This document shows positions 1 through 64,000 of a stretch of DNA of 64,000 nucleotides, in pieces. A program made the translations under genes and the position numbers. Source of the DNA: Burkholderiales bacterium (lineage in GTDB: Bacteria > Pseudomonadota > Gammaproteobacteria > Burkholderiales > Burkholderiaceae_C). The notes under the pieces were generated by a model that made no database searches, had not been told where the DNA came from, and was given only the letters and a program-made list of their open reading frames with translations. The stretch covers positions 1 to 64,000 of the forward strand of contig JACPOI010000006.1 in the NCBI GenBank assembly GCA_016185015.1, in the 5' to 3' direction. Each line of letters begins with the position of its first letter. The stretch's first letter is position 1.

Positions 1-127
1 ACGTTCCGATATATTACTCACCCGTTCGCCACTCGCCACCAGGATTGCTCCCGTGCTGCCGTTCGACTTGCATGTGTAAGGCATGCCGCCAGCGTTCAAT
101 CTGAGCCAGGATCAAACTCTATAGTTC
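1..127 (-). rRNA. rrs: 16S ribosomal RNA, 5' end (partial)
   Basis: The reverse strand reads AGAGTTTGATCCTGGCTCAG from position 120 and continues through the standard V1 region to the GTGAGTAATATATCGGAACGT segment at the window edge. Aligning the AGAGTTTGATC core to base 8 of the E. coli numbering places base 1 near position 127. Only about the first 127 bases are present; the rest lies left of the window. The short V1 loop and the GCAGCACGGGAGCAATCCTGGTGGCGAG-type segment are typical of Comamonadaceae. Confidence 0.97.
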
Positions 128-344
128 GATCTTGAATTTTTCGCTCTTTCGAGCAACTCATAAAAACGGAATTGAAGTGAACTTCACTTCTATTCTCATG
201 AGCGTTTTTAAGTGACTTGCACTTAGTTCCGAAGAACTTGGCAATCGCCTTCAAACGCCCACGCTTATCGGCTGTATATTTTTAAGGAACCACCGCAAAA
301 CTCTTCGTCTTGCGTCTGCTTAGCTGCGATCAGCTGAGCCTTGA
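128..344 (-). other. rRNA operon leader (pre-16S) with processing-type hairpin
   Basis: This is the transcribed leader between the rRNA promoter and mature 16S. Reading leftwards it holds a boxA-like GTTCCTTAAAAA segment followed by the ACAGCCGATAAGCGTGGGCG block often seen in Burkholderiales rrn leaders. A large hairpin follows: outer arms 161-168 and 203-210 (TAAAAACG/CGTTTTTA) and a perfect inner palindrome at 174-190. The leader role comes from position and motifs. The hairpin may be an RNase III-type processing stem, which is inferred. Confidence 0.6.
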
Positions 345-374
345 ATTCTAGCACTATTTTTTCCACCCCGTCAA
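345..374 (-). promoter_or_regulatory. rRNA operon promoter
   Basis: On the minus strand there is a -35 box TTGACG (369-374) and a -10 box TAGAAT (345-350) separated by 18 bases, with an A-rich spacer. It lies about 220 bases before mature 16S, the usual position for an rrn promoter. A second TATAGT (475-480) lies further upstream with a poor -35 and could be an additional start; I do not call it. Confidence 0.65.
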
Positions 375-571
375 CTTATTGCGAGATTTTTTTGAGTTGC
401 TTGCCATTTTCTTGGCGAGGCCCGCGGGCCAGTGCTTCAACTCAAATTCGTTCTTTTCAGAAGCGAAGCCCGCAACTATAGCACAGATTTTTCGGGAACT
501 GAAGCATTCGTTCATGACCGCATGCAAGACCAAGAGCCAGCAACCCCTGGCGGGGATAATCCCCAACACTT

Positions 572-2461
572 ATGGCTCTGCTCACACTACTCAATGCCCA
601 ACTGGCCTACGGCCACGTTGCCCTACTTGATCACGCGGACTTCGCCCTTGAGTCCAACGAGCGAGTCGGACTGATTGGCCGCAACGGCACCGGGAAATCC
701 TCACTCCTCAAAATTCTCGCGGGCTTCGAAAAGCCGGATGACGGCAGTCTGCAATTGCAGCAGAACCTGCGACTGGCCTATGTCGCACAGGAGCCGGTGC
801 TCACCGCAGAGCACACCGTCTTCGAAGCGGTGCGTGCAGGGCTGAGCAACGTCATCGATCTCATCGAGTGCTACATGCAGGGTGATGGCAACCTCGGCCA
901 GCTGCAGGACGCCATCGAGTCACAGGATGGCTGGAACTGGGAGCAGCGTGTGAACGAAACCTTGCACCGCCTGCACCTGGACCCGGACGCACAGATCAAG
1001 ACGCTCTCGGGCGGCACCCGCAAGCGGGTGGCGCTGGCCCAGGCCTTGGTGACGCAGCCTGACGTACTGCTGCTCGATGAGCCGACCAATCACCTCGATC
1101 TGGACTCGATCATGTGGCTGGAGACACTGTTGCTGGAGTTCAAGGGGAGCATTGTCACGATCACCCATGACCGCACCTTCCTTGACCGGGTGGCCACACG
1201 CATCGTCGAACTGGATCGGGGCCGGCTGAGTTCCTATCCCGGCAACTTCACCACCTATCTGACACTGAAAGAAGAGCAGCTCACACAGGAGGCCGTGATC
1301 AGCGCCAAAGCAGACAAGCTGCTGGCCCAGGAAGAAGTCTGGGTGCGCAAGGGCGTCGAAGCCCGACGCACACGCAGCCAGAGCCGCATCACCCGCCTGC
1401 AGCAACTGCGCGCCCAGCGCTCAGCCCGGCGCGAAGCCGTGGGCAGCGTCAGGATGGATATTGCATCCGGCGCGCCGAGCGGCAAGCTGGTGGCCGAGCT
1501 GACCGATGTCAGCAAGTCCTTTGGAGATCGAACGGTTGTCCGGGACTTCAGTGCCACCATCTTGCGCGGCGACAAGATCGGCCTGATCGGGGCAAACGGC
1601 GCCGGCAAGACGACCCTGTTGAAGCTGATCCTGGGTGAACTGATGCCCGACAGCGGCAAGGTTCGCCAGGGCGCCAATCTGCAGGTGGCCTACTTCGACC
1701 AGATGCGCAACGCACTCGATCTGGATGCCACGCTGGAAGATTTCATCAGCCCCGGCAGTGAATGGATCGAGATCGGCAACAAGCGACAGCACGTCAAGAG
1801 CTACCTCGGCGACTTCCTGTTCTCTCCGGCCCGTGCCAACTCGCCCGTGCGCTCCCTCTCTGGCGGCGAGCGCAACCGGCAGCTGCTGGCGCGCCTGTTT
1901 GCACGGCCCGCCAATGTGCTGGTCCTGGACGAACCGACCAACGATCTGGACATCGACACGCTGGATCTGCTCGAGGAACTGCTGCAGGACTACCCCGGCA
2001 CGGTTTTTCTCGTCAGCCATGACCGCACGTTCCTGGACAACGTGGTGACCAGCACCATTGCGCACGAAGGGGATGGCGTGTGGCGGGAGTACGAGGGCGG
2101 CGTAGAGGACTGGCTGACACAGTCACGGCGCAGCCAGGCGATCAAATCAGCCGCGGAACCCGCTGCAGGCAGGACCCCCGCCGCCGAGGTGCCAGCGTCC
2201 CCGACAACGTCGCCCGCCCAGACGCGCCCTGTTGGCAGCAGCAAGCTCAGCTACAAGGAACGCCGGGAGCTGGAAGCGCTTCCCGACCTGATCGACGCCC
2301 TGGAGTTGGAGCAGGGCAGCTTGCGCAAGGAACTCGCCGATGGCAGCCTTTACATCAAGGATGCACAACGCGCCACCGCCCTGAGCCAGCGTGATACGGC
2401 GATCGAAGCGGAACTGATGGCGGCCCTGAGCCGATGGGAAGCGCTGTCGGCACGCGCCTGA
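572..2461 (+). CDS. uup: ABC-F ATP-binding protein Uup
   Basis: Soluble duplicated ABC ATPase of the ABC-F family (629 aa), which act on ribosomes or DNA rather than in transport. There are no membrane segments. Domain 1 has Walker A GRNGTGKS (about 36-43), signature LSGGTRKR (about 145) and Walker B LLLDEPTNHLD. A charged helical linker spans about 240-290. Domain 2 has Walker A GANGAGKT (about 340), LSGGERNR and LVLDEPTNDLD. A Pro/Ala linker then leads to a charged helical C-terminal domain (about 560-629), which is characteristic of Uup and separates it from EttA. The gene is divergent from the 16S gene and convergent with cheB, 9 bases away. A GATAAT at 555-560 lies so close to the ATG that transcripts could be nearly leaderless; no good -35 is visible. 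Confidence 0.93.
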   Translation: MALLTLLNAQLAYGHVALLDHADFALESNERVGLIGRNGTGKSSLLKILAGFEKPDDGSLQLQQNLRLAYVAQEPVLTAEHTVFEAVRAGLSNVIDLIECYMQGDGNLGQLQDAIESQDGWNWEQRVNETLHRLHLDPDAQIKTLSGGTRKRVALAQALVTQPDVLLLDEPTNHLDLDSIMWLETLLLEFKGSIVTITHDRTFLDRVATRIVELDRGRLSSYPGNFTTYLTLKEEQLTQEAVISAKADKLLAQEEVWVRKGVEARRTRSQSRITRLQQLRAQRSARREAVGSVRMDIASGAPSGKLVAELTDVSKSFGDRTVVRDFSATILRGDKIGLIGANGAGKTTLLKLILGELMPDSGKVRQGANLQVAYFDQMRNALDLDATLEDFISPGSEWIEIGNKRQHVKSYLGDFLFSPARANSPVRSLSGGERNRQLLARLFARPANVLVLDEPTNDLDIDTLDLLEELLQDYPGTVFLVSHDRTFLDNVVTSTIAHEGDGVWREYEGGVEDWLTQSRRSQAIKSAAEPAAGRTPAAEVPASPTTSPAQTRPVGSSKLSYKERRELEALPDLIDALELEQGSLRKELADGSLYIKDAQRATALSQRDTAIEAELMAALSRWEALSARA

Positions 2462-2470
2462 GCTGCAGCC

Positions 2471-3562
2471 TCAAACGCGGTAGCGGTCGCCACCACTGCT
2501 GCTGAGGCGGGCCAGCAGGGCCGGCGCAATCGCCGTCAAGGGCAACACCTCGTCGGCAGCGCCATGCAGGATGGCCTCGCGCGGCATACCGAACACCACG
2601 CAGCTGGCTTCGTCCTGCACGTAGTTGTAGCTGCCGGCATCCTTCATTTCACGCATGGCCTTGGCGCCATCATTGCCCATGCCGGTCAGCATGATGCCGA
2701 AGGCGTTGGGGCCCACGACCTGGGCGCAGGAATGAAACAGCACCTCCACCGAAGGCATGTGCCGGTTGACCGGCTGCCCATCCTCCACGACCGCCACATA
2801 GTTGGCGCCGCTGCGGTCGACACGAAACTGCTTGCCCCCCGGCGCAATATAGGCATGCCCCGGCAGGATGCGCTCACCATGGACAGCCTCTTTCACCGTG
2901 ATCTGGCACAGCCCGTTCAAGCGCTGCGCAAAGCTGGTGGTGAAACCCGGCGGCATGTGCTGGGTGATGACGATGCCCGGAGAATCTGCCGGCATGCGCG
3001 TCAGCACCTCCTTGACCGCTTCAGTGCCCCCGGTCGAAGATCCGATGCAGATCATCTTCTCGGTGGACAGGCGGCCCAGGGGCCTGATCGGCGCCGGAGC
3101 CACGCCGGCTGGGCTGGGTCCGGAAGCGGCCCCGAGCGCCGGGGTCGGCGCACGCCGGATATGCGCTGAAGCAGCGATGCGGATCTTCTCGACGATCTGA
3201 TCGGACAAGTCCTTGATGCCATCGGCCAGGCCGATGCGGGGTTTGGCCACAAAATCGACGGCGCCGAGCTCCAGGGCCCGCATGGTGACCTCGGCCCCGC
3301 GCTCGGTCAACGTGGAAATCATGAGCACGGGCATGGGGCGCAGACGCATGAGGCGCCCGAGAAATTCGATGCCATCCATGCGCGGCATCTCGACATCCAG
3401 CGTGATCACGTCCGGGTTCAATTCGCGGATCATCTCGCGCGCAATCAGCGGGTCGTTGGCTGTGCCGACGCACTCCATGTCGCGTTGACGGTTGATGATC
3501 TCGGCCAGCAGACTGCGTACCAGCGCCGAGTCGTCAACCACTACCACTCGAATCTTCTTCAA
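2471..3562 (-). CDS. cheB: Chemotaxis protein-glutamate methylesterase/glutaminase CheB
   Basis: Removes methyl groups from chemoreceptor glutamates and is activated by phosphotransfer from CheA; cytoplasmic. It is 363 aa. The N-terminal receiver has DDSALVR (10-16) and phosphoacceptor D56 in [11 protein letters not shown]. An Ala/Pro linker leads to the esterase domain with GSSTGG (Ser nucleophile), QHMPPGFT (His) and MTGMGNDGA (Asp). The start is TTG at 3562: the frame stays open upstream but runs through cheD, while TTG gives the family N-terminus [12 protein letters not shown] and has GAGAGG upstream. It is the last gene of the cheA-W-R-D-B series, 10 bases after cheD. Confidence 0.95.
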
Positions 3563-3572
3563 CCTAGCCTCT

Positions 3573-4268
3573 CTAGAACAGGTCCACAGAACCACCCGCG
3601 GTGGACTTGGCCACAGTGGCCGCATTGCCCTTGCGCTCCTCGACCGCCAGGGCCTCGGGATGCGCATGGGCCAGGCGCTTGACCAGCGCCTTGCCCGTGA
3701 CCGGGAAAAAGCATACTTTGCGCGGGTGGATGTCCAGCACGTCCTGTGACACCACCGGGATGCGCTCCGTGGCCAGATAGTCCAGCACAAACTTGGTGTT
3801 GCGCTCCCCCACGTTCATGGTGGTGAAGCCCGCCATCACGGCGCCGCCCCCGAAAACCTTGGCCTGCATGGTTTCCCGACGGGCGCCCTTCTTGATCATC
3901 TCGTTGAGCAAGAGCTCCATCGCATAGGAACCATAGCGCCCGGAGCCGTCTTCGCCCTCGGGCAACATGAAGTGGTTCATTCCGCCGATACGGGCCTTGC
4001 CATCCCAGACACAGGCCGCGATGCACGAGCCCAGCACCGTCATGATGAGCACATCCTCACCGGACACGAAATACTCACCCGGCAGCACCTTGACGGCGTC
4101 GTACTGGAAATGGTGGTCGGCGTAGAAAAAGGAGGCTTCCCCCGGCTTGCGCGGTTGGGCCCGAAGTTCGTCGACCCGCGAGATCCGCCCACCCGCCAGC
4201 GCCTTGGGGGCACCCGAGGTCACAGGGCGCAGCGGCGCCGCACGCAAGGAGAGCTCAGACGGGTTCAT
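3573..4268 (-). CDS. cheD: Chemoreceptor glutamine deamidase CheD
   Basis: Deamidates specific receptor glutamines to glutamates, tuning receptor methylation sites; in some bacteria it also acts with CheC. The family motifs are present: [13 protein letters not shown] with the catalytic Cys, [10 protein letters not shown] with the His, and [10 protein letters not shown] chose ATG 4268 (231 aa, MNPSELSLR) because AGGAG lies 5 bases upstream. A TTG at 4316 overlapping the cheR stop would add 16 residues. It lies between cheR and cheB as in many betaproteobacterial che operons. Confidence 0.93.
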
Positions 4269-4312
4269 GCAGCTCCTGCAAGCAACACGGCCGGCACCGG
4301 GGAGCGCACCTT

Positions 4313-5206
4313 TCAACGACGTTCATACACCGTCTTTCCGCGCAGGACAAACAGGTCGCGCGATTCGTTGAAATTCTCTGAGTGGCCGACAAACAGCAGG
4401 CTGCCGGGCTTCATGACCCGATGGATGCGCTCCAGAACGCTGCGCTGGGTTGGGGCATCGAAATAAATCATGACGTTGCGGCAGAACACGATGTCGAAAG
4501 GCTCGCGAAAAGGCCAGTCATCGCGTATCAGGTTGACGCTCAGAAACTCCACCATGCGCTGCAACTCGGGTTTGACGCGCAGGAAGCCCTCGTTGTTTCC
4601 TTTGCCGCGCAGGAAAAAGCGTTGCAGGCGGGCCATATCCACGCCCTTGATGGAGTCCTGCCGGTAGACACCCCGCGCCGCTGTCGCCAGGACCTTGGAG
4701 TCGATATCGCTGGCCCACAGCTTGAAATTCGCCTGGGGCCCCAGGGCATCCAGCGCCGTCATGATGATGGAGTAGGGCTCCTCGCCGGTCGAGGCCGCAT
4801 TGCACCAGACCCGCCAGGGCGTGTTTGACGGGCGAGCCTTCAGATGCTCGGCCAGGATCTCGAAGTGATGCTGCTCGCGAAAGAAGGAGGTCAGATTGGT
4901 CGTCAAGGCGTTGACGAACTCCTGCCACTCGGGCCCGTCGTGGGACTCCAGCCAGCTCAGGTAGTCGCGAAAATTCTGGTACCCGGTGTCACGCAACCGG
5001 CGTGACAGGCGGCTGTACACCATGGCATGCTTGCCATCGTGCAGGCTGATGCCGGCGCGCTGGTAGATCAGTGCCTGGACACGGGTGAAGTCGGCTTGCG
5101 TCCAGCTGAATTCCCGAGCCTGCACGTCACCCCCGGCTATCTCCGCCGCACCATCCCGGTCTGCGCCCGCCTTTGGGTTCCTGGCGGCTTTGTCTGTGCT
5201 CAGCAT
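4313..5206 (-). CDS. cheR: Chemotaxis protein methyltransferase CheR
   Basis: S-adenosylmethionine-dependent methylation of receptor glutamate residues (adaptation); cytoplasmic. It is 297 aa. The N-terminal helical domain contains LIYQRAGISLHDGKHAMVYSRLSRRLR, typical of the family's receptor-binding part. The Rossmann domain has WCNAASTGEEPYSI (SAM site), ASDIDSKVL and DIVFCRNVMIYFD. A 25-residue low-complexity tail precedes the conserved start. It is followed by cheD and preceded by cheW. Confidence 0.96.
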   Translation of the reverse strand: MLSTDKAARNPKAGADRDGAAEIAGGDVQAREFSWTQADFTRVQALIYQRAGISLHDGKHAMVYSRLSRRLRDTGYQNFRDYLSWLESHDGPEWQEFVNALTTNLTSFFREQHHFEILAEHLKARPSNTPWRVWCNAASTGEEPYSIIMTALDALGPQANFKLWASDIDSKVLATAARGVYRQDSIKGVDMARLQRFFLRGKGNNEGFLRVKPELQRMVEFLSVNLIRDDWPFREPFDIVFCRNVMIYFDAPTQRSVLERIHRVMKPGSLLFVGHSENFNESRDLFVLRGKTVYERR

Positions 5207-5251
5207 CGTCAGGGCGCTTGAATAAGGAGAGGAAGCACTAGGGGCAAGAGA

Positions 5252-5737
5252 TCAGGCCTCGACAGAAACCAGGCCCATGTCGACACTGGTCATCAGCTTC
5301 TCGATATCCAGCAGGATCAACATGCGGTCCCCCACCGAGCCCAGACCGACCACGGCCGAACTTTCGATCGAACTGTCGATGTCAGGCGCGGCCTTGAGGT
5401 TCTCCGGCGCCAACTCCATCACATCGCTGACCGAGTCCACCACGATCCCGACGATACGGTTGCGCAGATTCAGGATGATGACCACCGTGAAGCTGTTGTA
5501 CTCGGCCTTCGCGCAGTTGAACTTCAGGCGCATGTCGATGATGGGCACGATGGTGCCGCGCAGATTGACCACGCCCTTGATGAACTCGGGCGCGTTGGCA
5601 ATGCGCGTCGGCTTTTCATACCCCCGGATTTCCTGAACCTTGAGGATGTCGATGCCGTACTCTTCCTGATCCAGCCGGAACGTCAGGTATTCGCGCGGAC
5701 CCGCCGCCAGTGTTCCGCTCTCATCTGTCTCACTCAT
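5252..5737 (-). CDS. cheW: Chemotaxis coupling protein CheW
   Basis: Scaffold coupling chemoreceptors to the CheA kinase. It is a single SH3-like CheW domain, 161 aa, with YLTFRLDQEEYGIDILKVQEIRGYEKPTRIANAPEFIKGVVNLRGTIVPIIDMR, the classic CheW signature. The ATG at 5737 (MSETDESG) was chosen because AAGGAGA lies 8 bases upstream; the longer reading from 5764 has no such site and would nearly touch cheA. It lies directly downstream of cheA. Confidence 0.96.
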   Translation of the reverse strand: MSETDESGTLAAGPREYLTFRLDQEEYGIDILKVQEIRGYEKPTRIANAPEFIKGVVNLRGTIVPIIDMRLKFNCAKAEYNSFTVVIILNLRNRIVGIVVDSVSDVMELAPENLKAAPDIDSSIESSAVVGLGSVGDRMLILLDIEKLMTSVDMGLVSVEA

Positions 5738-5760
5738 ACCGATCTTCTCCTTGGAGTGCA

Positions 5761-7881
5761 TCAATGCCGTGAACGCCGCACGAGGGTGCTGGTATCCAGA
5801 ATGAGCGCCACCTTGCCATCACCCAGGATGGTGGCGCCCGAAACGTTGGGGACCTTGCGGTAATTGGTTTCCAGGTTCTTCACCACGACCTGCTGCTGAC
5901 CCAGCAACTCATCGACCAGCAAGGCCACCCGACTGCCCTCGGCCTCCACCACCACCATGATGTCGCCGGACTTGCCACCATCGTAGCGTGGCACCTGGAA
6001 TACCTTTTCCAATTCAATCACGGGCATGTACTCGTCGCGCACCTTGACCAGGCGCGAGCCCTGGGCCACGGTATTGACGGCATCGTCCTTGACCTGGAAG
6101 GATTCAACCACCGAGGACAGGGGCAGGATGTAGACCTCATCGCCCACGCCAACCGACATGCCGTCCATGATGGCCAGCGTCAGCGGCAGGCGGACCGAGA
6201 CCCGCATGCCGTAGCCTTCGGACGAATCGATCTCGACCGTGCCGTTGAGCGCCGCAATGTTCTTCTTGACCACGTCCATGCCGACACCGCGGCCGGATAC
6301 GTCGGTCACGACCTCGGCCGTCGAGAAACCCGGCGCGAAGATCAGCTGCCAGACATCACCATCGGACATCTGGTCGGAAACGTCCAAGCCGCGCTCGCGG
6401 GCCTTGTTGAGGATCTTCTCGCGCGAGAGACCACGGCCGTCGTCGCGCACCTCGATCACGATGGAGCCACCCTGGTGGGCTGCCGACAGGGTGATGGTGC
6501 CGGTCTCAGGCTTGCCTGCCGCGACACGATCAGCCGGCATCTCGATGCCATGGTCACAGCTGTTGCGCACCAGGTGCGTCAGAGGATCGGTGATCTTCTC
6601 GACCAGGCCCTTGTCCAGCTCGGTCGCCTCGCCCTGGGTCACGAACTCCACCTTCTTGCCCAGCTTGCTGGCCAGGTCGCGCAGCATGCGCGGGAAGCGG
6701 CTGAACACGATGGACATCGGGATCATACGGATCGACATCACCGATTCCTGCAGATCCCGCGTGTTGCGATCCAGGTCGGCCAGCCCCGCCATGAGCTGCT
6801 GGTTGGCCGCCGGGTCCAGCGCCTGACTGTTCTGGGCCAGCATGGCCTGGGTGATGACCAGTTCGCCCACCAGATTGATCAGCTGGTCAACCTTGCTGAT
6901 GGCCACGCGGATGGTGGCGGCTTCCGGCTGGGCTGCAACCGGGCTGGCGGCGGGCTTGGCCACGCTCGCCTTGGCAGCGGGCCTGACCTCGGTCACCTCG
7001 ACCGGCGTGGCTGCGGTGGCGGCACCGGTGGGCACGCCCGGAGCTCCCTCGAAAAAGCCAAAACCCGGCGCCGGCGCCACAGGCGCACCGGGCGGCGGAT
7101 CGTCCCGGTCCGTCCAAGACGTGGCGGCGGCACTCATTTCACGGATGTTCACCTGCTCACGCGAGACGTGAAAGGCAAACAGGTCCAGCAGATCATCATT
7201 GCTGGAAGACGTCGAGGCATGAAACACGCGGGTGTCCGCACGGTCACTGGCCACCTCGGTGACCGAACCGAGACCCACGATGTCGCGGAACAGATCCTTT
7301 ATCCCGTCCACCTGATCGGGACGCTCCAGCGGGCCCATACGGATCTCCAGCTGGCGCGCGCCTGGCGCGGCCGCAACGGGTGCGGGCGCCGCCACGGGGG
7401 CCGGTGCCGGGGCAGCAACCACGGGCGCGGGCGCCGGCACTGCGGCGGGCGCCGGTGTGCCGCCCGCCGCCAGCTCGCTGATGCGACGCACCAGATCGGC
7501 GTTGGAGGGCGGCGCGCTGGTATCGCCGGTCTGATGACGGGCGAGCAACACGCGCGAGGCATCGGCGGATTCAAGCAGGACATCCACCATCATGGGGTTG
7601 GGCTGCAATTCATGTCGACGCAGGCGGTCCAGCAAGGACTCCATCTGGTGCGTCAGTTCGGCCACATCCGCGAAGCCGAAAGTGGCCGCGCCACCCTTGA
7701 CAGAGTGCGCGCAACGGAAGATGCCATTGAGCTCTTCGTCGTCAGCGGTTTCCAGATTCAGGTTGAGCAGCATCTGCTCCATGAGGTCCAGGTTTTCGCC
7801 CGCCTCCTCGAAGAAGATCTGGTAGAACTGACTCAGGTCGAATGAGTCACCTCCGCCGGATTCCTGGTGTCCCTCGGTCAT
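5761..7881 (-). CDS. cheA: Chemotaxis sensor histidine kinase CheA
   Basis: Central kinase of chemotaxis; autophosphorylates and passes phosphate to CheY and CheB. It is 706 aa. The P1 Hpt domain has FRCAHSVKGGAATFG (H59). There are Ala/Pro linkers (about 150-185), a P2-like region, dimerisation helices (QLINLVGELVITQAMLAQ), and the HATPase with HLVRNSCDHGIE, DDGRGL and GRGVGMDVV. The C-terminal CheW-like domain ends at GKVALILDTSTLV. GGAGAT lies upstream of the ATG. It is preceded by the cheY-like gene and followed by cheW. Confidence 0.97.
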   Translation of the reverse strand: MTEGHQESGGGDSFDLSQFYQIFFEEAGENLDLMEQMLLNLNLETADDEELNGIFRCAHSVKGGAATFGFADVAELTHQMESLLDRLRRHELQPNPMMVDVLLESADASRVLLARHQTGDTSAPPSNADLVRRISELAAGGTPAPAAVPAPAPVVAAPAPAPVAAPAPVAAAPGARQLEIRMGPLERPDQVDGIKDLFRDIVGLGSVTEVASDRADTRVFHASTSSSNDDLLDLFAFHVSREQVNIREMSAAATSWTDRDDPPPGAPVAPAPGFGFFEGAPGVPTGAATAATPVEVTEVRPAAKASVAKPAASPVAAQPEAATIRVAISKVDQLINLVGELVITQAMLAQNSQALDPAANQQLMAGLADLDRNTRDLQESVMSIRMIPMSIVFSRFPRMLRDLASKLGKKVEFVTQGEATELDKGLVEKITDPLTHLVRNSCDHGIEMPADRVAAGKPETGTITLSAAHQGGSIVIEVRDDGRGLSREKILNKARERGLDVSDQMSDGDVWQLIFAPGFSTAEVVTDVSGRGVGMDVVKKNIAALNGTVEIDSSEGYGMRVSVRLPLTLAIMDGMSVGVGDEVYILPLSSVVESFQVKDDAVNTVAQGSRLVKVRDEYMPVIELEKVFQVPRYDGGKSGDIMVVVEAEGSRVALLVDELLGQQQVVVKNLETNYRKVPNVSGATILGDGKVALILDTSTLVRRSRH

Positions 7882-7919
7882 GCCTATCTCCTGTTGTGAT
7901 CCCGCGCTGGCGGACCGTG

Positions 7920-8282
7920 TTACTTGATGACTTTCTTGATGACCTCGAGCAGCCGCGCCGGGTCGAAGGGCTTGACCAGCCAGCCGGTGGCACCAGCGGC
8001 GCGACCGGCCTGCTTCATCAGGTCACTGGATTCGGTGGTGAGCATCAGAATCGGCGTGGTCTTGAAATTGGGGTGCTCGCGCAGCTTGCGCGTCAGCCCC
8101 AGGCCGTCCAGCCGTGGCATGTTCTGGTCGGTCAGCACCAGATCGAAGGTCTGGGTCTGGGCCTTTTCATAGGCATCCTGCCCGTCGACGGCCTCGACCA
8201 CCTGGTAGCCCGCTCCCGCAAGGGTGAATGAGACCATCTTGCGCATCGAGGGTGAATCGTCAACAGCGAGTATCAGTGGCAT
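7920..8282 (-). CDS. CheY-like single-domain response regulator
   Basis: Stand-alone receiver domain, 120 aa, with AVDDSPSMRKM, phosphoacceptor D52 (VLTDQNMPRLDG), MLTTES (Thr switch) and KPFDPARL. It has no output domain, so it should act by protein-protein contact. Position next to cheA suggests it takes phosphate from CheA. A second gene (39913-40299) encodes the better CheY match and pairs with cheZ, so this one may be a phosphate sink or serve a separate output. GenBank entries often call such genes cheY or 'response regulator'. Confidence 0.9.
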   Translation of the reverse strand: MPLILAVDDSPSMRKMVSFTLAGAGYQVVEAVDGQDAYEKAQTQTFDLVLTDQNMPRLDGLGLTRKLREHPNFKTTPILMLTTESSDLMKQAGRAAGATGWLVKPFDPARLLEVIKKVIK

Positions 8283-8332
8283 GTCTGAGCTCCGGGGAAA
8301 TGGGGTCTTTGGTTATTCAAGTGTTCAGCGAT

Positions 8333-8785
8333 TCAAAACAATTCGATCGAGCCGGCATCCATTTCGTCCTGGGTCACCGGATTGGGACGTTCCGGCACCT
8401 CCTCGACAAAGGGAACCGCCTCGCCGTCTTCCTGCCCCATGGACTCGGAAGCCAGCCGGTAGGCACAGCCTTGAAGCACCTTGGAAGTATGGACTATCAG
8501 TTGCGAGGCCAGATCCTGGAACTGCAGTTCGGTCACGGCCGCGCGCAGGGCGTTGCGCGCTTCATCCAGGGCCGCCGACTCCGCCAGGGCGGGATCGGCG
8601 AGACTTCCGATGGCGGTGGTGAAGCGCTGCATCAGGTTGTCCATGGTGTGCGCCAACAGCCCATCGAGACGGGCCAGGTCATGCACGACCACCAGGAGCG
8701 AATCCTGCACCTCGGCCACCAGCATCACCGGCAATTGCACGGCGGGCTGGTCCGCAGGCGGTGTGTTGGGGGCTTGCATGGTCAT
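8333..8785 (-). CDS. CheZ-like chemotaxis protein (putative CheY-P phosphatase)
   Basis: Small, largely helical protein at the head of the che operon, 150 aa from ATG 8785. A GTG at 8818 with GGAG almost touching it would give 161 aa; the start is not settled. Residues 86-97 read ELQFQDLASQLI, matching the CheZ active-site helix (DxxxQ; here D91 and Q95), where the Gln is the catalytic residue of CheZ. The C-terminus is acidic and ends SIELF rather than in the usual CheZ DDLLxSLGF tail. By sequence it is only distantly related to the canonical CheZ at 40303-40974. Function is inferred from the motif and from cheY-like/cheA next door. Confidence 0.6.
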   Translation of the reverse strand: MTMQAPNTPPADQPAVQLPVMLVAEVQDSLLVVVHDLARLDGLLAHTMDNLMQRFTTAIGSLADPALAESAALDEARNALRAAVTELQFQDLASQLIVHTSKVLQGCAYRLASESMGQEDGEAVPFVEEVPERPNPVTQDEMDAGSIELF

Positions 8786-8962
8786 TCTGTTCGGACATCC
8801 GGATGCTAGATGGTTCACCGCTCCAGCAAGTCCAGCATTAGAATTTTCCTGGATATAGAGTAGCAGGATTCCTCGGAAATAGGAGGGAATTCGTCAATAT
8901 TTCGGGGCGTTCAGGTCGTCTCCCGGCACACCCACGAGGGTTTTCATCATATCGTCTACCCC

Positions 8963-10054
8963 ATGCAGCCAGAAGTCCACCCCACCCCCCTTCGCATCCT
9001 GCATCTCGAGGATTCGGAACTAGATCACGACATCGTGCGAAAGACGCTGCGCCGTGCCGGTTTGTCCTGCGAACTGGTGCGGGTCGAAAGCCTGGATGAT
9101 TTCGTGCGCGTGTTGCAGGGCAGCCGTTTCGATGCCGTTCTTGCCGACTACCGCCTGCCCGGCTTCACGGCCCTGGATGCCTGGAAATCCCTCCAGGCCA
9201 TACCGCAGCACCCGCCGTTCATCCTGCTGTCCGGCGCCATCGGCGAGACGGCCGCCGTCGACGCCATCAAGCTCGGCATGAGCGACTACCTGCTCAAGGA
9301 CGACCTGGGCAAGCTGGCCCACGTGATCCAGCGCGCCATTGAAGTGCAGCAGGCCAAGCGTGAACGCGAACGCGCTGTCGAGGAGCTGGCCGCCTCGGAG
9401 CAACGCCTGGCGCGCTTCGCCGAGCACCTGCAGAGCTCGATCGAACAAGAGCGCGCGGCGATCGCGCGCGAGATCCATGACGACATCGGCGGCTCGCTGG
9501 CGGCCATCCAGTTCGACCTCTCATGGATCGGCCGTCACCATCCCGACGCCGACACGCAGGGCCATGTGCAAGCCGCCACCGGCATGCTGCAGCATGCGGT
9601 TGGCGCCAGCCAGCGCATCATGATGAACCTGCGCCCCGCCATCCTGGACCAGGGCCTGGAAGCCGCGATCGACTGGCTGGCCGGCGAGTTCGAGCGCCGC
9701 ACCGGCACCCGCACCACGGTGCGCACCACCCTGCGCCAGCCCACGCTGACCAAGAATATCCAGCTGACCGCCTACCGAACGGCACAGGAGGCGCTGACCA
9801 ATATCTCCAAACACGCCCGTTGCAGCGAAGTCCGGATCGAGCTGTCGGACGCCGAAAGTGTGCTGACCCTGGAGATCACCGACAATGGACAAGGTATCCA
9901 GCCGCCAGAGCGCAACAAACCCACGGCCTTCGGTCTCAAGGGACTGCAGGAGCGGGCGCGCACCGCCGGCGGCTGGCTGGATGTGAGCAGCCGCGAGGGC
10001 GAGGGAACATCCATCACGCTGTCGATTCCCCTCACAATCGAGGCAAAAGGCTAG
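8963..10054 (+). CDS. Receiver-linked sensor histidine kinase (HisKA_3 type)
   Basis: Cytoplasmic histidine kinase of 363 aa with no membrane segment. The N-terminal receiver domain (about 10-125) has ILHLEDSE and phosphoacceptor D62 in VLADYRLPG. A coiled coil (125-165) leads to the HisKA_3 phosphoacceptor helix AIAREIHDDIGGSL with H172, then HATPase_c (TAYRTAQEALTNISKHA, EITDNGQGI, FGLKGLQERA). This UhpB/NarX-like core usually pairs with LuxR-type regulators, and one follows 4 bases downstream. Because its input is another receiver, it probably reads a phosphorelay or a response regulator rather than a ligand. Target genes are unknown. Confidence 0.88.
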   Translation: MQPEVHPTPLRILHLEDSELDHDIVRKTLRRAGLSCELVRVESLDDFVRVLQGSRFDAVLADYRLPGFTALDAWKSLQAIPQHPPFILLSGAIGETAAVDAIKLGMSDYLLKDDLGKLAHVIQRAIEVQQAKRERERAVEELAASEQRLARFAEHLQSSIEQERAAIAREIHDDIGGSLAAIQFDLSWIGRHHPDADTQGHVQAATGMLQHAVGASQRIMMNLRPAILDQGLEAAIDWLAGEFERRTGTRTTVRTTLRQPTLTKNIQLTAYRTAQEALTNISKHARCSEVRIELSDAESVLTLEITDNGQGIQPPERNKPTAFGLKGLQERARTAGGWLDVSSREGEGTSITLSIPLTIEAKG

Positions 10055-10058
10055 ATCG

Positions 10059-10688
10059 ATGATTCGAGTGATACTTTGTGACGACCATGCCGTCGTGCGG
10101 CGCGGCATCCGCGACACCCTGTCCGAGGCCGTCGACATCAAGGTCGTGGGAGAGGCCGGCAGTTATTCGGAAGTGCGGGAGTTGTTGCGTTCCACACCCT
10201 GCGACATCCTGGTGCTGGACCTGAACCTGCCCGGCCGTGGCGGCCTGGAGGTGCTGGCTTCGCTGCGTGAAGCGGATACGCCCACGAAGGTCCTGGTCGT
10301 TTCGATGTTCCCGGAGGACCAGTACGCCATCCGCTGTCTGCGTGCCGGCGCCCAGGGCTACCTGAACAAGGCCGGCAATCCGGCCGACCTGATCACGGCG
10401 GTACGCACCATCGCCCAGGGGCGCAAGTACGTCACGTCCGACGTGGCCCAGATGCTGGTTGACAACCTGGCCACGCCAACCAGCGAAGCGCTGCACGATG
10501 CGCTCTCGGAACGCGAACTGCAGACCCTGCTCAAGATCGCCTCGGGCAAGCGCCTCTCCGACATCGCCGAGGAATTGATGCTCAGCCCCAAGACCGTCAG
10601 TGTCTACCGCTCACGCGTGCTGGAAAAACTCAAGCTCTCGAACAACGCGGAGCTGACCGTCTACGCCATCCGCAACGGACTGGTGTAA
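10059..10688 (+). CDS. LuxR/NarL-family response regulator
   Basis: DNA-binding response regulator, 209 aa. The receiver has ILCDDHAVVRRG, D54 (LVLDLNLPGRGGLE) and the Lys in LNKAGNP. The C-terminal LuxR-type helix-turn-helix (about 147-205) has LSERELQTLLKIASGKRLSDIAEELMLSPKTVSVYRSRVLEKL. It is almost certainly phosphorylated by the kinase encoded 4 bases upstream. It converges on fliR with only 15 bases between stops. Placement inside the motility cluster suggests, but does not show, a motility role. Confidence 0.93.
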   Translation: MIRVILCDDHAVVRRGIRDTLSEAVDIKVVGEAGSYSEVRELLRSTPCDILVLDLNLPGRGGLEVLASLREADTPTKVLVVSMFPEDQYAIRCLRAGAQGYLNKAGNPADLITAVRTIAQGRKYVTSDVAQMLVDNLATPTSEALHDALSERELQTLLKIASGKRLSDIAEELMLSPKTVSVYRSRVLEKLKLSNNAELTVYAIRNGLV

Positions 10689-10703
10689 GAGACCGGGCGG
10701 TTT

Positions 10704-11468
10704 TCAACCGGTGAAGATCTCGATGGCCCGCTCCAGCAGGGACTGGAAGGGCCGGTCCAGCATGGGCAGCGTCGCTGCCATGCCCACCAGACCCACGCTG
10801 AGCGTGATGGGGAACCCGACCGCGTAGATGTTCATCTGCGGCGCCACGCGCGAGATGATGCCCAGCGCCAGGTTGGTGAAGAGCAGCAGGGCCAGCATGG
10901 GCAGGGCGATCCACAGGGCGCTGGCAAACAGCTCGCCGCCCAGGGTATAGAGCTGCATCAGCCGCAAGGCCTCCAGAAAATTCTGCGTCACGGGGAAGAC
11001 CTCGAAGCTGCGCGTCACGGCCATCAGCACCATCAGGTGCCCGTTGAGCACCACGAAGAGCAGCGAGGCCATGTAGCCGAAGAAGCGCGCCACGGCGCTG
11101 GCCTGGGTGTTGAGCGAGGGATCGAAGAAGGCGGCGAAGTTCAAGCCCATCTGGAAGCCCACCACCTCACCGGCCAACTCGAACGCCGCGAACACCAGCC
11201 GCACGACAAAGCCGATGGACAAACCGATGCCCACCTGCTGGATCACCACCCCCAGGACGGCCGGGCTGTTGAAGTCGATCACCGGCATGGGCGGCAAGGT
11301 GGCCTGGCAGGCCACCGTCACCAGCAGGGCCAGCCCGACGCGGGCGCGCACCGGAATGGCACGCGAGGAGAAGATCGGGGCGGCCGTGAAGACACCCAGC
11401 ACCCGCAGGAAGGGCCACAGTAGCGGCGACAGCCACGCCATGATCTGGGCTTCGCTGAAAGTGATCAT
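10704..11468 (-). CDS. fliR: Flagellar export gate protein FliR
   Basis: Inner-membrane component of the flagellar type III export gate (FliP/Q/R core). It is 254 aa with about six hydrophobic segments. Family features include WPFLRVLGVFTAAPIFSSRAIPVRARVGLAL at the N-terminus and the LALLLFTNLALGIISRVAPQMNIYAVGFPI segment. The start at ATG 11468 (MITFSEAQIM) matches the family; the open frame upstream overlaps fliQ and is not likely coding. It is the last gene of fliL-M-N-O-P-Q-R. Confidence 0.95.
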   Translation of the reverse strand: MITFSEAQIMAWLSPLLWPFLRVLGVFTAAPIFSSRAIPVRARVGLALLVTVACQATLPPMPVIDFNSPAVLGVVIQQVGIGLSIGFVVRLVFAAFELAGEVVGFQMGLNFAAFFDPSLNTQASAVARFFGYMASLLFVVLNGHLMVLMAVTRSFEVFPVTQNFLEALRLMQLYTLGGELFASALWIALPMLALLLFTNLALGIISRVAPQMNIYAVGFPITLSVGLVGMAATLPMLDRPFQSLLERAIEIFTG

Positions 11469-11484
11469 GGCAAGAGCGCCGGAC

Positions 11485-11754
11485 TCAGAGCACGATGCCG
11501 GGGATCGCCTCGATGGTGCGACGGATGTACTCGACCAGGATGTTGAGCATCCAGGGGCCGGCCCAGGCAAAGACGGCCATGGCGGCCACCAGCTTGGGCA
11601 CGAAGGACAGCGTGGCCTCTTGGATCTGGGTGATGGCCTGGAACAGGCTGACCAGCAGCCCCACCAGCAACACCACGCCCAGCAGCGGCGCCGACACCAT
11701 CAGCAGTGTCAGCAGCGCCTCCTGCCCGATGGTCAGGACCATTTGTGCGTTCAT
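11485..11754 (-). CDS. fliQ: Flagellar export gate protein FliQ
   Basis: Small inner-membrane subunit of the export gate, 89 aa with two hydrophobic helices (about 15-37 and 50-75). The start MNAQMVLTIGQEALLTLLMVSAPLL and the GLLVSLFQAITQIQEATLSFVPK loop are diagnostic of FliQ. It lies 10 bases after fliP and 16 before fliR. Confidence 0.96.
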   Translation of the reverse strand: MNAQMVLTIGQEALLTLLMVSAPLLGVVLLVGLLVSLFQAITQIQEATLSFVPKLVAAMAVFAWAGPWMLNILVEYIRRTIEAIPGIVL

Positions 11755-11764
11755 GGCAGGCCTC

Positions 11765-12562
11765 TCATGTCACGAAACTCGCAGCCAGCGAGCCGATCAG
11801 CAGGTTCCATCCGTCGGCCAGCACGAAGAGCATGAGCTTGAAAGGCAATGCCACCAGCACGGGCGACAGCATCATCATGCCCAGCGACATCAGCACGCTG
11901 GCCACCACGATGTCGATCACCAGGAAAGGGATGAAGATCAGGAAGCCGATCTGGAAGGCCGTCTTGAGTTCGCTGGTGACAAAAGCCGGGATCAGCACGC
12001 GCATGGGTGCGGTGTCGATCTTGGTGGCGGGATCGAGTTTGGCCAGCTTGGCAAACAGCGCATAGTCGGACTGGCGCGTCTGCTTGGTCATGAACTGGCG
12101 CATCGGCGCCTCACCGCGGGCGAGCGCCTGTTCGAAGTTGATGACGTTCTGCGTGTAGGGCAGGTAGGCATCGGCGTAGATCCGGTCGAAGGTCGGCCCC
12201 ATGACAAAGAAGGTCAGGAACAGCGACAGGCCGATGATGACCTGGTTGGGCGGGGACGACTGCGTGCCCAGCGCCTGGCGCAGCAGGGACAGCACGATGA
12301 CGATGCGGGTGAAGCCGGTCATCATCAGCAGGATGGCCGGCAGGAAGGACAGGGCCGTGAAAAACAGCAGGGTCTGGATCGGCACCGAATAGCTCGTGCC
12401 TGACGCGTCGCCGCCCACGATCAGGGGCAGCTGGGTGGCGTTGATCTGGGCGGCGGCCAGGGGCGCGTTCTCCTGCGCCAGGGCCGGCATCGCCAGCAGC
12501 AACAGCGTGGTTACCAGCCCCGACACCGTACGCAGGGTGGGCCAGAGCGTAGGCTGGCGCAT
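11765..12562 (-). CDS. fliP: Flagellar export gate protein FliP
   Basis: Inner-membrane core of the export gate, 265 aa. There is a cleavable signal sequence (about 1-28, ending MPALAQ), then [57 protein letters not shown], and the C-terminal [35 protein letters not shown]. The start ATG at 12562 overlaps the fliO stop (ATGA). The much longer open frame upstream is the shadow of fliO. Confidence 0.96.
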
Positions 12563-12888
12563 CAGGCCGGCTCTCCGCCGTCCGCCGGCGCCTTGGCGAC
12601 CGCTGCGAAAACGGAGCCGCGCGCGGGCGCCGACCCCGCCGGCATGGTATGCAGGCAGCTGATGTTCTGTGACGTCACACCCAGCATCAGCCAGGTACGC
12701 GCGCCTTCCGGGCCCACCTCGACCGTCACGATTCTTTGCTGCGGGCCAACGGCCAGCGTGGAGACGATGCGGGAAGCGGCGGCATTCGATGTGCCGCCCG
12801 GGGCGCGCTGCTGGAACCACCGCACCGCTGGCGGCAGCAGGGCAAGGATGACAAGGAACAGGACGACAGAAACAATGGTTTGCGTCAT
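12562..12888 (-). CDS. fliO: Flagellar biosynthesis protein FliO
   Basis: Small bitopic inner-membrane protein that helps assemble or stabilise FliP. It is 108 aa: an N-terminal membrane helix (about 4-22, [18 protein letters not shown]), then a small soluble domain with [38 protein letters not shown], typical of FliO. Weakly conserved family, but its place directly before fliP (ATGA overlap) makes the call firm. Confidence 0.9.
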
Positions 12889-12935
12889 GCCGTCAGTTTA
12901 AGGCAATGCCGAGCGCCTCGGGGAGTATGCAAGGC

Positions 12936-12974
12936 GCAAATCCTCACCATGGCCCTGGCCACGCGAGGATTTGC
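12936..12974. repeat. Inverted repeat between fliN and fliO
   Basis: A perfect 10-bp inverted repeat (12936-12945 and 12965-12974) with a 19-base loop that can itself fold through TGGCC/GGCCA. It sits in a 147-base gap in an operon where the genes are otherwise packed or overlapping. There is no T-run, so it is not a standard terminator. Nearby lies a second dyad, CATGCC (13009-13014) with GGCATG (13027-13032). Role unknown. Confidence 0.55.
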
Positions 12975-13035
12975 AACACCGCAGACCGCCCGGACCGGGG
13001 ATGCGACACATGCCCGGGGCTGGCTCGGCATGCCC

Positions 13036-13467
13036 TCAACCCCTGCTGATGCGGCGCAGCCGTTCAGACGGGGTGACAACGTCGGTGAGACGGATGCCGA
13101 ACTTGTCGTTCACCACGACCACTTCGCCCTGGGCGATCAGGTAGCCGTTGACCAGCACGTCCATGGGTTCACCGGCCATCGCATCGAGTTCGACCACCGA
13201 GCCCTGGCCCAGTTGCAGGATGTGCTTGATCGGCACCTTGGTGCGCCCAAGCTCAACGGAGAGCTGGACCGGGATGTCCAGCACCATGTTGATGTCGCTG
13301 GCCGGGGCATCGCTGGAGGAGAAGGTGCGCGCGGCCCCGCCGCTCAACACGCCGCCGGGTTCGACCTCGGGGCCCTTGTCGCTGCTCTTCTGCTCCTGCA
13401 GGGCCTCGGCCCAGTCGGCCATGCCGTCGTCTTCAGGCTTCTGATCCGGTGTGTCGTCAACCGCCAT
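13036..13467 (-). CDS. fliN: Flagellar motor switch protein FliN
   Basis: C-ring subunit that binds CheY-P and supports export. It is 143 aa: an acidic, variable N-terminus with MADWAEALQEQ, then a SpoA domain with NMVLDIPVQLSVELGRTKVPIKHILQLGQGSVVELDAMAGEPMDVLVNGYLIAQGEVVVVNDKFGIRLTDVV, which is unmistakable. Its start overlaps fliM by 11 bases. A 147-base gap separates it from fliO. Confidence 0.97.
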   Translation of the reverse strand: MAVDDTPDQKPEDDGMADWAEALQEQKSSDKGPEVEPGGVLSGGAARTFSSSDAPASDINMVLDIPVQLSVELGRTKVPIKHILQLGQGSVVELDAMAGEPMDVLVNGYLIAQGEVVVVNDKFGIRLTDVVTPSERLRRISRG

Positions 13468-14461
13468 AGCGTTCCCCTAACCAGTTGGTGTCATTGCCGC
13501 GCAGGCACTTGTCGATGCGCAGGGCGTATTTGGCGTTGTGCGTGCCGTACTGGCACTCGAACACCGGCACACCATCGACCGAGGCCTCGATGCGGGACTG
13601 TCGTCCGAGCTCGATGAAATCCCCCGGCTTCATGGCCAGCAGCTCCTCCACCGTCGCGTCGGCGCGGGCCAGTTCGGCCACCAGGGTCACCTCGGCAGCC
13701 TGGATCTCGCGCGTCAGCACGGTGACCCAGCGGCGATCCACCTCGATGGAGTCGCCCTGGGTGGATGAATACAGCACGTCGCGGATGGGCTCCATCGTCG
13801 CGTACGGCATGCAGAAATGGATGGAGCCGGTGATTTCGGCGATCTCCAGCTGGAAGGAGGTGGAGATCACGATCTCGCTGGGCGTGGCGATGTTGGCGAA
13901 CTGCGGCTGCATCTCGCTGCGCTGGTAGTCCAGTTCGATCGGGTAGATCCCGCGCCAGGCCTTCTTGTATTCCTCGGAGATCACGTCGACCAGGCGGTTG
14001 ATCACGCGCTGCTCGGTGGCCGAGAAGTCCCGGCCTTCGATGCGGGTCTGGAACTTGCCGATGCCGCCGTAGAGCGTGTCGATCACACCGAACACCAGGG
14101 CCGGCTCGCAGACGATCAGGCCGCTGCCGCGCAGCGGGCGGATGGCCACGATGTTGAAATTGGTGGGCACGGCCAGCTCGCGCAGGAAGGCGCTGTAGCG
14201 CTGCACCTGCACCGGACCGACAGAAATCTCGGGGCTGCGGCGGATGAAGTTGAACAGACCGATGCGCAGGTTGCGGGCGAAGCGCTCATTGACGATTTCC
14301 ATCGTCGGCATGCGCCCGCGGACGATCCGCTCCTGGCTGGACATGTTGTAGGAACGGATCTCCCCGGCCTCGGCAACTTCCTCGACCGATTTCTGGCTCT
14401 CGCCGGTGACCCCTTCCAGCAGGGCATCGACTTCTTCCTGGGAAAGAAACGATTCACTCAT
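13457..14461 (-). CDS. fliM: Flagellar motor switch protein FliM
   Basis: C-ring protein that binds CheY-P and switches rotation. It is 334 aa. The N-terminal CheY-binding peptide is LSQEEVDALLEGV. The middle domain carries GRMPTMEIVNERFARNLRIGLFNFIRRSPEISV and GSGLIVCEPALVFGVIDTLYGG. The C-terminal SpoA-like domain ends in FECQYGTHNAKYALRIDKCL. It is 22 bases after fliL and overlaps fliN. Confidence 0.97.
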   Translation of the reverse strand: MSESFLSQEEVDALLEGVTGESQKSVEEVAEAGEIRSYNMSSQERIVRGRMPTMEIVNERFARNLRIGLFNFIRRSPEISVGPVQVQRYSAFLRELAVPTNFNIVAIRPLRGSGLIVCEPALVFGVIDTLYGGIGKFQTRIEGRDFSATEQRVINRLVDVISEEYKKAWRGIYPIELDYQRSEMQPQFANIATPSEIVISTSFQLEIAEITGSIHFCMPYATMEPIRDVLYSSTQGDSIEVDRRWVTVLTREIQAAEVTLVAELARADATVEELLAMKPGDFIELGRQSRIEASVDGVPVFECQYGTHNAKYALRIDKCLRGNDTNWLGERYGG

Positions 14462-14483
14462 GACTGTATGTCCTCATGTCGCC

Positions 14484-15044
14484 TCATTGAACGATGAAGC
14501 TGGAGAACAGCACGCCCCGCACGGGGTTGCCGTTGGCGCCACCCTTGGCGGCCGCTTTCTTGTCTTTCTTGCCCGCCGGCGCAGCCGGCTTGTTGAAGTG
14601 CCGGGAAGAGGAAGCGAGGATGTCCTCGGCCAGCTTTTCCTTGCCTTCGCGGCTGAGCAACTCGTCCGCCGTGCGCTGCGACACCAGCAGCAGCACATCG
14701 CTGCGGATGGTGGGCAGGTAGGCCTTGACCTTTTCAACTTCCAGGACGCCGGTCAGCTCCAGCGTGATACCGATCTGCGCGACACGCTCGCCCCCCGGAT
14801 CGGCCAGATTGACCACCATATTGTCCAGCGGCAGGTAGGTCGGCGGGCCGGTGGGTTCGGCCACGACCGCGGCGACCTCTTCCTCTTCCTCGTCGTCCAG
14901 GGCTGCGGCGTTCTTCTTGCTGAGGTACATCCAGCCCCCGGCCGCCGCCAGGGCCAGCACCACGACCCCGATCACCACCATCAACAGCAATTTCTTGCTC
15001 TTGGGCGGCGGTGCGGCTTCGGCATCGGGGGTTTTGGTGGCCAC
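14484..15044 (-). CDS. fliL: Flagellar basal body-associated protein FliL
   Basis: Bitopic inner-membrane protein around the stator/rotor. It is 186 aa, with one membrane helix (about 19-40, LLLMVVIGVVVLALAAAGGWMYL) and an acidic DDEEEEE stretch. The periplasmic domain has PTYLPLDNMVVNLADPGGERVAQIGITLEL and TIRSDVLLLVSQRTADELLSREGKEKLAEDIL. The start is GTG at 15044 with GAGG 8 bases upstream. It opens the fliLMNOPQR unit; the 174-base gap to fliK should hold its promoter, but no clear box is visible. Confidence 0.93.
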   Translation of the reverse strand: MATKTPDAEAAPPPKSKKLLLMVVIGVVVLALAAAGGWMYLSKKNAAALDDEEEEEVAAVVAEPTGPPTYLPLDNMVVNLADPGGERVAQIGITLELTGVLEVEKVKAYLPTIRSDVLLLVSQRTADELLSREGKEKLAEDILASSSRHFNKPAAPAGKKDKKAAAKGGANGNPVRGVLFSSFIVQ

Positions 15045-15218
15045 GATCTAGTCCTCTACAACATTGCTTGTTTCATAACGGCGGCACGCCGCGCACCGTG
15101 CGGGCACGCAGATCCGCACGCTTAGGCAAATTATTCTCGACATCCCACCCTACGATACCCGGATTAAAGGCAAAAAACCATGCCATTCCGGGGCGCTGGA
15201 CCGGTCTGTCCTGCACCC

Positions 15219-16469
15219 TCACACGAAAAGATCCACCGAGCGGCCCGACAGCGGCGCCGCACGGTGGGCGGCTGCCACCAGCGCCACCGCCGGCAGTTCG
15301 GGCACACCGGCCTGCCCCTGGCGACCGTCCTGCCGTCCCTGGCCGGACTGACCGGCATCACCACGCTCCGAACCCGAGGTGCCGACCGACATGCCGGACA
15401 GCACCAGACCTTCGCGCTCCAGCAATTCACGCAGATGCGGCATGGCGTCCTGCAAGACCTGGCGCGTCTGCGCCTGATCGGCACGGAACTCGACGCGCGC
15501 CTCCTGGCCCTGCAATTCGATGCTGACCTTGACCGGGCCTTCACCCAATCCTTCGACCTCCAGCTCGGCGTTCTGTGCGCCGCGACCGATCCAGTAGCTG
15601 ACCTGTTCGGCCACGCGCATCTCCGTCGTCAGGCCGCCGTCCGGCGCCACCGTCGGCACGTCCATGCGCGCGCCCTCGGGCTGGGCCACGCCGCTCCAGC
15701 CACCGGCCTCTCCGCCGCCGATCCGCGGGCCGCTCCGTTCGCCGCGTCGCTCCAAGGGCCGCAGACCGGACTCACCCAGCCCCGCTGCGAGAAACGGGCT
15801 GCCCGCTGGGGCGAGCTGCTCGCTGATGCGCCAGCCCAGCCGGGCGGCCATGTCATCACCACGCCGCTCCTTGCCGGCCTGCGCCTCCCCTTCGGTGGCC
15901 TGGCTCCTGTGTTGCGCCATGCGCTGGGCCAGCACCGCCTGGCGCAACAGGGGCTGGACTTCGTCGGCCGTCGCGGGCGCCGGCGCTGCGGCGTCGACCA
16001 GGGCCGAAGCATCAGACCGTCGGGACGATGCCTCGGCTACCGCCGACAACTCTCCCGCCGTCGTACGCGATTCGGCGCGACCCGCTGCCACGGGTGGCAA
16101 GGCGGAGGTGGCTTCGCCGGCTGCGGGTGCGCCCAGAGCCTGGCCCTGCAGCGGCCCCTGCGCAACAGCGGTGGCCGGCAACGCCAGCTGCGGCAAACCC
16201 GCCGTGGGCACAGCGGGATCGAGCGGCAGCGCCGCCGGGTCCACCGCTGCGTCGGTCGCGCCGGGCAGCGCCGCCAAGGCGGCAGCGTCTGCGTCGGACA
16301 GCGCCTCCTGGGGCACCAGCTCCTCGCCATCCAGGCCCATCAGCAAGGAGGCGAAATCGCCCGGAATCGCGGCCTGCGCCTTGCCGGCGCCATGCCCGCT
16401 CCCGCCTGCCTGGGTCGTCTTGGCCACCGGCTTGGGGGCTGCCGTCGTCACACTGTGTTCCATGCTCAT
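15219..16469 (-). CDS. fliK: Flagellar hook-length control protein FliK
   Basis: Secreted molecular ruler that ends hook growth and switches export to filament substrates through FlhB. It is 416 aa. The long, Ala/Pro-rich, poorly conserved N-terminal part (1-300) is as usual for the family. The C-terminal Flg_hook domain (about 300-395) has LEVEGLGEGPVKVSIELQGQEARVEFRADQAQTRQVLQDAMPHLRELLEREGLVLSGMSV, the conserved core. The start overlaps the fliJ stop (ATGA). Confidence 0.93.
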   Translation of the reverse strand: MSMEHSVTTAAPKPVAKTTQAGGSGHGAGKAQAAIPGDFASLLMGLDGEELVPQEALSDADAAALAALPGATDAAVDPAALPLDPAVPTAGLPQLALPATAVAQGPLQGQALGAPAAGEATSALPPVAAGRAESRTTAGELSAVAEASSRRSDASALVDAAAPAPATADEVQPLLRQAVLAQRMAQHRSQATEGEAQAGKERRGDDMAARLGWRISEQLAPAGSPFLAAGLGESGLRPLERRGERSGPRIGGGEAGGWSGVAQPEGARMDVPTVAPDGGLTTEMRVAEQVSYWIGRGAQNAELEVEGLGEGPVKVSIELQGQEARVEFRADQAQTRQVLQDAMPHLRELLEREGLVLSGMSVGTSGSERGDAGQSGQGRQDGRQGQAGVPELPAVALVAAAHRAAPLSGRSVDLFV

Positions 16470-16942
16470 GATCCTTCTCCATTCAACTGGCCGCCGACAC
16501 CGCCGGCGCCACGGGCGTATTTGAGGACGGCCAGTTCGTCCATCTGTTTCTGTTCGCGCCTGGCTTCGAGCTGGGCGCGGGCGCTGAGTTTTTTCTTCAC
16601 CAGCAACTGCAAGGCGGTCAGGCGCACCTCCTCCTGCACCTTGCGCTGGCGGGCCGTCTCGACCTTCCGTTGCAGGTCGACCATCACACCGCTCTGCATC
16701 CCGACGGCCTGGCGCAGGCGCTGCAGGAACTGCTGGTGATGCAACATCAGCTCGGCGCTGACGGTGACCGCGGTGGCCGTCGCCCAGCGTGACTCGGTAT
16801 CGGCGGCGTAGCTCTCCAGCTGGTCCAGCTGGCCTTGCGCCTGCTGCACGGCGCGGCGCGCCTGCATCAGGGCCTGGTCGGCCTGGTCACGCGCACGCGT
16901 GGCCACCTCGATGGCCAGGGCCAGGCTCTTCAGGGCTGACAT
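16466..16942 (-). CDS. fliJ: Flagellar export protein FliJ
   Basis: Coiled-coil chaperone-escort protein that works with the FliI ATPase. It is 158 aa, almost wholly helical with heptad-like charged segments (QADQALMQARRAVQQAQGQLDQLESYA and QRKVETARQRKVQEEVRLTALQLLVKKKLSARAQLEARREQKQMDELA). It lies between fliI and fliK, the standard place. The match is by structure and order more than by strict motifs. Confidence 0.9.
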   Translation of the reverse strand: MSALKSLALAIEVATRARDQADQALMQARRAVQQAQGQLDQLESYAADTESRWATATAVTVSAELMLHHQQFLQRLRQAVGMQSGVMVDLQRKVETARQRKVQEEVRLTALQLLVKKKLSARAQLEARREQKQMDELAVLKYARGAGGVGGQLNGEGS

Positions 16943-16967
16943 GGCAGCTTCCTATCCATACGGGCGC

Positions 16968-18392
16968 TCACGGGAAAGCCTCCTCGCGCTGGATGGTGGT
17001 CGCCATGGCCTTGACGCTTTCCTCGAAGCCGGCACCGGCGTACATGTCCTGGCGCAGGAAATCGCTCATGGGGCCGCTCAGGCGGATCGCCTCATCCAGC
17101 CCCGGGTCGGAGCCGTGCACATAGGCGCCGATCTGCACCAGGTCACGCCCGCGCTCGTAGCGCGAGGCGATGGCGCGGAACTGCCGCGCCAGCTCGAAAT
17201 GTTCGCGACTCACCACGTTGTGCATCACCCGCGAGGCCGACTGCGCGATGTCGATGGCCGGGTAATGACCGGCCTCGGCCAGCGCGCGCGTGAGCACGAT
17301 GTGGCCGTCCAGGATGGCACGGGCCGCGTCGGCAATCGGATCCTGCTGGTCGTCGCCCTCACTCAGAACGGTATAGAACGCCGTGATGGAGCCCACGCCA
17401 TTGAGGCCGTTGCCGCTGCGCTCGACGAGCTGCGGCAAGCGGGCGAAACAGGACGGCGGGTAGCCCTTGGTCGCGGGCGGCTCGCCCACGGCCAGCGCGA
17501 TCTCGCGCTGCGCCATGGCGTAACGCGTGAGCGAATCCATGAGCAGCAGCACATGCTGCCCCTGGTCGCGGAAATATTCGGCCACCCCGGTGGCATAAGA
17601 CGCCGCCTGCATGCGCAGCAAGGGCGGGGAGTCGGCCGGCGCCGCCACGACGACGGAGCGCGCGCGCCCCTCTTCGCCCAGGATGTCCTCGATGAATTCC
17701 TTCACCTCCCGGCCGCGTTCGCCGATCAGGCCGACGACGATGACATCGGCCTTGGTGTAACGCGCCATCATGCCCAGCAACACGCTCTTGCCCACGCCGG
17801 CCCCGGCAAACAGGCCCAGGCGCTGGCCACGCCCCACCGACAGCAGGGCGTTGATGGCGCGCACGCCGGTGTCCAGCGACTCGCGTATCGGTGCGCGGTC
17901 CATGGCATTAATGGGGGTGCGGTCCAGCGGGCGCGACAGCACGTTCACGACCGGTCCGCGGCGGTCCAGCGGTTCGCCATGGGCGTCCACCACACGGCCC
18001 AGCAGGCCCGGGCCCAGCGGCAGGCGCAACTGGCCCTGGGCATAACTCGCGACCTGCGCCTGCGCGGCGTCACCCAGGCGCGGTGTGGCCACATAGGGCG
18101 CTGTGGGCACCACACTGGCCCCACTGGAGAGGCCCTGCACATCGCCGGCGGGCATCAGGAAGGCGCGATCGCCGGAAAAACCCACGACCTCGGCCAGCAC
18201 CGGCGGCTGCGCCGGCTGGCTGACCAGACACTGCGAGCCCACCGGCGCGCGGATGCCCACGGCCTCCAGTACCAGGCCGGTCAGACGCGTGAGCGTGCCG
18301 CCGGCTTCCAGGGTGCTCTGCGGCGCGCCGGCCTGCTGGCGGGCGCTGTCCAGAAACTCTTGCCAACGGGCACCGGGGTCAGGCGTCGTCAC
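16968..18392 (-). CDS. fliI: Flagellum-specific ATPase FliI
   Basis: Export ATPase related to the F1 beta subunit, 474 aa. Walker A is [16 protein letters not shown], with [53 protein letters not shown], Walker [35 protein letters not shown] and [25 protein letters not shown] 18392 is the likely start: GGAGG lies 7 bases upstream and it overlaps fliH by 14 bases. The longer frame to 18467 would run through fliH. Confidence 0.97.
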
Positions 18393-19068
18393 CGGGCACC
18401 TCCTCCCAGGGCAGGTTCTGCCCCAGCCGGCCGATGGCGCGCGCCCAGCGCTTTTCCAGCCGGCCATCGATCACGGTGCCACCGGACTCGACCAGGCAAC
18501 CGCCGCGGGTGATGGCCGCATCGGGCTGCAGCGTGAGCGGCAGGTTGGGGTATTCCTCGTGCAGGATGTCCTGCAGCACGTCCAGGTCCAGCGGATTGAG
18601 CTTGAGCTGCACCGCCTTGCTGTCGGTGAACAACATGCCCAGGGCCTCGCGGATCACCGGCAGCAGCACATTGGGGTTGCTCGAAATCTCATGGCGCAGC
18701 ACCTGGCGCGCCATCTCGCAAGCCAGCTCCAGCACCGCCTGGCCGGCCATCTGCTCGGCGCCTTCCAGCTGGGTCTTGGCCGATTCGATCAGGTCGCCAA
18801 GCTGTTGCGCTGCATCGCGCCCCTGCTTGGCGATGTAGTCGCTGATCTGCTTCTGCGCCTCCGCCAGGGTCTGGTCGCGGCCCTGCTGGAAACCGTCGGC
18901 ATAACCCTCGGCGTGGAACTGCTGGCGCACGGTGGCAAGCTGCTCATTGAGTTCGCGTTCGCGGGCCTGCTCCTCGAGCAGCATGGCCGCGGCATCGACG
19001 TCGCCAAAACTCCAGCGGGAGACGGCGCCGATTTCCTCGCCGGGAATGAAACGGGTGGTGGGGCGCAT
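18379..19068 (-). CDS. fliH: Flagellar assembly protein FliH
   Basis: Stator-like partner and negative regulator of FliI, linking it to the C-ring. It is 229 aa. The N-terminal part is acidic, with a long helix ([49 protein letters not shown]). The C-terminal FliH/V-ATPase E-like domain contains [16 protein letters not shown]-type segments and [28 protein letters not shown]. It lies 23 bases after fliG and overlaps fliI. Confidence 0.94.
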
Positions 19069-19091
19069 GGATCAGTCCTGGTGTGCTTGTC

Positions 19092-20093
19092 TCAGACCAT
19101 GGCGTCGTCGGCGCCGCCGCCGATGACGATCTGACCCTCGTCGGCCAGCCGGCGGACGATCTTGAGGATTTCCTTCTGCTGCGTCTCGACCTCGGACAGG
19201 CGCATCGGCCCGCGCGACTCCAGGTCCTCGCGCAGCGTTTCGGCTGCACGCGAGGACATGTTGGAGAGGAACTTCTCCTTGAGCTCGGGCTGGGCGCCCT
19301 TGAGCGCCACGATGAGCGACTCGGAGGCCACTTCCTTGAGGATCATCTGGATGGCCTTGTCGTCGAGCTTCAGGACGTCGTCGAACACGAACATCTTGTC
19401 CATGATCTTCTGTGCCAGCTCGGGGTCGTGGCCGCGGATCGATTCGAGCACCGTGCCCTCGATCACCGTGCCCATCAGGTTGATCATCTCGGCCGCGGTC
19501 TTGATGCCGCCCAGCGAGGCCTTGCGGATCTTGTCGCCGCCGGCCAGCACCTTGAACAGCACCTCGTTGAGGTCCTTCAGCGCCGTCGGCTGGATGCCTT
19601 CCATGGTGGCAATGCGCAGCATCACCTCGTTGCGCTGGCGCTCGGTCAGGTATTTGAGGATGTCGGCCGACTGGTCGAAATCCAGGTGCACCAGGATGGC
19701 CGCCACGATCTGCGGGTGTTCGTTGCGCAGCAGCTCGGCCACCGACATCGGGTCCATCCACTTCAGGCTCTCGATGCCCGAAACGTCGCCGCCCTGCAGG
19801 ATGCGGTCGATCAGCAGGGCCGCCTTGTCGTCACCCAGGGCGCGCTTGAGCACGGAGCGCACATAGTCGCCCGAGTCCGACACCAGCAGACTTTGTGCCG
19901 CAGCAATATTGGTGAACTTGGTCACCACGTCGTCGACGCGTTCGCGCGTGATGGACTTGGTCTTGGCAATGGCTTCGCCCAGCTTCTGCACCTCCTTGGG
20001 TGACAGATGCTTGAAAACCTCGGCCGCCTCCTCTTCCCCCAGGGACATGAGGAGGACCGCGGCGTCCTGGAGTCCGTCTTCCTGCGTGGCCAT
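19092..20093 (-). CDS. fliG: Flagellar motor switch protein FliG
   Basis: Rotor protein that carries torque from the MotAB stator; it links the MS-ring to FliM. It is 333 aa. AAVLLMSLGEEEAAEVFKHLSPKEVQKLGEAIAK lies in the N-terminal domain, NEHPQIVAAILVHLDFDQSADILKYLTERQRNEVMLRIATMEG in the middle, and the charged torque helix region is IMDKMFVFDDVLKLDDKAIQMILKEVASESLIVALKGAQPELKEKFLSNMSSRAAETLREDLESRGPMRLSEVE. It is 4 bases from fliF. Confidence 0.97.
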   Translation of the reverse strand: MATQEDGLQDAAVLLMSLGEEEAAEVFKHLSPKEVQKLGEAIAKTKSITRERVDDVVTKFTNIAAAQSLLVSDSGDYVRSVLKRALGDDKAALLIDRILQGGDVSGIESLKWMDPMSVAELLRNEHPQIVAAILVHLDFDQSADILKYLTERQRNEVMLRIATMEGIQPTALKDLNEVLFKVLAGGDKIRKASLGGIKTAAEMINLMGTVIEGTVLESIRGHDPELAQKIMDKMFVFDDVLKLDDKAIQMILKEVASESLIVALKGAQPELKEKFLSNMSSRAAETLREDLESRGPMRLSEVETQQKEILKIVRRLADEGQIVIGGGADDAMV

Positions 20094-20097
20094 GGTC

Positions 20098-21792
20098 TTA
20101 TCCCATCGTCAGGGCATTGCCCTGACCTTCGCCGTTGACCCAGCCCTTGACGATGCCGGCCACGGCCGCCGGGTTGTCGCGTGTGAGCTTGCGTGCATCC
20201 TCCAGCGCCTTCTCGCCAGGCGTCGGTCCGGCCGGCGCTTCAGCCGCCGAGGGACCGGCGAGCTGCGGACGATCCGGCTCCTCGGACAGCATGGCGTCGA
20301 GTTGCGGACGGCGCGGGGTCGGGGTGCTGAGGGATTTGAGGGCCGGGCGGATGACACCGAACAGCACCAGGACAGCCAGCAACAGCGTGCCCAACGGCCA
20401 CGCAAAGCTGCGCGCCAGCTCCTGCATTTCAGGCTGTTTCCACAGGGGCACCTCGGACAAGGTGATTTTTTCCTGGGCAAAGGGGGCATTCAAGAGGTTC
20501 ACGGAGTCACCTCGATCCTGGCTGAAACCGATTGTCTCACGCACCAGCGCCGTCATCTTCTCCAGCTGCTGCTCGGTCAGCGCCACCGTCGTGGTCTTGC
20601 CCTTGGCGTCGGTCTCGGTCTTGTGATTCACCACCACCGCGGCACTCAGGCGCTTGATCACGCCGCTGCCAGCACGCACCACCTTGACGGTCTTGTCGAC
20701 CTCGTAGTTGATGATCGATTCACGGCGTGTGCTGGGCGGCGTTGCGGCAGCGGCAGCGCCGGGCGCACCAGGCGCGAGCGCCTGCGCCGGGCCGTTGATG
20801 GGTGCCGTGGACGGCGCGGGAGGCTGGTTGCTGGTGGCACCGGGCACACCGGCCGGGCCGGCCGGGCCGGGGTTGCTGCTCTCCAGCAGCTGCTGGCTGC
20901 GGATGCTGCCGGAATCGGGCGTCTGGTTGGGCTTGTGCGTCTCCGAGGTCTGCTCGATCTGCGAGAAATCGACCTCGGCCGTCACCTGGGCCTTGACGTT
21001 CTGGCGGCCCACCACGGGCTCCAGGATATCCAGGATGCGCTGGCGGTACAGCGTCTCGAGCTGTTGCACGTACTGCAGCTGCTGCGCGTCCACGCCGCCG
21101 GCCGCACCATCGGGGCCATTCGTGGGCTGCGACAGGAGCTTGCCGGTATCGTCCAGCACGCTGACCGCCTCGGGCTTCATCTCGGGCACGCTGGAAGCAA
21201 CCAGGTGCACGATGCCGGCGATCTGGCTGCGGTCCAGCGGACGCCCGGGGCTCAGGCTGAGCAGCACGGAAGCCGAGGGCTTCTGCTGCTCGCGGAAGAA
21301 ACCGTTCTGATTGGGCATGGCCAGGTGCACGCGGGCGCTTTGCACCGAGGACAAGGCCTGGATGGAGCGCGTGAGCTCGCCTTCGAGACCGCGCTGGAAG
21401 CTGACCCGCTCCTGGAACTGGGTGACGCCGAAGCGGTTGGCCTCCATCAGCTCGAAACCGGCCACCGAGCCCTTGGGCAGGCCCTGGGAAGCCAGGCGCA
21501 GGCGGGTGTCGTGCACCTTGTCGGCCGGCACCAGGATGGCGTGGCCGCCCTCGGCATGCTTGTAGGGCACGTTCATCTGGGACAGCTGGGCAATGATGGC
21601 GCCGCCGTCCTTGTCCGACAGGTTGGCGTAGAGCACGCGCCATTCAGCCTGGCGGCCCATCATGAGACCGACGATGGCAATCACCACAAACAGGGCCACG
21701 CCGACGGCCAGACGCATGATCTGCCCCTGGTTGAGCGTGGAAAAACGCTGGCCCAGGGTCGGGTTCAAGGGGATTGCAACAGCTTCAGCCAT
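20098..21792 (-). CDS. fliF: Flagellar MS-ring protein FliF
   Basis: Forms the membrane MS-ring on which the basal body is built. It is 564 aa from ATG 21792 (MAEAVAIPLNPTLGQR); an upstream in-frame ATG at 21837 lacks a ribosome site. The first membrane helix is about residues 27-47. The periplasmic ring domains have RVLYANLSDKDGGAIIAQL, ERVSFQRGLEGELTRSIQAL and ARVHLAMP. There is a long Pro/Ala linker. The second helix (about 445-465) and the C-terminal FliG-binding tail (EKALEDARKLTRDNPAAVAGIVKGWVN) follow. It leads the fliFGHIJK unit and is divergent from fliE. Confidence 0.96.
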   Translation of the reverse strand: MAEAVAIPLNPTLGQRFSTLNQGQIMRLAVGVALFVVIAIVGLMMGRQAEWRVLYANLSDKDGGAIIAQLSQMNVPYKHAEGGHAILVPADKVHDTRLRLASQGLPKGSVAGFELMEANRFGVTQFQERVSFQRGLEGELTRSIQALSSVQSARVHLAMPNQNGFFREQQKPSASVLLSLSPGRPLDRSQIAGIVHLVASSVPEMKPEAVSVLDDTGKLLSQPTNGPDGAAGGVDAQQLQYVQQLETLYRQRILDILEPVVGRQNVKAQVTAEVDFSQIEQTSETHKPNQTPDSGSIRSQQLLESSNPGPAGPAGVPGATSNQPPAPSTAPINGPAQALAPGAPGAAAAATPPSTRRESIINYEVDKTVKVVRAGSGVIKRLSAAVVVNHKTETDAKGKTTTVALTEQQLEKMTALVRETIGFSQDRGDSVNLLNAPFAQEKITLSEVPLWKQPEMQELARSFAWPLGTLLLAVLVLFGVIRPALKSLSTPTPRRPQLDAMLSEEPDRPQLAGPSAAEAPAGPTPGEKALEDARKLTRDNPAAVAGIVKGWVNGEGQGNALTMG

Positions 21793-21963
21793 GGTGTGTT
21801 CCGGTACATCCTGGCGCGGTTCTCGGCGCCTGTGCATCGGATTATTCGGGCTGCGCCCTAAAACTATAGGAGGAAAAGACCCGGGTTTCCCTGCCTTTTC
21901 AAACTAAAGATTCGCAGAGTGGCCGCTAGCATCAGTTCCAACATCTACCCACGGGGCTGACTT

Positions 21964-22263
21964 ATGGATATGCGACTCACACCCACCACGATGCCGGTCA
22001 CGGTACGGCCGGGCACAGCCGCCAAGGCGGGCGTGGCCGCCAATGGGTTTCCCGGCGAATTCAAGGCTGCCCTGCAGTCGGTCAGCGAGGCCCAGAACTT
22101 TGCCAGCACCCTGCAGAAGCAGGTCCAGATGGAAAACCCCAAGGTCAGCCTGGAAGAAACCATGGTGGCCATCCAGAAGGCCCAGATCGGCTTCCAGGCC
22201 ACGCTGCACGTCCGTAACCGGATGGTCCAGGCTTATACGGACATCATGAACATGCAAGTTTGA
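21964..22263 (+). CDS. fliE: Flagellar hook-basal body protein FliE
   Basis: Adapter joining the MS-ring to the rod; among the first exported subunits. It is 99 aa. The C-terminal half ENPKVSLEETMVAIQKAQIGFQATLHVRNRMVQAYTDIMNMQV is the conserved FliE signature. It is transcribed alone, divergent from fliF (171-base shared upstream region) and convergent with fliT. Confidence 0.96.
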   Translation: MDMRLTPTTMPVTVRPGTAAKAGVAANGFPGEFKAALQSVSEAQNFASTLQKQVQMENPKVSLEETMVAIQKAQIGFQATLHVRNRMVQAYTDIMNMQV

Positions 22264-22275
22264 GGTTAGGCGTCC

Positions 22276-22310
22276 GGCGTTGAGCGGATTCACGCTCAAG
22301 CCGCAACGCC
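22276..22310. terminator. Nested hairpin between convergent fliE and fliT
   Basis: Two overlapping stems lie between the convergent stops. The inner stem is TTGAGCG (22280-22286) with CGCTCAA (22293-22299). The outer is GGCGTTG (22276-22282) with CAACGCC (22304-22310). The arms share bases, so the two folds compete. There is no strong T-run on either side. A bidirectional terminator is the likely role by position; this is inferred. Confidence 0.5.
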
Positions 22311-22321
22311 CAACAACCGCC

Positions 22322-22624
22322 TTAGTGCAACACGCGCTTGCCGCCGCCGTCCATGATCTCCTCCAGATGGGTGAGCCAGGGTTCGGTCAGGTGGCGGATC
22401 TCGGCGTCGTTGCGCAGGATGCGTTGCATGATGCGCGCCTTCTCGCTGCGCTCCTCGGGCCGCAACTCTTCCTCGCGTGAGCGGTAGCGCAGCTGCTCGA
22501 TCAGCACGGCGCACACCCCCTCGTAACGCATCACGGACTCCAGGTCCTTGACCCGGGCGGCCTCCAGCATGCGGGTGCTGCTGTCCTCGATGGCCTTGTA
22601 ATAGTCGATCAGCATCTGCGGCAT
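22322..22624 (-). CDS. fliT: Flagellar protein FliT
   Basis: Small helical protein (100 aa), last in fliS-fliT. In enterobacteria FliT is the FliD chaperone and an anti-FlhDC factor. Seen here: MLIDYYKAIEDSSTRMLEAARVKDLESVMRYEGVCAVLIEQLRYRSREEELRPEERSEKARIMQRILRNDAEIRHLTEPWL, two charged helices with the FliT-like layout. The call rests on order (after fliS, near fliD), length and helical pattern. The anti-FlhDC role cannot be judged from sequence. Confidence 0.85.
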   Translation of the reverse strand: MPQMLIDYYKAIEDSSTRMLEAARVKDLESVMRYEGVCAVLIEQLRYRSREEELRPEERSEKARIMQRILRNDAEIRHLTEPWLTHLEEIMDGGGKRVLH

Positions 22625-22627
22625 GGT

Positions 22628-23062
22628 TCAGGCTCCCGCGCTCACGGGCGCAGCCGGTTCGGCTGTTGCCCCTTGTTTCATGCCCTTCCAGCCCTGGGCG
22701 ACGGTTTCGATCAGACGCTGGATCTCCTGCAGGATGGCGTCGTCGTTCTGGGCATTGGCCAGGATCAGGCGGCGGGTGCAGTAGTCGTACAGGGCGGCCA
22801 GGTTCTCGGCCAGCTCGCCACCATCAATGCGGTCCAGCCCGGTGCTCAGGCCTTCTTCCAGGATGCGCAGGGCCCGTGCAATGGCCTCGCACTTGGCCAG
22901 CACGTCGCCCCGGGCGAGCGCGCCACGTGCGGTCGCCAGCGACTGCAGCATGCCGTCAAACAGCAGGCTGACGATCTGGTACTGGTCGATGGTGTGCATG
23001 CTGGTCTCGACGTTGATACGACGATAGGCATCGGCCGAGCGGGGGCTTGCGGTGCGAAACAT
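22628..23062 (-). CDS. fliS: Flagellin export chaperone FliS
   Basis: Cytosolic chaperone that binds the flagellin C-terminus and prevents early polymerisation. It is 144 aa. Conserved features are YRRINVETSMHTIDQYQIVSLLFDGMLQSLATARGALARGDVLAKCEAIARALRILEEGLSTGLD and LAALYDYCTRRLILANAQNDDAILQEIQRLIETVAQGW. The C-terminus is Ala/Pro-rich. It is followed by fliT after 3 bases and has its own sigma-28 site at 23102-23128. Confidence 0.95.
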   Translation of the reverse strand: MFRTASPRSADAYRRINVETSMHTIDQYQIVSLLFDGMLQSLATARGALARGDVLAKCEAIARALRILEEGLSTGLDRIDGGELAENLAALYDYCTRRLILANAQNDDAILQEIQRLIETVAQGWKGMKQGATAEPAAPVSAGA

Positions 23063-23101
23063 GCGGTGGGGTCCTCTGGTGCAGCGTCAGGTACTGAGTA
23101 T

Positions 23102-23128
23102 TTATCGGCTGGTCCGCGCGAAAAATGA
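23102..23128 (-). promoter_or_regulatory. Sigma-28 (FliA) promoter for fliS-fliT
   Basis: On the minus strand a TCATTTTT (23121-23128), 11-base spacer and GCCGATAA (23102-23109) are seen. The -10 matches the FliA consensus perfectly and the -35 matches 6 of 8 with the local TCAAGTTT form. It ends 40 bases before the fliS start, a normal distance. Confidence 0.75.
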
Positions 23129-23140
23129 AATCATCCGGTC

Positions 23141-24547
23141 TCAGGAAGTGGACCGGTTCCACTGCGTAATTTGCTGTGTCAGGTAGGTGTTGAGCGAATT
23201 CAGGCTGGTGAGCTGCACGTCCAGCGCGCTGTAGCGCCGGTTCAGGGCCGCCTCCATGCGGCTGGCCTTCTCGTTCACGCGGACCTGGTCCTTGGCGTTG
23301 TTGTCCAGGGAGCGCTTGAGGTTGTCGTCCTTGGTCTTGAAGTAACCATCGCTGGCCAGCAGGGTCTTGGTCAGACCCTTGAGGCGCACGGCAATGCCCT
23401 CGGCGTTGCCGGGGGTGGTGCTGCTGAACAGGGCCTTGAGCTCGTCCATATTGCCCAGGGCCTTGCCAAGCTTGGTGCTGTCCACCTCGAGGTTGCCACC
23501 GCGCAAGGCGCTGACGCCGATATCGCTCAGGCGGCTGTACATGCTGGAGCCCGTGCTCACGGACTGCACGGCAGCGCGCAGGGCGCTTTGCAGGGCCAGC
23601 GTGGTGCTGTCCCCCTGCAGCAGGCCGCCGGTCTTGGTGGCCTGGTCGTATTTGGTCGCCTCGTTGAGCACCCCGTTGATCTCGTTGTAGGCCTTGACGA
23701 AATCCTCGATGTTCTTCTTGACCGTGGACGTGTCCTTGGCAATGGTGAGGGTCACCGGCGCCGTGGTTTGCTTGACGGCCGTGAAAGTCACCCCCGCCAC
23801 CGAGTTGGCAAAGACATTGGTCGCCGAGCTGACGCCAATGCCGTTGATGGTGGCCGTGGCATTGGTCGCCGCCTGGTTGGTGACGCTGCCGTTGACCAGG
23901 CGCGACAGGCCCAGCGCGTCGGCCGGGTCGCCGTCGATGTCGCTGGTCACACTGAGCTGGAAGCCGGCCGCCAGGCCGGTGTTCTTGCCGCTGAGCAGCA
24001 GGCGGTCGCCCGAGGCGTCGCTCAGCACTGTGGCCGTGACACCGGCATTGGCGCCGTTGATCTTGCTGGCAATGTCAGCCACCGTGTCGGTGGCGCCAAT
24101 GGTCAGATCCACCGGGGTGCCGCTGCCGGGCGTGAAGACGGCCCCGGCCCACTGGCCGATCTCCAGGCGCAGGGAGCCTGCGCCGACGGCGCCGCCCACA
24201 GGCAGCAGCGGCATGGTGTAGCTGGACTGCGCCTTGGCCAGGCTCTGCACCTCGACGCTGAAGGACGTGGGCTGGGTGCCGCCGATGGCGCTGGCCGTGA
24301 CCGCGGAGGTATCCGAGGAAGAAGCCGACACCCCGTTCCAGCCCGTCACGCTGCTCAGCCTGCTGACGGCGTCGGACAAGGCGGAGACCAGGGACTTGAT
24401 CTGGCCGAAAACGGAGATCTTGGTCTGCACCGTGGCCGCAGCCAGCTGCAGTTTTTCCAGCGGCTTCTTCTCCAGCGCCACGAGCTGCGTGACGATGCTC
24501 TTGACATCCAGATTGCTGCCGATACCCGGCGATGACATCGTGGCCAT
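23141..24547 (-). CDS. fliD: Flagellar filament cap protein FliD
   Basis: Forms the filament cap that folds flagellin at the tip. It is 468 aa. The N-terminus MSSPGIGSNLDVKSIVTQLVALEKKPLEKLQ is classic FliD_N. The middle has D2/D3-like beta-rich segments, and the C-terminal FliD domain has IEDFVKAYNEINGVLNEATKYDQATKTGGLLQGDSTTLALQSALRA and LNSLNTYLTQQITQWNRS. It lies downstream of the fliC1 terminator with its own promoter. Confidence 0.96.
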   Translation of the reverse strand: MATMSSPGIGSNLDVKSIVTQLVALEKKPLEKLQLAAATVQTKISVFGQIKSLVSALSDAVSRLSSVTGWNGVSASSSDTSAVTASAIGGTQPTSFSVEVQSLAKAQSSYTMPLLPVGGAVGAGSLRLEIGQWAGAVFTPGSGTPVDLTIGATDTVADIASKINGANAGVTATVLSDASGDRLLLSGKNTGLAAGFQLSVTSDIDGDPADALGLSRLVNGSVTNQAATNATATINGIGVSSATNVFANSVAGVTFTAVKQTTAPVTLTIAKDTSTVKKNIEDFVKAYNEINGVLNEATKYDQATKTGGLLQGDSTTLALQSALRAAVQSVSTGSSMYSRLSDIGVSALRGGNLEVDSTKLGKALGNMDELKALFSSTTPGNAEGIAVRLKGLTKTLLASDGYFKTKDDNLKRSLDNNAKDQVRVNEKASRMEAALNRRYSALDVQLTSLNSLNTYLTQQITQWNRSTS

Positions 24548-24661
24548 GACGAACTCCTGACTGGCATAGGCGCCAGCATTCCTTGCAGAATTATCGGCCT
24601 CGCCCCCGGATCTGTCACTTTGATTTGGGGCTCGAAAAGACCATATTTCCCGCTCTCTCGG

Positions 24662-24688
24662 TTATCGGCGGATTCGCATGTAACTTGA
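24662..24688 (-). promoter_or_regulatory. Sigma-28 (FliA) promoter for fliD
   Basis: On the minus strand TCAAGTTA (24681-24688), an 11-base spacer and GCCGATAA (24662-24669) are seen. This is one of the best FliA sites in the window. It lies between the fliC1 terminator and fliD, leaving a leader of about 110 bases. A second isolated GCCGATAA occurs at 24591-24598 without a -35. Confidence 0.85.
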
Positions 24689-24711
24689 GCCGGCGCGACA
24701 AATGGCGGCTG

Positions 24712-24750
24712 AATAAAAAAACAGCCGGGCGTGGTTTCCACGCCCGGCTG
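24712..24750 (-). terminator. Rho-independent terminator of fliC1
   Basis: Perfect 13-bp GC-rich stem (24722-24734 with 24738-24750, CAGCCGGGCGTGG and its complement) with a 3-base loop, followed on the minus strand by seven T and an ATT. It lies 19 bases past the flagellin stop codon, so flagellin mRNA should end here rather than read into fliD. Confidence 0.95.
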
Positions 24751-24768
24751 GGGTTGAAGACCAGGAAT

Positions 24769-26256
24769 TCAGCGCAGCAGGGCCAGCACGCCCTGGGGCA
24801 GCTGGTTGGCCTGAGCCACCATCGCGGTCGCAGCCTGTTGCAGGATCTGGGCACGCGACAGGGCAGCGGTTTCCGCAGCGAAGTCAGCATCCAGAATCCG
24901 GCTGCGCGAAGCGGTCAAGTTCTCCGACGTCACCTGCAGGTTGGCAATCGTGGTGTCGAAACGCGACTGCAGGGCGCCCAGCTTGGCGCGTTCGCCGCTG
25001 AGGAAGGACAGGGCCGAATCCACCGTCTTGAGCGCATCAGACGCCTTGACCACGGTGGTCACGTCCAGGTTGGAGACCTTCTTCAGCGTCGAGTTGCCGT
25101 CGATGATGAGCGAGGCGGCGCTGCCGGTCGTGGCGTTCACCGCGAAGGACTTGTCCGAATCCAGCGTCACGTAGCCGCTGATCAGGGCGTTGTCCGCCGT
25201 GGTGTCAGCCGCCAGGGTGATGTTGCCGGCCACGGCCACCAGGGCACCGGTGGTGTCAGCCACATACTTGGTAACGGTCACAGCACCGGCGTTCGCGGTG
25301 GTCGTATCGGCCACACGGATGTCGTTGCCGGTCGAGTTGGTCAGGATGATGCCCGTGCCGGCCGTGTTCAGGCTGGCGATGACGCCGGTCTTGGACGATT
25401 TCTCGTTGATGGCCGAGACAGCGCTGGACAGGCCGTCGGCGCCACTGGTGGCCGAGATCGCGAAGGAAACCACCTCATCCGTCGAGTTGTCCGAGCGCAG
25501 ATTCAGGGAATAGGCGCCGGCAGTGCCGAAGGTCAGCTGCACGTTGGTGTCGGCAGAAGCCGTCACGCCGGTGGCAGAAGTCTGCAGGTTGATCGAGTCG
25601 GCAGCCGCCTTGGCCGTGCCGTTGGCAGCGATGGTGACGTTGGCGCTGCCCAGGGCACCGTTGACGGCGACGGTGTCAACCACGCTGCCGTTGGCACCCC
25701 AGGTGGCACCTGCTGCGGACGGGCCGCTGGCGATGACCTGGTTGTTGCCGTACTGGCTGGTGCGCAGGTTGGCGGTGGAGGCCACGATGGTCTGGCCGGC
25801 GTTGGCGCCGACCTGGAACTGGGCGGAACCGAAGGTACCGTCGAGCAGCTTCTGGCCGTTGAATTCCGTGGTTTGCGAGATGCGGTCCAGTTCGGCCACC
25901 AGCTGGCTCACTTCCTGGTTCAGGGCCTGGCGGTCCGAGGCGCTGTTGGTGGCGTTGGCCGACTGCACGGCCAGTTCACGCACACGCTGCAGGATGTCGC
26001 TGGACGCCTTGAGCGAGCCTTCAGCGGTTTGCGCCAGCGACACGCCGTCGTTGGCGTTACGCACGGCCTGGTTCAGGCCGCGGATCTGGCTGGTGAAACG
26101 CTCGGAAATCGCCAGACCGGCGGCGTCGTCACGGGCGCTGTTGATGCGCAAGCCCGAGGACAGGCGCTGGATTGCGGTGCTCAGCGAAGCCTGACTGGTG
26201 CCCTGGTTACGCTGGGCGGTCAGCGAGCTGATATTGGTGTTGATGATCGATGCCAT
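24769..26256 (-). CDS. fliC: Flagellin (copy 1)
   Basis: Filament subunit, 495 aa, exported unfolded by the flagellar apparatus. N-terminal D0/D1 helices: [62 protein letters not shown]-terminal D0/D1: [46 protein letters not shown]. The central part is Ser/Thr/Ala-rich, as expected for exposed and often O-glycosylated domains. The start at ATG 26256 has AAGGAGA upstream. It is closely similar over its whole length to the divergent copy at 26689. A terminator and sigma-28 sites frame it. Confidence 0.97.
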
Positions 26257-26385
26257 TGCAAATCTCCTTGACAAACAGATGGCGTTACCGCCAACCAGGA
26301 CGCCAGACGATTCTGGCGACTTGATTCACCAGTGCAACATTGCTGTCGCGGTGAATGGCGGACCCGGGGAGGACCGTTGAATCTG

Positions 26386-26413
26386 TTTTCGGCCCAGCTA
26401 GAACAAAACTTGA
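26386..26413 (-). promoter_or_regulatory. Sigma-28 (FliA) promoter for flagellin copy 1
   Basis: On the minus strand TCAAGTTT (26406-26413), 12-base spacer, GCCGAAAA (26386-26393). It leaves a 5' leader of about 130 bases before ATG 26256. The spacer is one base longer than the fliD site, but both boxes fit well. Confidence 0.75.
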
Positions 26414-26499
26414 GGCCTGATTCACCGAATTACGCCACTTTCCCCATCCATTTGCACTCTTGGGCCACGGCACAAGCTCCGGCATAGGCCGGGTACACC

Positions 26500-26530
26500 A
26501 GAGTTTTCGGCGCTTGCCGGCCGAACTTGA
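26500..26530. promoter_or_regulatory. Symmetric sigma-28-like site between the flagellin genes
   Basis: The element reads as a FliA promoter on both strands. Minus strand: TCAAGTTC (26523-26530), N11, GCCGAAAA (26504-26511). Plus strand: AGAGTTTT (26500-26507), N12, GCCGAACT (26520-26527). The minus reading is strong; the plus reading is weaker but is the best candidate for flagellin copy 2, which otherwise has no visible FliA site in the 432-base divergent region. The rest of that region (26257-26688) shows no gene. Confidence 0.55.
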
Positions 26531-26688
26531 GGGCTAAATGCAAAAGCTGGCTGGTTTTCCCCCTTTTTTTCGCGGCACCGGCCCGAAACGCGCCGCCCAC
26601 AATCAATCCATCGTTTTGCCATGTCCCATCTTTCATGGCGCGAACCGGCCACGAAAGGGCCACAACCCTGAACTGAAGGAGTGATTCA

Positions 26689-28179
26689 ATGGCTGCCGTT
26701 ATCAACACCAATATCAGCTCGCTGACCGCGCAGCGCAACCAAGGGAGTAGCCAGGCATCCCTGGCCACCTCCATCCAGCGCCTGTCTTCGGGCTTGCGCA
26801 TCAACAGCGCCAAGGACGACGCTGCTGGCCTGGCAATTTCCGAGCGCTTCACCAGCCAGATCCGCGGCCTGAACCAGGCCGCACGTAATGCGAACGACGG
26901 CATCTCCCTGGCCCAGGTGGCTGAAGGTGCCCTGGGTTCGGCCAGCAACATCCTGCAGCGTGTGCGTGAACTGGCTGTGCAGTCGGCCAACGCCACCAAC
27001 AGCGCCTCGGACCGCCAGGCCCTGAACCAGGAAGTGGGTCAGCTGGTCGCCGAACTGGACCGGATTGCCCAGACCACTGAATTCAACGGCCAGAAGATCC
27101 TGGACGGCACCTTCGGTACCGCCCAGTTCCAGGTCGGCGCCAATTCCGGCCAGGTCATCGTGGCCTCCACCGCCAACCTGCGCACCGGCCAGTACGGCAA
27201 CAACCAGGTCATCGCCAGCGGCCCGTCCGCAGCAGGTGCCACCTGGGGTGCCAACGGCAGCGTGGTTGATACCGTCGCCATCAACGGTGCCCTGGGCAGC
27301 GCCACCGTCAACCTGGCCGCCAACGGTACGGCCAAGCTGGCCGCCGACACGATCAATCTGCAAACCCCCAACACCGGCGTCTCCGCCTCGGCCCGCACCG
27401 ACGTGCAGCTGACCTTCGCCGCCGCCGGCGCCTACTCGCTGGCGCTGCGTTCGGACAACGCGGCCGACGAGTCCGTCTCCTTCGCGATCTCGGCCACCAC
27501 GGGTGCCGACGGCCTGTCCAATGCTGTGTCGGCCATCAACGAGAAATCGTCCAAGACCGGCGTCATTGCCAGCCTGAACGTGGCCGGCACCGGCATCATC
27601 CTGACCAATGCCACCGGCAACGACATCCGCGTCGGTGACGCGACCACCGTCAACGCCGGTGCCGTGACCGTCACCAAATACGCCTCGGACACCACCGGTG
27701 CCCTGGTGGCCGTGGCCGGCAACGTCACCCTGGCGGCCGACAGCACGGCCGACAACGCCCTGATCAGCGGCTACGTGACGATGGACTCGGACAAATCCTT
27801 CGCCGTGAACGCCACGACCGGTAGCGCCGCCTCGCTTATCATCGACAGCAACTCGACGCTGAAGAAGGTGGCCAACCTGGACGTGACCACCGCCATCCGG
27901 GCCAACGACGCGCTCAAGACGGTGGACTCGGCCCTGTCCTTCATCAGCGGCGAACGCGCCAAGCTGGGTGCCCTGCAGGCCCGCTTCGAGACCGCCATTT
28001 CGGCCCTGCAGATCACCGCCGAGAACCTGACCGCTTCACGCAGCCGCATCATGGACGCTGACTTCGCCGCCGAAACCGCCGCCCTGTCGCGCGCCCAGAT
28101 CCTGCAGCAGGCGGGCACGGCCATGGTGGCCCAGGCCAACCAGATCCCGCAGGGCGTGCTGGCTCTGCTGCGTCAGTAA
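26689..28179 (+). CDS. fliC: Flagellin (copy 2)
   Basis: Filament subunit, 496 aa, near-duplicate of copy 1 and transcribed away from it. N-terminus [55 protein letters not shown]-terminus [47 protein letters not shown]. Even the variable central domain aligns with copy 1 almost without gaps (for example [30 protein letters not shown] in both), which points to recent duplication or gene conversion. GAAGGAG precedes the ATG. There is no obvious terminator before the glycosyltransferase 24 bases on, so the two may be cotranscribed. Confidence 0.97.
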
Positions 28180-28203
28180 GACGCCTGACGGGCACCGACA
28201 CAC

Positions 28204-30399
28204 GTGCGAACTGCGCGCCCCCCCACCGCCGCAGATCCGCACGACGCGAAGCTGCATGCCGCCTTGCAGGCGGCAGACTGGCCGCTGCTGGTGCGCCTGT
28301 GCCGCCAGGCCCTGCGCAATAACGGACGGCACCTGCGGGCGCACCGACTGCTGGGCTTCGCGCTCAACAGGCAACGCGACACCGACGCCGCGCTGGCCGC
28401 CTACAAACAGGCGGCCGCCCTGTGGCCGGACGACGCGGAACTGCTCATCAACTACAGCAACGTACTGCTGGAGCATGGCATGCATGCCGAGGCCAGCCAG
28501 CTGCTGGACAAGGTGTGCATCCTCAAGCCCGAGCACGCCATCAGCTGGCTCAATCTGGCGTATTGCTGCTACGAGACACGTCAGAACGAGCTGGGTTTTG
28601 CCGCCGCGCAAAAGGCGGCTGCACTGGCCCAGAACCTGGACCAACAGGTGGCGGCGTTGACGCAAAAAGCCATCCACCGGCGTGAACTCGGGGAAATCCG
28701 TGAAGCCGTGCAGGATTGCGAAGCCGCCATCCGGCTGAACCCGCAATACTTGCCCAACCACACCAACCGCCTGCTGTTCATGCTGGCGGATCCGGCCATC
28801 GATGCGCAGCAACTGGCTGCAGCAGCCCGTGAGTTCGCTGCCGTCGTGGAACCGGCGCTCAAGCCCCACTGGCCGGATTTCGCAGCGCAACGCACGGGGC
28901 CGTGGCGGCGGCTGAAGATCGGCTTTCTGTCACCCGACTTTCGTCTTCACGCCGTGATGTATTTCGTCGAAAGTCTGCTGGCACAACTCGATCGTCGTCA
29001 GTTCGAGGTATGGGCCCTGTACCTCTACCCCAAGGAGGATGGGCTGACCCAACGGGTCCAGAACCATGTTGACCATTTCGTGCGCCTGTCCGGCCTGACA
29101 CCGGACGAACAGGCCGAGGCCATCCGCGCACAAGGTATAGACATCCTGATTGACCTGGCAGGCCACACTGGACACAACGGCTTGCTGGCCATGGCCCGCA
29201 AGGCGGCGCCGGTGCAGGTCTCCTGGCTCGGCTACCCGGCAACCACCGGCCTGAGCGCCATCGACTACAAGTTCACCGACGAGGTCACCGACCCGCCCGG
29301 CGCCGACGACCTCTACAGCGAGCGGCTGTACAGACTGCCCACCTTGTTCTGCTGTTACCGGCCCATGTGCCGGGAACCCCTCTGGCGCTACCAGCCGGCC
29401 TACCAGGTACGCCCGACACCGGCACTGCAAAACGGTCACGTGACCTTCGGCTCCTGCAACAACCTGGGCAAACTCACCGACGCAGTGCTCTCCCTCTGGG
29501 GGCGCTTGCTCGACACCGTGCCCGGATCCCGTCTGCTGATCGAAGGCAAGAACCTGGGCGAGGCCGCATTCGCCGCCGCCTATCGCCAACGCTGCGCCCG
29601 GCTGGGCATTGATGTCAGCCGGCTCGAACTGGTCCCGCTGGACGGAAACAACCAGTACCTGACCTATCACCGCATCGACATCGCCCTCGACCCGTTCCCC
29701 CTCACGGGTGGCACGACCTCCTTTGACCTGCTCTGGATGGGCGTGCCCCTGGTGTCGATGAATGGCAGCAGCTTCAAGAGCCGCATGGGCACAGGCATCC
29801 TGACCCACCTGGGACGTTCCGAATGGCTGGCTCATGATGCCGAGGAATACCTGGGCATTGCCAGCGCACTGGCACACGACGTTGAGCAACTCAACACCCT
29901 GCGCCTGGGCTTGCGCAAGGAAGTCGAGCAGTCGGTGCTGATGCGCGAAGACCTGTTCTGCCATCACTTCGGTGAAGGCCTGCGCCTCATGTGGTTGCAG
30001 TGGTTGGCCGAGGGCCAGCACCCGCAGGACGCCGAGGCGCAAAGCCGTCTGATCGAAAGCTGGCTGCCCGACCTGCCCGTCGAGTGGTCCACCCGGCCCA
30101 CCCCCGGTGTCGGCCTGGCCCCGGGCCGGCGCGTGGATCTGCCGCAGGCCCACCAGCAGCTGCAGGAATTGTTGGACAAGGCGCGCACGATGCGCCCCTC
30201 CGTATCGTCCACCGAAGGCCAGATCAGCCACCGCTGCTGGCGGGACGTGACGGAAGCCGCCGAGCAGCTGCTGTGCGCCGTGCCGCACGATCCGGTGGCG
30301 CTGGCCTGCCTGGCCGAGGTCGAACATGCGCACGGTCATGCCGACTTTGCCGTCACTTACCTGCGCTACGCACAGGAAGCACTGATCGCCCGGGGCTGA
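28204..30399 (+). CDS. TPR / SPINDLY-type (GT41) O-linked glycosyltransferase
   Basis: Protein O-glycosyltransferase of the OGT/SPINDLY family, 731 aa, cytoplasmic. Residues about 15-210 are TPR-like helical repeats (LGFALNRQRDTDAALAAYKQAAALWPDDAELLINYSNVLLEHGMHAEASQLLDKVCILKPEHAISWLNLA). The catalytic half (about 235-610) has IGFLSPDFRLHAVMYF, DILIDLAGHTGHNGLLAMARKAAPVQVSWLGYPATTGLSAIDY, TFGSCNNLGKLTDAVLSLWGRLL and DIALDPFPLTGGTTSFDLLWMGVPLVS. It starts 24 bases after flagellin copy 2, so flagellin is the likely acceptor. The GTG start is uncertain, with no clear ribosome site. The donor sugar cannot be read from sequence. Confidence 0.9.
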   Translation: MRTARPPTAADPHDAKLHAALQAADWPLLVRLCRQALRNNGRHLRAHRLLGFALNRQRDTDAALAAYKQAAALWPDDAELLINYSNVLLEHGMHAEASQLLDKVCILKPEHAISWLNLAYCCYETRQNELGFAAAQKAAALAQNLDQQVAALTQKAIHRRELGEIREAVQDCEAAIRLNPQYLPNHTNRLLFMLADPAIDAQQLAAAAREFAAVVEPALKPHWPDFAAQRTGPWRRLKIGFLSPDFRLHAVMYFVESLLAQLDRRQFEVWALYLYPKEDGLTQRVQNHVDHFVRLSGLTPDEQAEAIRAQGIDILIDLAGHTGHNGLLAMARKAAPVQVSWLGYPATTGLSAIDYKFTDEVTDPPGADDLYSERLYRLPTLFCCYRPMCREPLWRYQPAYQVRPTPALQNGHVTFGSCNNLGKLTDAVLSLWGRLLDTVPGSRLLIEGKNLGEAAFAAAYRQRCARLGIDVSRLELVPLDGNNQYLTYHRIDIALDPFPLTGGTTSFDLLWMGVPLVSMNGSSFKSRMGTGILTHLGRSEWLAHDAEEYLGIASALAHDVEQLNTLRLGLRKEVEQSVLMREDLFCHHFGEGLRLMWLQWLAEGQHPQDAEAQSRLIESWLPDLPVEWSTRPTPGVGLAPGRRVDLPQAHQQLQELLDKARTMRPSVSSTEGQISHRCWRDVTEAAEQLLCAVPHDPVALACLAEVEHAHGHADFAVTYLRYAQEALIARG

Positions 30400-30429
30400 G
30401 TCAAGGCCCCGCAAGACAAGGGCCCGCCC

Positions 30430-31083
30430 TCAGACGTCGCGGAAGAAGTCGCTCAGGATGTCGTGTCCGGGCGCCTTGAACACCAGACCACCGCCCGCCC
30501 CCTGGTAGGCGATACAGCCGGCTTCGGTGTCGCGGCTGATCACGCTGACGCCCTGCGCGATGACGGAGCGGCTGCGCACCTGGCAGCGCCCGATGATGGC
30601 CGTGTTGGGATAAAGAATGACCCCATCTTCCAGCACCGGCGCCTCGCCATGGTTCTTGCCGACGGTGGAGTTCTGGTAGAGCACCAGATGGTTGCCATAG
30701 GTCGCCTTGGCCAGCACGATGCCCACCGAATGGCCGATGAAAAACACCTCGGGCAAATCGATCTCGTAGAAACAATCGATCGCGTTGAGCATCTTGTTCA
30801 GCAGGAACAGCTTGGAGCACACCGAGCGCGCCCGCTCACGGCGCCAGATCGTGTTGGACAGGTAGTACAGGAAGATGCAGTACTGCGAGGAATGCAGCAC
30901 GTCGAACTGCCCGGGTGTCCACATGCGCACCTGCGCGATGCAGCGTTCCAGCCGGCCCAGGGCCTCGTCCAGGTGCGCATCGATCAGGCCCAGTTCGGGG
31001 TCTTCACCAGTCGGGAAGAACTGCGTGATCTGGGTCCGCACATAAGCGGCCAGCCGCGAACGCTCGATGTTGATGATGTTCAT
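30430..31083 (-). CDS. Serine-acetyltransferase-like hexapeptide acyltransferase
   Basis: Left-handed beta-helix (hexapeptide) protein, 217 aa. An N-terminal helical half (LDEALGRLERCIAQVRMWTPGQFDVLHSSQYCIFLYYLSNTIWR) precedes a CysE-like repeat region: VFFIGHSVGIVLAKATYGNHLVLYQNSTVGKNHGEAPVLEDGVILYPNTAIIGRCQVRSRSVIAQGVSVIS. The GHSVGIVLAKATYG and VGKNHG segments match acetyltransferases of the serine O-acetyltransferase type. As last gene of a nucleotide-sugar operon it more likely acylates a sugar than serine. It overlaps the upstream SDR gene (ATGA) and converges on the glycosyltransferase. Confidence 0.8.
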   Translation of the reverse strand: MNIINIERSRLAAYVRTQITQFFPTGEDPELGLIDAHLDEALGRLERCIAQVRMWTPGQFDVLHSSQYCIFLYYLSNTIWRRERARSVCSKLFLLNKMLNAIDCFYEIDLPEVFFIGHSVGIVLAKATYGNHLVLYQNSTVGKNHGEAPVLEDGVILYPNTAIIGRCQVRSRSVIAQGVSVISRDTEAGCIAYQGAGGGLVFKAPGHDILSDFFRDV

Positions 31084-31919
31084 GATGCTTGTGCCATGTC
31101 CCGCAGCCAGGGGCCGATCACGGTTTCCACCCGCGCCGGTCGCCAGCCGAATTCGTGTTGCAGACGGCTGATGTCAACCACCGCCGGCGCGGCCGGCACC
31201 TGGTCCGATCTGAAAACCAGGGTACGGTTGGCCAGCCGACCAACCAGCTGCGCCAACTCATCGTTGCGCACGTTTTCACCGGTCGCCACGTTGTAGGCCG
31301 ACTGCGTGCCGCGCTGCGCGATGTCCACCAGTGCGCGCAACACGTCGGGCAGATGGATGTAATCACGCGCGGCCTGGGGCGAGGAATCGATCGTGACGGT
31401 CGCACCGCGTGGCGCCTGCGCCACCTGGCGCAAGAGCGCAGGCAGAAAGCCCTGGGCATCGTCCGGGCTGTCATACACGCTGGCCAGGCGGGCCACACGT
31501 GCACGCCCCTGGCCCAGCACATGGCAGAGCGACTCGCCGGTGAGTTTGGTGAGATCGAACAGGTGGCGTGGTACCTGCGGGGCCACGGGGAGCAGGGTGG
31601 CTTCCTCAGCCCGCGCACCCGGGCTCAAGCCGTCATAGAGCCGCGTGGACGACAGGTAGACCAGCGAGTCCCAGGTGCTGGACTGCAGCACACGCACCAG
31701 CAGGCTGACGTGCGCCTCCACGGTGTCGGCCGCACGTTGCAGGTAGTCACCGGTCAGGCCGGCGCAATAAAAGACATGGCCCAGCGGCTGGCCCTTCAAC
31801 GGCCAGGCCGTATCCCGCCCGGCAAGCCGGCAGTCCCACCCCGCGGCCGACAGATGCCGTGCCAGCGCCGAGCCGACGAAACCGTGGCCGCCGATGATGG
31901 TCGCGATCGGTCTGCTCAT
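31080..31919 (-). CDS. NAD(P)-dependent sugar epimerase/reductase (extended SDR)
   Basis: Rossmann-fold protein of 279 aa with GGHGFVGSALARHL (dinucleotide site) and LVYLSSTRLYDG. In the catalytic YxxxK position it reads FDLTK (F121, K125): the codon is TTC, so the usual Tyr is Phe. The C-terminal part has ARDYIHLPDVLRALVDIAQRG and YNVATGENVRNDELAQLVGRL, as in sugar 4-ketoreductases. In this operon it is the natural candidate for 4-keto reduction of the CDP-sugar, though loss of Tyr argues for altered chemistry. It lies 30 bases after the FkbM gene. Confidence 0.82.
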   Translation of the reverse strand: MSRPIATIIGGHGFVGSALARHLSAAGWDCRLAGRDTAWPLKGQPLGHVFYCAGLTGDYLQRAADTVEAHVSLLVRVLQSSTWDSLVYLSSTRLYDGLSPGARAEEATLLPVAPQVPRHLFDLTKLTGESLCHVLGQGRARVARLASVYDSPDDAQGFLPALLRQVAQAPRGATVTIDSSPQAARDYIHLPDVLRALVDIAQRGTQSAYNVATGENVRNDELAQLVGRLANRTLVFRSDQVPAAPAVVDISRLQHEFGWRPARVETVIGPWLRDMAQAS

Positions 31920-31949
31920 GGGATGGATTAGATACGGGCGACGCCGGCC

Positions 31950-33023
31950 TCAGTCCGGCAAACCGTCGAGCGGATGGTGCAGCGCCGGCGACTTGTGGCG
32001 CAACAGCTTCGGGCTGACGTTCTTCACCTGGCGGAACAAGGGGCCGGCGATGAGCGCCGGGTCGGCCACCGCCAGCATGTTGAAACCATGCGGCGGGCCT
32101 TCCAGGTAGACACTGTCGGCCGGCACCAGCTCGATGCAGCGCGCGCCCATTTCCTGGTGCGTGTTGAAGTCGCGCACGGCGTAGAGCTGGTAGCCGGCGG
32201 TGCTCAGCAAACTGCAGATGGGCGTTTTCGCCAGGCCGACGCTCCAGTCCACGTAATCGCGGTGCACCTCGAACACGACGGCCGGCTTCTCCTGGGCCAG
32301 CACGCGCGCCGCGCCTTGCAGGGCGCGCAATTCGGCGCCCTCGATGTCGAGCATCAACACGCTGAGAGGGCGCCCCTGGGCCCGGCAGTAGTCGTCGATG
32401 GTGATGGTTTCGAAGCCGTCATCGCCGGTCGCGGGCACGGCATTGGCAAAGGAGTCAAAGCCGTCCAGGCGCAGGCGCTGGCTGCTCTCATGCCAGAGCC
32501 CCTGCTTGTTGATGCGCAGGTTGTCCAGCGCATTGAGCTGCGCGTTGGCCGCCAGCATGGCCGCCTGGTCGGTATTGGGCTCGAAGCAGTGCACCAGTCG
32601 GCCGCTGCCCTTGAGCTGCACGCCCAGCACCACCGCATGGTCGCCGAAGTAGGCGCCGCCGATCAGCACGTCGCCACGACCCTGCGCTGTCAGATGCTTC
32701 AGCAGGCGCGTGGTCTGCGGCTCCCAGACATGGCTGGGGCGTTCCTGCTCGGCCAGGATGAAATCGCGCGCGATCTTGGTGCGAAAGAGGAAACGGAAAC
32801 GCGTGCCATCGGCCAGCTGTTTCTCGTAGACATCCTGCTCGCTGTGCAGCGCATCGATGATGGGGCCGGTGATGTCGTCGCGCACCGAACCGGTGTGAGG
32901 CAACTGCCGCTCGGCACGCTTGAGCCAGTCCATCAGCTCGGCCCGCAGGGCCGTGTCGCGCCCCAGTTGCAACAAGGCCCGCTGCAGCCGGGAACCGTCG
33001 AGGTCGCGTGGGTCATTTGCCAT
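31950..33023 (-). CDS. FkbM-family SAM-dependent methyltransferase
   Basis: Putative O-methyltransferase of 357 aa. The SAM-binding core has GDVLIGGAYFGDHAVVLGVQLKGSGRLVHCFEPNTDQAAMLAANAQLN, then TITIDDYCRAQGRPLSVLMLDIEGAELRALQGAARVL, both diagnostic for FkbM. A 100-residue N-terminal helical extension precedes the core. FkbM enzymes commonly O-methylate sugars in glycans. AAGGA lies 9-10 bases before ATG 33023. It sits between the C-methyltransferase and SDR genes on the same strand, so sugar or glycan methylation is likely. Confidence 0.87.
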   Translation of the reverse strand: MANDPRDLDGSRLQRALLQLGRDTALRAELMDWLKRAERQLPHTGSVRDDITGPIIDALHSEQDVYEKQLADGTRFRFLFRTKIARDFILAEQERPSHVWEPQTTRLLKHLTAQGRGDVLIGGAYFGDHAVVLGVQLKGSGRLVHCFEPNTDQAAMLAANAQLNALDNLRINKQGLWHESSQRLRLDGFDSFANAVPATGDDGFETITIDDYCRAQGRPLSVLMLDIEGAELRALQGAARVLAQEKPAVVFEVHRDYVDWSVGLAKTPICSLLSTAGYQLYAVRDFNTHQEMGARCIELVPADSVYLEGPPHGFNMLAVADPALIAGPLFRQVKNVSPKLLRHKSPALHHPLDGLPD

Positions 33024-33062
33024 ATTCAGTTCCTTAGGGATTTGTTACCGGGCCTGTCGCCC

Positions 33063-34289
33063 TCATGCCGACCGGATATCCGGTACCGCCACCACCAGCT
33101 GCCCGCCCCATGCGCGCACATAGGCCAACTGCACCATCAGCTCTTCGCGCAGGTTCCACGGCAGGATCAGCACCCGGTCCGGGCGGTCCTGGCGCAGATG
33201 CGCCTCGTCCACGATGGGAATACGGCTACCAGGCATGTACTTGCCCTGCTTGGCCGGGTTCAGGTCCACCACGTAGGGCAGCAGATCCGGCCGCACGCCG
33301 GCGAAGTTGAGCAGGGTGTTGCCCTTGGCGGCTGCGCCATAAGCGCCCACCTTGAGCCCATCGCGTTTCGCCTGCAGCAGGAACGCCAGCAGCCCATGTT
33401 TGACACGTTCGGCCTCATGCTGGAAGCCGGCGTAGAAGCCCGGTGCCGTCATGCCGGCGGCCTGCTCGCGCCCCAGCAGGTCTGATACGGCCGCCCCTAC
33501 GGGCTGGTGCCCGCCATCGCTGCGCTGCGCCAACACGCGCAGGCTGCCGCCGTGTGTGGGCAGTTCCTCCACGTCGAAAACCTGCAGGCCGTTGGCCGCG
33601 AAGATGCGCTGTACCGCGGTAAGCGACAGGTAGGAGTAGTGCTCGTGGTAGGCGGTGTCGAACTGGCACGCCTGCACCATGCGCAGCAGATGCGGGAACT
33701 CGAAGGTGGCCACGCCCTGGGGCTTGAGCAGCAGGGCAAAACCGGCCACGAAGTCGTTGATGTCGGGCACATGGGCCAGCACGTTGTTGGCCGCCATCAG
33801 ATCGGCCTGGCGGCCCTGGGCCGCCAGCTCGCGCGCCAGCGCCACACCGAAGAAGCGTTCGACGATCGCGATGCCCTTGGCCCGCGCTGCCGCGGCCGTG
33901 CTGGCCGTGGGCTCGATGCCGTAGCAGGGCACCCCGGCCTGCTGGACGTACTGCAGCAGGTAGCCGTCGTTGGCCGCCACTTCCACCACACAACTTGCTG
34001 CATTCAGGCCGAAACGCGAGCGCATGGCCTGCACATAGGCCTGCGCATGCGCCAGCCAGGAGGTGGAAAAGGAGCTGAAGTAGGCGTAGTCGTCACTGAA
34101 GAGTTGTTCGCGCCCGGCGTGGTCCTCGGTCTGCACCAGCCAGCAGGAGGTGCAGACCAGCAGGCGCAGCGGGTACCAGGTCTCGGGCGCCTGCAGGTCC
34201 TGCGGCTTCAGATAAGCGTTGGATGGCGGGGCGCTGCCCAGATCGAGGAAGGGCAGGCGCAGTTCGCTGGCGCAATGACGGCACTTCAC
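33063..34289 (-). CDS. NDP-sugar C-methyltransferase (zinc-binding N-terminus)
   Basis: SAM-dependent methyltransferase of the TylCIII-like family, 408 aa. The N-terminal zinc-binding part (KCRHCASELRLPFLDLGSAPPSNAYL, then CTSCWLVQTEDH) is followed by FSDDYAYFSSFSTSWLAHA, the SAM domain (VVEVAANDGYLLQYVQQAGVPCYGIEPT), FEFPHLLRMVQACQFDTAYHEHYSYLSL and GAYGAAAKGNTLLNF. This layout is that of sugar 3-C-methyltransferases acting on 4-keto-6-deoxy nucleotide sugars. Start GTG 34289 overlaps the epimerase stop (GTGA). The upstream cytidylyltransferase, dehydratase and epimerase would supply exactly such a substrate. Confidence 0.87.
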   Translation of the reverse strand: MKCRHCASELRLPFLDLGSAPPSNAYLKPQDLQAPETWYPLRLLVCTSCWLVQTEDHAGREQLFSDDYAYFSSFSTSWLAHAQAYVQAMRSRFGLNAASCVVEVAANDGYLLQYVQQAGVPCYGIEPTASTAAAARAKGIAIVERFFGVALARELAAQGRQADLMAANNVLAHVPDINDFVAGFALLLKPQGVATFEFPHLLRMVQACQFDTAYHEHYSYLSLTAVQRIFAANGLQVFDVEELPTHGGSLRVLAQRSDGGHQPVGAAVSDLLGREQAAGMTAPGFYAGFQHEAERVKHGLLAFLLQAKRDGLKVGAYGAAAKGNTLLNFAGVRPDLLPYVVDLNPAKQGKYMPGSRIPIVDEAHLRQDRPDRVLILPWNLREELMVQLAYVRAWGGQLVVAVPDIRSA

Positions 34290-34846
34290 AAGCGCACCCC
34301 CTCGAATCCCGGTGTCAGCCAGGCAAAACCTGCATCGCGCGGCGACAGGCCCAGCACCGGCAGGGGCCAGGTGATGGCCAGCCGGGCATCGCGCACGTGC
34401 AAGCCGGCCTCGGCGCTCGGCGCGTAGGCGGCGGAATGGCAATAGACGAGTTCAGCATCGTCGCTCAGGGCCTGGAAGCCGTGGGCAAAACCGGCCGGGA
34501 TCAGCACCGCTGCACCATCGGCCGCACTCAGGAATTGCGCATGCCACTGCAGGAAGGTGGGGGAGCCGGCGCGCACATCCACCGCGACGTCCCACACCTC
34601 GCCGCGCACGCAGCTGACCAGTTTCATTTCGGCATGCGGGGCGCGCTGGTAATGCAGACCACGCACCGTGCCACGCGCGCGCGTGAAGCTGTGGTTGACC
34701 TGGGCCACCGGCACGGTCCAGCCGGCGGCCGCCAGTTCCTCGGCGCAGAAGAGGCGGGCAAAAGAACCGCGCTCGTCCGCCAGACGCTGGCGTTGCACAC
34801 GCTTGAGCCCGGCCAGGGGCAGGTCGCTCACTTTCAGGCTGCTCAT
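34286..34846 (-). CDS. rfbC: RmlC-like nucleotide-sugar 3,5-epimerase (3- and/or 5-epimerase)
   Basis: Cupin-fold sugar epimerase of 186 aa. It has DERGSFARLF, QVNHSFTRARGTVRGLHYQRAPHAEMKLVSCVRGEVWDVAVDVRAGSPTFLQWHAQFLSAADGAAVLIPAGFAHGFQALSDDAELVYCHSAAY; the His of RGLHYQ, the Lys of MKLV and the Tyr pair of LVYCHSAAY are the catalytic set. The start at ATG 34846 overlaps the dehydratase stop (ATGA). Given its CDP-sugar neighbours it probably epimerises CDP-4-keto-6-deoxyglucose at C3 (perhaps C5), not the dTDP form. Confidence 0.88.
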   Translation of the reverse strand: MSSLKVSDLPLAGLKRVQRQRLADERGSFARLFCAEELAAAGWTVPVAQVNHSFTRARGTVRGLHYQRAPHAEMKLVSCVRGEVWDVAVDVRAGSPTFLQWHAQFLSAADGAAVLIPAGFAHGFQALSDDAELVYCHSAAYAPSAEAGLHVRDARLAITWPLPVLGLSPRDAGFAWLTPGFEGVRL

Positions 34847-35919
34847 ACGGCGGCTTCCCAGGCTTCTATATCGGTCAGGCACAGCGCACGCGCGGCAGCG
34901 CCATCCTTGTGCGCACGGTACCAGCGCATGCTGCGCTGCACCGTCTGCGCCAGGGACCAGCGCGGCTGCAGCGCCAACTGCGCCTGCGCCTTCGAGGTGT
35001 CGAGCGCGAGCCAGCCTGCCTCGTGCGGCCCGGTGACTTCGTTCTCGTAATGCACCGCGCCGCCGCCCCAGGCGCCGCGCGCCAGCTCCACCACCTGCTG
35101 CACGGTGGCGCGTTCATGCGCGTGCGGGCCGAAGTTCCAGGCACCGGCCAGCGCGGCGTCCTGCCACAGGGCCTGGGCCAGGCAGAGGTAAGCGGCCAGC
35201 GGCTCCAGCACATGCTGCCAGGGGCGGGTGGCCTGCGGCCGACGGATCTGCAGCGTGTCGCCGCGCTGCCAGGCGCGCACGGCGTCGGGCAGCAGGCGAT
35301 CGGCCGCCCAGTCACCACCGCCGATCACATTGCCGGCGCGCGCGCTGGCCAGGGCCAGGCCCTGGGCGGACAGGAAGGCATCGCGATAGCTGCTGATGGC
35401 CATTTCGCTGGCGGCCTTGCTGGCGCTGTAGGGATCGTGTCCGCCCAGCTCGTCGCTCTCGCGGTAGGGGTGGTGCCACTCATGGTTGCGGTAGACCTTG
35501 TCGGTCGTGACCAGCACGGCCACGCGCGTGCCGGGCTGCTGGCGCAAGGCGTCAAGCAGATGCACGGTGCCCATGACATTGGTGGCGTAGGTGGCCACCG
35601 GGTCGCGGTAGCTCTCGCGCACCAGGGCCTGGGCGGCCAGGTGCAACACGATCTCGGGGCGGGTCTGCTGCACCACCCGGGCCACGGCACCCGCATCGCG
35701 GATGTCGGCCAGACGGTGGTCCATGTCAGCGGCCAGGCCGGTGAGCCCGAAGAGATTGGGTTCGGTGGCCGGCGCCAGCGCCAGGCCTGTAACCTGCGCG
35801 CCCAGGCGCTGCAGCCACAGCGCCAGCCAGGCGCCCTTGAAGCCGGTGTGCCCGGTCAGCAGCACGCGCTTGCCGCGCCAGAAGGCGGCGTCGGGCCGGC
35901 CGGCTTGCCCCTGCGTCAT
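34843..35919 (-). CDS. rfbG: CDP-glucose 4,6-dehydratase
   Basis: Converts CDP-glucose to CDP-4-keto-6-deoxyglucose with bound NAD. It is 358 aa. The family's N-terminal signature is seen: WRGKRVLLTGHTGFKGAWLALWLQRLGAQVTGLALAPATEPNLF. VLVTTDKVYRNHEWHHPYRESDELGGHDPYSASKAASEMAI carries the TDK and YxxxK residues, followed by GNVIGGGDWAADRLLPD. ATG 35919 follows a GTG at 35922; either may start. It is adjacent to the cytidylyltransferase that makes its substrate. Confidence 0.95.
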   Translation of the reverse strand: MTQGQAGRPDAAFWRGKRVLLTGHTGFKGAWLALWLQRLGAQVTGLALAPATEPNLFGLTGLAADMDHRLADIRDAGAVARVVQQTRPEIVLHLAAQALVRESYRDPVATYATNVMGTVHLLDALRQQPGTRVAVLVTTDKVYRNHEWHHPYRESDELGGHDPYSASKAASEMAISSYRDAFLSAQGLALASARAGNVIGGGDWAADRLLPDAVRAWQRGDTLQIRRPQATRPWQHVLEPLAAYLCLAQALWQDAALAGAWNFGPHAHERATVQQVVELARGAWGGGAVHYENEVTGPHEAGWLALDTSKAQAQLALQPRWSLAQTVQRSMRWYRAHKDGAAARALCLTDIEAWEAAV

Positions 35920-36689
35920 CACCAGACCTTCCAGGGGGCCTGCCCCGAAGCCCAGAGGGTTTCGAGCAAGGTCTTCTCGCGCAAGGTGTCCATGGGCTGC
36001 CAGAAGCCATGGTGCTCATAGGCCATGAGTTCGCCATCGCTGGCCAGCCCGGTCAGGGGCTCGATCTCCCAACTGGTCGCATCGCCGGCAATGCGGGGGA
36101 TGCAGCGCGGCGAGAGCACGAAGAAACCACCATTGATCAGGCCGCCATCACCGCGCGGCTTTTCGGTAAAGCCAGCCACCTGCGCGCCCTGCATCTGCAG
36201 CGCGCCGTAACGGCCCGGGGGCTGCACGGCCGTGACAGTGGCCAGCTTGCCATGCCCTTTGTGAAAGCGGATCGCCTCGGCGATGTTGACGTCGGCCACA
36301 CCATCGCCATAGGTAAAGCAGAAGGCCTCGTCCTCGGCCACGTAGTCGGCCACACGCTTGAGGCGCCCGCCCGTCATGGTCTCTTCACCGGTGTCGACCA
36401 CCGTCACGCGCCAGGGTTCGGCGTGGCGACGATGGATTTCCATGCGGTTGCTGCCCATGTCGAAGGTGATGTCCGAGGTGTGCAGGAAATAGTTGGCGAA
36501 GTATTCCTTGATCACGTAACCGCGGTAACCACAGCAGATCACGAAGTCGTTGACGCCATGGGCGCTGTAGATCTTCATGATGTGCCACAGGATGGGCTTG
36601 CCCCCGATCTCGATCATCGGTTTGGGTTTGAGGTGGGTCTCCTCGGAAATCCGGGTGCCCAGGCCGCCGGCCAGGATGACTGCTTTCAT
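35919..36689 (-). CDS. rfbF: Glucose-1-phosphate cytidylyltransferase
   Basis: Makes CDP-glucose from CTP and glucose 1-phosphate, the entry step to CDP-deoxyhexoses. It is 256 aa. KAVILAGGLGTRISEETHLKPKPMIEIGGKPILWHIMKIYSAHGVNDFVICCGYRGYVIKEYF is the family N-terminus, with the nucleotide loop GGLGTR. FTYGDGVADV and the GFWQPMDTLREKTLLETLWASGQAPWK end are also typical. It is the first gene of the seven-gene sugar operon. A CTATATATAG palindrome (36718-36727) about 30 bases upstream may include its -10. Confidence 0.95.
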   Translation of the reverse strand: MKAVILAGGLGTRISEETHLKPKPMIEIGGKPILWHIMKIYSAHGVNDFVICCGYRGYVIKEYFANYFLHTSDITFDMGSNRMEIHRRHAEPWRVTVVDTGEETMTGGRLKRVADYVAEDEAFCFTYGDGVADVNIAEAIRFHKGHGKLATVTAVQPPGRYGALQMQGAQVAGFTEKPRGDGGLINGGFFVLSPRCIPRIAGDATSWEIEPLTGLASDGELMAYEHHGFWQPMDTLREKTLLETLWASGQAPWKVW

Positions 36690-36953
36690 GGTGCGCCGCT
36701 TGGAAGTGACTGTATCTCTATATATAGCCGCAAAGAATAAAGCAGCGGGCTCCGCCGGAAAACAGGAATTGCCCGGTGTTCGCGTCTTATTTCATGGCAT
36801 TCCCTTTGCCCCCTGTTTGTAGGATTTCCCCCTACAAGCCTGTACGCATTACCTTTCAGCACAGACAGCCACTGGCTGATTCAAGTTTTACGACCGGTGT
36901 TCAGAATCAACCCCAACGCGAAACCTTTGAATTGCGCCGTAAAGGAGACCTAA
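36690..36953. promoter_or_regulatory. Divergent control region of rfbF operon and flhDC
   Basis: This 264-base region separates the sugar operon (minus) from flhD (plus). It is noticeably more A/T-rich than the genes around it. Near rfbF there is the 10-bp palindrome CTATATATAG (36718-36727). Before flhD there is a strong ribosome site AAAGGAG (36942-36948). A TCAAGTTT at 36882-36889 lacks a GCCGA box at the right distance. I could not define the flhDC promoter itself. Confidence 0.5.
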
Positions 36954-37280
36954 ATGACCGACGAACAGATGATCGCCGAGATCCGCGAAACCAACCTCAC
37001 CTATCTGATGCTGGCGCAGAACCTGATCCGCAAGGACAAGGCCGAGGCGCAGTTCCGCCTGGGCATCTCGGAAGAGTCGGCCGACCTGATGGCTGCCCTC
37101 TCCCCGGCGCAGATCTCCAAGATCGCCTCCAGCAGCATGCTGCTGTGCCGCTTCCGCATGGACGACGAGGTGGTGTGGAGCCTGCTGACCAACCAGGCCG
37201 CCCGCAAGGTGGACAACGACGCTACCACCCGCCTGCACGCCAGCATCCTGATGGCCGGCCGTTTCGCCGAAGCCACCTGA
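36954..37280 (+). CDS. flhD: Flagellar master regulator subunit FlhD
   Basis: With FlhC forms the FlhD4C2 activator of class II flagellar operons. It is 108 aa. EIRETNLTYLMLAQNLIRKDKAEAQFRLGISEESADLMAALSPAQISKIASSSMLLCRFRMDDEVVWSLL matches FlhD throughout. AAAGGAG lies before the ATG. flhC follows 16 bases later. Presence of flhDC supports a beta- or gammaproteobacterial host. Confidence 0.97.
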   Translation: MTDEQMIAEIRETNLTYLMLAQNLIRKDKAEAQFRLGISEESADLMAALSPAQISKIASSSMLLCRFRMDDEVVWSLLTNQAARKVDNDATTRLHASILMAGRFAEAT

Positions 37281-37296
37281 ACCCGGAGCACGCACC

Positions 37297-37836
37297 ATGG
37301 CCACCGGCAAAAGCGTCCTCAATGAATCGCGCCAGATCGAGCGCGCCGTCGCCCTGATCAAGCTGGGCGCCCGGCTGCAGGTGCTCGAGAGCGAGACCGA
37401 CCTGTCCTACGAGCGCCTCTTGCGCCTGTACAAGGAAGTGGCTGGCAAGTCGCCCTCCAAGGGTCAGCTGCCCTTCTCGACCGACTGGTTCCTGACCTGG
37501 CAGCCCAACATCCACGCCTCGCTCTTCCTCAACATCTACGAGTACCTGAGCAAGACCAGCAGCCTGGAAGACATCGAAGCCGTGATGAAGGCCTTCCGTC
37601 TGTACAGCGAGCAGATGGTCACGCTGGACATGGAGCCCCTGCTCTCGGTCACGCGCGCCTGGCGCCTGGTCAAGTTCGTGGACAACAACATGCTGGCCAT
37701 GACGCGCTGCTCCAAGTGCAACGGGCATTTCGTCTCCGAGCCCTATGAAAACGCCCGCCATTACGTCTGCGGCCTGTGCGAGCCGCCGGCGCGCGCCGGC
37801 AAGGGCAGTGCGGCGGGTGGCATCCTGCTGCACTGA
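37297..37836 (+). CDS. flhC: Flagellar master regulator subunit FlhC
   Basis: DNA- and zinc-binding partner of FlhD, 179 aa. SVLNESRQIERAVALIKLGARLQVLESETDLSYERLLRLYKEVAGKSPSKGQLPFSTDWFLTWQPNIHASLFLNIY is the family core. The zinc site is CSKCNGHFVSEPYENARHYVCGLCEPP (four Cys). A strong terminator follows, so flhDC is a separate transcript from motAB. Confidence 0.97.
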   Translation: MATGKSVLNESRQIERAVALIKLGARLQVLESETDLSYERLLRLYKEVAGKSPSKGQLPFSTDWFLTWQPNIHASLFLNIYEYLSKTSSLEDIEAVMKAFRLYSEQMVTLDMEPLLSVTRAWRLVKFVDNNMLAMTRCSKCNGHFVSEPYENARHYVCGLCEPPARAGKGSAAGGILLH

Positions 37837-37864
37837 GGCGCAACGACAAACCGCCATATCCGTG

Positions 37865-37893
37865 AAAAGGGGGCCAATCGGCCCCCTTTTTTT
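37865..37893 (+). terminator. Rho-independent terminator of flhDC
   Basis: Perfect 11-bp stem AAAAGGGGGCC (37865-37875) with its complement (37880-37890), loop AATC, with the T-run continuing to 37893. It lies 29 bases past flhC. motA starts 90 bases further. Confidence 0.93.
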
Positions 37894-37982
37894 CTTAGCG
37901 CCCCACCCGACCTTTCCCCTAGAATGGTCCGGCACAGGCCACTCGCCCACGCATCCGCCCACCCTCAAGATCCTCCACGAAC

Positions 37983-38843
37983 ATGCTAGTCATCATTGGT
38001 TATGCCGTCGCCATGGGTTGCATCTTCGGGGTGTACATCGTGCACGGCGGCAATATCGGCGTGATCCTGACGGCCCTGCCTTTCGAGCTGATCACCATCT
38101 TCGGCGGCGCCCTGGGCGCCTTTGTGGTGAACAACCAGCCCAAGGTGCTCAAGGCCACCATCGCCATGATCCCGCAGGCGCTCAAGACCTCCAAGTACAC
38201 CAAGGCGCGCTACCTGGAGTTGATGGCCCTGCTCTACGACATCCTGCAGAAGGCGCGCAAGGAAGGCCTGATGGCCATCGAAAAGGACGTCGAGAACCCT
38301 GAAGAGTCGGCCATCTTCAAGAAATACCCCACCGTGGGCAGCGACCATCACGTGGTCGAGTTCACCACCGATTACCTGCGCATGATGGTCTCGGGCAACC
38401 TCAATGCGCACGAGATCGAGTCCCTGATGGACAACGAGATCGAGACCCATCACCAGGAAGCGCACGGCCCCATCGCCGCCATCGCCCGTCTGGCCGGCGC
38501 GCTGCCGGCCTTCGGCATCGTGGCCGCCGTGCTGGGCGTGGTCAACACCATGGGCTCGGTGGGCCAGCCGCCCGCCGTGCTGGGCGGCATGATCGCCTCG
38601 GCCCTGGTCGGCACCTTCCTGGGCATCTTGCTGGCCTATGGCGTGGTCGAGCCGCTGGGCGGCCTGCTGGAACAGAAAGCCCAGGACAGCGCCAAGGAAC
38701 TGGAGTGCATCAAGTCCACCTTGCTGGCCAGCATGCAGGGCTACAACCCCTCCACCGCCATCGAGTTCGGCCGCAAGGTGCTGTTCTCGACCGAGCGCCC
38801 GACCTTCATCGAACTCGAAAGCCACGTGCGCGGCAAGAAGTAA
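37983..38843 (+). CDS. motA: Flagellar stator protein MotA
   Basis: Inner-membrane ring subunit of the proton-driven stator, 286 aa with four hydrophobic segments (about 1-25, 30-50, 165-190, 200-222). LVIIGYAVAMGCIFGVYIVHGGNIGVILTALPFELITIFGGALGAFVVNN and LPAFGIVAAVLGVVNTMGSVGQPPAVLGGMIASALVGTFLGILLAYGVVEP (with the functional Pro) fit MotA. The cytoplasmic loop holds the charged torque residues. It is followed by motB after 24 bases. Confidence 0.97.
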   Translation: MLVIIGYAVAMGCIFGVYIVHGGNIGVILTALPFELITIFGGALGAFVVNNQPKVLKATIAMIPQALKTSKYTKARYLELMALLYDILQKARKEGLMAIEKDVENPEESAIFKKYPTVGSDHHVVEFTTDYLRMMVSGNLNAHEIESLMDNEIETHHQEAHGPIAAIARLAGALPAFGIVAAVLGVVNTMGSVGQPPAVLGGMIASALVGTFLGILLAYGVVEPLGGLLEQKAQDSAKELECIKSTLLASMQGYNPSTAIEFGRKVLFSTERPTFIELESHVRGKK

Positions 38844-38867
38844 GCCGACGCACCGACCAGGTTAGCC

Positions 38868-39830
38868 ATGGCCTCCGACGCCAAAAAGCTCCAGCCCATC
38901 ATCGTCAAGAAGGTCAAGAAGACCGGGCACGCCGCCCATGGCGGCGCCTGGAAGATCGCCTACGCCGACTTCGTGACCGCCATGATGGCTTTCTTCCTGC
39001 TGATGTGGCTGCTGGGCTCGACCTCCAAGGGCGACCTCAAGGGCCTGTCCGACTACTTCAGCTCGCCGCTCAAGGTCGCCATGGCCGGCGGCAGCGGCGC
39101 GGGCGCCAGCCCCACCATCCTGCCCGGCGGCGGCGCCGACCTGACGCAACAGGCCGGCCAGCAGCACCAGGGTGAAAGCGCCGACCCCATGAAAAAAAGG
39201 CGAGCCCTCGAACAGGCGCGCGCCGATGCCGCCCGGCAGGATGCCAGGCGCCTGGCCGCCCTGAGCGCCAAGATCAGCGCGGCTATCTCCAACAACAAGA
39301 AGCTGGCCCAGTACAGCAACCAGATTCGCCTGGAAACCACCCCCGACGGCCTGCAGATCCAGATCGTCGACGACCAGGGCCGCCCCATGTTCACCAGCGG
39401 CAGCGCCGTGGTCCAGCCCTATATGCGCGAGATCCTGCGCGAGATCGGCGCCGCCCTCAATGGCGTGGAAAACCGTATCAGCCTGGATGGCCACACCGAC
39501 CAGACCCCCTACGGCAGCGGCGACCGCGGCTACAGCAACTGGGAACTCTCGGCCGACCGCGCCAATGCCTCGCGCCGCGAACTGGTGCTCGCCGGCATGC
39601 CCGAGGACAAGCTGATCCGCGTGACCGGCCTGGCCTCCAGCGTGCTGCTGGAGCCGGACCAGCCCCTGGCGCCGGTGAACCGGCGCATCAGCATCATGGT
39701 CCTGACCCGCGAGGCCGAGGAGCGCCTGCTGGGCACCAGCCGGGTGCCCGTGCTGGCCGAGCCCGAGACCGCGCCCCCACCCGCCCAGGCGCCTGCCCCC
39801 ACACCGGCGCCGGCGCCCCCGGCACAATGA
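38868..39830 (+). CDS. motB: Flagellar stator protein MotB
   Basis: Proton-channel and peptidoglycan-anchoring stator subunit, 320 aa. The N-terminal helix GGAWKIAYADFVTAMMAFFLLMWLLGS holds the channel Asp (D34). The OmpA-like domain (about 150-285) has ISLDGHTDQTPYGSGDRGYSNWELSADRANASRRELVLAGM and PVNRRISIMVLT. The C-terminus is a Pro/Ala tail. There is no sodium-type (PomB) feature visible, so proton use is assumed. Confidence 0.97.
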   Translation: MASDAKKLQPIIVKKVKKTGHAAHGGAWKIAYADFVTAMMAFFLLMWLLGSTSKGDLKGLSDYFSSPLKVAMAGGSGAGASPTILPGGGADLTQQAGQQHQGESADPMKKRRALEQARADAARQDARRLAALSAKISAAISNNKKLAQYSNQIRLETTPDGLQIQIVDDQGRPMFTSGSAVVQPYMREILREIGAALNGVENRISLDGHTDQTPYGSGDRGYSNWELSADRANASRRELVLAGMPEDKLIRVTGLASSVLLEPDQPLAPVNRRISIMVLTREAEERLLGTSRVPVLAEPETAPPPAQAPAPTPAPAPPAQ

Positions 39831-39912
39831 ACGCCACTGCAAAGCATCCGAAAGACTTGGTCATCGCCCGGACTTGCGATAATCTGCCCCAATAGAACAG
39901 AAAGGCTCAGCC

Positions 39913-40299
39913 ATGGCCAACCCCCGATTCCTGGTTGTCGACGACTTCTCCACGATGCGACGCATCGTGCGCAATCTGCTCAAGGAGAGCGGCTTTGCCG
40001 ATGCCGACGAGGCCGAGGATGGTGTCGTCGCACTGCAAAAGCTGCGCGCCAGCAACTTCGACTTCGTCGTCAGCGACATCAACATGCCGAACATGAACGG
40101 CTTCCAGTTGCTGGCCGAGATCAAGAAGGACGAGAAGCTCAAGCACATCCCGGTGCTGATGGTGACCGCCGAGGCGCGCAAGGAAGACATCGTGCTCGCA
40201 GCCCAGCAGGGCGCCGCCGGTTACATCGTCAAGCCTTTCACCAAGGCCACCTTGGAAGACAAGGTGATCCACATCCTCAAAAAAGCGGGGCTCGCCTGA
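39913..40299 (+). CDS. cheY: Chemotaxis response regulator CheY
   Basis: Phosphorylated by CheA; binds FliM/FliN to switch the motor. It is 128 aa: [40 protein letters not shown]55 in [54 protein letters not shown]. It is much closer to enterobacterial CheY than the gene at 7920. It is paired with cheZ 3 bases downstream. A TGCGATAAT extended -10 (39875-39883) upstream could be a separate promoter, with no good -35. Confidence 0.97.
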
Positions 40300-40302
40300 A
40301 CC

Positions 40303-40974
40303 ATGGAAGCCAGCGCCTCTGCCCATAACGCCGGGGACGCCGCTTCCCCGGACGCTGTTCCGGACGTCCACCACAAGATCGGCCAACTCACGCGTCAGCT
40401 GCACGATGCGCTGCATGAGCTGGGTTATGCCGAAAAGCTGCAAGGCACGGCCGGGGAACTGCCCGATGCCAAATCCCGCCTCTCGTACATCGCCCGCCTG
40501 ACCGGTGAAGCCGCCGAAAAGGTGCTCAACCACGTCGACCAGGCCAAGACCCAGCACGACCACATCGGCGCCCAGACCCGGCACATGATCGCCCTGCTGG
40601 TGGCGGACCCAGTGGCCGCCGTGGCCAAGGGCCACATCATGAATTTCCTGACCGACCTGGAAAAAGCCAATGGCGAGGTCGACCAGCACCTGACCGAAAT
40701 CATGATGGCCCAGGACTTCCACGACCTGACCGGCCAGGTGATCGCCCGCGTCGTGAACCTGGCCACCACCATCGAAGACCAGCTGGTCCAGCTGCTGATC
40801 CAGACCGCCCCGCCCGAGCTGCAGTCCCGCGTGAGCGCCCCGGCCTCCGCTGCCGCCCCGCTCGGGGTGGACGATGTGGTGCTCTCCGGCCCCGTGGTCG
40901 ATCCGGGCAACAGCACGGATGTGGTCACCAGCCAGTCCCAGGTCGACGACCTGCTGGCGAGTCTAGGGTTTTAA
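40303..40974 (+). CDS. cheZ: Protein phosphatase CheZ
   Basis: Dephosphorylates CheY-P and ends its signal. It is 223 aa: a long helical hairpin with the catalytic motif MMAQDFHDLTGQVI (D141, Q145), and the C-terminal CheY-binding tail SQVDDLLASLGF after a flexible linker. It ends the motA-motB-cheY-cheZ series and is followed by a hairpin-rich intergenic element. Confidence 0.96.
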   Translation: MEASASAHNAGDAASPDAVPDVHHKIGQLTRQLHDALHELGYAEKLQGTAGELPDAKSRLSYIARLTGEAAEKVLNHVDQAKTQHDHIGAQTRHMIALLVADPVAAVAKGHIMNFLTDLEKANGEVDQHLTEIMMAQDFHDLTGQVIARVVNLATTIEDQLVQLLIQTAPPELQSRVSAPASAAAPLGVDDVVLSGPVVDPGNSTDVVTSQSQVDDLLASLGF

Positions 40975-41219
40975 CCCCCTGAGCGGCTACGCCGCTCGGT
41001 GCTCACGGCCAGAGGCCGTAGCTCTTCGGGCTGTCCAAACCTGCGCAGGCAGGCTTGGAGCCGCAGCGCTCAGCCCCTTTCTCGCCTGCGGCGGAAGGGG
41101 GACGCACCCAGCGGCCTGGCAAAGCCAGTTCCGCGGGTGCCCTGGTCTTGTGTCCTGGCGCTCGCTGCGCTTCATGTGACGCTGCGGATCGCCCAAGTCC
41201 TCCTCAGGATCAAGGGGGG
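40975..41219. repeat. Hairpin-rich intergenic repeat-like element
   Basis: Non-coding stretch with at least three strong hairpins. The first is GAGCGGC/GCCGCTC (40981-40997). The second is CCCCTT/AAGGGG with inner CGCC/GGCG (41074-41100). The third is a composite stem of GCACCC-A-GCGG with CCGCGGGTGC enclosing CTGGC-AAA-GCCAG (41104-41140). The segment resembles a high-copy intergenic repeat I know from Comamonadaceae genomes (CCCCCTGAG...GGAAGGGGGACG type); this match is from memory, not a search. No ORF here is convincing. Confidence 0.6.
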
Positions 41220-41242
41220 AAAGGCCGGTCTTTTCGGCCTTT
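41220..41242 (+). terminator. Terminator-like hairpin before flhB
   Basis: Perfect 8-bp stem AAAGGCCG (41220-41227) with CGGCCTTT (41235-41242) and a 7-base loop containing TTTT. The T-run ends with the stem, so strength is uncertain. It would end the motA-cheZ transcript. Its right arm overlaps the sigma-28 -35 box of flhB. Confidence 0.6.
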
Positions 41243-41266
41243 AGTTAAGGCACCCCGAGCCGACAA
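41240..41266 (+). promoter_or_regulatory. Sigma-28 (FliA) promoter for flhB-flhA-flhF-flhG-fliA
   Basis: TTTAGTTA (41240-41247), 11-base spacer, GCCGACAA (41259-41266), 27 bases before the flhB start. It has 6 of 8 matches to the TCAAGTTA -35 found before fliD and 7 of 8 to GCCGATAA. If active, FliA would drive its own gene at the end of this unit. Confidence 0.65.
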
Positions 41267-41293
41267 TGGCGTGAACTTCAGCGTCTCGCCACC

Positions 41294-42466
41294 ATGGATT
41301 CCAGCAGTCAGGACCGCAATTTACCCGCTTCGCCGCGCAAGCTGCAGCGGGCGCGCGAAGACGGCCAGGTCGCGCGTTCACGCGACCTCGGGCACCTGGC
41401 CGTGCTCGGCGGTGGCGCCCTCACCCTCCTGTTCCTGGCCCCCTATATGTACGGCGAGCTCAAGCTGGCCATGGGGCGGCAGCTCACCTTCGACGCGACC
41501 GTGGCCCTGCAGACGGGCAGCATGCTCGATCGCCTGCAGGCCATGGTCCTCACCGGCCTGATCGGCTGCGTCGTCTTCGCGCTCATCGTCACCAGCATCG
41601 CCGTGCTGGGCACGCTGGCTTCGGGCGGCTGGGTGCTCAGCCTCAAGCCCATCATGCCGGACCTCACTCGCCTGAGCCCCCTGGCCGGCCTCAAGGGCCT
41701 GGTCTCCAAGAAGAAGCTGGCCGAAACCGCCAAGACCACCTTCATCATGTTCTTCATCCTGGCGCTGGCGGCCGCCTTCATCCACTCCACCCTGCCCTCG
41801 GTGGCGGCCCTGGTGATGCAGCCCTCGGTGGGCGCGCTGGGCAGCATGTTCGAGTGGCTGCTCACCGGCACCAGCCTGCTGCTGGCGGTGGTCGTGCTGG
41901 TGGCGCTGGTGGACCTGCCGCTGCAGAACTTCCTGCACCAGTCCGAACTCAAGATGTCGCTCAAGGAAATGCGCGACGAGCACAAGGAATCCGAAGGTAA
42001 CCCGCAGATGAAGGGCCAGCGCCGCCAGAAGGCCCGCGAGATCGCCCAGCGCGGCAGCATCAAGGCCGTGCCCCGGGCCGACTTCATCCTCATGAACCCC
42101 ACGCACTACGCCGTGGCTGTGCAATACGACGAGAAGACCATGAGCGCGCCGCGGGTCATCTCCAAGGGCGCCGACCTGCTGGCCATGAAGATCCGCGACA
42201 TCGCCAAGGCGCACGAGGTGCCGGTGCTGCAGTCGCCGGTGCTGGCGCGTGCCCTCTACGCCCACGCCGAACTCGACCAGGACATCCCCGCCAGCCTGTA
42301 CACCGCCGTGGCGCAGGTGCTGGCCTACATCTACCGCCTGCGCGCCGCGATGCGCGGCGAAGGCCCCATGCCGGGCGAACCGCCGCAGCCGCCCGTGCCG
42401 CCCGGACTTGATCCCCTGCAGCCCAAGACGCCGAACATGGCCCAACCGAACCCGAGCGCCGCATGA
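41294..42466 (+). CDS. flhB: Flagellar export switch protein FlhB
   Basis: Inner-membrane export component whose self-cleavage changes export specificity after the hook is done. It is 390 aa: QDRNLPASPRKLQRAREDGQVARSRDL at the N-terminus, four membrane helices (about 35-210), and a cytoplasmic domain with the self-cleavage site NPTH (268-271) in FILMNPTHYAVAVQYDEKTMSAP. A Pro-rich tail follows. It overlaps flhA by 4 bases. Confidence 0.97.
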   Translation: MDSSSQDRNLPASPRKLQRAREDGQVARSRDLGHLAVLGGGALTLLFLAPYMYGELKLAMGRQLTFDATVALQTGSMLDRLQAMVLTGLIGCVVFALIVTSIAVLGTLASGGWVLSLKPIMPDLTRLSPLAGLKGLVSKKKLAETAKTTFIMFFILALAAAFIHSTLPSVAALVMQPSVGALGSMFEWLLTGTSLLLAVVVLVALVDLPLQNFLHQSELKMSLKEMRDEHKESEGNPQMKGQRRQKAREIAQRGSIKAVPRADFILMNPTHYAVAVQYDEKTMSAPRVISKGADLLAMKIRDIAKAHEVPVLQSPVLARALYAHAELDQDIPASLYTAVAQVLAYIYRLRAAMRGEGPMPGEPPQPPVPPGLDPLQPKTPNMAQPNPSAA

Positions 42467-44544
42467 ACCCGCTACTCCAGACCCTGCAAGGCCGCTTCGG
42501 CCGCCACGCCGCCATGCTCTCGGGCGCCGCCGCGCCGCTGCTGGTCGTCGCCATCCTCGCCATGATGGTGCTGCCGCTGCCGGCCTGGGTGCTCGACATC
42601 CTCTTCACCATCAACATCGCCGTGGCGCTGATGGTCATGATGGTGGCCGCCTACATGCTGCGCCCGCTGGACTTCGCCTCCTTCCCGGCCGTGCTGCTGC
42701 TGACCACGCTGATGCGCCTGTCGCTCAACGTGGCCTCCACCCGCGTGGTGCTGCTCGACGGCCACACCGGCCCGGGCGCGGCCGGCGCGGTGATCGAAGC
42801 CTTCGGCCACTTCCTGATCGGCGGCAACTTCGCCGTCGGCCTGATCGTCTTTGCCATCCTGGTGGTGATCAACTTCGTGGTGGTGACCAAGGGCGCCGAA
42901 CGTATTGCCGAAGTCTCGGCGCGCTTCGCCCTGGACGCCATGCCCGGCAAGCAGATGGCGGTGGATGCCGACCTGTCCGCCGGCATGATCGACGAGAAGG
43001 AAGCCAAGCGCCGCCGCGCCGAAGTCAGCGAGGAAGCCGACTTCTTCGGCTCCATGGACGGCGCCTCCAAGTTCGTGCGCGGCGACGCCATCGCCGGCAT
43101 CCTGATCCTCTTCATCAACATCATCGGCGGCTTCGCCATCGGCATGCTGCAGCACAACCTGAGTGCCGGCCAGGCCGCCGACAGCTACATCCTGCTGGCC
43201 GTGGGCGACGCGCTGGTGGCGCAGATTCCCGGCCTGCTGATCTCGGTCTCGGCTGCCATGGTGGTCTCGCGCGTGGGCAAGGACCAGGACCTGGGCCGAC
43301 AGATCGCCGACCAGATGTTCGTCTCGCCGCGCGCGCTGGGCATCACCGCCGGCATCCTGACCGTGCTGGGCCTGATCCCCGGCATGCCCAATCTGGTCTT
43401 CCTCTCCATCGCCGCCCTGATCGGCTACGCCGCCTGGGTGCTGGCGCACAAGCCGCCGCCCGCCGAAGAGGCCACCGCAGCGCCCGCGCCCGCCGGCGAC
43501 GGCGAAGCCAGCTGGGACGACCTGCAGCCCGTGGACCAGCTTGGCCTGGAACTGGGCTACCGCCTCATCACCTTGGTCGACAAGAACCGCTCGGGCGACC
43601 TGCTGACCCGCATCAAGGGCGTGCGCCGCAAGTTCGCGCAGGAAGTGGGTTTCCTGCCCCCGCCCGTGCACGTGCGCGACAACCTCGAACTCAAGCCCAG
43701 TGGCTACCGCATCAGCCTGCGCGGTGTGGTGGTGGGCGACGGCGAAGCCTTCCCCGGCATGTACCTGGCCATCAACCCCGGCGGCATCACCACGCCGCTG
43801 ATCGGCACGGCCACCACCGACCCGGCCTTCGGCCTGCCCGCGCACTGGATCGACGAACGCCAGAAGGAAGCAGCCCAAATGGCCGGCTTTACGGTCGTTG
43901 ATTCCGAGACCGTGATGGCCACCCATTTGTCACACTTGATGCAGGTCCACGCCGCCAAGCTGCTCAGCCGTACCGAGACCCAGCAACTGGTCGAGCACGT
44001 GGCCCGGCTGGCACCGAAACTGATCGAAGAAGTGGTCCCCAAGATGATCTCGATTGCCGTGTTCCAGAAGGTCCTGCAGCTGCTGCTGGAGGAGTCGGTG
44101 CACATCCGCGACATCCGCACCATCATCGAGACCATCGCCGAGCACGCCACCACCGTCAGCGATCCGAACGAACTGGCCAAGCGTGTGCGCGTGGCGCTCT
44201 CGCCGGCCATCGTGCAGCAGATCTACGGCCCCTCCAAGGAACTCAACGTCATCGCCATCGACCCGCCGCTGGAGCGCCTGCTGGTGCAGGCCCTGGGCCA
44301 TGCCGGCGGCCCGGCGCTGGACCCCGGCGTGGCAGACATGCTCACGCGCAACGCCGCCACCGTGGCCATGAAGCAGGAAGAGACCGGCGTGCCGGCCTGC
44401 CTGCTGGTGCCCGACCAGATCCGCAATTCCATCGCGCGCCTGGTGCGCCGCGCCGCGCCGCGCATGCAGGTGCTGGCGCACAGCGAGATTCCTGAAACCC
44501 ATTCCATCCGCATCGGCCCGATCCTTCGAGGTGCCCTGACATGA
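42463..44544 (+). CDS. flhA: Flagellar export gate protein FlhA
   Basis: Large export-gate protein using proton motive force, 693 aa. Eight membrane segments lie in the first 320 residues, with LRPLDFASFPAVLLLTTLMRLSLNVASTRVVLLDGHTGPGAAG, EAKRRRAEVSEEADFFGSMDGASKFVRGDAIAG and LLISVSAAMVVSRVG. The cytoplasmic domain has EVGFLPPPVHVRDNLELKPSGYRISLRGV. Overlaps of 4 bases with flhB and flhF indicate tight coupling. Confidence 0.98.
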   Translation: MNPLLQTLQGRFGRHAAMLSGAAAPLLVVAILAMMVLPLPAWVLDILFTINIAVALMVMMVAAYMLRPLDFASFPAVLLLTTLMRLSLNVASTRVVLLDGHTGPGAAGAVIEAFGHFLIGGNFAVGLIVFAILVVINFVVVTKGAERIAEVSARFALDAMPGKQMAVDADLSAGMIDEKEAKRRRAEVSEEADFFGSMDGASKFVRGDAIAGILILFINIIGGFAIGMLQHNLSAGQAADSYILLAVGDALVAQIPGLLISVSAAMVVSRVGKDQDLGRQIADQMFVSPRALGITAGILTVLGLIPGMPNLVFLSIAALIGYAAWVLAHKPPPAEEATAAPAPAGDGEASWDDLQPVDQLGLELGYRLITLVDKNRSGDLLTRIKGVRRKFAQEVGFLPPPVHVRDNLELKPSGYRISLRGVVVGDGEAFPGMYLAINPGGITTPLIGTATTDPAFGLPAHWIDERQKEAAQMAGFTVVDSETVMATHLSHLMQVHAAKLLSRTETQQLVEHVARLAPKLIEEVVPKMISIAVFQKVLQLLLEESVHIRDIRTIIETIAEHATTVSDPNELAKRVRVALSPAIVQQIYGPSKELNVIAIDPPLERLLVQALGHAGGPALDPGVADMLTRNAATVAMKQEETGVPACLLVPDQIRNSIARLVRRAAPRMQVLAHSEIPETHSIRIGPILRGALT

Positions 44545-45998
44545 ACATCCAACGCTTTTACGCTGCCACCACCCGCGAAGCCCTGGCCAAGGCCCGCATG
44601 GTCTTCGGTGACGGCACGCTGATCCTCTCCAACCGCCAGACGCCGCAAGGCGTGGAAGTGGTCGCCACCACCGAAGACGCGCTGGCCTCGCTGGACCAGA
44701 GCGTCCCCGTGGCCTCGACCGCCGCAGCCCCCGTGGCCCCCGCCCCCCGCGCCAAGGCCGCTCCCGCGCCCAGCCCCGCCGCTGTGCGTGCCGCCGCCCA
44801 GACCCCGGTGGAAGACGACGCCGCCCAGCTGGCCATGAGCACCCTGTCCTTCCAGGACTATGTGCGTGAACGCATGCTGCAGCGCCGCGCCGAAGCCCAG
44901 CAACAGGCCAAGCCCATGCCGACACCCGCGTCGGCCCGCCCCGCCTACGAAATCATCCCGCCCGATCCTGAGGTCGCACCGCAGCCCCCGCGCAGGGCCG
45001 TGGCCGCGCCGTTGCCCGTCGCCCCGGCACCCGTGGCCGCCGCCCCGGCCGCCGTGTCGCAGGGCCTGGTCAACGAACTCAGCGCCATGAAGGACCTGAT
45101 CGAGGAACGCTTCAGCACCCTGGCCTGGCTGGGCCAGACCAAACAGAGCCCGATCCGCGCCAACCTCACGCTCAAGCTCATCCGCTCCGGCTACTCGCCC
45201 GCCCTGGCGCGCGCCGTGCTCAGCATGATGCCCGACGACGCCAGCCCGGCCGAGGCCATGCTCTGGCTGCTGGGCGTGCTCACCCGCAACATCAAGACCG
45301 ATGCCGGCGGCCCCGCGCTGAAGGACGAAGGCGGCGTGTTCGCCCTGGTCGGCACCACCGGCGTGGGCAAGACCACGACCGCCGCGAAACTGGCCGCGCA
45401 GTGTGCACGCGTACACGGCGCCGGCAGCGTGGGCCTGATCACCCTGGACAGCTACCGCATCGGCGCCCACGAACAGCTGCGCGCCTACGGCCGCATGCTG
45501 GGCGTGGTGGCCCACATGGCGCACGACCGTGCCGCCCTGCAGGATCTGCTGGGCCTGCTGTCCAACCGCAAGCTGGTCATCATCGACACCACCGGCGTGG
45601 CCCCGCGCGACCCGCGCAAGCGCGACATCCTCGACGTGCTGGACCTGCCGCAGATCAAGCGCCTGCTGGTGCTCAACGCCGCCAGCCACGGCGACACCCA
45701 GGACGAGGCCGTGGCCAACTTCGGCGCCAAGCAGGCCGTGCTGACCAAGATCGACGAGGCCGTCAAGCTCGGCCCCGCGCTGGACAGCGTCATCCGCCAC
45801 CACCTCGTGCTGCGCGGCGTGAGCAACGGCCAGCGCGTGCCCGAAGACCTGGAACGCGCCAATGCCGAACAACTGGTCAGGCTGTCCATGCGCTCCTCGG
45901 GCAAATCGGCCCACGACCCGCAGATGGCCGAGCTGGGCCTGTATTTCGCGCAGGCCGCCGCCCAGGGCCTGCACGTGCAGGGACAACTGCATGCTTGA
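44541..45998 (+). CDS. flhF: Flagellar SRP-type GTPase FlhF
   Basis: SRP-like GTPase that sets flagellar site and number, notably in polar flagellates. It is 485 aa: MNIQRFYAATTREALAKARMVFGDGTLILSNR (B domain), a Pro/Ala-rich linker, then the NG domain with G1 GTTGVGKTTTAAKLA (271-285), LDSYRIGAHEQLRAYGRMLGV, DTTGVAPRDPRKRD (G3, usually DTAG) and TKIDEAVKLG (G4). It pairs with the flhG-like gene. Confidence 0.95.
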   Translation: MNIQRFYAATTREALAKARMVFGDGTLILSNRQTPQGVEVVATTEDALASLDQSVPVASTAAAPVAPAPRAKAAPAPSPAAVRAAAQTPVEDDAAQLAMSTLSFQDYVRERMLQRRAEAQQQAKPMPTPASARPAYEIIPPDPEVAPQPPRRAVAAPLPVAPAPVAAAPAAVSQGLVNELSAMKDLIEERFSTLAWLGQTKQSPIRANLTLKLIRSGYSPALARAVLSMMPDDASPAEAMLWLLGVLTRNIKTDAGGPALKDEGGVFALVGTTGVGKTTTAAKLAAQCARVHGAGSVGLITLDSYRIGAHEQLRAYGRMLGVVAHMAHDRAALQDLLGLLSNRKLVIIDTTGVAPRDPRKRDILDVLDLPQIKRLLVLNAASHGDTQDEAVANFGAKQAVLTKIDEAVKLGPALDSVIRHHLVLRGVSNGQRVPEDLERANAEQLVRLSMRSSGKSAHDPQMAELGLYFAQAAAQGLHVQGQLHA

Positions 45999-46776
45999 CA
46001 CCGACAGCCATCAGGCCGCCGGCCTGGCCGCCCTGGCCGCCGAACACACGCCGCGCATCGTCGCCCTGGCCAGCCACGGCGACCGCCGCAGCGAGTTGCC
46101 CCTGCTGTGGCAGCTGTGTGCGGCCTGGACGGCGCTGGACTATCCGGTGGTGGTGCTCGACGCCCACGTGCGCGAATCCGAGGCGCAGCCCGGCCTGCAG
46201 CAACTGCTGATGGACAGCGACGAACTGAGCCACCTGGGCCAGGGCCCGGAAGACTGGCCCATCGTGCCGGCCGCCCTGGGCCTGACCGCCCTGGGCACGC
46301 CCCAGGCCAGCCCGCCACCGGCCGCCAGCGCCGAGCGCGCACGCCAGCTGGCCGAACTCTTCCACGATTACGAACTGATCTTGCTCTACGCCCCGGCGCA
46401 CGAGCTGGCACGCTCGCTGCACGGCAGCAGCCTGTCGCCGCTGCTCCCCGTTTCGGCCAGCGACGCCGCGCTGCTGACGGCCTACCACGCGCTCAAGCAG
46501 TTGTTGAACATGGGCAAACTTAGGCCTACCATCGTGGCTGTGATGGACGATTCCAACCTGGCCACCCGCGTCTCGGGCCACAGCATCAGCAGGAACCTGC
46601 AGGACTGTGCCCGGGATTTCCTCGCCTGCGAGGTGCCGGCCCTGACCGTCTGCCCCGACCAGGCCGGGGAGATCCAGCGCCTGGCCCTGCGCACCCTGGA
46701 ACACGCGCTACAGCCACCGCGCTGGGCGCCCCCCCCTGCTACCGGCCGCGCCACCCGCGCCGCGAGGAGCCTCTGA
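45991..46776 (+). CDS. Degenerate FlhG/FleN-like protein
   Basis: Protein of 261 aa in the flhG position. FlhG is a MinD-type ATPase that limits flagellar number with FlhF. The N-terminal part follows the MinD layout (RIVALASHGDRRSELPLLWQLCAAWTALDYPVVVLDAHV), but the P-loop GKGGVGKT-type motif is absent: the matching stretch reads ASHGDRRSELP. A later RNLQDCARDFLACEVPALTVCP segment resembles the C-terminal half of the family. It overlaps flhF by 8 bases and sits 1 base before fliA. It is probably an FlhG relative without ATPase activity. Confidence 0.7.
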   Translation: MLDTDSHQAAGLAALAAEHTPRIVALASHGDRRSELPLLWQLCAAWTALDYPVVVLDAHVRESEAQPGLQQLLMDSDELSHLGQGPEDWPIVPAALGLTALGTPQASPPPAASAERARQLAELFHDYELILLYAPAHELARSLHGSSLSPLLPVSASDAALLTAYHALKQLLNMGKLRPTIVAVMDDSNLATRVSGHSISRNLQDCARDFLACEVPALTVCPDQAGEIQRLALRTLEHALQPPRWAPPPATGRATRAARSL

Positions 46777-46777
46777 G

Positions 46778-47494
46778 ATGTATACCGCCAAAGGCCAGCT
46801 CGACCGCGACGCCCTGATCCGGCAGTACTCGCCGCTGGTACGCCGCCTGGCCCACCACATGATGGCCAAGCTGCCACCCAGCATCCAGGTCGACGATCTG
46901 ATCCAGGTCGGCCTGATCGGCCTGTCCGAGGCGCTCACGCGTTACGAGGCCAGCCAGGGCGTGCAGTTCGAAACCTTCGCCACCCAGCGCATCCGCGGCG
47001 CCATGATCGACGAGCTGCGCGAGAACGACTGGATGAGCCGCGGCTCGCGCAAGAGCCAGAAGGAGATCGAAGTCGCCCTCACCCGCCTGGAGCACAAGCT
47101 GGGCCGCTCGGCCAGCGAATCCGAGATCGCCGCCGAACTGGGCATGGAGCTGGCCGAGTACCAGGCCCTGCTCTACAAGGTCAAGGGCACGCAGCTGGTC
47201 TACCTGGAAGACATGACCGGCAACAGCGAAGGCGAAGACGGCTTCCTAGACCGCCACATGGTCGACGGCGACTCCGACCCCATGCAGCTGCTGCGCAACC
47301 AGCGCATCCGCGATTCGCTGGTTACCGCCATCAAGGGCCTGCCCGAGCGTGAGCAGTACATCATGAGCATGTACTACGAGCAGGACATGAACCTCAAGGA
47401 AATCGCCGCCGTGCTGGGCATCACCGAGTCACGGGTGTGCCAGCTGCATAGCCAGTCGATTGCGCGCTTAAGGGCGAAGATGCGGTCGCATTGA
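46778..47494 (+). CDS. fliA: Flagellar sigma factor FliA (sigma-28)
   Basis: RNA polymerase sigma factor for late flagellar genes, held by FlgM until the hook is finished. It is 238 aa: LIRQYSPLVRRLAHHMMAKLPPSIQVDDLIQVGLIGLSEALTRYEASQGVQFETFATQRIRGAMIDELRENDWMSR (region 2), LGRSASESEIAAELGM (region 3), and LPEREQYIMSMYYEQDMNLKEIAAVLGITESRVCQLHSQSIARLR (region 4). It is the last gene of flhB-flhA-flhF-flhG-fliA and is followed by a terminator. Confidence 0.98.
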   Translation: MYTAKGQLDRDALIRQYSPLVRRLAHHMMAKLPPSIQVDDLIQVGLIGLSEALTRYEASQGVQFETFATQRIRGAMIDELRENDWMSRGSRKSQKEIEVALTRLEHKLGRSASESEIAAELGMELAEYQALLYKVKGTQLVYLEDMTGNSEGEDGFLDRHMVDGDSDPMQLLRNQRIRDSLVTAIKGLPEREQYIMSMYYEQDMNLKEIAAVLGITESRVCQLHSQSIARLRAKMRSH

Positions 47495-47513
47495 CTTCTG
47501 TCGCACAAGAACA

Positions 47514-47541
47514 AAAGGGCTGCGTTGTGCAGCCCTTTCTC
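47514..47541 (+). terminator. Rho-independent terminator of fliA
   Basis: Perfect 10-bp stem AAAGGGCTGC (47514-47523) with GCAGCCCTTT (47529-47538), 5-base loop, T-run in the right arm then CT. It lies 20 bases past fliA. It resembles the flgN terminator at 49191-49213. Confidence 0.88.
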
Positions 47542-47623
47542 ATTGGGGTTCGGTTAACGTGGAATTGATGCCCCAGCTCGGTTTTTCGCGCCGGCCCGGT
47601 GGAATGATGGGTTGGGCCTCAAC

Positions 47624-48445
47624 TCAGTCATCCTTGTCAGCGTGATATCGACCAGAGCAGTAGTAACACCGGTACTCATATCTGCCGTCATCTAGCTCCC
47701 AAACGTCTAACTCACCCTGCGTGGATGACACGCCGCAAATATCGCAATTGGCAGGAATGTTCTCGCCTTCCTCGTTGTCACAAACGAGGCAGCGATATCC
47801 GGTGCTCGAGTTTTCATTCTTTACGAGTGTTGGGTTCCCGCAATTCTCACAATCTAGTCGTGCTGGAAGTGCATCGGGATCGTGATGATCCGGTGGATTC
47901 GCGGCTTCAAACTCTTCGGCCTCCTTCAGTGCGGTGCGAAGTTTAAATTCATATTCGTTCGACAAGACCTGAAACGTCTCCATCGTCTGCTCTGGGATCA
48001 AAGACTCCAGTTCGATGTCTGTGTACTTCTCAAGGAATTCGATGACAGAACGAAAGAGCCGGCCTATGGTGGTCCGAACCTCTGGCACCTCCATCTTGAA
48101 TTTGTGGTGCTCGATCTCGTTTCGTAGGCGCTTCAGCCACTCAAGGTCTTTTTTGAGAGCAGGGGAAACCGTGTCAGCAGCCTCATTGTTAATGAAGTTG
48201 ATTGCATCCCAAAGGGTGATGGTCTTGTTTCTGTCCACCTTAGCAGAGAACGGTTCCTTGTAGATGAGAAGTGGATGCTTGCTCGCAATGTGATGTTTGA
48301 AGACAAGCTCAACAAAGTGCGCCATGTGCAACACGGCGAACTTAAATGCCTTCGGCTCCCCTCCATCGCCTTCCTCAAACTTAGCGAGAGCTTCTGCCAA
48401 GCTGTCGATCGCGTTCTCAAGTAGGTCGAGTTCGTGTGTGTTCAT
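47624..48445 (-). CDS. HEPN-domain protein with C-terminal zinc ribbons
   Basis: I do not recognise a named family. It is 273 aa from ATG 48445 (a TTG at 48457 is possible). The N-terminal two-thirds is helical and carries LKRLRNEIEHHKFKM: R108-N-x3-H113 is the Rx4-6H motif of HEPN domains, many of which are RNases in defence and toxin systems. The C-terminal quarter has four CxxC pairs (C199/C202, C219/C222, C234/C237, C260/C263), which suggests two zinc ribbons. Codon use and base composition are clearly less GC-rich than the flagellar genes, a sign of transfer. It lies downstream of a toxin-antitoxin pair on the same strand. RNase activity is inferred only. Confidence 0.75.
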   Translation of the reverse strand: MNTHELDLLENAIDSLAEALAKFEEGDGGEPKAFKFAVLHMAHFVELVFKHHIASKHPLLIYKEPFSAKVDRNKTITLWDAINFINNEAADTVSPALKKDLEWLKRLRNEIEHHKFKMEVPEVRTTIGRLFRSVIEFLEKYTDIELESLIPEQTMETFQVLSNEYEFKLRTALKEAEEFEAANPPDHHDPDALPARLDCENCGNPTLVKNENSSTGYRCLVCDNEEGENIPANCDICGVSSTQGELDVWELDDGRYEYRCYYCSGRYHADKDD

Positions 48446-48521
48446 TCTGAGGCCCAATCTGATATGGACCGCGAAAGTACAAGGTCACATGGGAAGAGGA
48501 TCATCATCAGCATTGATCCGC

Positions 48522-48836
48522 TCACTTCCACGCCACCGCCAACACCGCCTTGGGATTGGTGCTGGCGATTGCCAGCAGGGTCCGCGCGGCGCCACTGGGC
48601 TGCTTGCGACCCTGCTCCCAGCCCTGCAGGGTACGGACGGAAACACCAAGCAGGCTGGCAAACTGGGACTGGGACAAGCCCGTGGCCTCACGGGCCTCGG
48701 TGGCCGACGAGACCACAACCTTGCCTTTCCCAGCCTGCATGTCCCTGATCGACTGAAGTATTTCCGCGCCAAGATCGCGCTTCGCCTCGAACGCGGCGAT
48801 TTCGGCAGAACTGAGTTTTTTAAGTTTCGAGGGCAC
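48522..48836 (-). CDS. XRE-family antitoxin (HigA-like)
   Basis: DNA-binding antitoxin of 104 aa. The C-terminal half is a helix-turn-helix: TEAREATGLSQSQFASLLGVSVRTLQGWEQGRKQPSGAARTLL. The N-terminal half, MPSKLKKLSSAEIAAFEAKRDLGAEILQSIRDMQAGK, is charged and would bind the toxin. Start GTG 48836 has AAGGAG 8-9 bases upstream and overlaps the toxin stop by 17 bases. The longer frame is the toxin's shadow. The toxin-first order is that of HigBA modules. Confidence 0.88.
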   Translation of the reverse strand: MPSKLKKLSSAEIAAFEAKRDLGAEILQSIRDMQAGKGKVVVSSATEAREATGLSQSQFASLLGVSVRTLQGWEQGRKQPSGAARTLLAIASTNPKAVLAVAWK

Positions 48837-49131
48837 GACGGATCTCCTTGAGAGTGTCCAGAGAAATGTTCTCCGACTTCGACTTTGCGTACAGGGTGAG
48901 AAGGTAAACCTCGCCGGCTTCGTTCCTGGTGAGATAGATGATGCGCACACCACCCGACTTGCCAATACCTTCCCGTGCCCACCGTACCTTGCGAACGCCT
49001 CCAGAACCACGAATCACAGCGCCGGCATCCGGGTTGATCGCGATAAACGAAGCAAACTCAGCACGTTCGTCTTCGTCCCAATACCGAGGCCACAGACGCT
49101 GGAAGATGGGGCTCTCGACCACGGTAAGCAT
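48820..49131 (-). CDS. RelE/HigB-family toxin
   Basis: Predicted mRNA interferase toxin of 103 aa: ESPIFQRLWPRYWDEDERAEFASFIAINPDAGAVIRGSGGVRKVRWAREGIGKSGGVRIIYLTRNEAGEVYLLTLYAKSKSENISLDTLKEIRRAL. GSGGVRKVRWA and GGVRIIYL followed by LLTLYAKS are typical of the RelE/HigB fold (HigB2-like). It precedes its antitoxin with a short overlap. The start ATG 49131 lies 6 bases after a TATAGT -10, so its mRNA may be leaderless. Confidence 0.9.
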   Translation of the reverse strand: MLTVVESPIFQRLWPRYWDEDERAEFASFIAINPDAGAVIRGSGGVRKVRWAREGIGKSGGVRIIYLTRNEAGEVYLLTLYAKSKSENISLDTLKEIRRALET

Positions 49132-49137
49132 CTTGCA

Positions 49138-49166
49138 ACTATACGCCTAAGGCGCATAGATATCCA
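49138..49166 (-). promoter_or_regulatory. Toxin-antitoxin promoter with embedded operator-like palindrome
   Basis: Minus strand: TGGATA (49161-49166), 17-base spacer, TATAGT (49138-49143). The spacer holds the near-palindrome TATGCGCCTTAGGCGTATA, a likely binding site for the antitoxin. The transcript would start at or next to the toxin ATG. Autoregulation is inferred from family practice. Confidence 0.65.
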
Positions 49167-49190
49167 GTCTCCCGCCATCGAAGCGGCCAC

Positions 49191-49213
49191 AAAAAAGGCT
49201 GCCGTGGGCAGCC
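49191..49213 (-). terminator. Rho-independent terminator of flgM-flgN
   Basis: Perfect 7-bp stem GGCTGCC (49197-49203) with GGCAGCC (49207-49213), loop GTG, followed on the minus strand by six T. It lies 23 bases past the flgN stop and just before the toxin promoter. Confidence 0.88.
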
Positions 49214-49236
49214 CTGGTTTTGGGAGCGTTGTCAGC

Positions 49237-49596
49237 TCAGGCGGAAAAAGCCTTGTAGCCACCGGCGCGACCGGCCGGGGCGGCGTAAGTGCTCTTGCGC
49301 GTGGCCGGCACCAGGGCGTGCAGGGCACGCTCCACCACCACGCTGCGGCGGATCAGGTTTTCGCGCTGGATGGTGAGTTGCTCCGCCAGCTTTTTCAGGC
49401 GGGCGCGCAGTTCGGGGCCGGCCTGCTGTGGGCCACCCAGACGGTCCATGAGGCCGGCGAAGTCGACCGCTGCCTCGCGCAGGGCGTTGCTGGCGCTTTC
49501 CAGGGCCTGGGGTTCGCCGCTGGCCACCGCCGCTGCCACGGACTCGCACTGGAATTCAATCAGCGACAGGGGTTTTTCAATCTCGGCGAGCAGCAT
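49237..49596 (-). CDS. flgN: Flagellar chaperone FlgN
   Basis: Export chaperone for the hook-filament junction proteins FlgK and FlgL. It is 119 aa and almost wholly helical: MLLAEIEKPLSLIEFQCESVAAAVASGEPQALESASNALREAAVDFAGLMDRL and RARLKKLAEQLTIQRENLIRRSVVVERALHALVPATRKSTYAAPAGRAG. The YAAPAGRAGGY tail resembles FlgN of other Burkholderiales. Called mainly from its place after flgM and its helical layout. Confidence 0.88.
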   Translation of the reverse strand: MLLAEIEKPLSLIEFQCESVAAAVASGEPQALESASNALREAAVDFAGLMDRLGGPQQAGPELRARLKKLAEQLTIQRENLIRRSVVVERALHALVPATRKSTYAAPAGRAGGYKAFSA

Positions 49597-49614
49597 GGGG
49601 TTCTCCGTGGGGCC

Positions 49615-49935
49615 TCAGTTCTGCGTGCGGTTCAGCATTTCCTGGGCGTTGGACAGCAATTTGTCAGCAATGGCTTCGGGGTTGACGACATAGGTGCCGT
49701 CTTCGATGGCCTGGCGCACTACGTTGACCTTTTCAGTATCGATGTCGGCCGCCTCGCCGCGGTTGGCCTGTTCCAGGCTGCGCACCGTGGTGGAGACCGT
49801 CACCGCCACACCGCTGGAGCTGGCAGCGCTGGCTGCCGTAGCGGCCGCTTCCTTTTTCGCAGGTGCAGCCGCGCCGGACGCCGCTGCCGACGGTGTCGAA
49901 ACTTTGGGCAAATCTGCCGGTTGACCTACTTTCAT
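49615..49935 (-). CDS. flgM: Anti-sigma-28 factor FlgM
   Basis: Binds and inhibits FliA until exported through the finished hook. It is 106 aa. The N-terminal part is disordered and Ala/Ser-rich; the C-terminal FliA-binding part is ADIDTEKVNVVRQAIEDGTYVVNPEAIADKLLSNAQEMLN, the FlgM signature. ATG 49935 was chosen because GGAG lies 6 bases upstream. It is driven by a sigma-28 site and cotranscribed with flgN. Confidence 0.95.
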   Translation of the reverse strand: MKVGQPADLPKVSTPSAAASGAAAPAKKEAAATAASAASSSGVAVTVSTTVRSLEQANRGEAADIDTEKVNVVRQAIEDGTYVVNPEAIADKLLSNAQEMLNRTQN

Positions 49936-50003
49936 TGCGTTCTCCAAAACTGCCGCAGGTAGAGCCTACCCGCCAGGAGGGCATGTGGCGCCCCGTACGT
50001 TTG

Positions 50004-50030
50004 GTATCGGCAGCATCATGACTGACTTTA
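50004..50030 (-). promoter_or_regulatory. Sigma-28 (FliA) promoter for flgM-flgN
   Basis: Minus strand: TAAAGTCA (50023-50030), 11-base spacer, GCCGATAC (50004-50011), about 70 bases before flgM. It is close to the enterobacterial consensus TAAAGTTT-N11-GCCGATAA. It gives the usual feedback loop in which FliA makes its own inhibitor. Confidence 0.8.
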
Positions 50031-50064
50031 GGTTTTTCTCCGCTTTTCCTTCGATCAGCTGTTG

Positions 50065-50814
50065 TCACATCTCGACCTGGACCGTCCGGGCATCCAGGAC
50101 GGTTGTTGTAAGCACGCGCCCACTATCCATACGGACCCTGGCCAGCTGGCCCACCACGCCGGGCGACAGGGCCTGGGCCTGGGAACTGATCTGGAAACCG
50201 CCACCCTGCACCAGCACCCGCACCTGGGCGCCGGCCTGGAACACCTGGGCAGCGCGCACCATGTTCTGGCGCAGGGTCTGGCCGGTGCCCAGGGCGCGGC
50301 TGGCCACCTGGCCCGACCAGGCGTCGCGCCCGGCCAGCACCGGGCTGGGTTCGGCAGCCCAATCCACCTCGGCCAGCATCAGGTCGTCCACTTCCAGGGG
50401 GCGGCCTGGCGCCACATCGCGGCGCAGCACCCAGGCCGAGCCGGTGGCCTTGACAGCCACCGGCATGGAAACATTCCAGCGGGTGGCCCCCTCCAGGCAG
50501 CGCAGGCCGATACGGCCCTGGCCCCAGAGGCGGCTGCCCGGGGGCAGATAGGCTTCGACGCGGGCGCAGGGCGCCAGCTTGAGCCGGCTGTCCAGCGGGC
50601 CCAGCCTGGCCTGCAGGCGCAGCGGCTGTTCCATGCGGGTGGCCTGGGTCGCCAGCGACTGGTCCAGCCAGCGCTGCGCCAGCGCCGGCAAGTCGGCTTC
50701 GCTGCCCACCGCCTGGGCCTGGGCCGGCAGCTGCATGAAAACACAGGCGAGCAGGGCCAGCGCGGCGTAAACGCCACGCATCCACGTCTTGCAGCCCGGG
50801 AGCATCTGCTTCAT
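50065..50814 (-). CDS. flgA: P-ring assembly chaperone FlgA
   Basis: Periplasmic chaperone for P-ring (FlgI) assembly, 249 aa. The signal peptide (about 1-34) ends QLPAQAQA. The SAF-type C-terminal domain has WVLRRDVAPGRPLEVDDLMLAEVDW, RALGTGQTLRQNMVRAAQVFQAGAQVRVLVQGGGFQISSQAQALSPGVVGQLARVRMDSGRVLTTTVLDARTVQV. AGGAGA precedes the ATG. It is divergent from flgB. The 226-base shared region (50815-51040) holds no clear sigma-28 promoter. Confidence 0.95.
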   Translation of the reverse strand: MKQMLPGCKTWMRGVYAALALLACVFMQLPAQAQAVGSEADLPALAQRWLDQSLATQATRMEQPLRLQARLGPLDSRLKLAPCARVEAYLPPGSRLWGQGRIGLRCLEGATRWNVSMPVAVKATGSAWVLRRDVAPGRPLEVDDLMLAEVDWAAEPSPVLAGRDAWSGQVASRALGTGQTLRQNMVRAAQVFQAGAQVRVLVQGGGFQISSQAQALSPGVVGQLARVRMDSGRVLTTTVLDARTVQVEM

Positions 50815-51040
50815 GACTTGTTTCTCCTGCCTGAACGGTGTCGTCGGGTGTTACAAAAAAACGCTCAGGACTCCACCCACATTGCCGACTATACGTACAG
50901 GCATGGAGCGCAAAGCCGGCAAATGCACAGCTTTCCCCCCTCATTTCAGGCGCTCGGGAATTCAAGTTCTTTCCATAATTTCCGTACGGGGTCCCAGCCA
51001 GCACCCGCCCTATGGGCCCCACCGACCGCAGAGGTGATTC

Positions 51041-51460
51041 ATGTTCGACAAACTGACCAGCGCACTGGACTTCCACGGGAAGGCCCTGGTGCTGCGCGCC
51101 GAACGCCAGCGCACCATCGCCAGCAACATTGCCAATGCCGACACCCCGGGCTACGTGGCCCGTGACTTCAATTTCCGCCAGGCCATGAGCCAGGCCCTGG
51201 ACGCCGGGAACCCCGCCAGCCTGGCGCAGCCCGCGGCCAGCGCCCCCAACCCGCGCCACCTGCCGCTCAACGCCAGCGGCAGCGCGCTGGGCTCCAACCT
51301 CGGCTACGCGCAGCAGACCCAGCCGGCCATGGACAGCAACAGCGTCGACCTCGACCGCGAGCGCGGCAATTTCGTCGACAACGCGGTGCGCTACGAATCC
51401 ACCCTGCGTTTCATTAACGGCAGTTCGCGCACGATCTTGAGCGCGATCCAGGGCCAGTAA
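51041..51460 (+). CDS. flgB: Flagellar rod protein FlgB
   Basis: Proximal rod subunit, 139 aa. TSALDFHGKALVLRAERQRTIASNIANADTPGYVARDFNFRQAM is the N-terminal rod signature (ANIANADTPGY type), and DSNSVDLDRERGNFVDNAVRYESTLRFINGSSRTILSAIQG the C-terminal part. GAGGTG precedes the ATG. First gene of flgB-flgL. Confidence 0.96.
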   Translation: MFDKLTSALDFHGKALVLRAERQRTIASNIANADTPGYVARDFNFRQAMSQALDAGNPASLAQPAASAPNPRHLPLNASGSALGSNLGYAQQTQPAMDSNSVDLDRERGNFVDNAVRYESTLRFINGSSRTILSAIQGQ

Positions 51461-51486
51461 GCCGACAGCGGCCAAGGAACACCATC

Positions 51487-51891
51487 ATGTCCATGTTTTC
51501 CATCTTCGGGGTTTCGGGCAGCGCGATCAGCGCGCAGTCCCAGCGCCTCAACGTGGTGGCCAGCAACCTGGCCAACGCCGACGCCGTGGCCGGCCCCGAC
51601 GGCAAGACCTACAAGGCCCGCCAGGTGACCTTCGAGACCGTGATGATGGACTCCGCGTCCTCGGCCGGTGTCAAGGTCAGCAGCATCAAGGAAGACCAGA
51701 CCCCGGCGCGCCGTGTGTTCGAACCCACCCACCCCTCGGCCGACGGCGAAGGCTATGTGACCCACTCCAACGTCAATCCGGTGGAGGAGATGGTCAACAT
51801 GATTTCCGCCTCGCGCTCCTACCAGAACAACGTCGAGGTCATGAACACCGCCAAGACCCTGCTGCTCAAGACGCTGCAGCTGGGCCAATAA
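51487..51891 (+). CDS. flgC: Flagellar rod protein FlgC
   Basis: Proximal rod subunit, 134 aa. Conserved N-terminus MFSIFGVSGSAISAQSQRLNVVASNLANADAVAGPDGKTYKARQV and C-terminus HSNVNPVEEMVNMISASRSYQNNVEVMNTAKTLLLKTLQLGQ. It lies 26 bases after flgB and 12 before flgD. Confidence 0.97.
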   Translation: MSMFSIFGVSGSAISAQSQRLNVVASNLANADAVAGPDGKTYKARQVTFETVMMDSASSAGVKVSSIKEDQTPARRVFEPTHPSADGEGYVTHSNVNPVEEMVNMISASRSYQNNVEVMNTAKTLLLKTLQLGQ

Positions 51892-51903
51892 GGAAACCGC
51901 ACC

Positions 51904-52554
51904 ATGGCCATCGACGGCATCACCTCCAGCAGCAGTGCGACCGCGTCCTCGCGCTCGCCGAGCAACGACACGGCGGCCATGCAGGACCGCTTCCTCAAGC
52001 TGTTGGTCGCACAGATCAACAACCAGGACCCGCTCAACCCGATGGACAACGCGCAGATGACGACGCAGATGGCGCAGATCAACACGGTCAGCGGCATCCA
52101 GCAGGTCAACCAGACGCTGCAGGGCATGGCCAGCCAGTTCGCATCCATGCAGGTGCTGCAGGCCGCCTCGCTCGTCGGGCACGAGGTGCTGCTGCCTGGC
52201 TCCGCGCTGACGCGCGACCCGGCCACGGGCATGGCCAGCTCGGCCTTCGACCTGGGCGGCAACGCCTCGCAGGTGAAGATCGAGGTACTGTCGCCGGTCG
52301 GCCAGGTGCTGGGCACCATCAATTCCGGCGCCATGACGGCCGGGCGCCACTCCTTCAGCTGGGACGCCTCGGCCTACGCGAACTACCCCACCCTGAACTA
52401 CCGCATCGCCGCCGTCAACGGACAGCAGAGCGTGGCCGCCACGCCCTACACCACCGACAAGGTGCTGGCCGTGGGCTCCGCCAACGGCACGGTCTCGGTC
52501 GATCTGCAAAGCGGCAAGAGCGTTCCCTACTCCAGCATCACCGCCATCCTCTAA
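51904..52554 (+). CDS. flgD: Flagellar hook assembly (cap) protein FlgD
   Basis: Hook cap scaffold that directs FlgE polymerisation. It is 216 aa: MQDRFLKLLVAQINNQDPLNPMDNAQMTTQMAQINTVSGIQQVNQTL (family core), VGHEVLLPGSALT, and a FlnI-like region with VKIEVLSPVGQVLGTINSGAMTAGRHSFSWDA. It lies between flgC and flgE. Confidence 0.96.
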   Translation: MAIDGITSSSSATASSRSPSNDTAAMQDRFLKLLVAQINNQDPLNPMDNAQMTTQMAQINTVSGIQQVNQTLQGMASQFASMQVLQAASLVGHEVLLPGSALTRDPATGMASSAFDLGGNASQVKIEVLSPVGQVLGTINSGAMTAGRHSFSWDASAYANYPTLNYRIAAVNGQQSVAATPYTTDKVLAVGSANGTVSVDLQSGKSVPYSSITAIL

Positions 52555-52574
52555 CGAACCCACAGGACTTCATC

Positions 52575-53816
52575 ATGGCTTTTCAAACAGGTCTTTCCGG
52601 ATTGAACGCTGCCAGCAAGAATCTGGACGTGATTGGCAACAACATCGCCAACGCCAACACCACCGGCATGAAGGCTTCGCGCGCCGAGTTCTCCGATCTG
52701 GTGGCCTCGTCCATCGGCGTGGGCGGCAACAACAACGCCGGCCTGGGCGTCGCCGTCGACACCATCGCCCAGCAGTTCACGCAGGGCAACATCTCCATCA
52801 CCGGCAACACGCTGGACGTGGCCGTCAACGGCGCCGGTTTCTTCCCCCTGCAAATGCCGGACGGCACCATCGCCTACACGCGTGCCGGCAACTTCAAGAT
52901 GGACAACACCGGCACCATCGTCACCAACTCCGGCGCCAAGGTGCTGGGCTACCCGACCACCACGGCCGGCGTCGCCACCAGCACCACCGCCGGGCCGCTG
53001 GTCATGCCCACGGGCGCGCCCATTCCGGCCCAGACCACCACCAACATCACCGCCCAGTTCAACCTGGACGCCAGCGCCTCTGCGGTCTACAACGCCGTCA
53101 CCGACACCCCGCCCTACACCACCTACGGCACGGCGCTGACCGTCTATGACTCGCAAGGCACGGCCCTGCCCTTCACGATGAACTTCACGCGCGCCGCGGC
53201 GACGGCCGGCCCACCGGCCCTGGATAACTGGCAGGTGCGGGACTCCACCGGCGCCCTGATGCTGGACACGAGCGCGAACCCCATCACCCTGAGCTTCGAC
53301 GCGGCCGGCGCCCTGGTGGCCCCTGTCACCAATCCACTGGTGTCGATCGCCACGCCCTCGCCCACCACGCCCAACATCGTGACCGCCCTGGACTTTTCGG
53401 GCGCCACCCAGTTTGCGGCCTCCTTCGGCGTCACCGACCTGACGCAGAACGGTTATGCCTCGGGCGCCTTCGTGGGCATGTCGATCGCCGAGACCGGCGT
53501 GATCACGGCGCGCTACTCGAACGGCCAGACCCAGGCCAACGGCATGCTGGCCCTGGCCGACTTCCGCAACCTGCAGGGCCTGGCGCCCATCGGCGGCAAC
53601 AACTGGATCGAGACCTACGACTCGGGCCAACCCCTGATGGGCCAGCCGGGACAGGGCAAGTTCGGCGTGACGCGCGCCGGCGCGCTGGAAGACTCCAACG
53701 TCGACCTCACCGCCGAACTGGTCAACATGATGACCGCGCAGCGCGCCTACCAGGCCAACGCCCAGACCATCAAGACGCAGGACCAGGTGCTGCAGACCCT
53801 GGTGAACCTGCGCTAA
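52575..53816 (+). CDS. flgE: Flagellar hook protein FlgE
   Basis: Hook subunit, 413 aa. N-terminus MAFQTGLSGLNAASKNLDVIGNNIANANTTGMKASRAEFSDLVASSIGVGG; TLDVAVNGAGFFPLQMPDGTIAYTRAGNFKMDNTG; C-terminus GALEDSNVDLTAELVNMMTAQRAYQANAQTIKTQDQVLQTLVNLR. Length is normal for Burkholderiales FlgE. Confidence 0.97.
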   Translation: MAFQTGLSGLNAASKNLDVIGNNIANANTTGMKASRAEFSDLVASSIGVGGNNNAGLGVAVDTIAQQFTQGNISITGNTLDVAVNGAGFFPLQMPDGTIAYTRAGNFKMDNTGTIVTNSGAKVLGYPTTTAGVATSTTAGPLVMPTGAPIPAQTTTNITAQFNLDASASAVYNAVTDTPPYTTYGTALTVYDSQGTALPFTMNFTRAAATAGPPALDNWQVRDSTGALMLDTSANPITLSFDAAGALVAPVTNPLVSIATPSPTTPNIVTALDFSGATQFAASFGVTDLTQNGYASGAFVGMSIAETGVITARYSNGQTQANGMLALADFRNLQGLAPIGGNNWIETYDSGQPLMGQPGQGKFGVTRAGALEDSNVDLTAELVNMMTAQRAYQANAQTIKTQDQVLQTLVNLR

Positions 53817-53839
53817 ACGCCACCTGAAAGCCACAGACC

Positions 53840-54580
53840 ATGGACCGCCTGATCTACACCGCCATGACCGGAGCCAACGCTGCCGCGCACCGGCAGTCCG
53901 TGCTCTCCAACAACCTGGCCAACGTCTCGACCAACGGCTTTCGCGCCGAGCTCTCGACCTACCGCGCCGTGCCCCTGCGCGGCGAGGGCGCGACCACACG
54001 CGTGTTCGCCCTCGAGGCCACGGCCGGCCACCGCGATGCGCCGGGCCCGGCCCAGCGCACCGGCCGCGATCTGGACGCCATGCCGCAGGGCAACAGCTGG
54101 TTCGCCGTGCAGGGCCTGGACGGGACCGAGGCCTACACCCGCAGCGGCGGCTTCGAGGTCTCGCCCCAGGGTGTGCTGATGACCAGCACCGGCCTGCCCG
54201 TGCTGTCCGACGGTGGCGCGCCGATCAACGTGCCCAACGACTCGGTGATCAGCCTGGGTTTCGACGGCACCATCAGCGCCAAGACCGGCAACCAGCCTTC
54301 AAGCACCGTGGGCCGCCTCAAGCTGGCCACACCGACTCCCGAGGACCCGCTCAAGCGCGGGGCCGACGGCCTGTTCCGCCCGGCTTCGGGCGCCCCGCTG
54401 CCCAACGACGCCAATGCCCGCATGCTGGTGGGTGTGCTCGAGGGCTCCAACGTGAACGCGGTGGAGACCATGGTCGGGATGATCCAGACCGCGCGCCAGT
54501 TCGAGGTGCAGATGCGCCTGATGCAGACCGCCGAATCCAACGACCGCTCCGCCGGCCAGCTGCTCAGCCTGCAAGGCTGA
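53840..54580 (+). CDS. flgF: Flagellar rod protein FlgF
   Basis: Proximal rod subunit, 246 aa: MDRLIYTAMTGANAAAHRQSVLSNNLANVSTNGFRAELSTYRAVPL, NSWFAVQGLDGTEAYTRSGGFEVSPQGVLMTSTGLPVL and the C-terminal EGSNVNAVETMVGMIQTARQFEVQMRLMQTAE. It lies 23 bases after flgE. Confidence 0.96.
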   Translation: MDRLIYTAMTGANAAAHRQSVLSNNLANVSTNGFRAELSTYRAVPLRGEGATTRVFALEATAGHRDAPGPAQRTGRDLDAMPQGNSWFAVQGLDGTEAYTRSGGFEVSPQGVLMTSTGLPVLSDGGAPINVPNDSVISLGFDGTISAKTGNQPSSTVGRLKLATPTPEDPLKRGADGLFRPASGAPLPNDANARMLVGVLEGSNVNAVETMVGMIQTARQFEVQMRLMQTAESNDRSAGQLLSLQG

Positions 54581-54603
54581 AGCCCACTTTTCAGGAAACC
54601 ACC

Positions 54604-55386
54604 ATGTTCAATTCCCTGTGGATCGCCAAGACCGGCATGGAAGCCCAGCAGATGCAGCTGGACGTCATCTCCAACAACCTGGCCAACTCGTCCACCAACG
54701 GCTTCAAGCGCGCGCACGCCGTGTTCGAGGACCTGATGTACCAGAACCTGCGCCAGGCCGGCTCCAGCACCTCCGAACAATCGCAGCTGCCCACCGGCCT
54801 GCAGGTGGGCCTGGGGGTGCGCACCGTGTCCACCAGCCGCAGCTTCGCGCAGGGCAGCCTGCAGCAGTCGGGCAACAACCTGGACGTGGCCATCCGGGGC
54901 AACGGTTTCTTCCAGATCACCATGCCCGACGGCACGCTCAACTACACGCGTGACGGCGCCTTCCAGGTCAACGCCCAGGGCCAGCTCGTCACCAGCAACG
55001 GCCTGCCGGTGGCCAACGGCATCACGGTGCCGGCCAACGCGACGAGCGTGAGCATCTCGGCCGACGGCAACGTCACGGCGTCCATCCCGGGCACCGTCAC
55101 GCCGCAGCCCATCGGCACCATCGCGCTGGCCAGCTTCATCAACCCGGCCGGCCTGGAGCCGCGCGGCCAGAACCTCTATGCCGAAACGGCCGCCTCCGGC
55201 CAGCCCAACACCGGCAACCCGGGCGCCAACGGTCTGGGCCAGCTGATGCAGGGTTTCCTGGAGACCTCCAACGTCAACGTGGTGCAGGAGCTGGTGACCA
55301 TGATCCAGACCCAGCGCGCCTACGAGATGAATTCCAAGGCCATCCAGACCTCGGACCAGATGCTGCAGAAACTGGGACAACTGTGA
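54604..55386 (+). CDS. flgG: Flagellar distal rod protein FlgG
   Basis: Distal rod subunit, 260 aa: MFNSLWIAKTGMEAQQMQLDVISNNLANSSTNGFKRAHAVFEDLMYQNLRQAGSSTSEQSQLPTGLQVGLGVRTVSTSRSFAQGSLQQSGNNLDVAIRGNGFFQITMPDGTLNYTRDG is near-canonical. C-terminus FLETSNVNVVQELVTMIQTQRAYEMNSKAIQTSDQMLQKLGQL. It overlaps flgH by 4 bases. Confidence 0.98.
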   Translation: MFNSLWIAKTGMEAQQMQLDVISNNLANSSTNGFKRAHAVFEDLMYQNLRQAGSSTSEQSQLPTGLQVGLGVRTVSTSRSFAQGSLQQSGNNLDVAIRGNGFFQITMPDGTLNYTRDGAFQVNAQGQLVTSNGLPVANGITVPANATSVSISADGNVTASIPGTVTPQPIGTIALASFINPAGLEPRGQNLYAETAASGQPNTGNPGANGLGQLMQGFLETSNVNVVQELVTMIQTQRAYEMNSKAIQTSDQMLQKLGQL

Positions 55387-56063
55387 TGAAACACCTGACC
55401 CTGCTCCTGGGTGCGACACTGCTGGCCGGCTGCGCCTCCACGCCGAAACCGGCGCTGGTCGACTTCGCCGAACCGCGCCTGACGCAAGCGGCCGCACAAC
55501 CAGCCGCGCGCCCGGCCACCGGCAGCCTGTTCCAGAACGCCAGCTACCGCCCCAGCTTCGAAGACCGCCGCGCGCGCCAGGTCGGCGACACACTGACCGT
55601 GCGCATCGTCGAGAACGTCACGGCCAGCCAGAAGTCCAGCTCCACGGCCAACCGCAGCAGCAGCATCGAAGGCAGCATCACCGCCGTGCCGGGCATGAAG
55701 TTTCCGGGCACTGTCGCCGAGAACAATTTCCGCATCGGCGCGGGCAGCGAGGCCGACTTCACGGGCAAGGGTGGTACCGAAGCCGCCAACACCTTCTCGG
55801 GTTCGATCACGACCACCGTGGCCGAAGTGCTGCCCAACGGGCACCTGGTCGTCACCGGGGAAAAACAGATCGGCCTGAACCACAACGTGGACGTGCTGCG
55901 CTTCACCGGCACGGTGGACCCGCTGGCCATCCTGCCGGGCAGCATCGTCAACTCCAGCGCCGTGGCCAATGTGCGCGTCGAGTCCAAGGGCCGCGGCCCG
56001 CAGCACGAAGCGCAGACAGTTGGCTGGTTAACCCGGTTCTTTTTCAACATTTCGCCGTTCTGA
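55383..56063 (+). CDS. flgH: Flagellar L-ring lipoprotein FlgH
   Basis: Outer-membrane L-ring lipoprotein, 226 aa. Signal peptide with lipobox LLAGC (Cys16). Conserved parts: GSLFQNASYRPSFEDRRARQVGDTLTVRIVENVTASQKSSSTANRSSS, VAEVLPNGHLVVTGEKQIGLNHNVDVLRFTGTVDPLAILPGSIVNSSAVANVRVESKGRG and the C-terminal FFFNISPF. Confidence 0.97.
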   Translation: MMKHLTLLLGATLLAGCASTPKPALVDFAEPRLTQAAAQPAARPATGSLFQNASYRPSFEDRRARQVGDTLTVRIVENVTASQKSSSTANRSSSIEGSITAVPGMKFPGTVAENNFRIGAGSEADFTGKGGTEAANTFSGSITTTVAEVLPNGHLVVTGEKQIGLNHNVDVLRFTGTVDPLAILPGSIVNSSAVANVRVESKGRGPQHEAQTVGWLTRFFFNISPF

Positions 56064-56125
56064 GCACTTACAGAATCAGCTATCGCCTGTTTCGACTTTT
56101 TCCGTCAGAACTTGAGCCCCGCATC

Positions 56126-57265
56126 ATGAACACCGGCTTCCTCTTCTCCATGCTCCCGTCCCTGCGCCGAAGCGCAGCACTGCTCGGCCTGTGCCTGCTC
56201 ATGGCCCAGCCCGCGCTGGCCGGCCGCATCAAGGAAGTGGCCGCCATCGAAGGCGTACGCAGCAACCAGCTGACCGGCTTCGGCCTGGTGATCGGCCTGG
56301 ACGGCACCGGCGACCAGACCACGCAGATGCCCTACACCACGCAGACGCTGAGCAACTACCTGCAGCAGATGGGCATTGCCCTCTCGCCGGAACTTGCCTC
56401 GCGCCTGCAGCTCAAGAACGTGGCGGCCGTGCTGGTCACGGCGCAGCTGCCGGCCTTCGCGCGGCCCGGCCAGGCCATGGACGTGACCGTCTCCTCGCTG
56501 GGCAATGCCAAGTCCCTCAAGGGCGGCACCCTCATTTCCACGCCGCTGCGCGGTGCCGACGGCCAGGTCTATGCCCTGGCCCAGGGCAGCCTGATCGTCG
56601 CCGGCGCTGGCGCTTCGGCTGGCGGCAGCCGCGTGCAGATCAACCACCTGAGCGCTGGCCGTATCCCCGGCGGCGCCCAGATCGAGCGCGCCGTGCCCAC
56701 GCCCCTGCTCGAAGGCGACAGCATCAAGCTCGGCCTGGAGGCCAGCGACTTCCAGACCGCACGCCGTGTGGCCGCGGCCATCAACACCCGCTTCGGCGAC
56801 GGCGTGGCCCGCGCCCTGGACGGCCGCACGGTGGATGTGCGCGCGCCCACGGAGCCCAACGATCGCATCAGCTTCATCGCCGAGATGGAAGAGCTGCCCC
56901 TGGAGTCCTCGGTCCCGGCCGCGCGCGTCGTCATCAATTCGCGCACCGGCTCCATCGTGCTCAACCAGGCCGTGACCCTGGGCCCCTGCGCCATCGCGCA
57001 CGGCAACCTCTCGGTCAGCATCAGTTCCACGCCCATCATCAGCCAGCCCGGTCCGCTGTCCAGCGGCCAGACCGTGGTGGCCGAGAAGGCCAATATCGAA
57101 ATCCGCCAGGAACCCGGCATCCTGATCCAGCTGCCCACGGCCCCCAAGCTGGCCGACGTGGTGCGCGCGCTCAACGCCCTGGGCGCCACGCCGCAGGACC
57201 TGCTGGCCATCCTGCAGGCCATCAAGGCCGCCGGCGCGCTCAACGCCGAACTCGAAGTGATCTGA
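56126..57265 (+). CDS. flgI: Flagellar P-ring protein FlgI
   Basis: Periplasmic P-ring subunit, 379 aa. Signal peptide (about 1-32, ending QPALAGRI), then KEVAAIEGVRSNQLTGFGLVIGLDGTGDQTTQMPYTTQTLSNYLQQMGI, NVAAVLVTAQLPAFARPGQAMDVTVSSLGNAKSLKGGTLISTPLRGADGQVYALAQG and the C-terminal TAPKLADVVRALNALGATPQDLLAILQAIKAAGALNAELEVI. Confidence 0.98.
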   Translation: MNTGFLFSMLPSLRRSAALLGLCLLMAQPALAGRIKEVAAIEGVRSNQLTGFGLVIGLDGTGDQTTQMPYTTQTLSNYLQQMGIALSPELASRLQLKNVAAVLVTAQLPAFARPGQAMDVTVSSLGNAKSLKGGTLISTPLRGADGQVYALAQGSLIVAGAGASAGGSRVQINHLSAGRIPGGAQIERAVPTPLLEGDSIKLGLEASDFQTARRVAAAINTRFGDGVARALDGRTVDVRAPTEPNDRISFIAEMEELPLESSVPAARVVINSRTGSIVLNQAVTLGPCAIAHGNLSVSISSTPIISQPGPLSSGQTVVAEKANIEIRQEPGILIQLPTAPKLADVVRALNALGATPQDLLAILQAIKAAGALNAELEVI

Positions 57266-57267
57266 AG

Positions 57268-58143
57268 ATGCAGTCCGGCGCGCTCAACCCCATGACGCAA
57301 GCGCTGGCCGCCGATGGCGCCAGCCTGAACCGCCTGAAGTTCCAGGCCGGCCAGGCCACGCCCGAAGCGGTGAAAGAAACCGCCAAGCAGTTCGAGGCAC
57401 TGTTCATGCGCGAGCTGCTCAAGAGCATGCGCGACGCCACGGCCAGCATGAAAAGCGGCATGCTCGACAACCCGGGCAGCGACCTGGGCAGCGACCTGCT
57501 GGACCAGCAGTTCGCCGTGCAGATGACCGGCCAGCCCGGCGGCCTGGCCGAGGTGATCGCCAAGCAGCTGATGCAGCAGATGGGCATGACGGAGCCGGCC
57601 AAGGCCGGTGCCCAACCCGAGCCCGTCGCAACGGCCCCCGCGGTGCCTGCCCCCGCTGCTGCACGCGGCTTCGTGCAGCAGCACGGCGCCGCCGCCCAGG
57701 AGGTGGAACGCAGCAGCGGCCTGCCCGCCAGCTACCTGCTGGGCCAGGCTGGCCACGAAAGCGGCTGGGGCCAGCGCGAGATCCTCATGAAGGACGGCAG
57801 CCCCTCGTTCAACCTCTTCGGCATCAAGGCCGGTGGCAACTGGAAAGGCAAGGTGGCCGAGGTCACCACCACCGAGTACACCGATGGCGTGCCGCACAAG
57901 ACCGTGGCGCGCTTTCGCGCCTACGACTCGCATGCCGAGTCCTTCCGCGATTTCGCGCAACTGATCTCCAACAGCCCGCGTTATGCGCAGGCACGCCAGC
58001 AGACCGGCTCGGTCCAGGGCTGGTCCGAGGGCCTGCAGGACGCCGGCTACGCCACCGACCCGGATTACGCGGCCAAGCTCAGCCGAGCCATCAACACCAC
58101 GCTGCGCCTGCAGCGCGCCTCTGACGCCCGGAGCCTGTCATGA
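57268..58143 (+). CDS. flgJ: Rod-cap and peptidoglycan hydrolase FlgJ
   Basis: Two-domain protein of 291 aa. The rod-scaffolding N-terminus has EAVKETAKQFEALFMRELLKSMRDATASMKSGMLDNPGSDLGSDLLDQQFAVQM. A Pro/Ala linker leads to the glucosaminidase domain that opens the wall for the rod: LPASYLLGQAGHESGWGQREIL (catalytic Glu), SPSFNLFGIKAGGNWKGK, FRAYDSHAESFRDFAQLI. ATG 57268 lies 2 bases after the flgI stop; a longer frame upstream is only the flgI shadow. It overlaps flgK by 4 bases. Confidence 0.96.
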   Translation: MQSGALNPMTQALAADGASLNRLKFQAGQATPEAVKETAKQFEALFMRELLKSMRDATASMKSGMLDNPGSDLGSDLLDQQFAVQMTGQPGGLAEVIAKQLMQQMGMTEPAKAGAQPEPVATAPAVPAPAAARGFVQQHGAAAQEVERSSGLPASYLLGQAGHESGWGQREILMKDGSPSFNLFGIKAGGNWKGKVAEVTTTEYTDGVPHKTVARFRAYDSHAESFRDFAQLISNSPRYAQARQQTGSVQGWSEGLQDAGYATDPDYAAKLSRAINTTLRLQRASDARSLS

Positions 58144-60071
58144 GCAGCATCATCAACATCGGCGTGACCGCCCTGACAGCCAACCAGAACGCGCTGCAGA
58201 CGATCAGCCACAACATTGCCAACGTCAACACGCCGGGTTACTCGCGCCAACAGGTGCAGTTGCAGAACATCGCCGGCCAGTACACCGGCAGCGGCTACTT
58301 CGGCAAGGGCGTCGACGTCCTGACGGTCAAGCGCGTCTATGACGATTTCCTGACGCGCCAGGCCGCCACCGCGCAATCGGTGGCCGCCAGCGACAGCACC
58401 CGCTACAGCTACATGAAGCAGCTGGAAAGCCTGTTCCCCGGTGGCCCCAACGGCCTGGGGGCCTCGGTCAGCGACATGCTGAACTCCTTCTCCGATATCA
58501 CCAACGCCCCCACCGACCTCACCGCACGCTCGGTGGTGCTGGCGCGCGCCGACGAGATGGCCAGCCGTTTCCGCGCCATGGCCGATTCGATCAACGAGCT
58601 GCGCATCGGCACCACCAGCCAGCTCGACGTCGACGTCAAGGCCGTCAACAATCTGGCCACCCAGATCGGCCAGGCCAACGAGAAGATCGCCCTGGCGCTG
58701 GGCAGCGGCCAGCCCCCCAACGACATGCTGGACCAGCGCGACCAGCTGATCCGCGATCTGAACAAATACGTCCAGACGACCAATATCGTTGCCGACGACG
58801 GCAGCATCAATATCTTCCTGGCCGGCAGCCAGCCCCTGGTGCTGGGCAAGACGGTGGCCCCCGTAGGCATCCTGCACCAGGACCAGTACGGCGACCCCAC
58901 CAAGGCCCAACTCACCGTCACCACCGGCGGCGTGGCGCGCGTGCTGCAGGAATCCACGCTGGGCGGCGGGGAAATGGCCGGCCTGCTGCGATTCCAGAAC
59001 ACCGACCTGACCAACGCCAGCAATCTGTTGGGGCGCATGGCACTGGCCATCGGCACCAGGATGAACGAGCAACAGGCCCTGGGACTGGACCTCAATGGCA
59101 ACCCCGGCAACCCGCTGTTCAACCTGGCCACCATCCCCTCGGGCCTGCCCCAGAAAACGCCGGCCAATGCCGGCACGGCCACCCTGGGCATCAGCATCCA
59201 GGGCAACCCCTCCGGCACCACATCGTTCCTGGCCAGCAACTACTCCTTCACCTTCGCCAGCGCCACCACCGGCACCATCACCCGCCTGAGCGACGGGGTG
59301 CAGACCCCCTTCGATTTCGGCGCGGCCAATCCCGTGCAACTGGACGGCCTGAACATCACGCTCGGCGGCGGCGCTGCCGTGGCCGGCGACAAGTTCCTGC
59401 TCACGCCCTTTGCGGGCGCGGCGCGCGGCATCAACACGGCCTTCAGCTCGCCCAAGGAGCTGGCCATGGCCAGCCCCCTCGCCGCCAGCGCCGGCACGGC
59501 CAACACCGGCGCCCTCACGCTGCAGGGCCTGACCGTGCGCACGGTGCCGATCCCGCCGGCCGTCACCCTGACCTTCACCGGCCCGGGCAGCTACACCCGT
59601 TCGGACACAGGCGCCACCGTCTATGCCTATGTGCCGGGCCAGGCCATCGAATACACCGTGCCACCGGCCACGCCGCAGACCGGCTGGTCGCTCACGCTCA
59701 AGGGCATACCGCAGCCCGGTGACACCTACACCGTCGCGGCCAATCCCTACCCGCTGCTCGACGGCGCCAACGCCAAGGCCATGCTGGACCTGCGCGACCT
59801 CGCCATGTTCGACGGCGGCCCGCTGACCGACGGCTATGCCAGCGTGATCGCCGAGATCGGCACCAAGGTTCAGGGCGCCGAGCAGTCCTCCAAGGTCTCC
59901 GGCGACATCGCCGTCAACCTGGAAAAAGACCGCACGGCCGTCGCGGGCGTCAATCTGGACGAGGAAGCCGCACGCCTGATCCAGTACCAGCAGGCCTACC
60001 AGGCCTCAGGCAAGATGATGCAGATTGCGCAGAACATCTTCGACACCCTGATGGCATCCTTCTCACGCTGA
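58140..60071 (+). CDS. flgK: Hook-filament junction protein FlgK (HAP1)
   Basis: First junction protein between hook and filament, 643 aa. N-terminus SSIINIGVTALTANQNALQTISHNIANVNTPGYSRQQVQLQNI; LESLFPGGPNGLGASVSDMLNSFSDITNAPTDLTARSVVLARADEMASRF; C-terminus GVNLDEEAARLIQYQQAYQASGKMMQIAQNIFDTLMASF. The Ser/Thr/Gly-rich insert (about 330-530) makes it longer than the enterobacterial protein, as is common in this order. Confidence 0.97.
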   Translation: MSSIINIGVTALTANQNALQTISHNIANVNTPGYSRQQVQLQNIAGQYTGSGYFGKGVDVLTVKRVYDDFLTRQAATAQSVAASDSTRYSYMKQLESLFPGGPNGLGASVSDMLNSFSDITNAPTDLTARSVVLARADEMASRFRAMADSINELRIGTTSQLDVDVKAVNNLATQIGQANEKIALALGSGQPPNDMLDQRDQLIRDLNKYVQTTNIVADDGSINIFLAGSQPLVLGKTVAPVGILHQDQYGDPTKAQLTVTTGGVARVLQESTLGGGEMAGLLRFQNTDLTNASNLLGRMALAIGTRMNEQQALGLDLNGNPGNPLFNLATIPSGLPQKTPANAGTATLGISIQGNPSGTTSFLASNYSFTFASATTGTITRLSDGVQTPFDFGAANPVQLDGLNITLGGGAAVAGDKFLLTPFAGAARGINTAFSSPKELAMASPLAASAGTANTGALTLQGLTVRTVPIPPAVTLTFTGPGSYTRSDTGATVYAYVPGQAIEYTVPPATPQTGWSLTLKGIPQPGDTYTVAANPYPLLDGANAKAMLDLRDLAMFDGGPLTDGYASVIAEIGTKVQGAEQSSKVSGDIAVNLEKDRTAVAGVNLDEEAARLIQYQQAYQASGKMMQIAQNIFDTLMASFSR

Positions 60072-60097
60072 GCGCCAGACGCCACAAGGAACGCGAC

Positions 60098-61333
60098 ATG
60101 AGACTCGCCACCGCCAACACCTACGACAACACCCTGGCCAACATGACCAACCGCCAGGCCGGCCTGGCCGAGCTGCAGGAAAAATTGTCGGCCGGCAAGA
60201 AGGTTGTGCGCCCCAGCGACGACCCCACCGGTGCGGCCCAGGCAGAACGCGCCATGACGCGCTCTGCCCGCGTGGACGTGGAAGTGCGCGCCCTCAACCT
60301 GCAGCGCAACTCGGTCGCCATGGCCGAGGGCACGCTGGGCAACAGCCTCGACCTGCTGCAGACCATGCGCCAGCTCATGGTGAGCGCCGGCGACGCGGCC
60401 TACAACCCGTCGGACCGCACCAGCATCGCCCAGGAAATGGCGGGCCTGCGCGACCAGCTCTTCACCTACGCGAACAAGAAGGACACCAACGGCATCCCCC
60501 TGTTCAGCGGCCTGGGCAGCGCACCCCAGCCCTTTGTGGACGTGCCCGCGGGCGTGGTCTACAACGGCATCCCGGGCTCGCGCGCCAGCACCGCCGTGTC
60601 CATCCCGGGCACCATGGACGGCCAGGCGGTGTGGATGAACGTGCCCACCGGCAACGGCGTGTTCAACCTCAACCTCGGCACCAACATCGTCCCCCCGCTA
60701 GGGCCCAACAAGGGCCAGCTCTGGACCGATGTGGGCCAGGTGCTGGACCCCAGCGCGTTGACCGGCAACAACTACACCGTCACCTTCAACGTCACGGCCA
60801 CCATCCCCCCGGTCACCACCTACGACGTTTCCATGACCACGGTGCTGCCCCCCATCACCACCACGCCGGTGCTCACCGCCCAGCCCTACACCGACGGCCA
60901 GGACATCGCCTTCGACGGCCTGACCTTCGTCGCGCGCGGCGTGCCGGCCAATGGCGACACCCTGACCATCACCCCCAGCACGCGCGACGACTTCTTCGCC
61001 CTGCTGGACCAGGCCATCACCGCCATCAAGGGCGCGGGCAACGGTCACCAGCTGGCGCAGGACCTGTCCCTGGCGCTGGCACAGATCGACAGCGGCATGG
61101 AACGCGTGCAGTCGGCCCGTAGCCAGGCCGGCGAACTGCTCAAGCGTGCCGACATCATCGAAGGCACGCAGGAGGAAAAGAGCATCCAGCTCGCCGCCGA
61201 CCGGTCGCGGGCCGAAGACATGGACATGATCAAGGGCATCTCCGAATTCCAGAACCAGCAGACCGGCTACGACGCGGCGCTCAAGACCTACGCCCAGATC
61301 CAGCGCCTCTCGCTGTTCAATTACCTGGGCTGA
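60098..61333 (+). CDS. flgL: Hook-filament junction protein FlgL (HAP3)
   Basis: Second junction protein, flagellin-like, 411 aa. N-terminus MRLATANTYDNTLANMTNRQAGLAELQEKLSAGKKVVRPSDDPTGAAQAERAMTRSARVDVE; C-terminus RSQAGELLKRADIIEGTQEEKSIQLAADRSRAEDMDMIKGISEFQNQQTGYDAALKTYAQIQRLSLFNYLG. It ends the flgB-flgL series. Confidence 0.96.
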   Translation: MRLATANTYDNTLANMTNRQAGLAELQEKLSAGKKVVRPSDDPTGAAQAERAMTRSARVDVEVRALNLQRNSVAMAEGTLGNSLDLLQTMRQLMVSAGDAAYNPSDRTSIAQEMAGLRDQLFTYANKKDTNGIPLFSGLGSAPQPFVDVPAGVVYNGIPGSRASTAVSIPGTMDGQAVWMNVPTGNGVFNLNLGTNIVPPLGPNKGQLWTDVGQVLDPSALTGNNYTVTFNVTATIPPVTTYDVSMTTVLPPITTTPVLTAQPYTDGQDIAFDGLTFVARGVPANGDTLTITPSTRDDFFALLDQAITAIKGAGNGHQLAQDLSLALAQIDSGMERVQSARSQAGELLKRADIIEGTQEEKSIQLAADRSRAEDMDMIKGISEFQNQQTGYDAALKTYAQIQRLSLFNYLG

Positions 61334-61371
61334 TCCGCCCGCACCCTTTTGCCCCTCCTGCACCGCACGGT

Positions 61372-62520
61372 ATGAGCGCCTCCGTCCTGGACCAGCTCAC
61401 CCTGGGCTACCGCCTGCTCTGGAACCACCGGCGCGAGATCGCCGCGGTCGAGCTGCACGCCGACCCGCTGCCCGAGACCCACGGCATCGATGCCCGCCAC
61501 CTGCTGGCCACGCTGGCCGAACTCTGGCCGACGCGGGCACCCCAGTTGCTGCTGCGCGTGGTCCACCCCCTGCTGCTGCTCGACCTGCTGGCGCACGCGC
61601 GCGCCGACGGTCCCTGGCTCGTGCTGCCGAGCGAGGTGCACAGCGATGCCGTGCTGCGCCCGCGCGCCTTGCAGGCCCAGGCACGCGGCCTGCCCCTGGT
61701 CTGGCCGGGTCGCCCGCCCGCCGAGACCACCCCCGTGACGACGCGCCCCGGCCTGTACCTCACGGACGAGGCGCAGGCGACCCTGACCCCGGGCCAGATC
61801 GTGCTGGGCAGCGGTCACCGCGCGCAAGCCGATGCCGCACTCGACCAGCAGGCCGCCTGGGCCCTTGCCGGCTGGCCCGTCGAGGATGTGCTGCACAGCC
61901 TGAGCGCCCAGGCCCGGCAACCCGACCGCACGGCGATCAGCCGCGTGGTGCGCGCGATCGACGACGACGCGGACCTGGACCGCATCGAAACCCTGCTCAG
62001 CGCCGACCCGCTGCTGGCCTACCGCTTCCTGCAGCATGTCAACACCGCCGTGCCGCAGCTGCGCGGTCAGATCGACACCCTGCAGCACGGCCTGCAGGTC
62101 TGGGGCCTCAAGCACGTGCAGGCCTGGCTGCTGGGCCAGCTGCCGCAGGCGGCCAACGAGCCGGACCTGCAACCCGTGCGCCTGGGCATGGTCGCGCGCG
62201 CGCGCCTGCTCGAACACCTGCTCGATGCCGGTGACGAAGAGGATTTGCGCAGCGAGGTCCAGCTCTGCGGCCTGTTCTCGCAACTCGACCGCCTGCTGGG
62301 CGAACCCCTGGCGGCGGTGCTGCAACGCCTGCCCCTGTCGCAGCGCATCCTGCAGGCCCTGCTGGAACATAGCGGCCCCTACCACCCGGCCCTGCAGCTG
62401 GCGCGTGCGCTCGAAGGGGCCGACACCCGCGCCACGCGCCTGCTCTGCGCGAGCTACGGCTACACGCCCGAAGACGTGAACCGCGCCCTGCTGCGCACCC
62501 TGGCCACCTTCTCGACCTAG
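61372..62520 (+). CDS. HDOD-domain protein with degenerate EAL-like N-terminus
   Basis: Signalling protein of 382 aa, related to the YuxH-type EAL-HDOD family. The N-terminal half (about 1-180) follows the EAL barrel pattern, but no EAL, NDFGTG or other catalytic motif of c-di-GMP phosphodiesterases can be found, so hydrolysis is unlikely. The HDOD half (about 185-340) has RVVRAIDDDADLDRIETLLSADPLLAYRFLQHVNTAVPQLRGQIDTLQHGLQVWGLKHVQAWLLGQL and CGLFSQLDRLLGEPLAAVLQRLPLSQRILQALL. It lies 38 bases after flgL on the same strand; a motility role by c-di-GMP sensing is a guess. Confidence 0.82.
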   Translation: MSASVLDQLTLGYRLLWNHRREIAAVELHADPLPETHGIDARHLLATLAELWPTRAPQLLLRVVHPLLLLDLLAHARADGPWLVLPSEVHSDAVLRPRALQAQARGLPLVWPGRPPAETTPVTTRPGLYLTDEAQATLTPGQIVLGSGHRAQADAALDQQAAWALAGWPVEDVLHSLSAQARQPDRTAISRVVRAIDDDADLDRIETLLSADPLLAYRFLQHVNTAVPQLRGQIDTLQHGLQVWGLKHVQAWLLGQLPQAANEPDLQPVRLGMVARARLLEHLLDAGDEEDLRSEVQLCGLFSQLDRLLGEPLAAVLQRLPLSQRILQALLEHSGPYHPALQLARALEGADTRATRLLCASYGYTPEDVNRALLRTLATFST

Positions 62521-62549
62521 GGCCGGCGCACCGCGTTAAAGTCGGTGCG

Positions 62550-63506
62550 ATGCCTGTCCCGCCTCTTCATCCTCCGCTGGACCCCCTGCAACGCCGCGGC
62601 CTGTGGCTCGGGCTGCTGGGCGTCTTCATCTTCGCCCTGACCCTGCCCATGACCCGCCTGGCCACGGGCACGCCCGAAGCACCGCAGCTCCCGGGCCTGT
62701 ACATCGCCGCGGGCCGCGCCGTGGTGGCGGCCGTGCTGTCGGCCCTCTTCCTGCTCGCCGTGCGCGCACCGCTGCCGCGCCGCAAGGACTGGGGGCCGCT
62801 GGCCCTGGTGGCGCTGGGCGTGGTCTTCGGTTTTCCCATCTGCACCTCCATCGCCATGCGCCATGTGGAGGCCGTGCACGCCAGCGTGATCGTGGGCGTG
62901 CTGCCCCTGGCCACCGCGGCGGTGGGCGCGGCCCTGCAAGGCCAGCGCCCCTCCATCGGCTTCTGGCTCTGCGCCATCGTCGGCACCGCGCTGGTGGTGA
63001 GCTACGCCGTGCTGCGCTCAGGCAGCGCGGGGCTCACGCTGCATCCGGCCGATGGGCTCTTGTTGCTGGGCATGTTGTGCGCCGCCGTGGGCTACGGTTA
63101 TGGCGCACGCCTGGCACAGCACCTGCCCGCGGAGCAGGTGATCTGCTGGGCCCTGCTGCTGTCCCTGCCCCTGACCTTGCCACTCACGCTGTGGAGCTGG
63201 CCGCAGGCGCCGGTCTCCAGCGCGGCCTGGGGCGGTTTTGCCTACGTCGCGGTGTTCTCCATGTGGCTGGGCTTCTTCGCCTGGTACCAGGGCCTGGCCC
63301 TGGGCGGCACCGTGCGCGTGAGCCAGCTGCAGCTGCTGCAACCCTTCATCTCCATGCTCTTCGCCGTACCCCTGCTGGGCGAGACGCTGGACGTCCTCAC
63401 GCTGGGCTTCGGCCTGGCCGTGATCGCCGTCGTCTTTGCCGGGCGCAAAATGCCGGTGGGCAAGGCCCCCACCCGTTCCCCTGAAACACAAGGAAGCACA
63501 CCATGA
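62550..63506 (+). CDS. DMT-superfamily (EamA) transporter
   Basis: Inner-membrane metabolite exporter of 318 aa with about ten hydrophobic helices in two EamA repeats: GLWLGLLGVFIFALTLPMTRLATG and GPLALVALGVVFGFPICTSIAMRHVEAVHASVIVGVLPLATAAVGAALQGQRPSIGFWLCAIVGTALVVSYAV in the first, and AAWGGFAYVAVFSMWLGFFAWYQGLALGGTVRVSQLQLLQPFISMLFAVPLLGETLDVLTLGFGLAVIAVVFAGRKM in the second. The substrate is not predictable; amino acids are common. The stop overlaps the aminotransferase start (ATGA), so the two likely act together. Confidence 0.9.
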   Translation: MPVPPLHPPLDPLQRRGLWLGLLGVFIFALTLPMTRLATGTPEAPQLPGLYIAAGRAVVAAVLSALFLLAVRAPLPRRKDWGPLALVALGVVFGFPICTSIAMRHVEAVHASVIVGVLPLATAAVGAALQGQRPSIGFWLCAIVGTALVVSYAVLRSGSAGLTLHPADGLLLLGMLCAAVGYGYGARLAQHLPAEQVICWALLLSLPLTLPLTLWSWPQAPVSSAAWGGFAYVAVFSMWLGFFAWYQGLALGGTVRVSQLQLLQPFISMLFAVPLLGETLDVLTLGFGLAVIAVVFAGRKMPVGKAPTRSPETQGSTP

Positions 63507-64000
63507 CGCCGCGCACCCCCTCCCCCTCGCCCTGGGTGCTGTCCTCGCGCGCCGCGCTGATGAACCCCTCGGTGCTGCGTGAGTTGCTCAAGCTCACCGA
63601 ACAACCCGGCATCATCAGCTTTGCCGGCGGCCTGCCCTCGCCCAAGACCTTCCCGGTAGAAGAGTTCGCGCAGGCCTGTGCGCGCGTGCTGCGCGACGAT
63701 GCCCAGGCCGCCCTGCAGTACGCGGCCAGCGAAGGCTACGGCCCGCTGCGCGAGATGGTGGCTGCGTCCCTGCCCTGGAAGGTGGACCCGGCCCAGGTGC
63801 TCATCACCACCGGTTCGCAGCAGGGCCTGGACCTCGCGGCCAAGGTGCTGATCGACACCGGCAGCCGCATCCTGGTGGAGACGCCCACCTACCTGGGCGC
63901 CCTGCAGGCCTTCGCGCCCATGGAGCCGCTGGTGCACAGCGTGGCCAGCGACGACGAGGGCGTGGACATCGCCGCGCTGCGCGCCGCCCAGGCTGCCGGC
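63503..64000 (+). CDS. PLP-dependent aminotransferase, class I/II (partial)
   Basis: The frame opens at ATG 63503 and is still open at the window end (166 codons). It reads MTPRTPSPSPWVLSSRAALMNPSVLRELLKLTEQPGIISFAGGLPSPKTFPVEEFAQACARVL, then LQYAASEGYGPLREMV, ITTGSQQGLDLAAKVLIDTGSRILVETPTYLGALQAF. The SFAGGLPSPxxFP and TTGSQQGLDL motifs fit the 2-aminoadipate/LysN-like branch of fold-type I aminotransferases. The PLP Lys lies outside the window. It overlaps the EamA gene by 4 bases. Confidence 0.9.
   Translation, partial: MTPRTPSPSPWVLSSRAALMNPSVLRELLKLTEQPGIISFAGGLPSPKTFPVEEFAQACARVLRDDAQAALQYAASEGYGPLREMVAASLPWKVDPAQVLITTGSQQGLDLAAKVLIDTGSRILVETPTYLGALQAFAPMEPLVHSVASDDEGVDIAALRAAQAAG

Follow-up and report, generated by a model that had tools for sequence, protein, structure and literature searches.

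CDP-vinelose, the CDP-activated form of 6-deoxy-3-C-methyl-2-O-methyl-L-talose, was described from Azotobacter vinelandii in the 1960s; to our knowledge, neither its genes nor its purpose is known. Our search of the open-access literature for vinelose gave no match, and no open-access paper was found with both flagellin and 3-C-methyl in its title or abstract. The noviose pathway makes a dTDP sugar that is methylated on C5 and goes into an antibiotic. For the transfer step, we know of no GT41 glycosyltransferase that uses a CDP-sugar donor.

In Enterobacteriaceae, flagellin glycosylation islands with GT41/SPINDLY genes have already been published (De Maayer and Cowan 2016, PMC4875605), and the main text of that paper includes an island of type 23, from 4 strains, with genes for CDP-4-keto-6-deoxyglucose. 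A plant member of the SPINDLY branch is described as taking a 6-deoxyhexose donor (PMC9715652). For the virenose of Coxiella, a TDP- or a GDP-based route was proposed in silico (PMC3539893).

Here, we describe a locus within a 64,000-nucleotide stretch of DNA (the window, meaning the whole stretch analyzed) from a freshwater bacterium of the Hylemonella/Curvibacter genus. We lean toward reading it as a locus for flagellin glycosylation with a vinelose-type CDP-3-C-methyl-6-deoxyhexose and transfer by GT41.

RESULTS

Gene content and layout

Profile searches of the window recovered all of the genes named in a first-pass annotation of this DNA, each at its place (Table 1). As had been described, the GT41/SPINDLY gene starts 24 bp past the stop of flagellin copy 2 and is faced by seven CDP-sugar genes on the minus strand, an operon that adjoins flhDC and has overlaps at four of its six junctions. 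These overlaps, at DdhA/DdhB, DdhB/RmlC, RmlC/CMT, and SDR/acyltransferase, are 4 bp each, although that of DdhA/DdhB shrinks to 1 bp if an in-frame ATG is taken as the start; the spacings at CMT/FkbM and FkbM/SDR are 39 bp and 30 bp. The GT41 and acyltransferase genes are convergent, with 30 bp between them, and DdhA lies 264 bp from flhD. Elsewhere in the window, FliD, MotA, MotB, and CheZ are also backed by Pfam, and the product of the gene labeled cheY contains a response-regulator domain. With its glycosyltransferase and its sugar genes lying among or next to flagellar genes, the locus has the arrangement of a flagellin glycosylation island.

Table 1. Features of the locus, with window coordinates
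Feature	Coordinates	Strand	Support
Flagellin copy 1, 495 aa	24769..26256	-	PF00669 157.9 bits
Flagellin copy 2, 496 aa, probable acceptor	26689..28179	+	PF00669 162.7 bits
TPR-GT41 (SPINDLY-branch) glycosyltransferase, 731 aa, GTG start	28204..30399	+	PF13844 9.3e-48 + TPRs
Serine-acetyltransferase-like acyltransferase, 217 aa	30430..31083	-	NCBIfam EpsC 5.9e-13, below cutoff
NAD-dependent epimerase/dehydratase-family SDR, 279 aa	31080..31919	-	PF01370 2.3e-18
FkbM-family methyltransferase, 357 aa	31950..33023	-	TIGR01444 2.2e-16, PF05050
Zinc-type sugar C-methyltransferase (CMT), 408 aa	33063..34289	-	PF08421/PF13489/PF08484 (9.2e-61)
RmlC-family NDP-4-keto-hexose 3- or 3,5-epimerase, 186 aa	34286..34846	-	PF00908 5.6e-57
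CDP-glucose 4,6-dehydratase DdhB/RfbG	34843..35922	-	TIGR02622 476.9 bits, cutoff 278
Glucose-1-phosphate cytidylyltransferase DdhA/RfbF	35919..36689	-	TIGR02623 472.9 bits, cutoff 300
flhD + flhC, locus boundary	36954..37836	+	PF05247 4.7e-39, PF05280 6.4e-83; synteny

The sigma-28 pattern TAAA-N14-16-GCCGATAA had 0 matches within the window. Taken alone, GCCGATAA with at most one mismatch was observed 54 times in the window against 26.9 expected, with exact copies at positions 265, 23102, 24591, and 24662; no copy, exact or with one mismatch, lies between the operon and flhD, and no sigma-28-like consensus precedes the operon.

The two flagellins are 86% identical, and in copy 2, Ser and Thr make up 23% of residues 171 to 400. 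In one genome of the genus that lacks the module (G025), flhD lies about 360 bp from fliC, and both flagellins there are without the central domain. As a marker of the module, flagellin length proved imperfect and was set aside: genomes with no C-methyltransferase also have long flagellins, namely G023 (a 468-aa frame), G018 (596), G024 (572), G010 (661, besides a short one), and G025 itself (542, on another contig).

Core enzymes and position of the methyl branch

The chemistry, all of which we infer, would begin with the production of CDP-4-keto-6-deoxy-D-glucose by DdhA and DdhB. That the operon makes a CDP-activated C-methyl-6-deoxyhexose, as first proposed, is supported by the families found in the window: CDP-glucose synthesis and the 4,6-dehydratase, both over their cutoffs, are represented, as are the RmlC-type epimerase and C-methyltransferase of the proposed CDP-vinelose pathway. 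A profile search of the bacterium's own genome found a single CDP-glucose 4,6-dehydratase above the cutoff.

The C-methyltransferase has the TylCIII/TcaB9-type architecture of a zinc domain, a SAM domain, and Methyltransf_14 (Pfam domains Methyltransf_13/_23/_14), and its GTG start overlaps RmlC. The closest PDB entries are 5t64, TcaB9, and 4rv9. Its H173, Y214, E216, and H217 are invariant in 16 homologues and align to the TcaB9 active site, where we take the catalytic residues to be H181, Y222, E224, and H225. Such an enzyme would add a methyl branch, most likely on C3, and we regard this carbon as the probable one.

The same enzyme classes would also serve a noviose-type chemistry with the methyl on C5 rather than C3, which we find improbable. 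The gene composition does resemble that of the noviose genes, and among PDB chains, the epimerase matches NovW best, at 118 bits. However, NovW is ahead of the next RmlC-type chains (113 to 106 bits) by a few bits only; by our reading of the alignment, NovW and these chains keep the same His and Tyr, and scores so close do not separate the D and L series. Moreover, 10 of the 11 PDB matches of the C-methyltransferase are sugar 3-C-methyltransferases or TcaB9 entries, the other being weak and partial, a count that is biased since NovU was absent from all of our searches, these PDB matches included. A further point against C5 is that the homologue discussed below, at 77% identity, is the only PF08484 protein of a putative A. 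vinelandii genome, whose CDP-sugar is 3-C-methylated. The RmlC-family epimerase would invert C3, or both C3 and C5, and we think an L configuration of the sugar reasonably likely.

Tail enzymes

The C4 keto group would be handled by tail enzymes that vary between species, followed by O-methylation and/or O-acetylation; in the window, this tail would comprise the SDR, which lacks its tyrosine, together with FkbM and an acyltransferase related to CysE. The SDR would be expected to act as the 4-ketoreductase, yet C4 reduction is uncertain in the window because the enzyme has FxxxK for YxxxK and thus no catalytic Tyr. The C4 reduction step of the first-pass annotation is therefore doubtful here. 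Of the proposed CDP-vinelose pathway, then, the window has neither the YxxxK 4-ketoreductase nor the RMNT_CmcI 2-O-methyltransferase, with FkbM in place of the latter.

FxxxK is found in 8/8 genus copies of the window-type SDR, whose mean dN/dS of 0.165 indicates purifying selection, and the remaining 85 of the 93 module SDRs have Tyr (distinct sequences, after duplicates L141, L142, L143, L146, L149, L165, L175, and L204 were dropped). This pattern would suit a lineage whose C-methyl sugar stays in a 4-keto or other unreduced form because the SDR is no reductase. We consider that unlikely, given that the cofactor motif, the SSTR motif, and the Lys of the SDR are intact, that another reductase of the genome could act, and that 4-keto sugars are, as general chemistry, reactive.

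FkbM, with a mean dN/dS of 0.106, is a putative sugar O-methyltransferase. The acyltransferase had no Pfam match at 0.001; its NCBIfam match to EpsC (5.9e-13, 48.9 bits) is below the cutoff of 150, and the rows shown by AlphaFold/Foldseek are serine acetyltransferases, matched weakly. From sequence and predicted fold, it is a distant serine-acetyltransferase (CysE/EpsC) relative and a putative sugar O-acetyltransferase. Taken together, the steps of the core and tail would leave, as the end product, a vinelose-type 3-C-methyl-6-deoxyhexose in CDP-activated form.

A flagellin locus with the same core in a putative A. vinelandii genome

Genome G840, which NifD identity putatively assigns to A. 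vinelandii, encodes a single CDP-glucose 4,6-dehydratase above the cutoff, a single C-methyltransferase with PF08484, and a single GT41. The three share one flagellin locus with an SDR that keeps YxxxK (YNLSK) and an RMNT_CmcI "rhamnosyl O-methyltransferase." Identity between its core and that of the window is 65 to 80% (77% for the C-methyltransferase); the GT41 is 32% identical to the window GT41 and is fused to a GT2 domain. The locus also has hexapeptide acyltransferase, PhyH-like, and TylF proteins, none of which vinelose needs.

Because this putative A. vinelandii locus has the same core, with that identity in the C-methyltransferase, CDP-vinelose is the closer precedent, and "vinelose-type" seems a better name for the product than the "virenose" first suggested. 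The latter name was rejected on this precedent and because the routes of the Coxiella model are TDP- or GDP-based (PMC3539893), whereas the window genes are of the CDP type. We file the window as vinelose-type only, not as a vinelose maker, because of the missing YxxxK. In the window and six relatives in the genus, FkbM replaces the CmcI-type gene, and for this reason, it would be unsafe to assume that their product is vinelose itself.

Distribution and linkage to flagellin

The C-methyltransferase is present in 15 of 26 genomes of the genus, and in 15/15 of these, the core is full (cytidylyltransferase, CDP-glucose 4,6-dehydratase, RmlC, and C-methyltransferase) and is adjoined by flagellin and/or GT41. 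The 14 other loci, leaving out the window, have the full core in 14/14, flagellin in 13/14, GT41 in 12/14, and at least one of these two in 14/14. The operon tail is variable (reductase or aminotransferase, O-methyltransferases, acyltransferases), its gene names being approximate because the locus maps use best tblastn labels, of which only some were Pfam checked. In 3/15 genomes, a DegT aminotransferase directly follows the C-methyltransferase, so the earlier expectation that no amino sugar is made stands for the window and fails for the locus as such. By flagellin content, the C-methyltransferase occurs in 15/23 Flagellin_N-positive genomes of the genus (one of them, G012, positive only via a 77-bit, FlgL-level match) and in 0/3 without such a match; as proof of a link by itself, this profile was rejected, the sample being too small.

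Synteny of the core with flagellin, GT41, and flhDC extends from the genus to various other genera in its family. At C-methyltransferase identities of at least 75%, family loci outside the genus have the full core in 14/15 and GT41 and/or flagellar genes in 13/15; of the two misses, L097 has its C-methyltransferase at a contig end, and L089 has flanks of 9.1 and 4.0 kb. Since the arrangement is kept across many species, it is more than chance. In a scan of named genomes (80 loci, with duplicates kept and overlapping the genus and family sets), a GT41 or flagellar gene was found at 13/13 loci at 75% identity or more, 10/31 at 68 to 75%, 5/35 at 60 to 68%, and 0/1 below. In Pseudomonadaceae, 24 genomes match the C-methyltransferase, and the 12 loci fetched include flagellin in 7 and GT41 in 6. 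In many other bacteria, neither flagellin nor GT41 lies in the flanks fetched around the core, which means that the sugar is not flagellum specific. A plasmid search with the C-methyltransferase gave, in the best 50 of 123 records, mostly Sinorhizobium, the top match being 74% in Desulfolutivibrio.

The occurrence of the core apart from flagellin in many other taxa, together with the precedent of a C-methyl deoxysugar in LPS, virenose (PMC3539893), could be taken to mean that the product of the operon goes into LPS O-antigen or some other polysaccharide and that its flagellin neighborhood is incidental. We rate this as very unlikely in view of the linkage at all of the other genus loci and most close family loci. 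In addition, there is no flippase, polymerase, or GT2 among the eight proteins that the operon and the GT41 gene encode, and the genome has its own O-antigen-like cluster (RmlB-, RmlD-, GMD-type, Wzx-type, DegT, GT2) on another contig. The synteny and this separate cluster support the flagellin destination proposed from the start; flagellin is very probably the glycan target.

The GT41 glycosyltransferase

The window GT41 gene is the only GT41 found in its genome, and its TPR repeats and GT41 catalytic domain are those of the SPINDLY branch. Arabidopsis SPY is the closest PDB sequence (7e-81) and provides the best Foldseek matches of the AF2 model (pLDDT 89.4), with 1.0e-37 and a TM score of 0.82 by target against 8dti. 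H249 and K423 match the active-site His (H495) and essential Lys (K665) of AtSPY, and N419 is likewise kept; at the donor-size position, Y744 in AtSPY, the window enzyme has Leu500 and not Tyr. Going by sequence and modeled fold, we file it under the SPINDLY branch and not as an O-fucosyltransferase. When 75 rows of GT41s were reduced to 62 distinct catalytic regions, the position of AtSPY Y744 and human OGT C917 was Leu in 23/23 distinct type-A GT41s (at least 57% identity) and in 2 non-type-A GT41s.

We imagine that the enzyme would transfer the sugar to Ser/Thr of the flagellin central domain before export, and its direct use of the CDP-sugar seems fairly likely. One can also envision that GT41 first puts GlcNAc or another common sugar on flagellin and that an unlinked transferase then adds the CDP-sugar. 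GT41s of flagellin islands were suggested to make GlcNAc-type glycans, with wider specificity allowed, in the text of De Maayer and Cowan (PMC4875605), and the extra GT2 domain on the G840 GT41 protein is consistent with two steps. Such a relay is doubtful, with some chance of being right, given that the window operon has no second glycosyltransferase, that the donor-pocket Leu is constant among type-A GT41s, and that the nearest fold is that of the fucose-using SPY.

DISCUSSION

Beyond direct transfer of a vinelose-type sugar to flagellin, a broader picture is possible, although we offer it tentatively. The four-gene core may be a mobile CDP-3-C-methyl-6-deoxyhexose cassette, with CDP-vinelose as one of its products and as the donor in flagellin glycosylation; GT41 may have shifted from GDP or UDP to CDP (Leu for Tyr), and the tyrosine-less SDR of Hylemonella/Curvibacter may have a new role, with the C-methylated intermediate as its substrate. 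If so, CDP-vinelose would gain both genes and a purpose, and methyl-branched deoxysugars would decorate flagella in many Proteobacteria. A CDP-sugar-using GT41 would be, as far as we know, the first, and useful for protein glycosylation.

Compared with known systems, the locus shares with the Enterobacteriaceae islands a GT41/SPINDLY, FkbM and other methyltransferases, and variable tailoring; those islands are from other bacteria, and "c-methyl" gives 0 matches in the main text of their description (PMC4875605). Like Arabidopsis SPINDLY, an O-fucosyltransferase with a 6-deoxyhexose donor, the window GT41 has the TPR-GT41 fold and the essential Lys. SPY, however, uses GDP-fucose, and the window enzyme has Leu for Y744 and no counterpart of the purine-stacking H728. 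With the virenose of Coxiella, there is in common a 3-C-methyl-6-deoxyhexose and a proposed TylCIII-type methyltransferase, but virenose, according to the same in silico work, sits on LPS, not flagellin (PMC3539893). The noviose pathway (NovV/T/W/U/S) has the same enzyme classes, down to NovW as the best PDB match of the window epimerase. From CDP-vinelose, the window differs in its FkbM, which takes the place of CmcI, in the missing tyrosine of its SDR, and in its CysE-like acyltransferase; the likeness lies in a CDP-activated 3-C-methyl-6-deoxyhexose with an O-methyl group and in a putative A. vinelandii core that stands, as in the window, at a GT41-flagellin locus.

Results

Layout of the locus

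Two flagellin genes lie back to back in the window, encoding proteins of 495 and 496 amino acids that are 86% identical to each other, and a gene for a TPR/SPINDLY-branch glycosyltransferase (GT41) starts 24 bp behind the second. Facing it is a minus-strand operon of seven genes, which starts 264 bp from flhD and encodes, from that end, DdhA (glucose-1-phosphate cytidylyltransferase), DdhB (CDP-glucose 4,6-dehydratase), an RmlC-family epimerase, a zinc-type C-methyltransferase (CMT), an FkbM methyltransferase, an NAD-dependent epimerase/dehydratase family protein (SDR), and a CysE-like acyltransferase (AcT). Four of the six junctions overlap by 4 bp, one of them by 1 bp if an alternative start is used. 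This arrangement, including the four overlaps, is present as the first-pass annotation had described it. Profile searches gave strong family matches for all genes of the locus except the acyltransferase, for which the AlphaFold model had a pLDDT of 70 and serine-acetyltransferase matches were weak only. FliD, FlhD, FlhC, MotA, MotB, and CheZ were confirmed by Pfam. Two exact GCCGATAA motifs, sigma-28 -10-like, lie just upstream of fliD; a scan of the window found none before the sugar operon. A third flagellin gene, with a frame of 572 amino acids, is present elsewhere in the window's genome, and relatives have similar ones.

Coordinates of features in the window and in compared loci
Feature	Contig or locus	Positions	Strand
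SDR of the operon	window	31080-31919	minus
Two GCCGATAA motifs	window	24591-24669	minus
Third flagellin gene	G000:C54 (L003), window's genome	13324-13734	
O-antigen-like cluster	G000:C17 (L263), window's genome	411000-430900	
Empty site	G025:C19 (L264), genus genome	28000-47900	
Second C-methyltransferase-like protein	L249 (G801), Pseudomonadaceae	12329-13210	
Divergent-type GT41	L054, genus locus	12788	

A constant core with variable tails

The window belongs to the Hylemonella/Curvibacter group (Hylemonella being a member of the Comamonadaceae). CMT is found at an identity of at least 80% in 15 of the 26 genomes of this genus, and a scan of named genomes gave matches that include Curvibacter sp. 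PAE-UM and Hylemonella sp. LE19-195.1A. All 14 other genus loci have the full core, DdhA-DdhB-RmlC-CMT, and at least one of flagellin (13/14) and GT41 (12/14); in the three where one is missing (L049, L053, and L058), a contig end cuts the locus on the side concerned. In genome G011, two divergent GT41s lie upstream of DdhA. The genes after CMT are FkbM-SDR-AcT in the window and six other loci, hexapeptide-SDR-AcT in G020, an SDR with TylF- and CmcI-type enzymes in G016 and G012, and other mixes in G022 and G004. In L053, L054, and L058 (genomes G001, G008, and G011), they comprise a DegT aminotransferase, CmcI, WbqC, GNAT, a further methyltransferase, and PhyH, suggesting a 4-amino C-methyl sugar. 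Given that the core is constant and the tails differ, the core would supply one constant keto-sugar intermediate, with finishing steps that differ between loci.

For the window, C4 reduction had been proposed as one such step. An SDR is indeed present, but it has LFDLTK where SDRs have YxxxK, so plain 4-ketoreduction is not to be assumed there. Phe, encoded by TTC or TTT, replaces the catalytic Tyr in all eight genus copies of this type (window, L045, L046, L047, L050, L052, L056, and L057). Of 93 distinct module SDRs, the remaining 85 keep Tyr, even where a locus from another genus shares the FkbM-SDR-AcT tail (L094, L201, and L251). Mean pairwise dN/dS for the window type is 0.165 (28 pairs), with neighboring genes alike (0.106 to 0.200). 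Because Phe is found in every copy together with purifying selection, this SDR is maintained yet altered.

Ten of the 11 PDB sequences matching CMT are sugar 3-C-methyltransferases or TcaB9 (5t64, 3ndi, 4rv9, and others), and the residues that align with the TcaB9 active site, presumably with catalytic roles, are invariant in 16 homologues. Judged by sequence alone, the enzyme may instead methylate C5, as NovU does; the Azotobacter vinelandii precedent described below favors C3.

The GT41 donor pocket

Arabidopsis SPINDLY (AtSPY) is nearest to the window GT41 both by sequence (7e-81) and by fold (AF2 pLDDT 89.4; Foldseek, 1.7e-38). H495, N661, and K665 of AtSPY are kept as H249, N419, and K423, whereas S496, which orients the acceptor there, is Ala250, and nothing corresponds to the purine-stacking H728. 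AtSPY Y744, which according to PMC9715652 sets donor size, is Leu500. Among 62 distinct GT41s, for which alignment of distant members is uncertain, Leu at this position together with Lys occurs in 25, namely, all 23 type-A relatives (at least 57% identity) and two of about 41%. Another 23 have His, together with Arg for the essential Lys; these are of a divergent type (about 29 to 37% identity) that adjoins the same module (for example, in L054, L092, L164, and L251). The rest have Tyr (6, including the GT41 of genome G840, discussed below), Phe (3), Cys (2), or others (3). Leu in the window pocket would fit a changed donor.

A likely vinelose cluster in Azotobacter vinelandii

CMT matched at an E value of 1e-90 in 24 of 248 Pseudomonadaceae genomes; the two best matches (77% identity) fall in one genus, and nifD, along with other genes of its family, is present in both genomes. 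Genome G840, a single contig of 5,366,370 bp, is taken as A. vinelandii because its NifD stretch agrees with PDB 4wza, the protein of that species, at every one of the 468 residues in the printed alignment. Here, fliC is followed by a 1,257-amino-acid GT41 with a C-terminal GT2 domain and then by a facing operon encoding DdhA, DdhB, RmlC, CMT, a hexapeptide transferase, an SDR, an RMNT_CmcI O-methyltransferase, a PhyH-like protein, and a TylF-type enzyme. In G840 as a whole, a single CDP-glucose 4,6-dehydratase scores over the cutoff (469 bits, against 97 for the next match), and the PF08484 C-methyltransferase and the GT41 gene are likewise single. A. vinelandii is the organism from which CDP-vinelose (6-deoxy-3-C-methyl-2-O-methyl-L-talose) was isolated in the 1960s. 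Since DdhA, DdhB, RmlC, CMT, SDR, and CmcI are what vinelose needs, this operon is likely the vinelose cluster. Neither an earlier statement of such a cluster nor the word vinelose was found in searches of open-access papers.

Of the 24 Pseudomonadaceae matches, 12 loci were fetched, with flagellin in 7 and GT41 in 6. The operon of G801, a genome congeneric with G840, encodes two C-methyltransferase-like proteins, the second of them divergent (24%), and similar extra copies occur in L086, L093, and L103.

Distribution of the core and genomes without the module

CMT matched at 1e-110 or better in 54 of 399 sampled genomes of the family. Fifty family loci outside the genus were mapped and grouped by CMT identity (at least 75%, 68 to 75%, 60 to 68%, and below 60%); the full core was found in 14/15, 5/6, 3/7, and 8/22, and GT41 and/or flagellar genes in 13/15, 3/6, 1/7, and 2/22, respectively. 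Among the best 80 loci of a longer named-genome scan, 71 had the full core, and GT41 or flagellar genes were nearby in 13/13, 10/31, 5/35, and 0/1 by the same grouping. Acidovorax, Achromobacter, Rhodoferax, and two of four Undibacterium loci are among those near flagellin or GT41; the Methylophilus, Rhizobium, and cyanobacterial loci have neither within the fetched flanks. Given this distribution, the core cassette is widespread and not confined to flagella. Of these loci with a full core, 54 have an SDR as the first C4-acting enzyme found, 14 have DegT, and 3 have neither; a CmcI-type gene is present in 52, FkbM in 3, and neither in 16.

Within the genus, 23 of 26 genomes have a Flagellin_N match, and the three that do not also lack CMT. 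G025, in which the module is absent, provides a natural empty site: about 360 bp separate flhD from fliC, with no sugar genes seen, and the similarity of the two flagellins there to the window flagellin is limited to its ends (residues 1 to 167 and 398 to 495, approximately), the central domain being absent. The relation of flagellin size to the module is imperfect; on another contig, G025 also has a longer frame (542), G010 combines a short (277) with a long (661) flagellin, and long flagellins in the absence of the module also occur in G018, G023, and G024.

Discussion

An operon of this kind might serve the O-antigen rather than flagellin. However, an O-antigen-like cluster with RmlB/RmlD-type, GMD-type, Wzx-type, DegT, and GT2 genes lies separately on contig C17, as does the genome's only other PF08484 protein, a C-methyltransferase 31% identical to the window CMT, and a profile search of the operon proteins found neither a flippase nor a GT2. 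Flagellin, the destination favored in the first-pass annotation, is clearly the better reading.

Flagellin islands with GT41 and FkbM methyltransferases have been published for Enterobacteriaceae, with CDP-4-keto-6-deoxyglucose genes in the islands of four strains (PMC4875605). As far as open-access searches go, the C-methyl core and the constant-core, variable-tail design are new at flagellin loci, as are the link to A. vinelandii, the pocket Leu of the GT41, and the SDR that lacks the catalytic Tyr.
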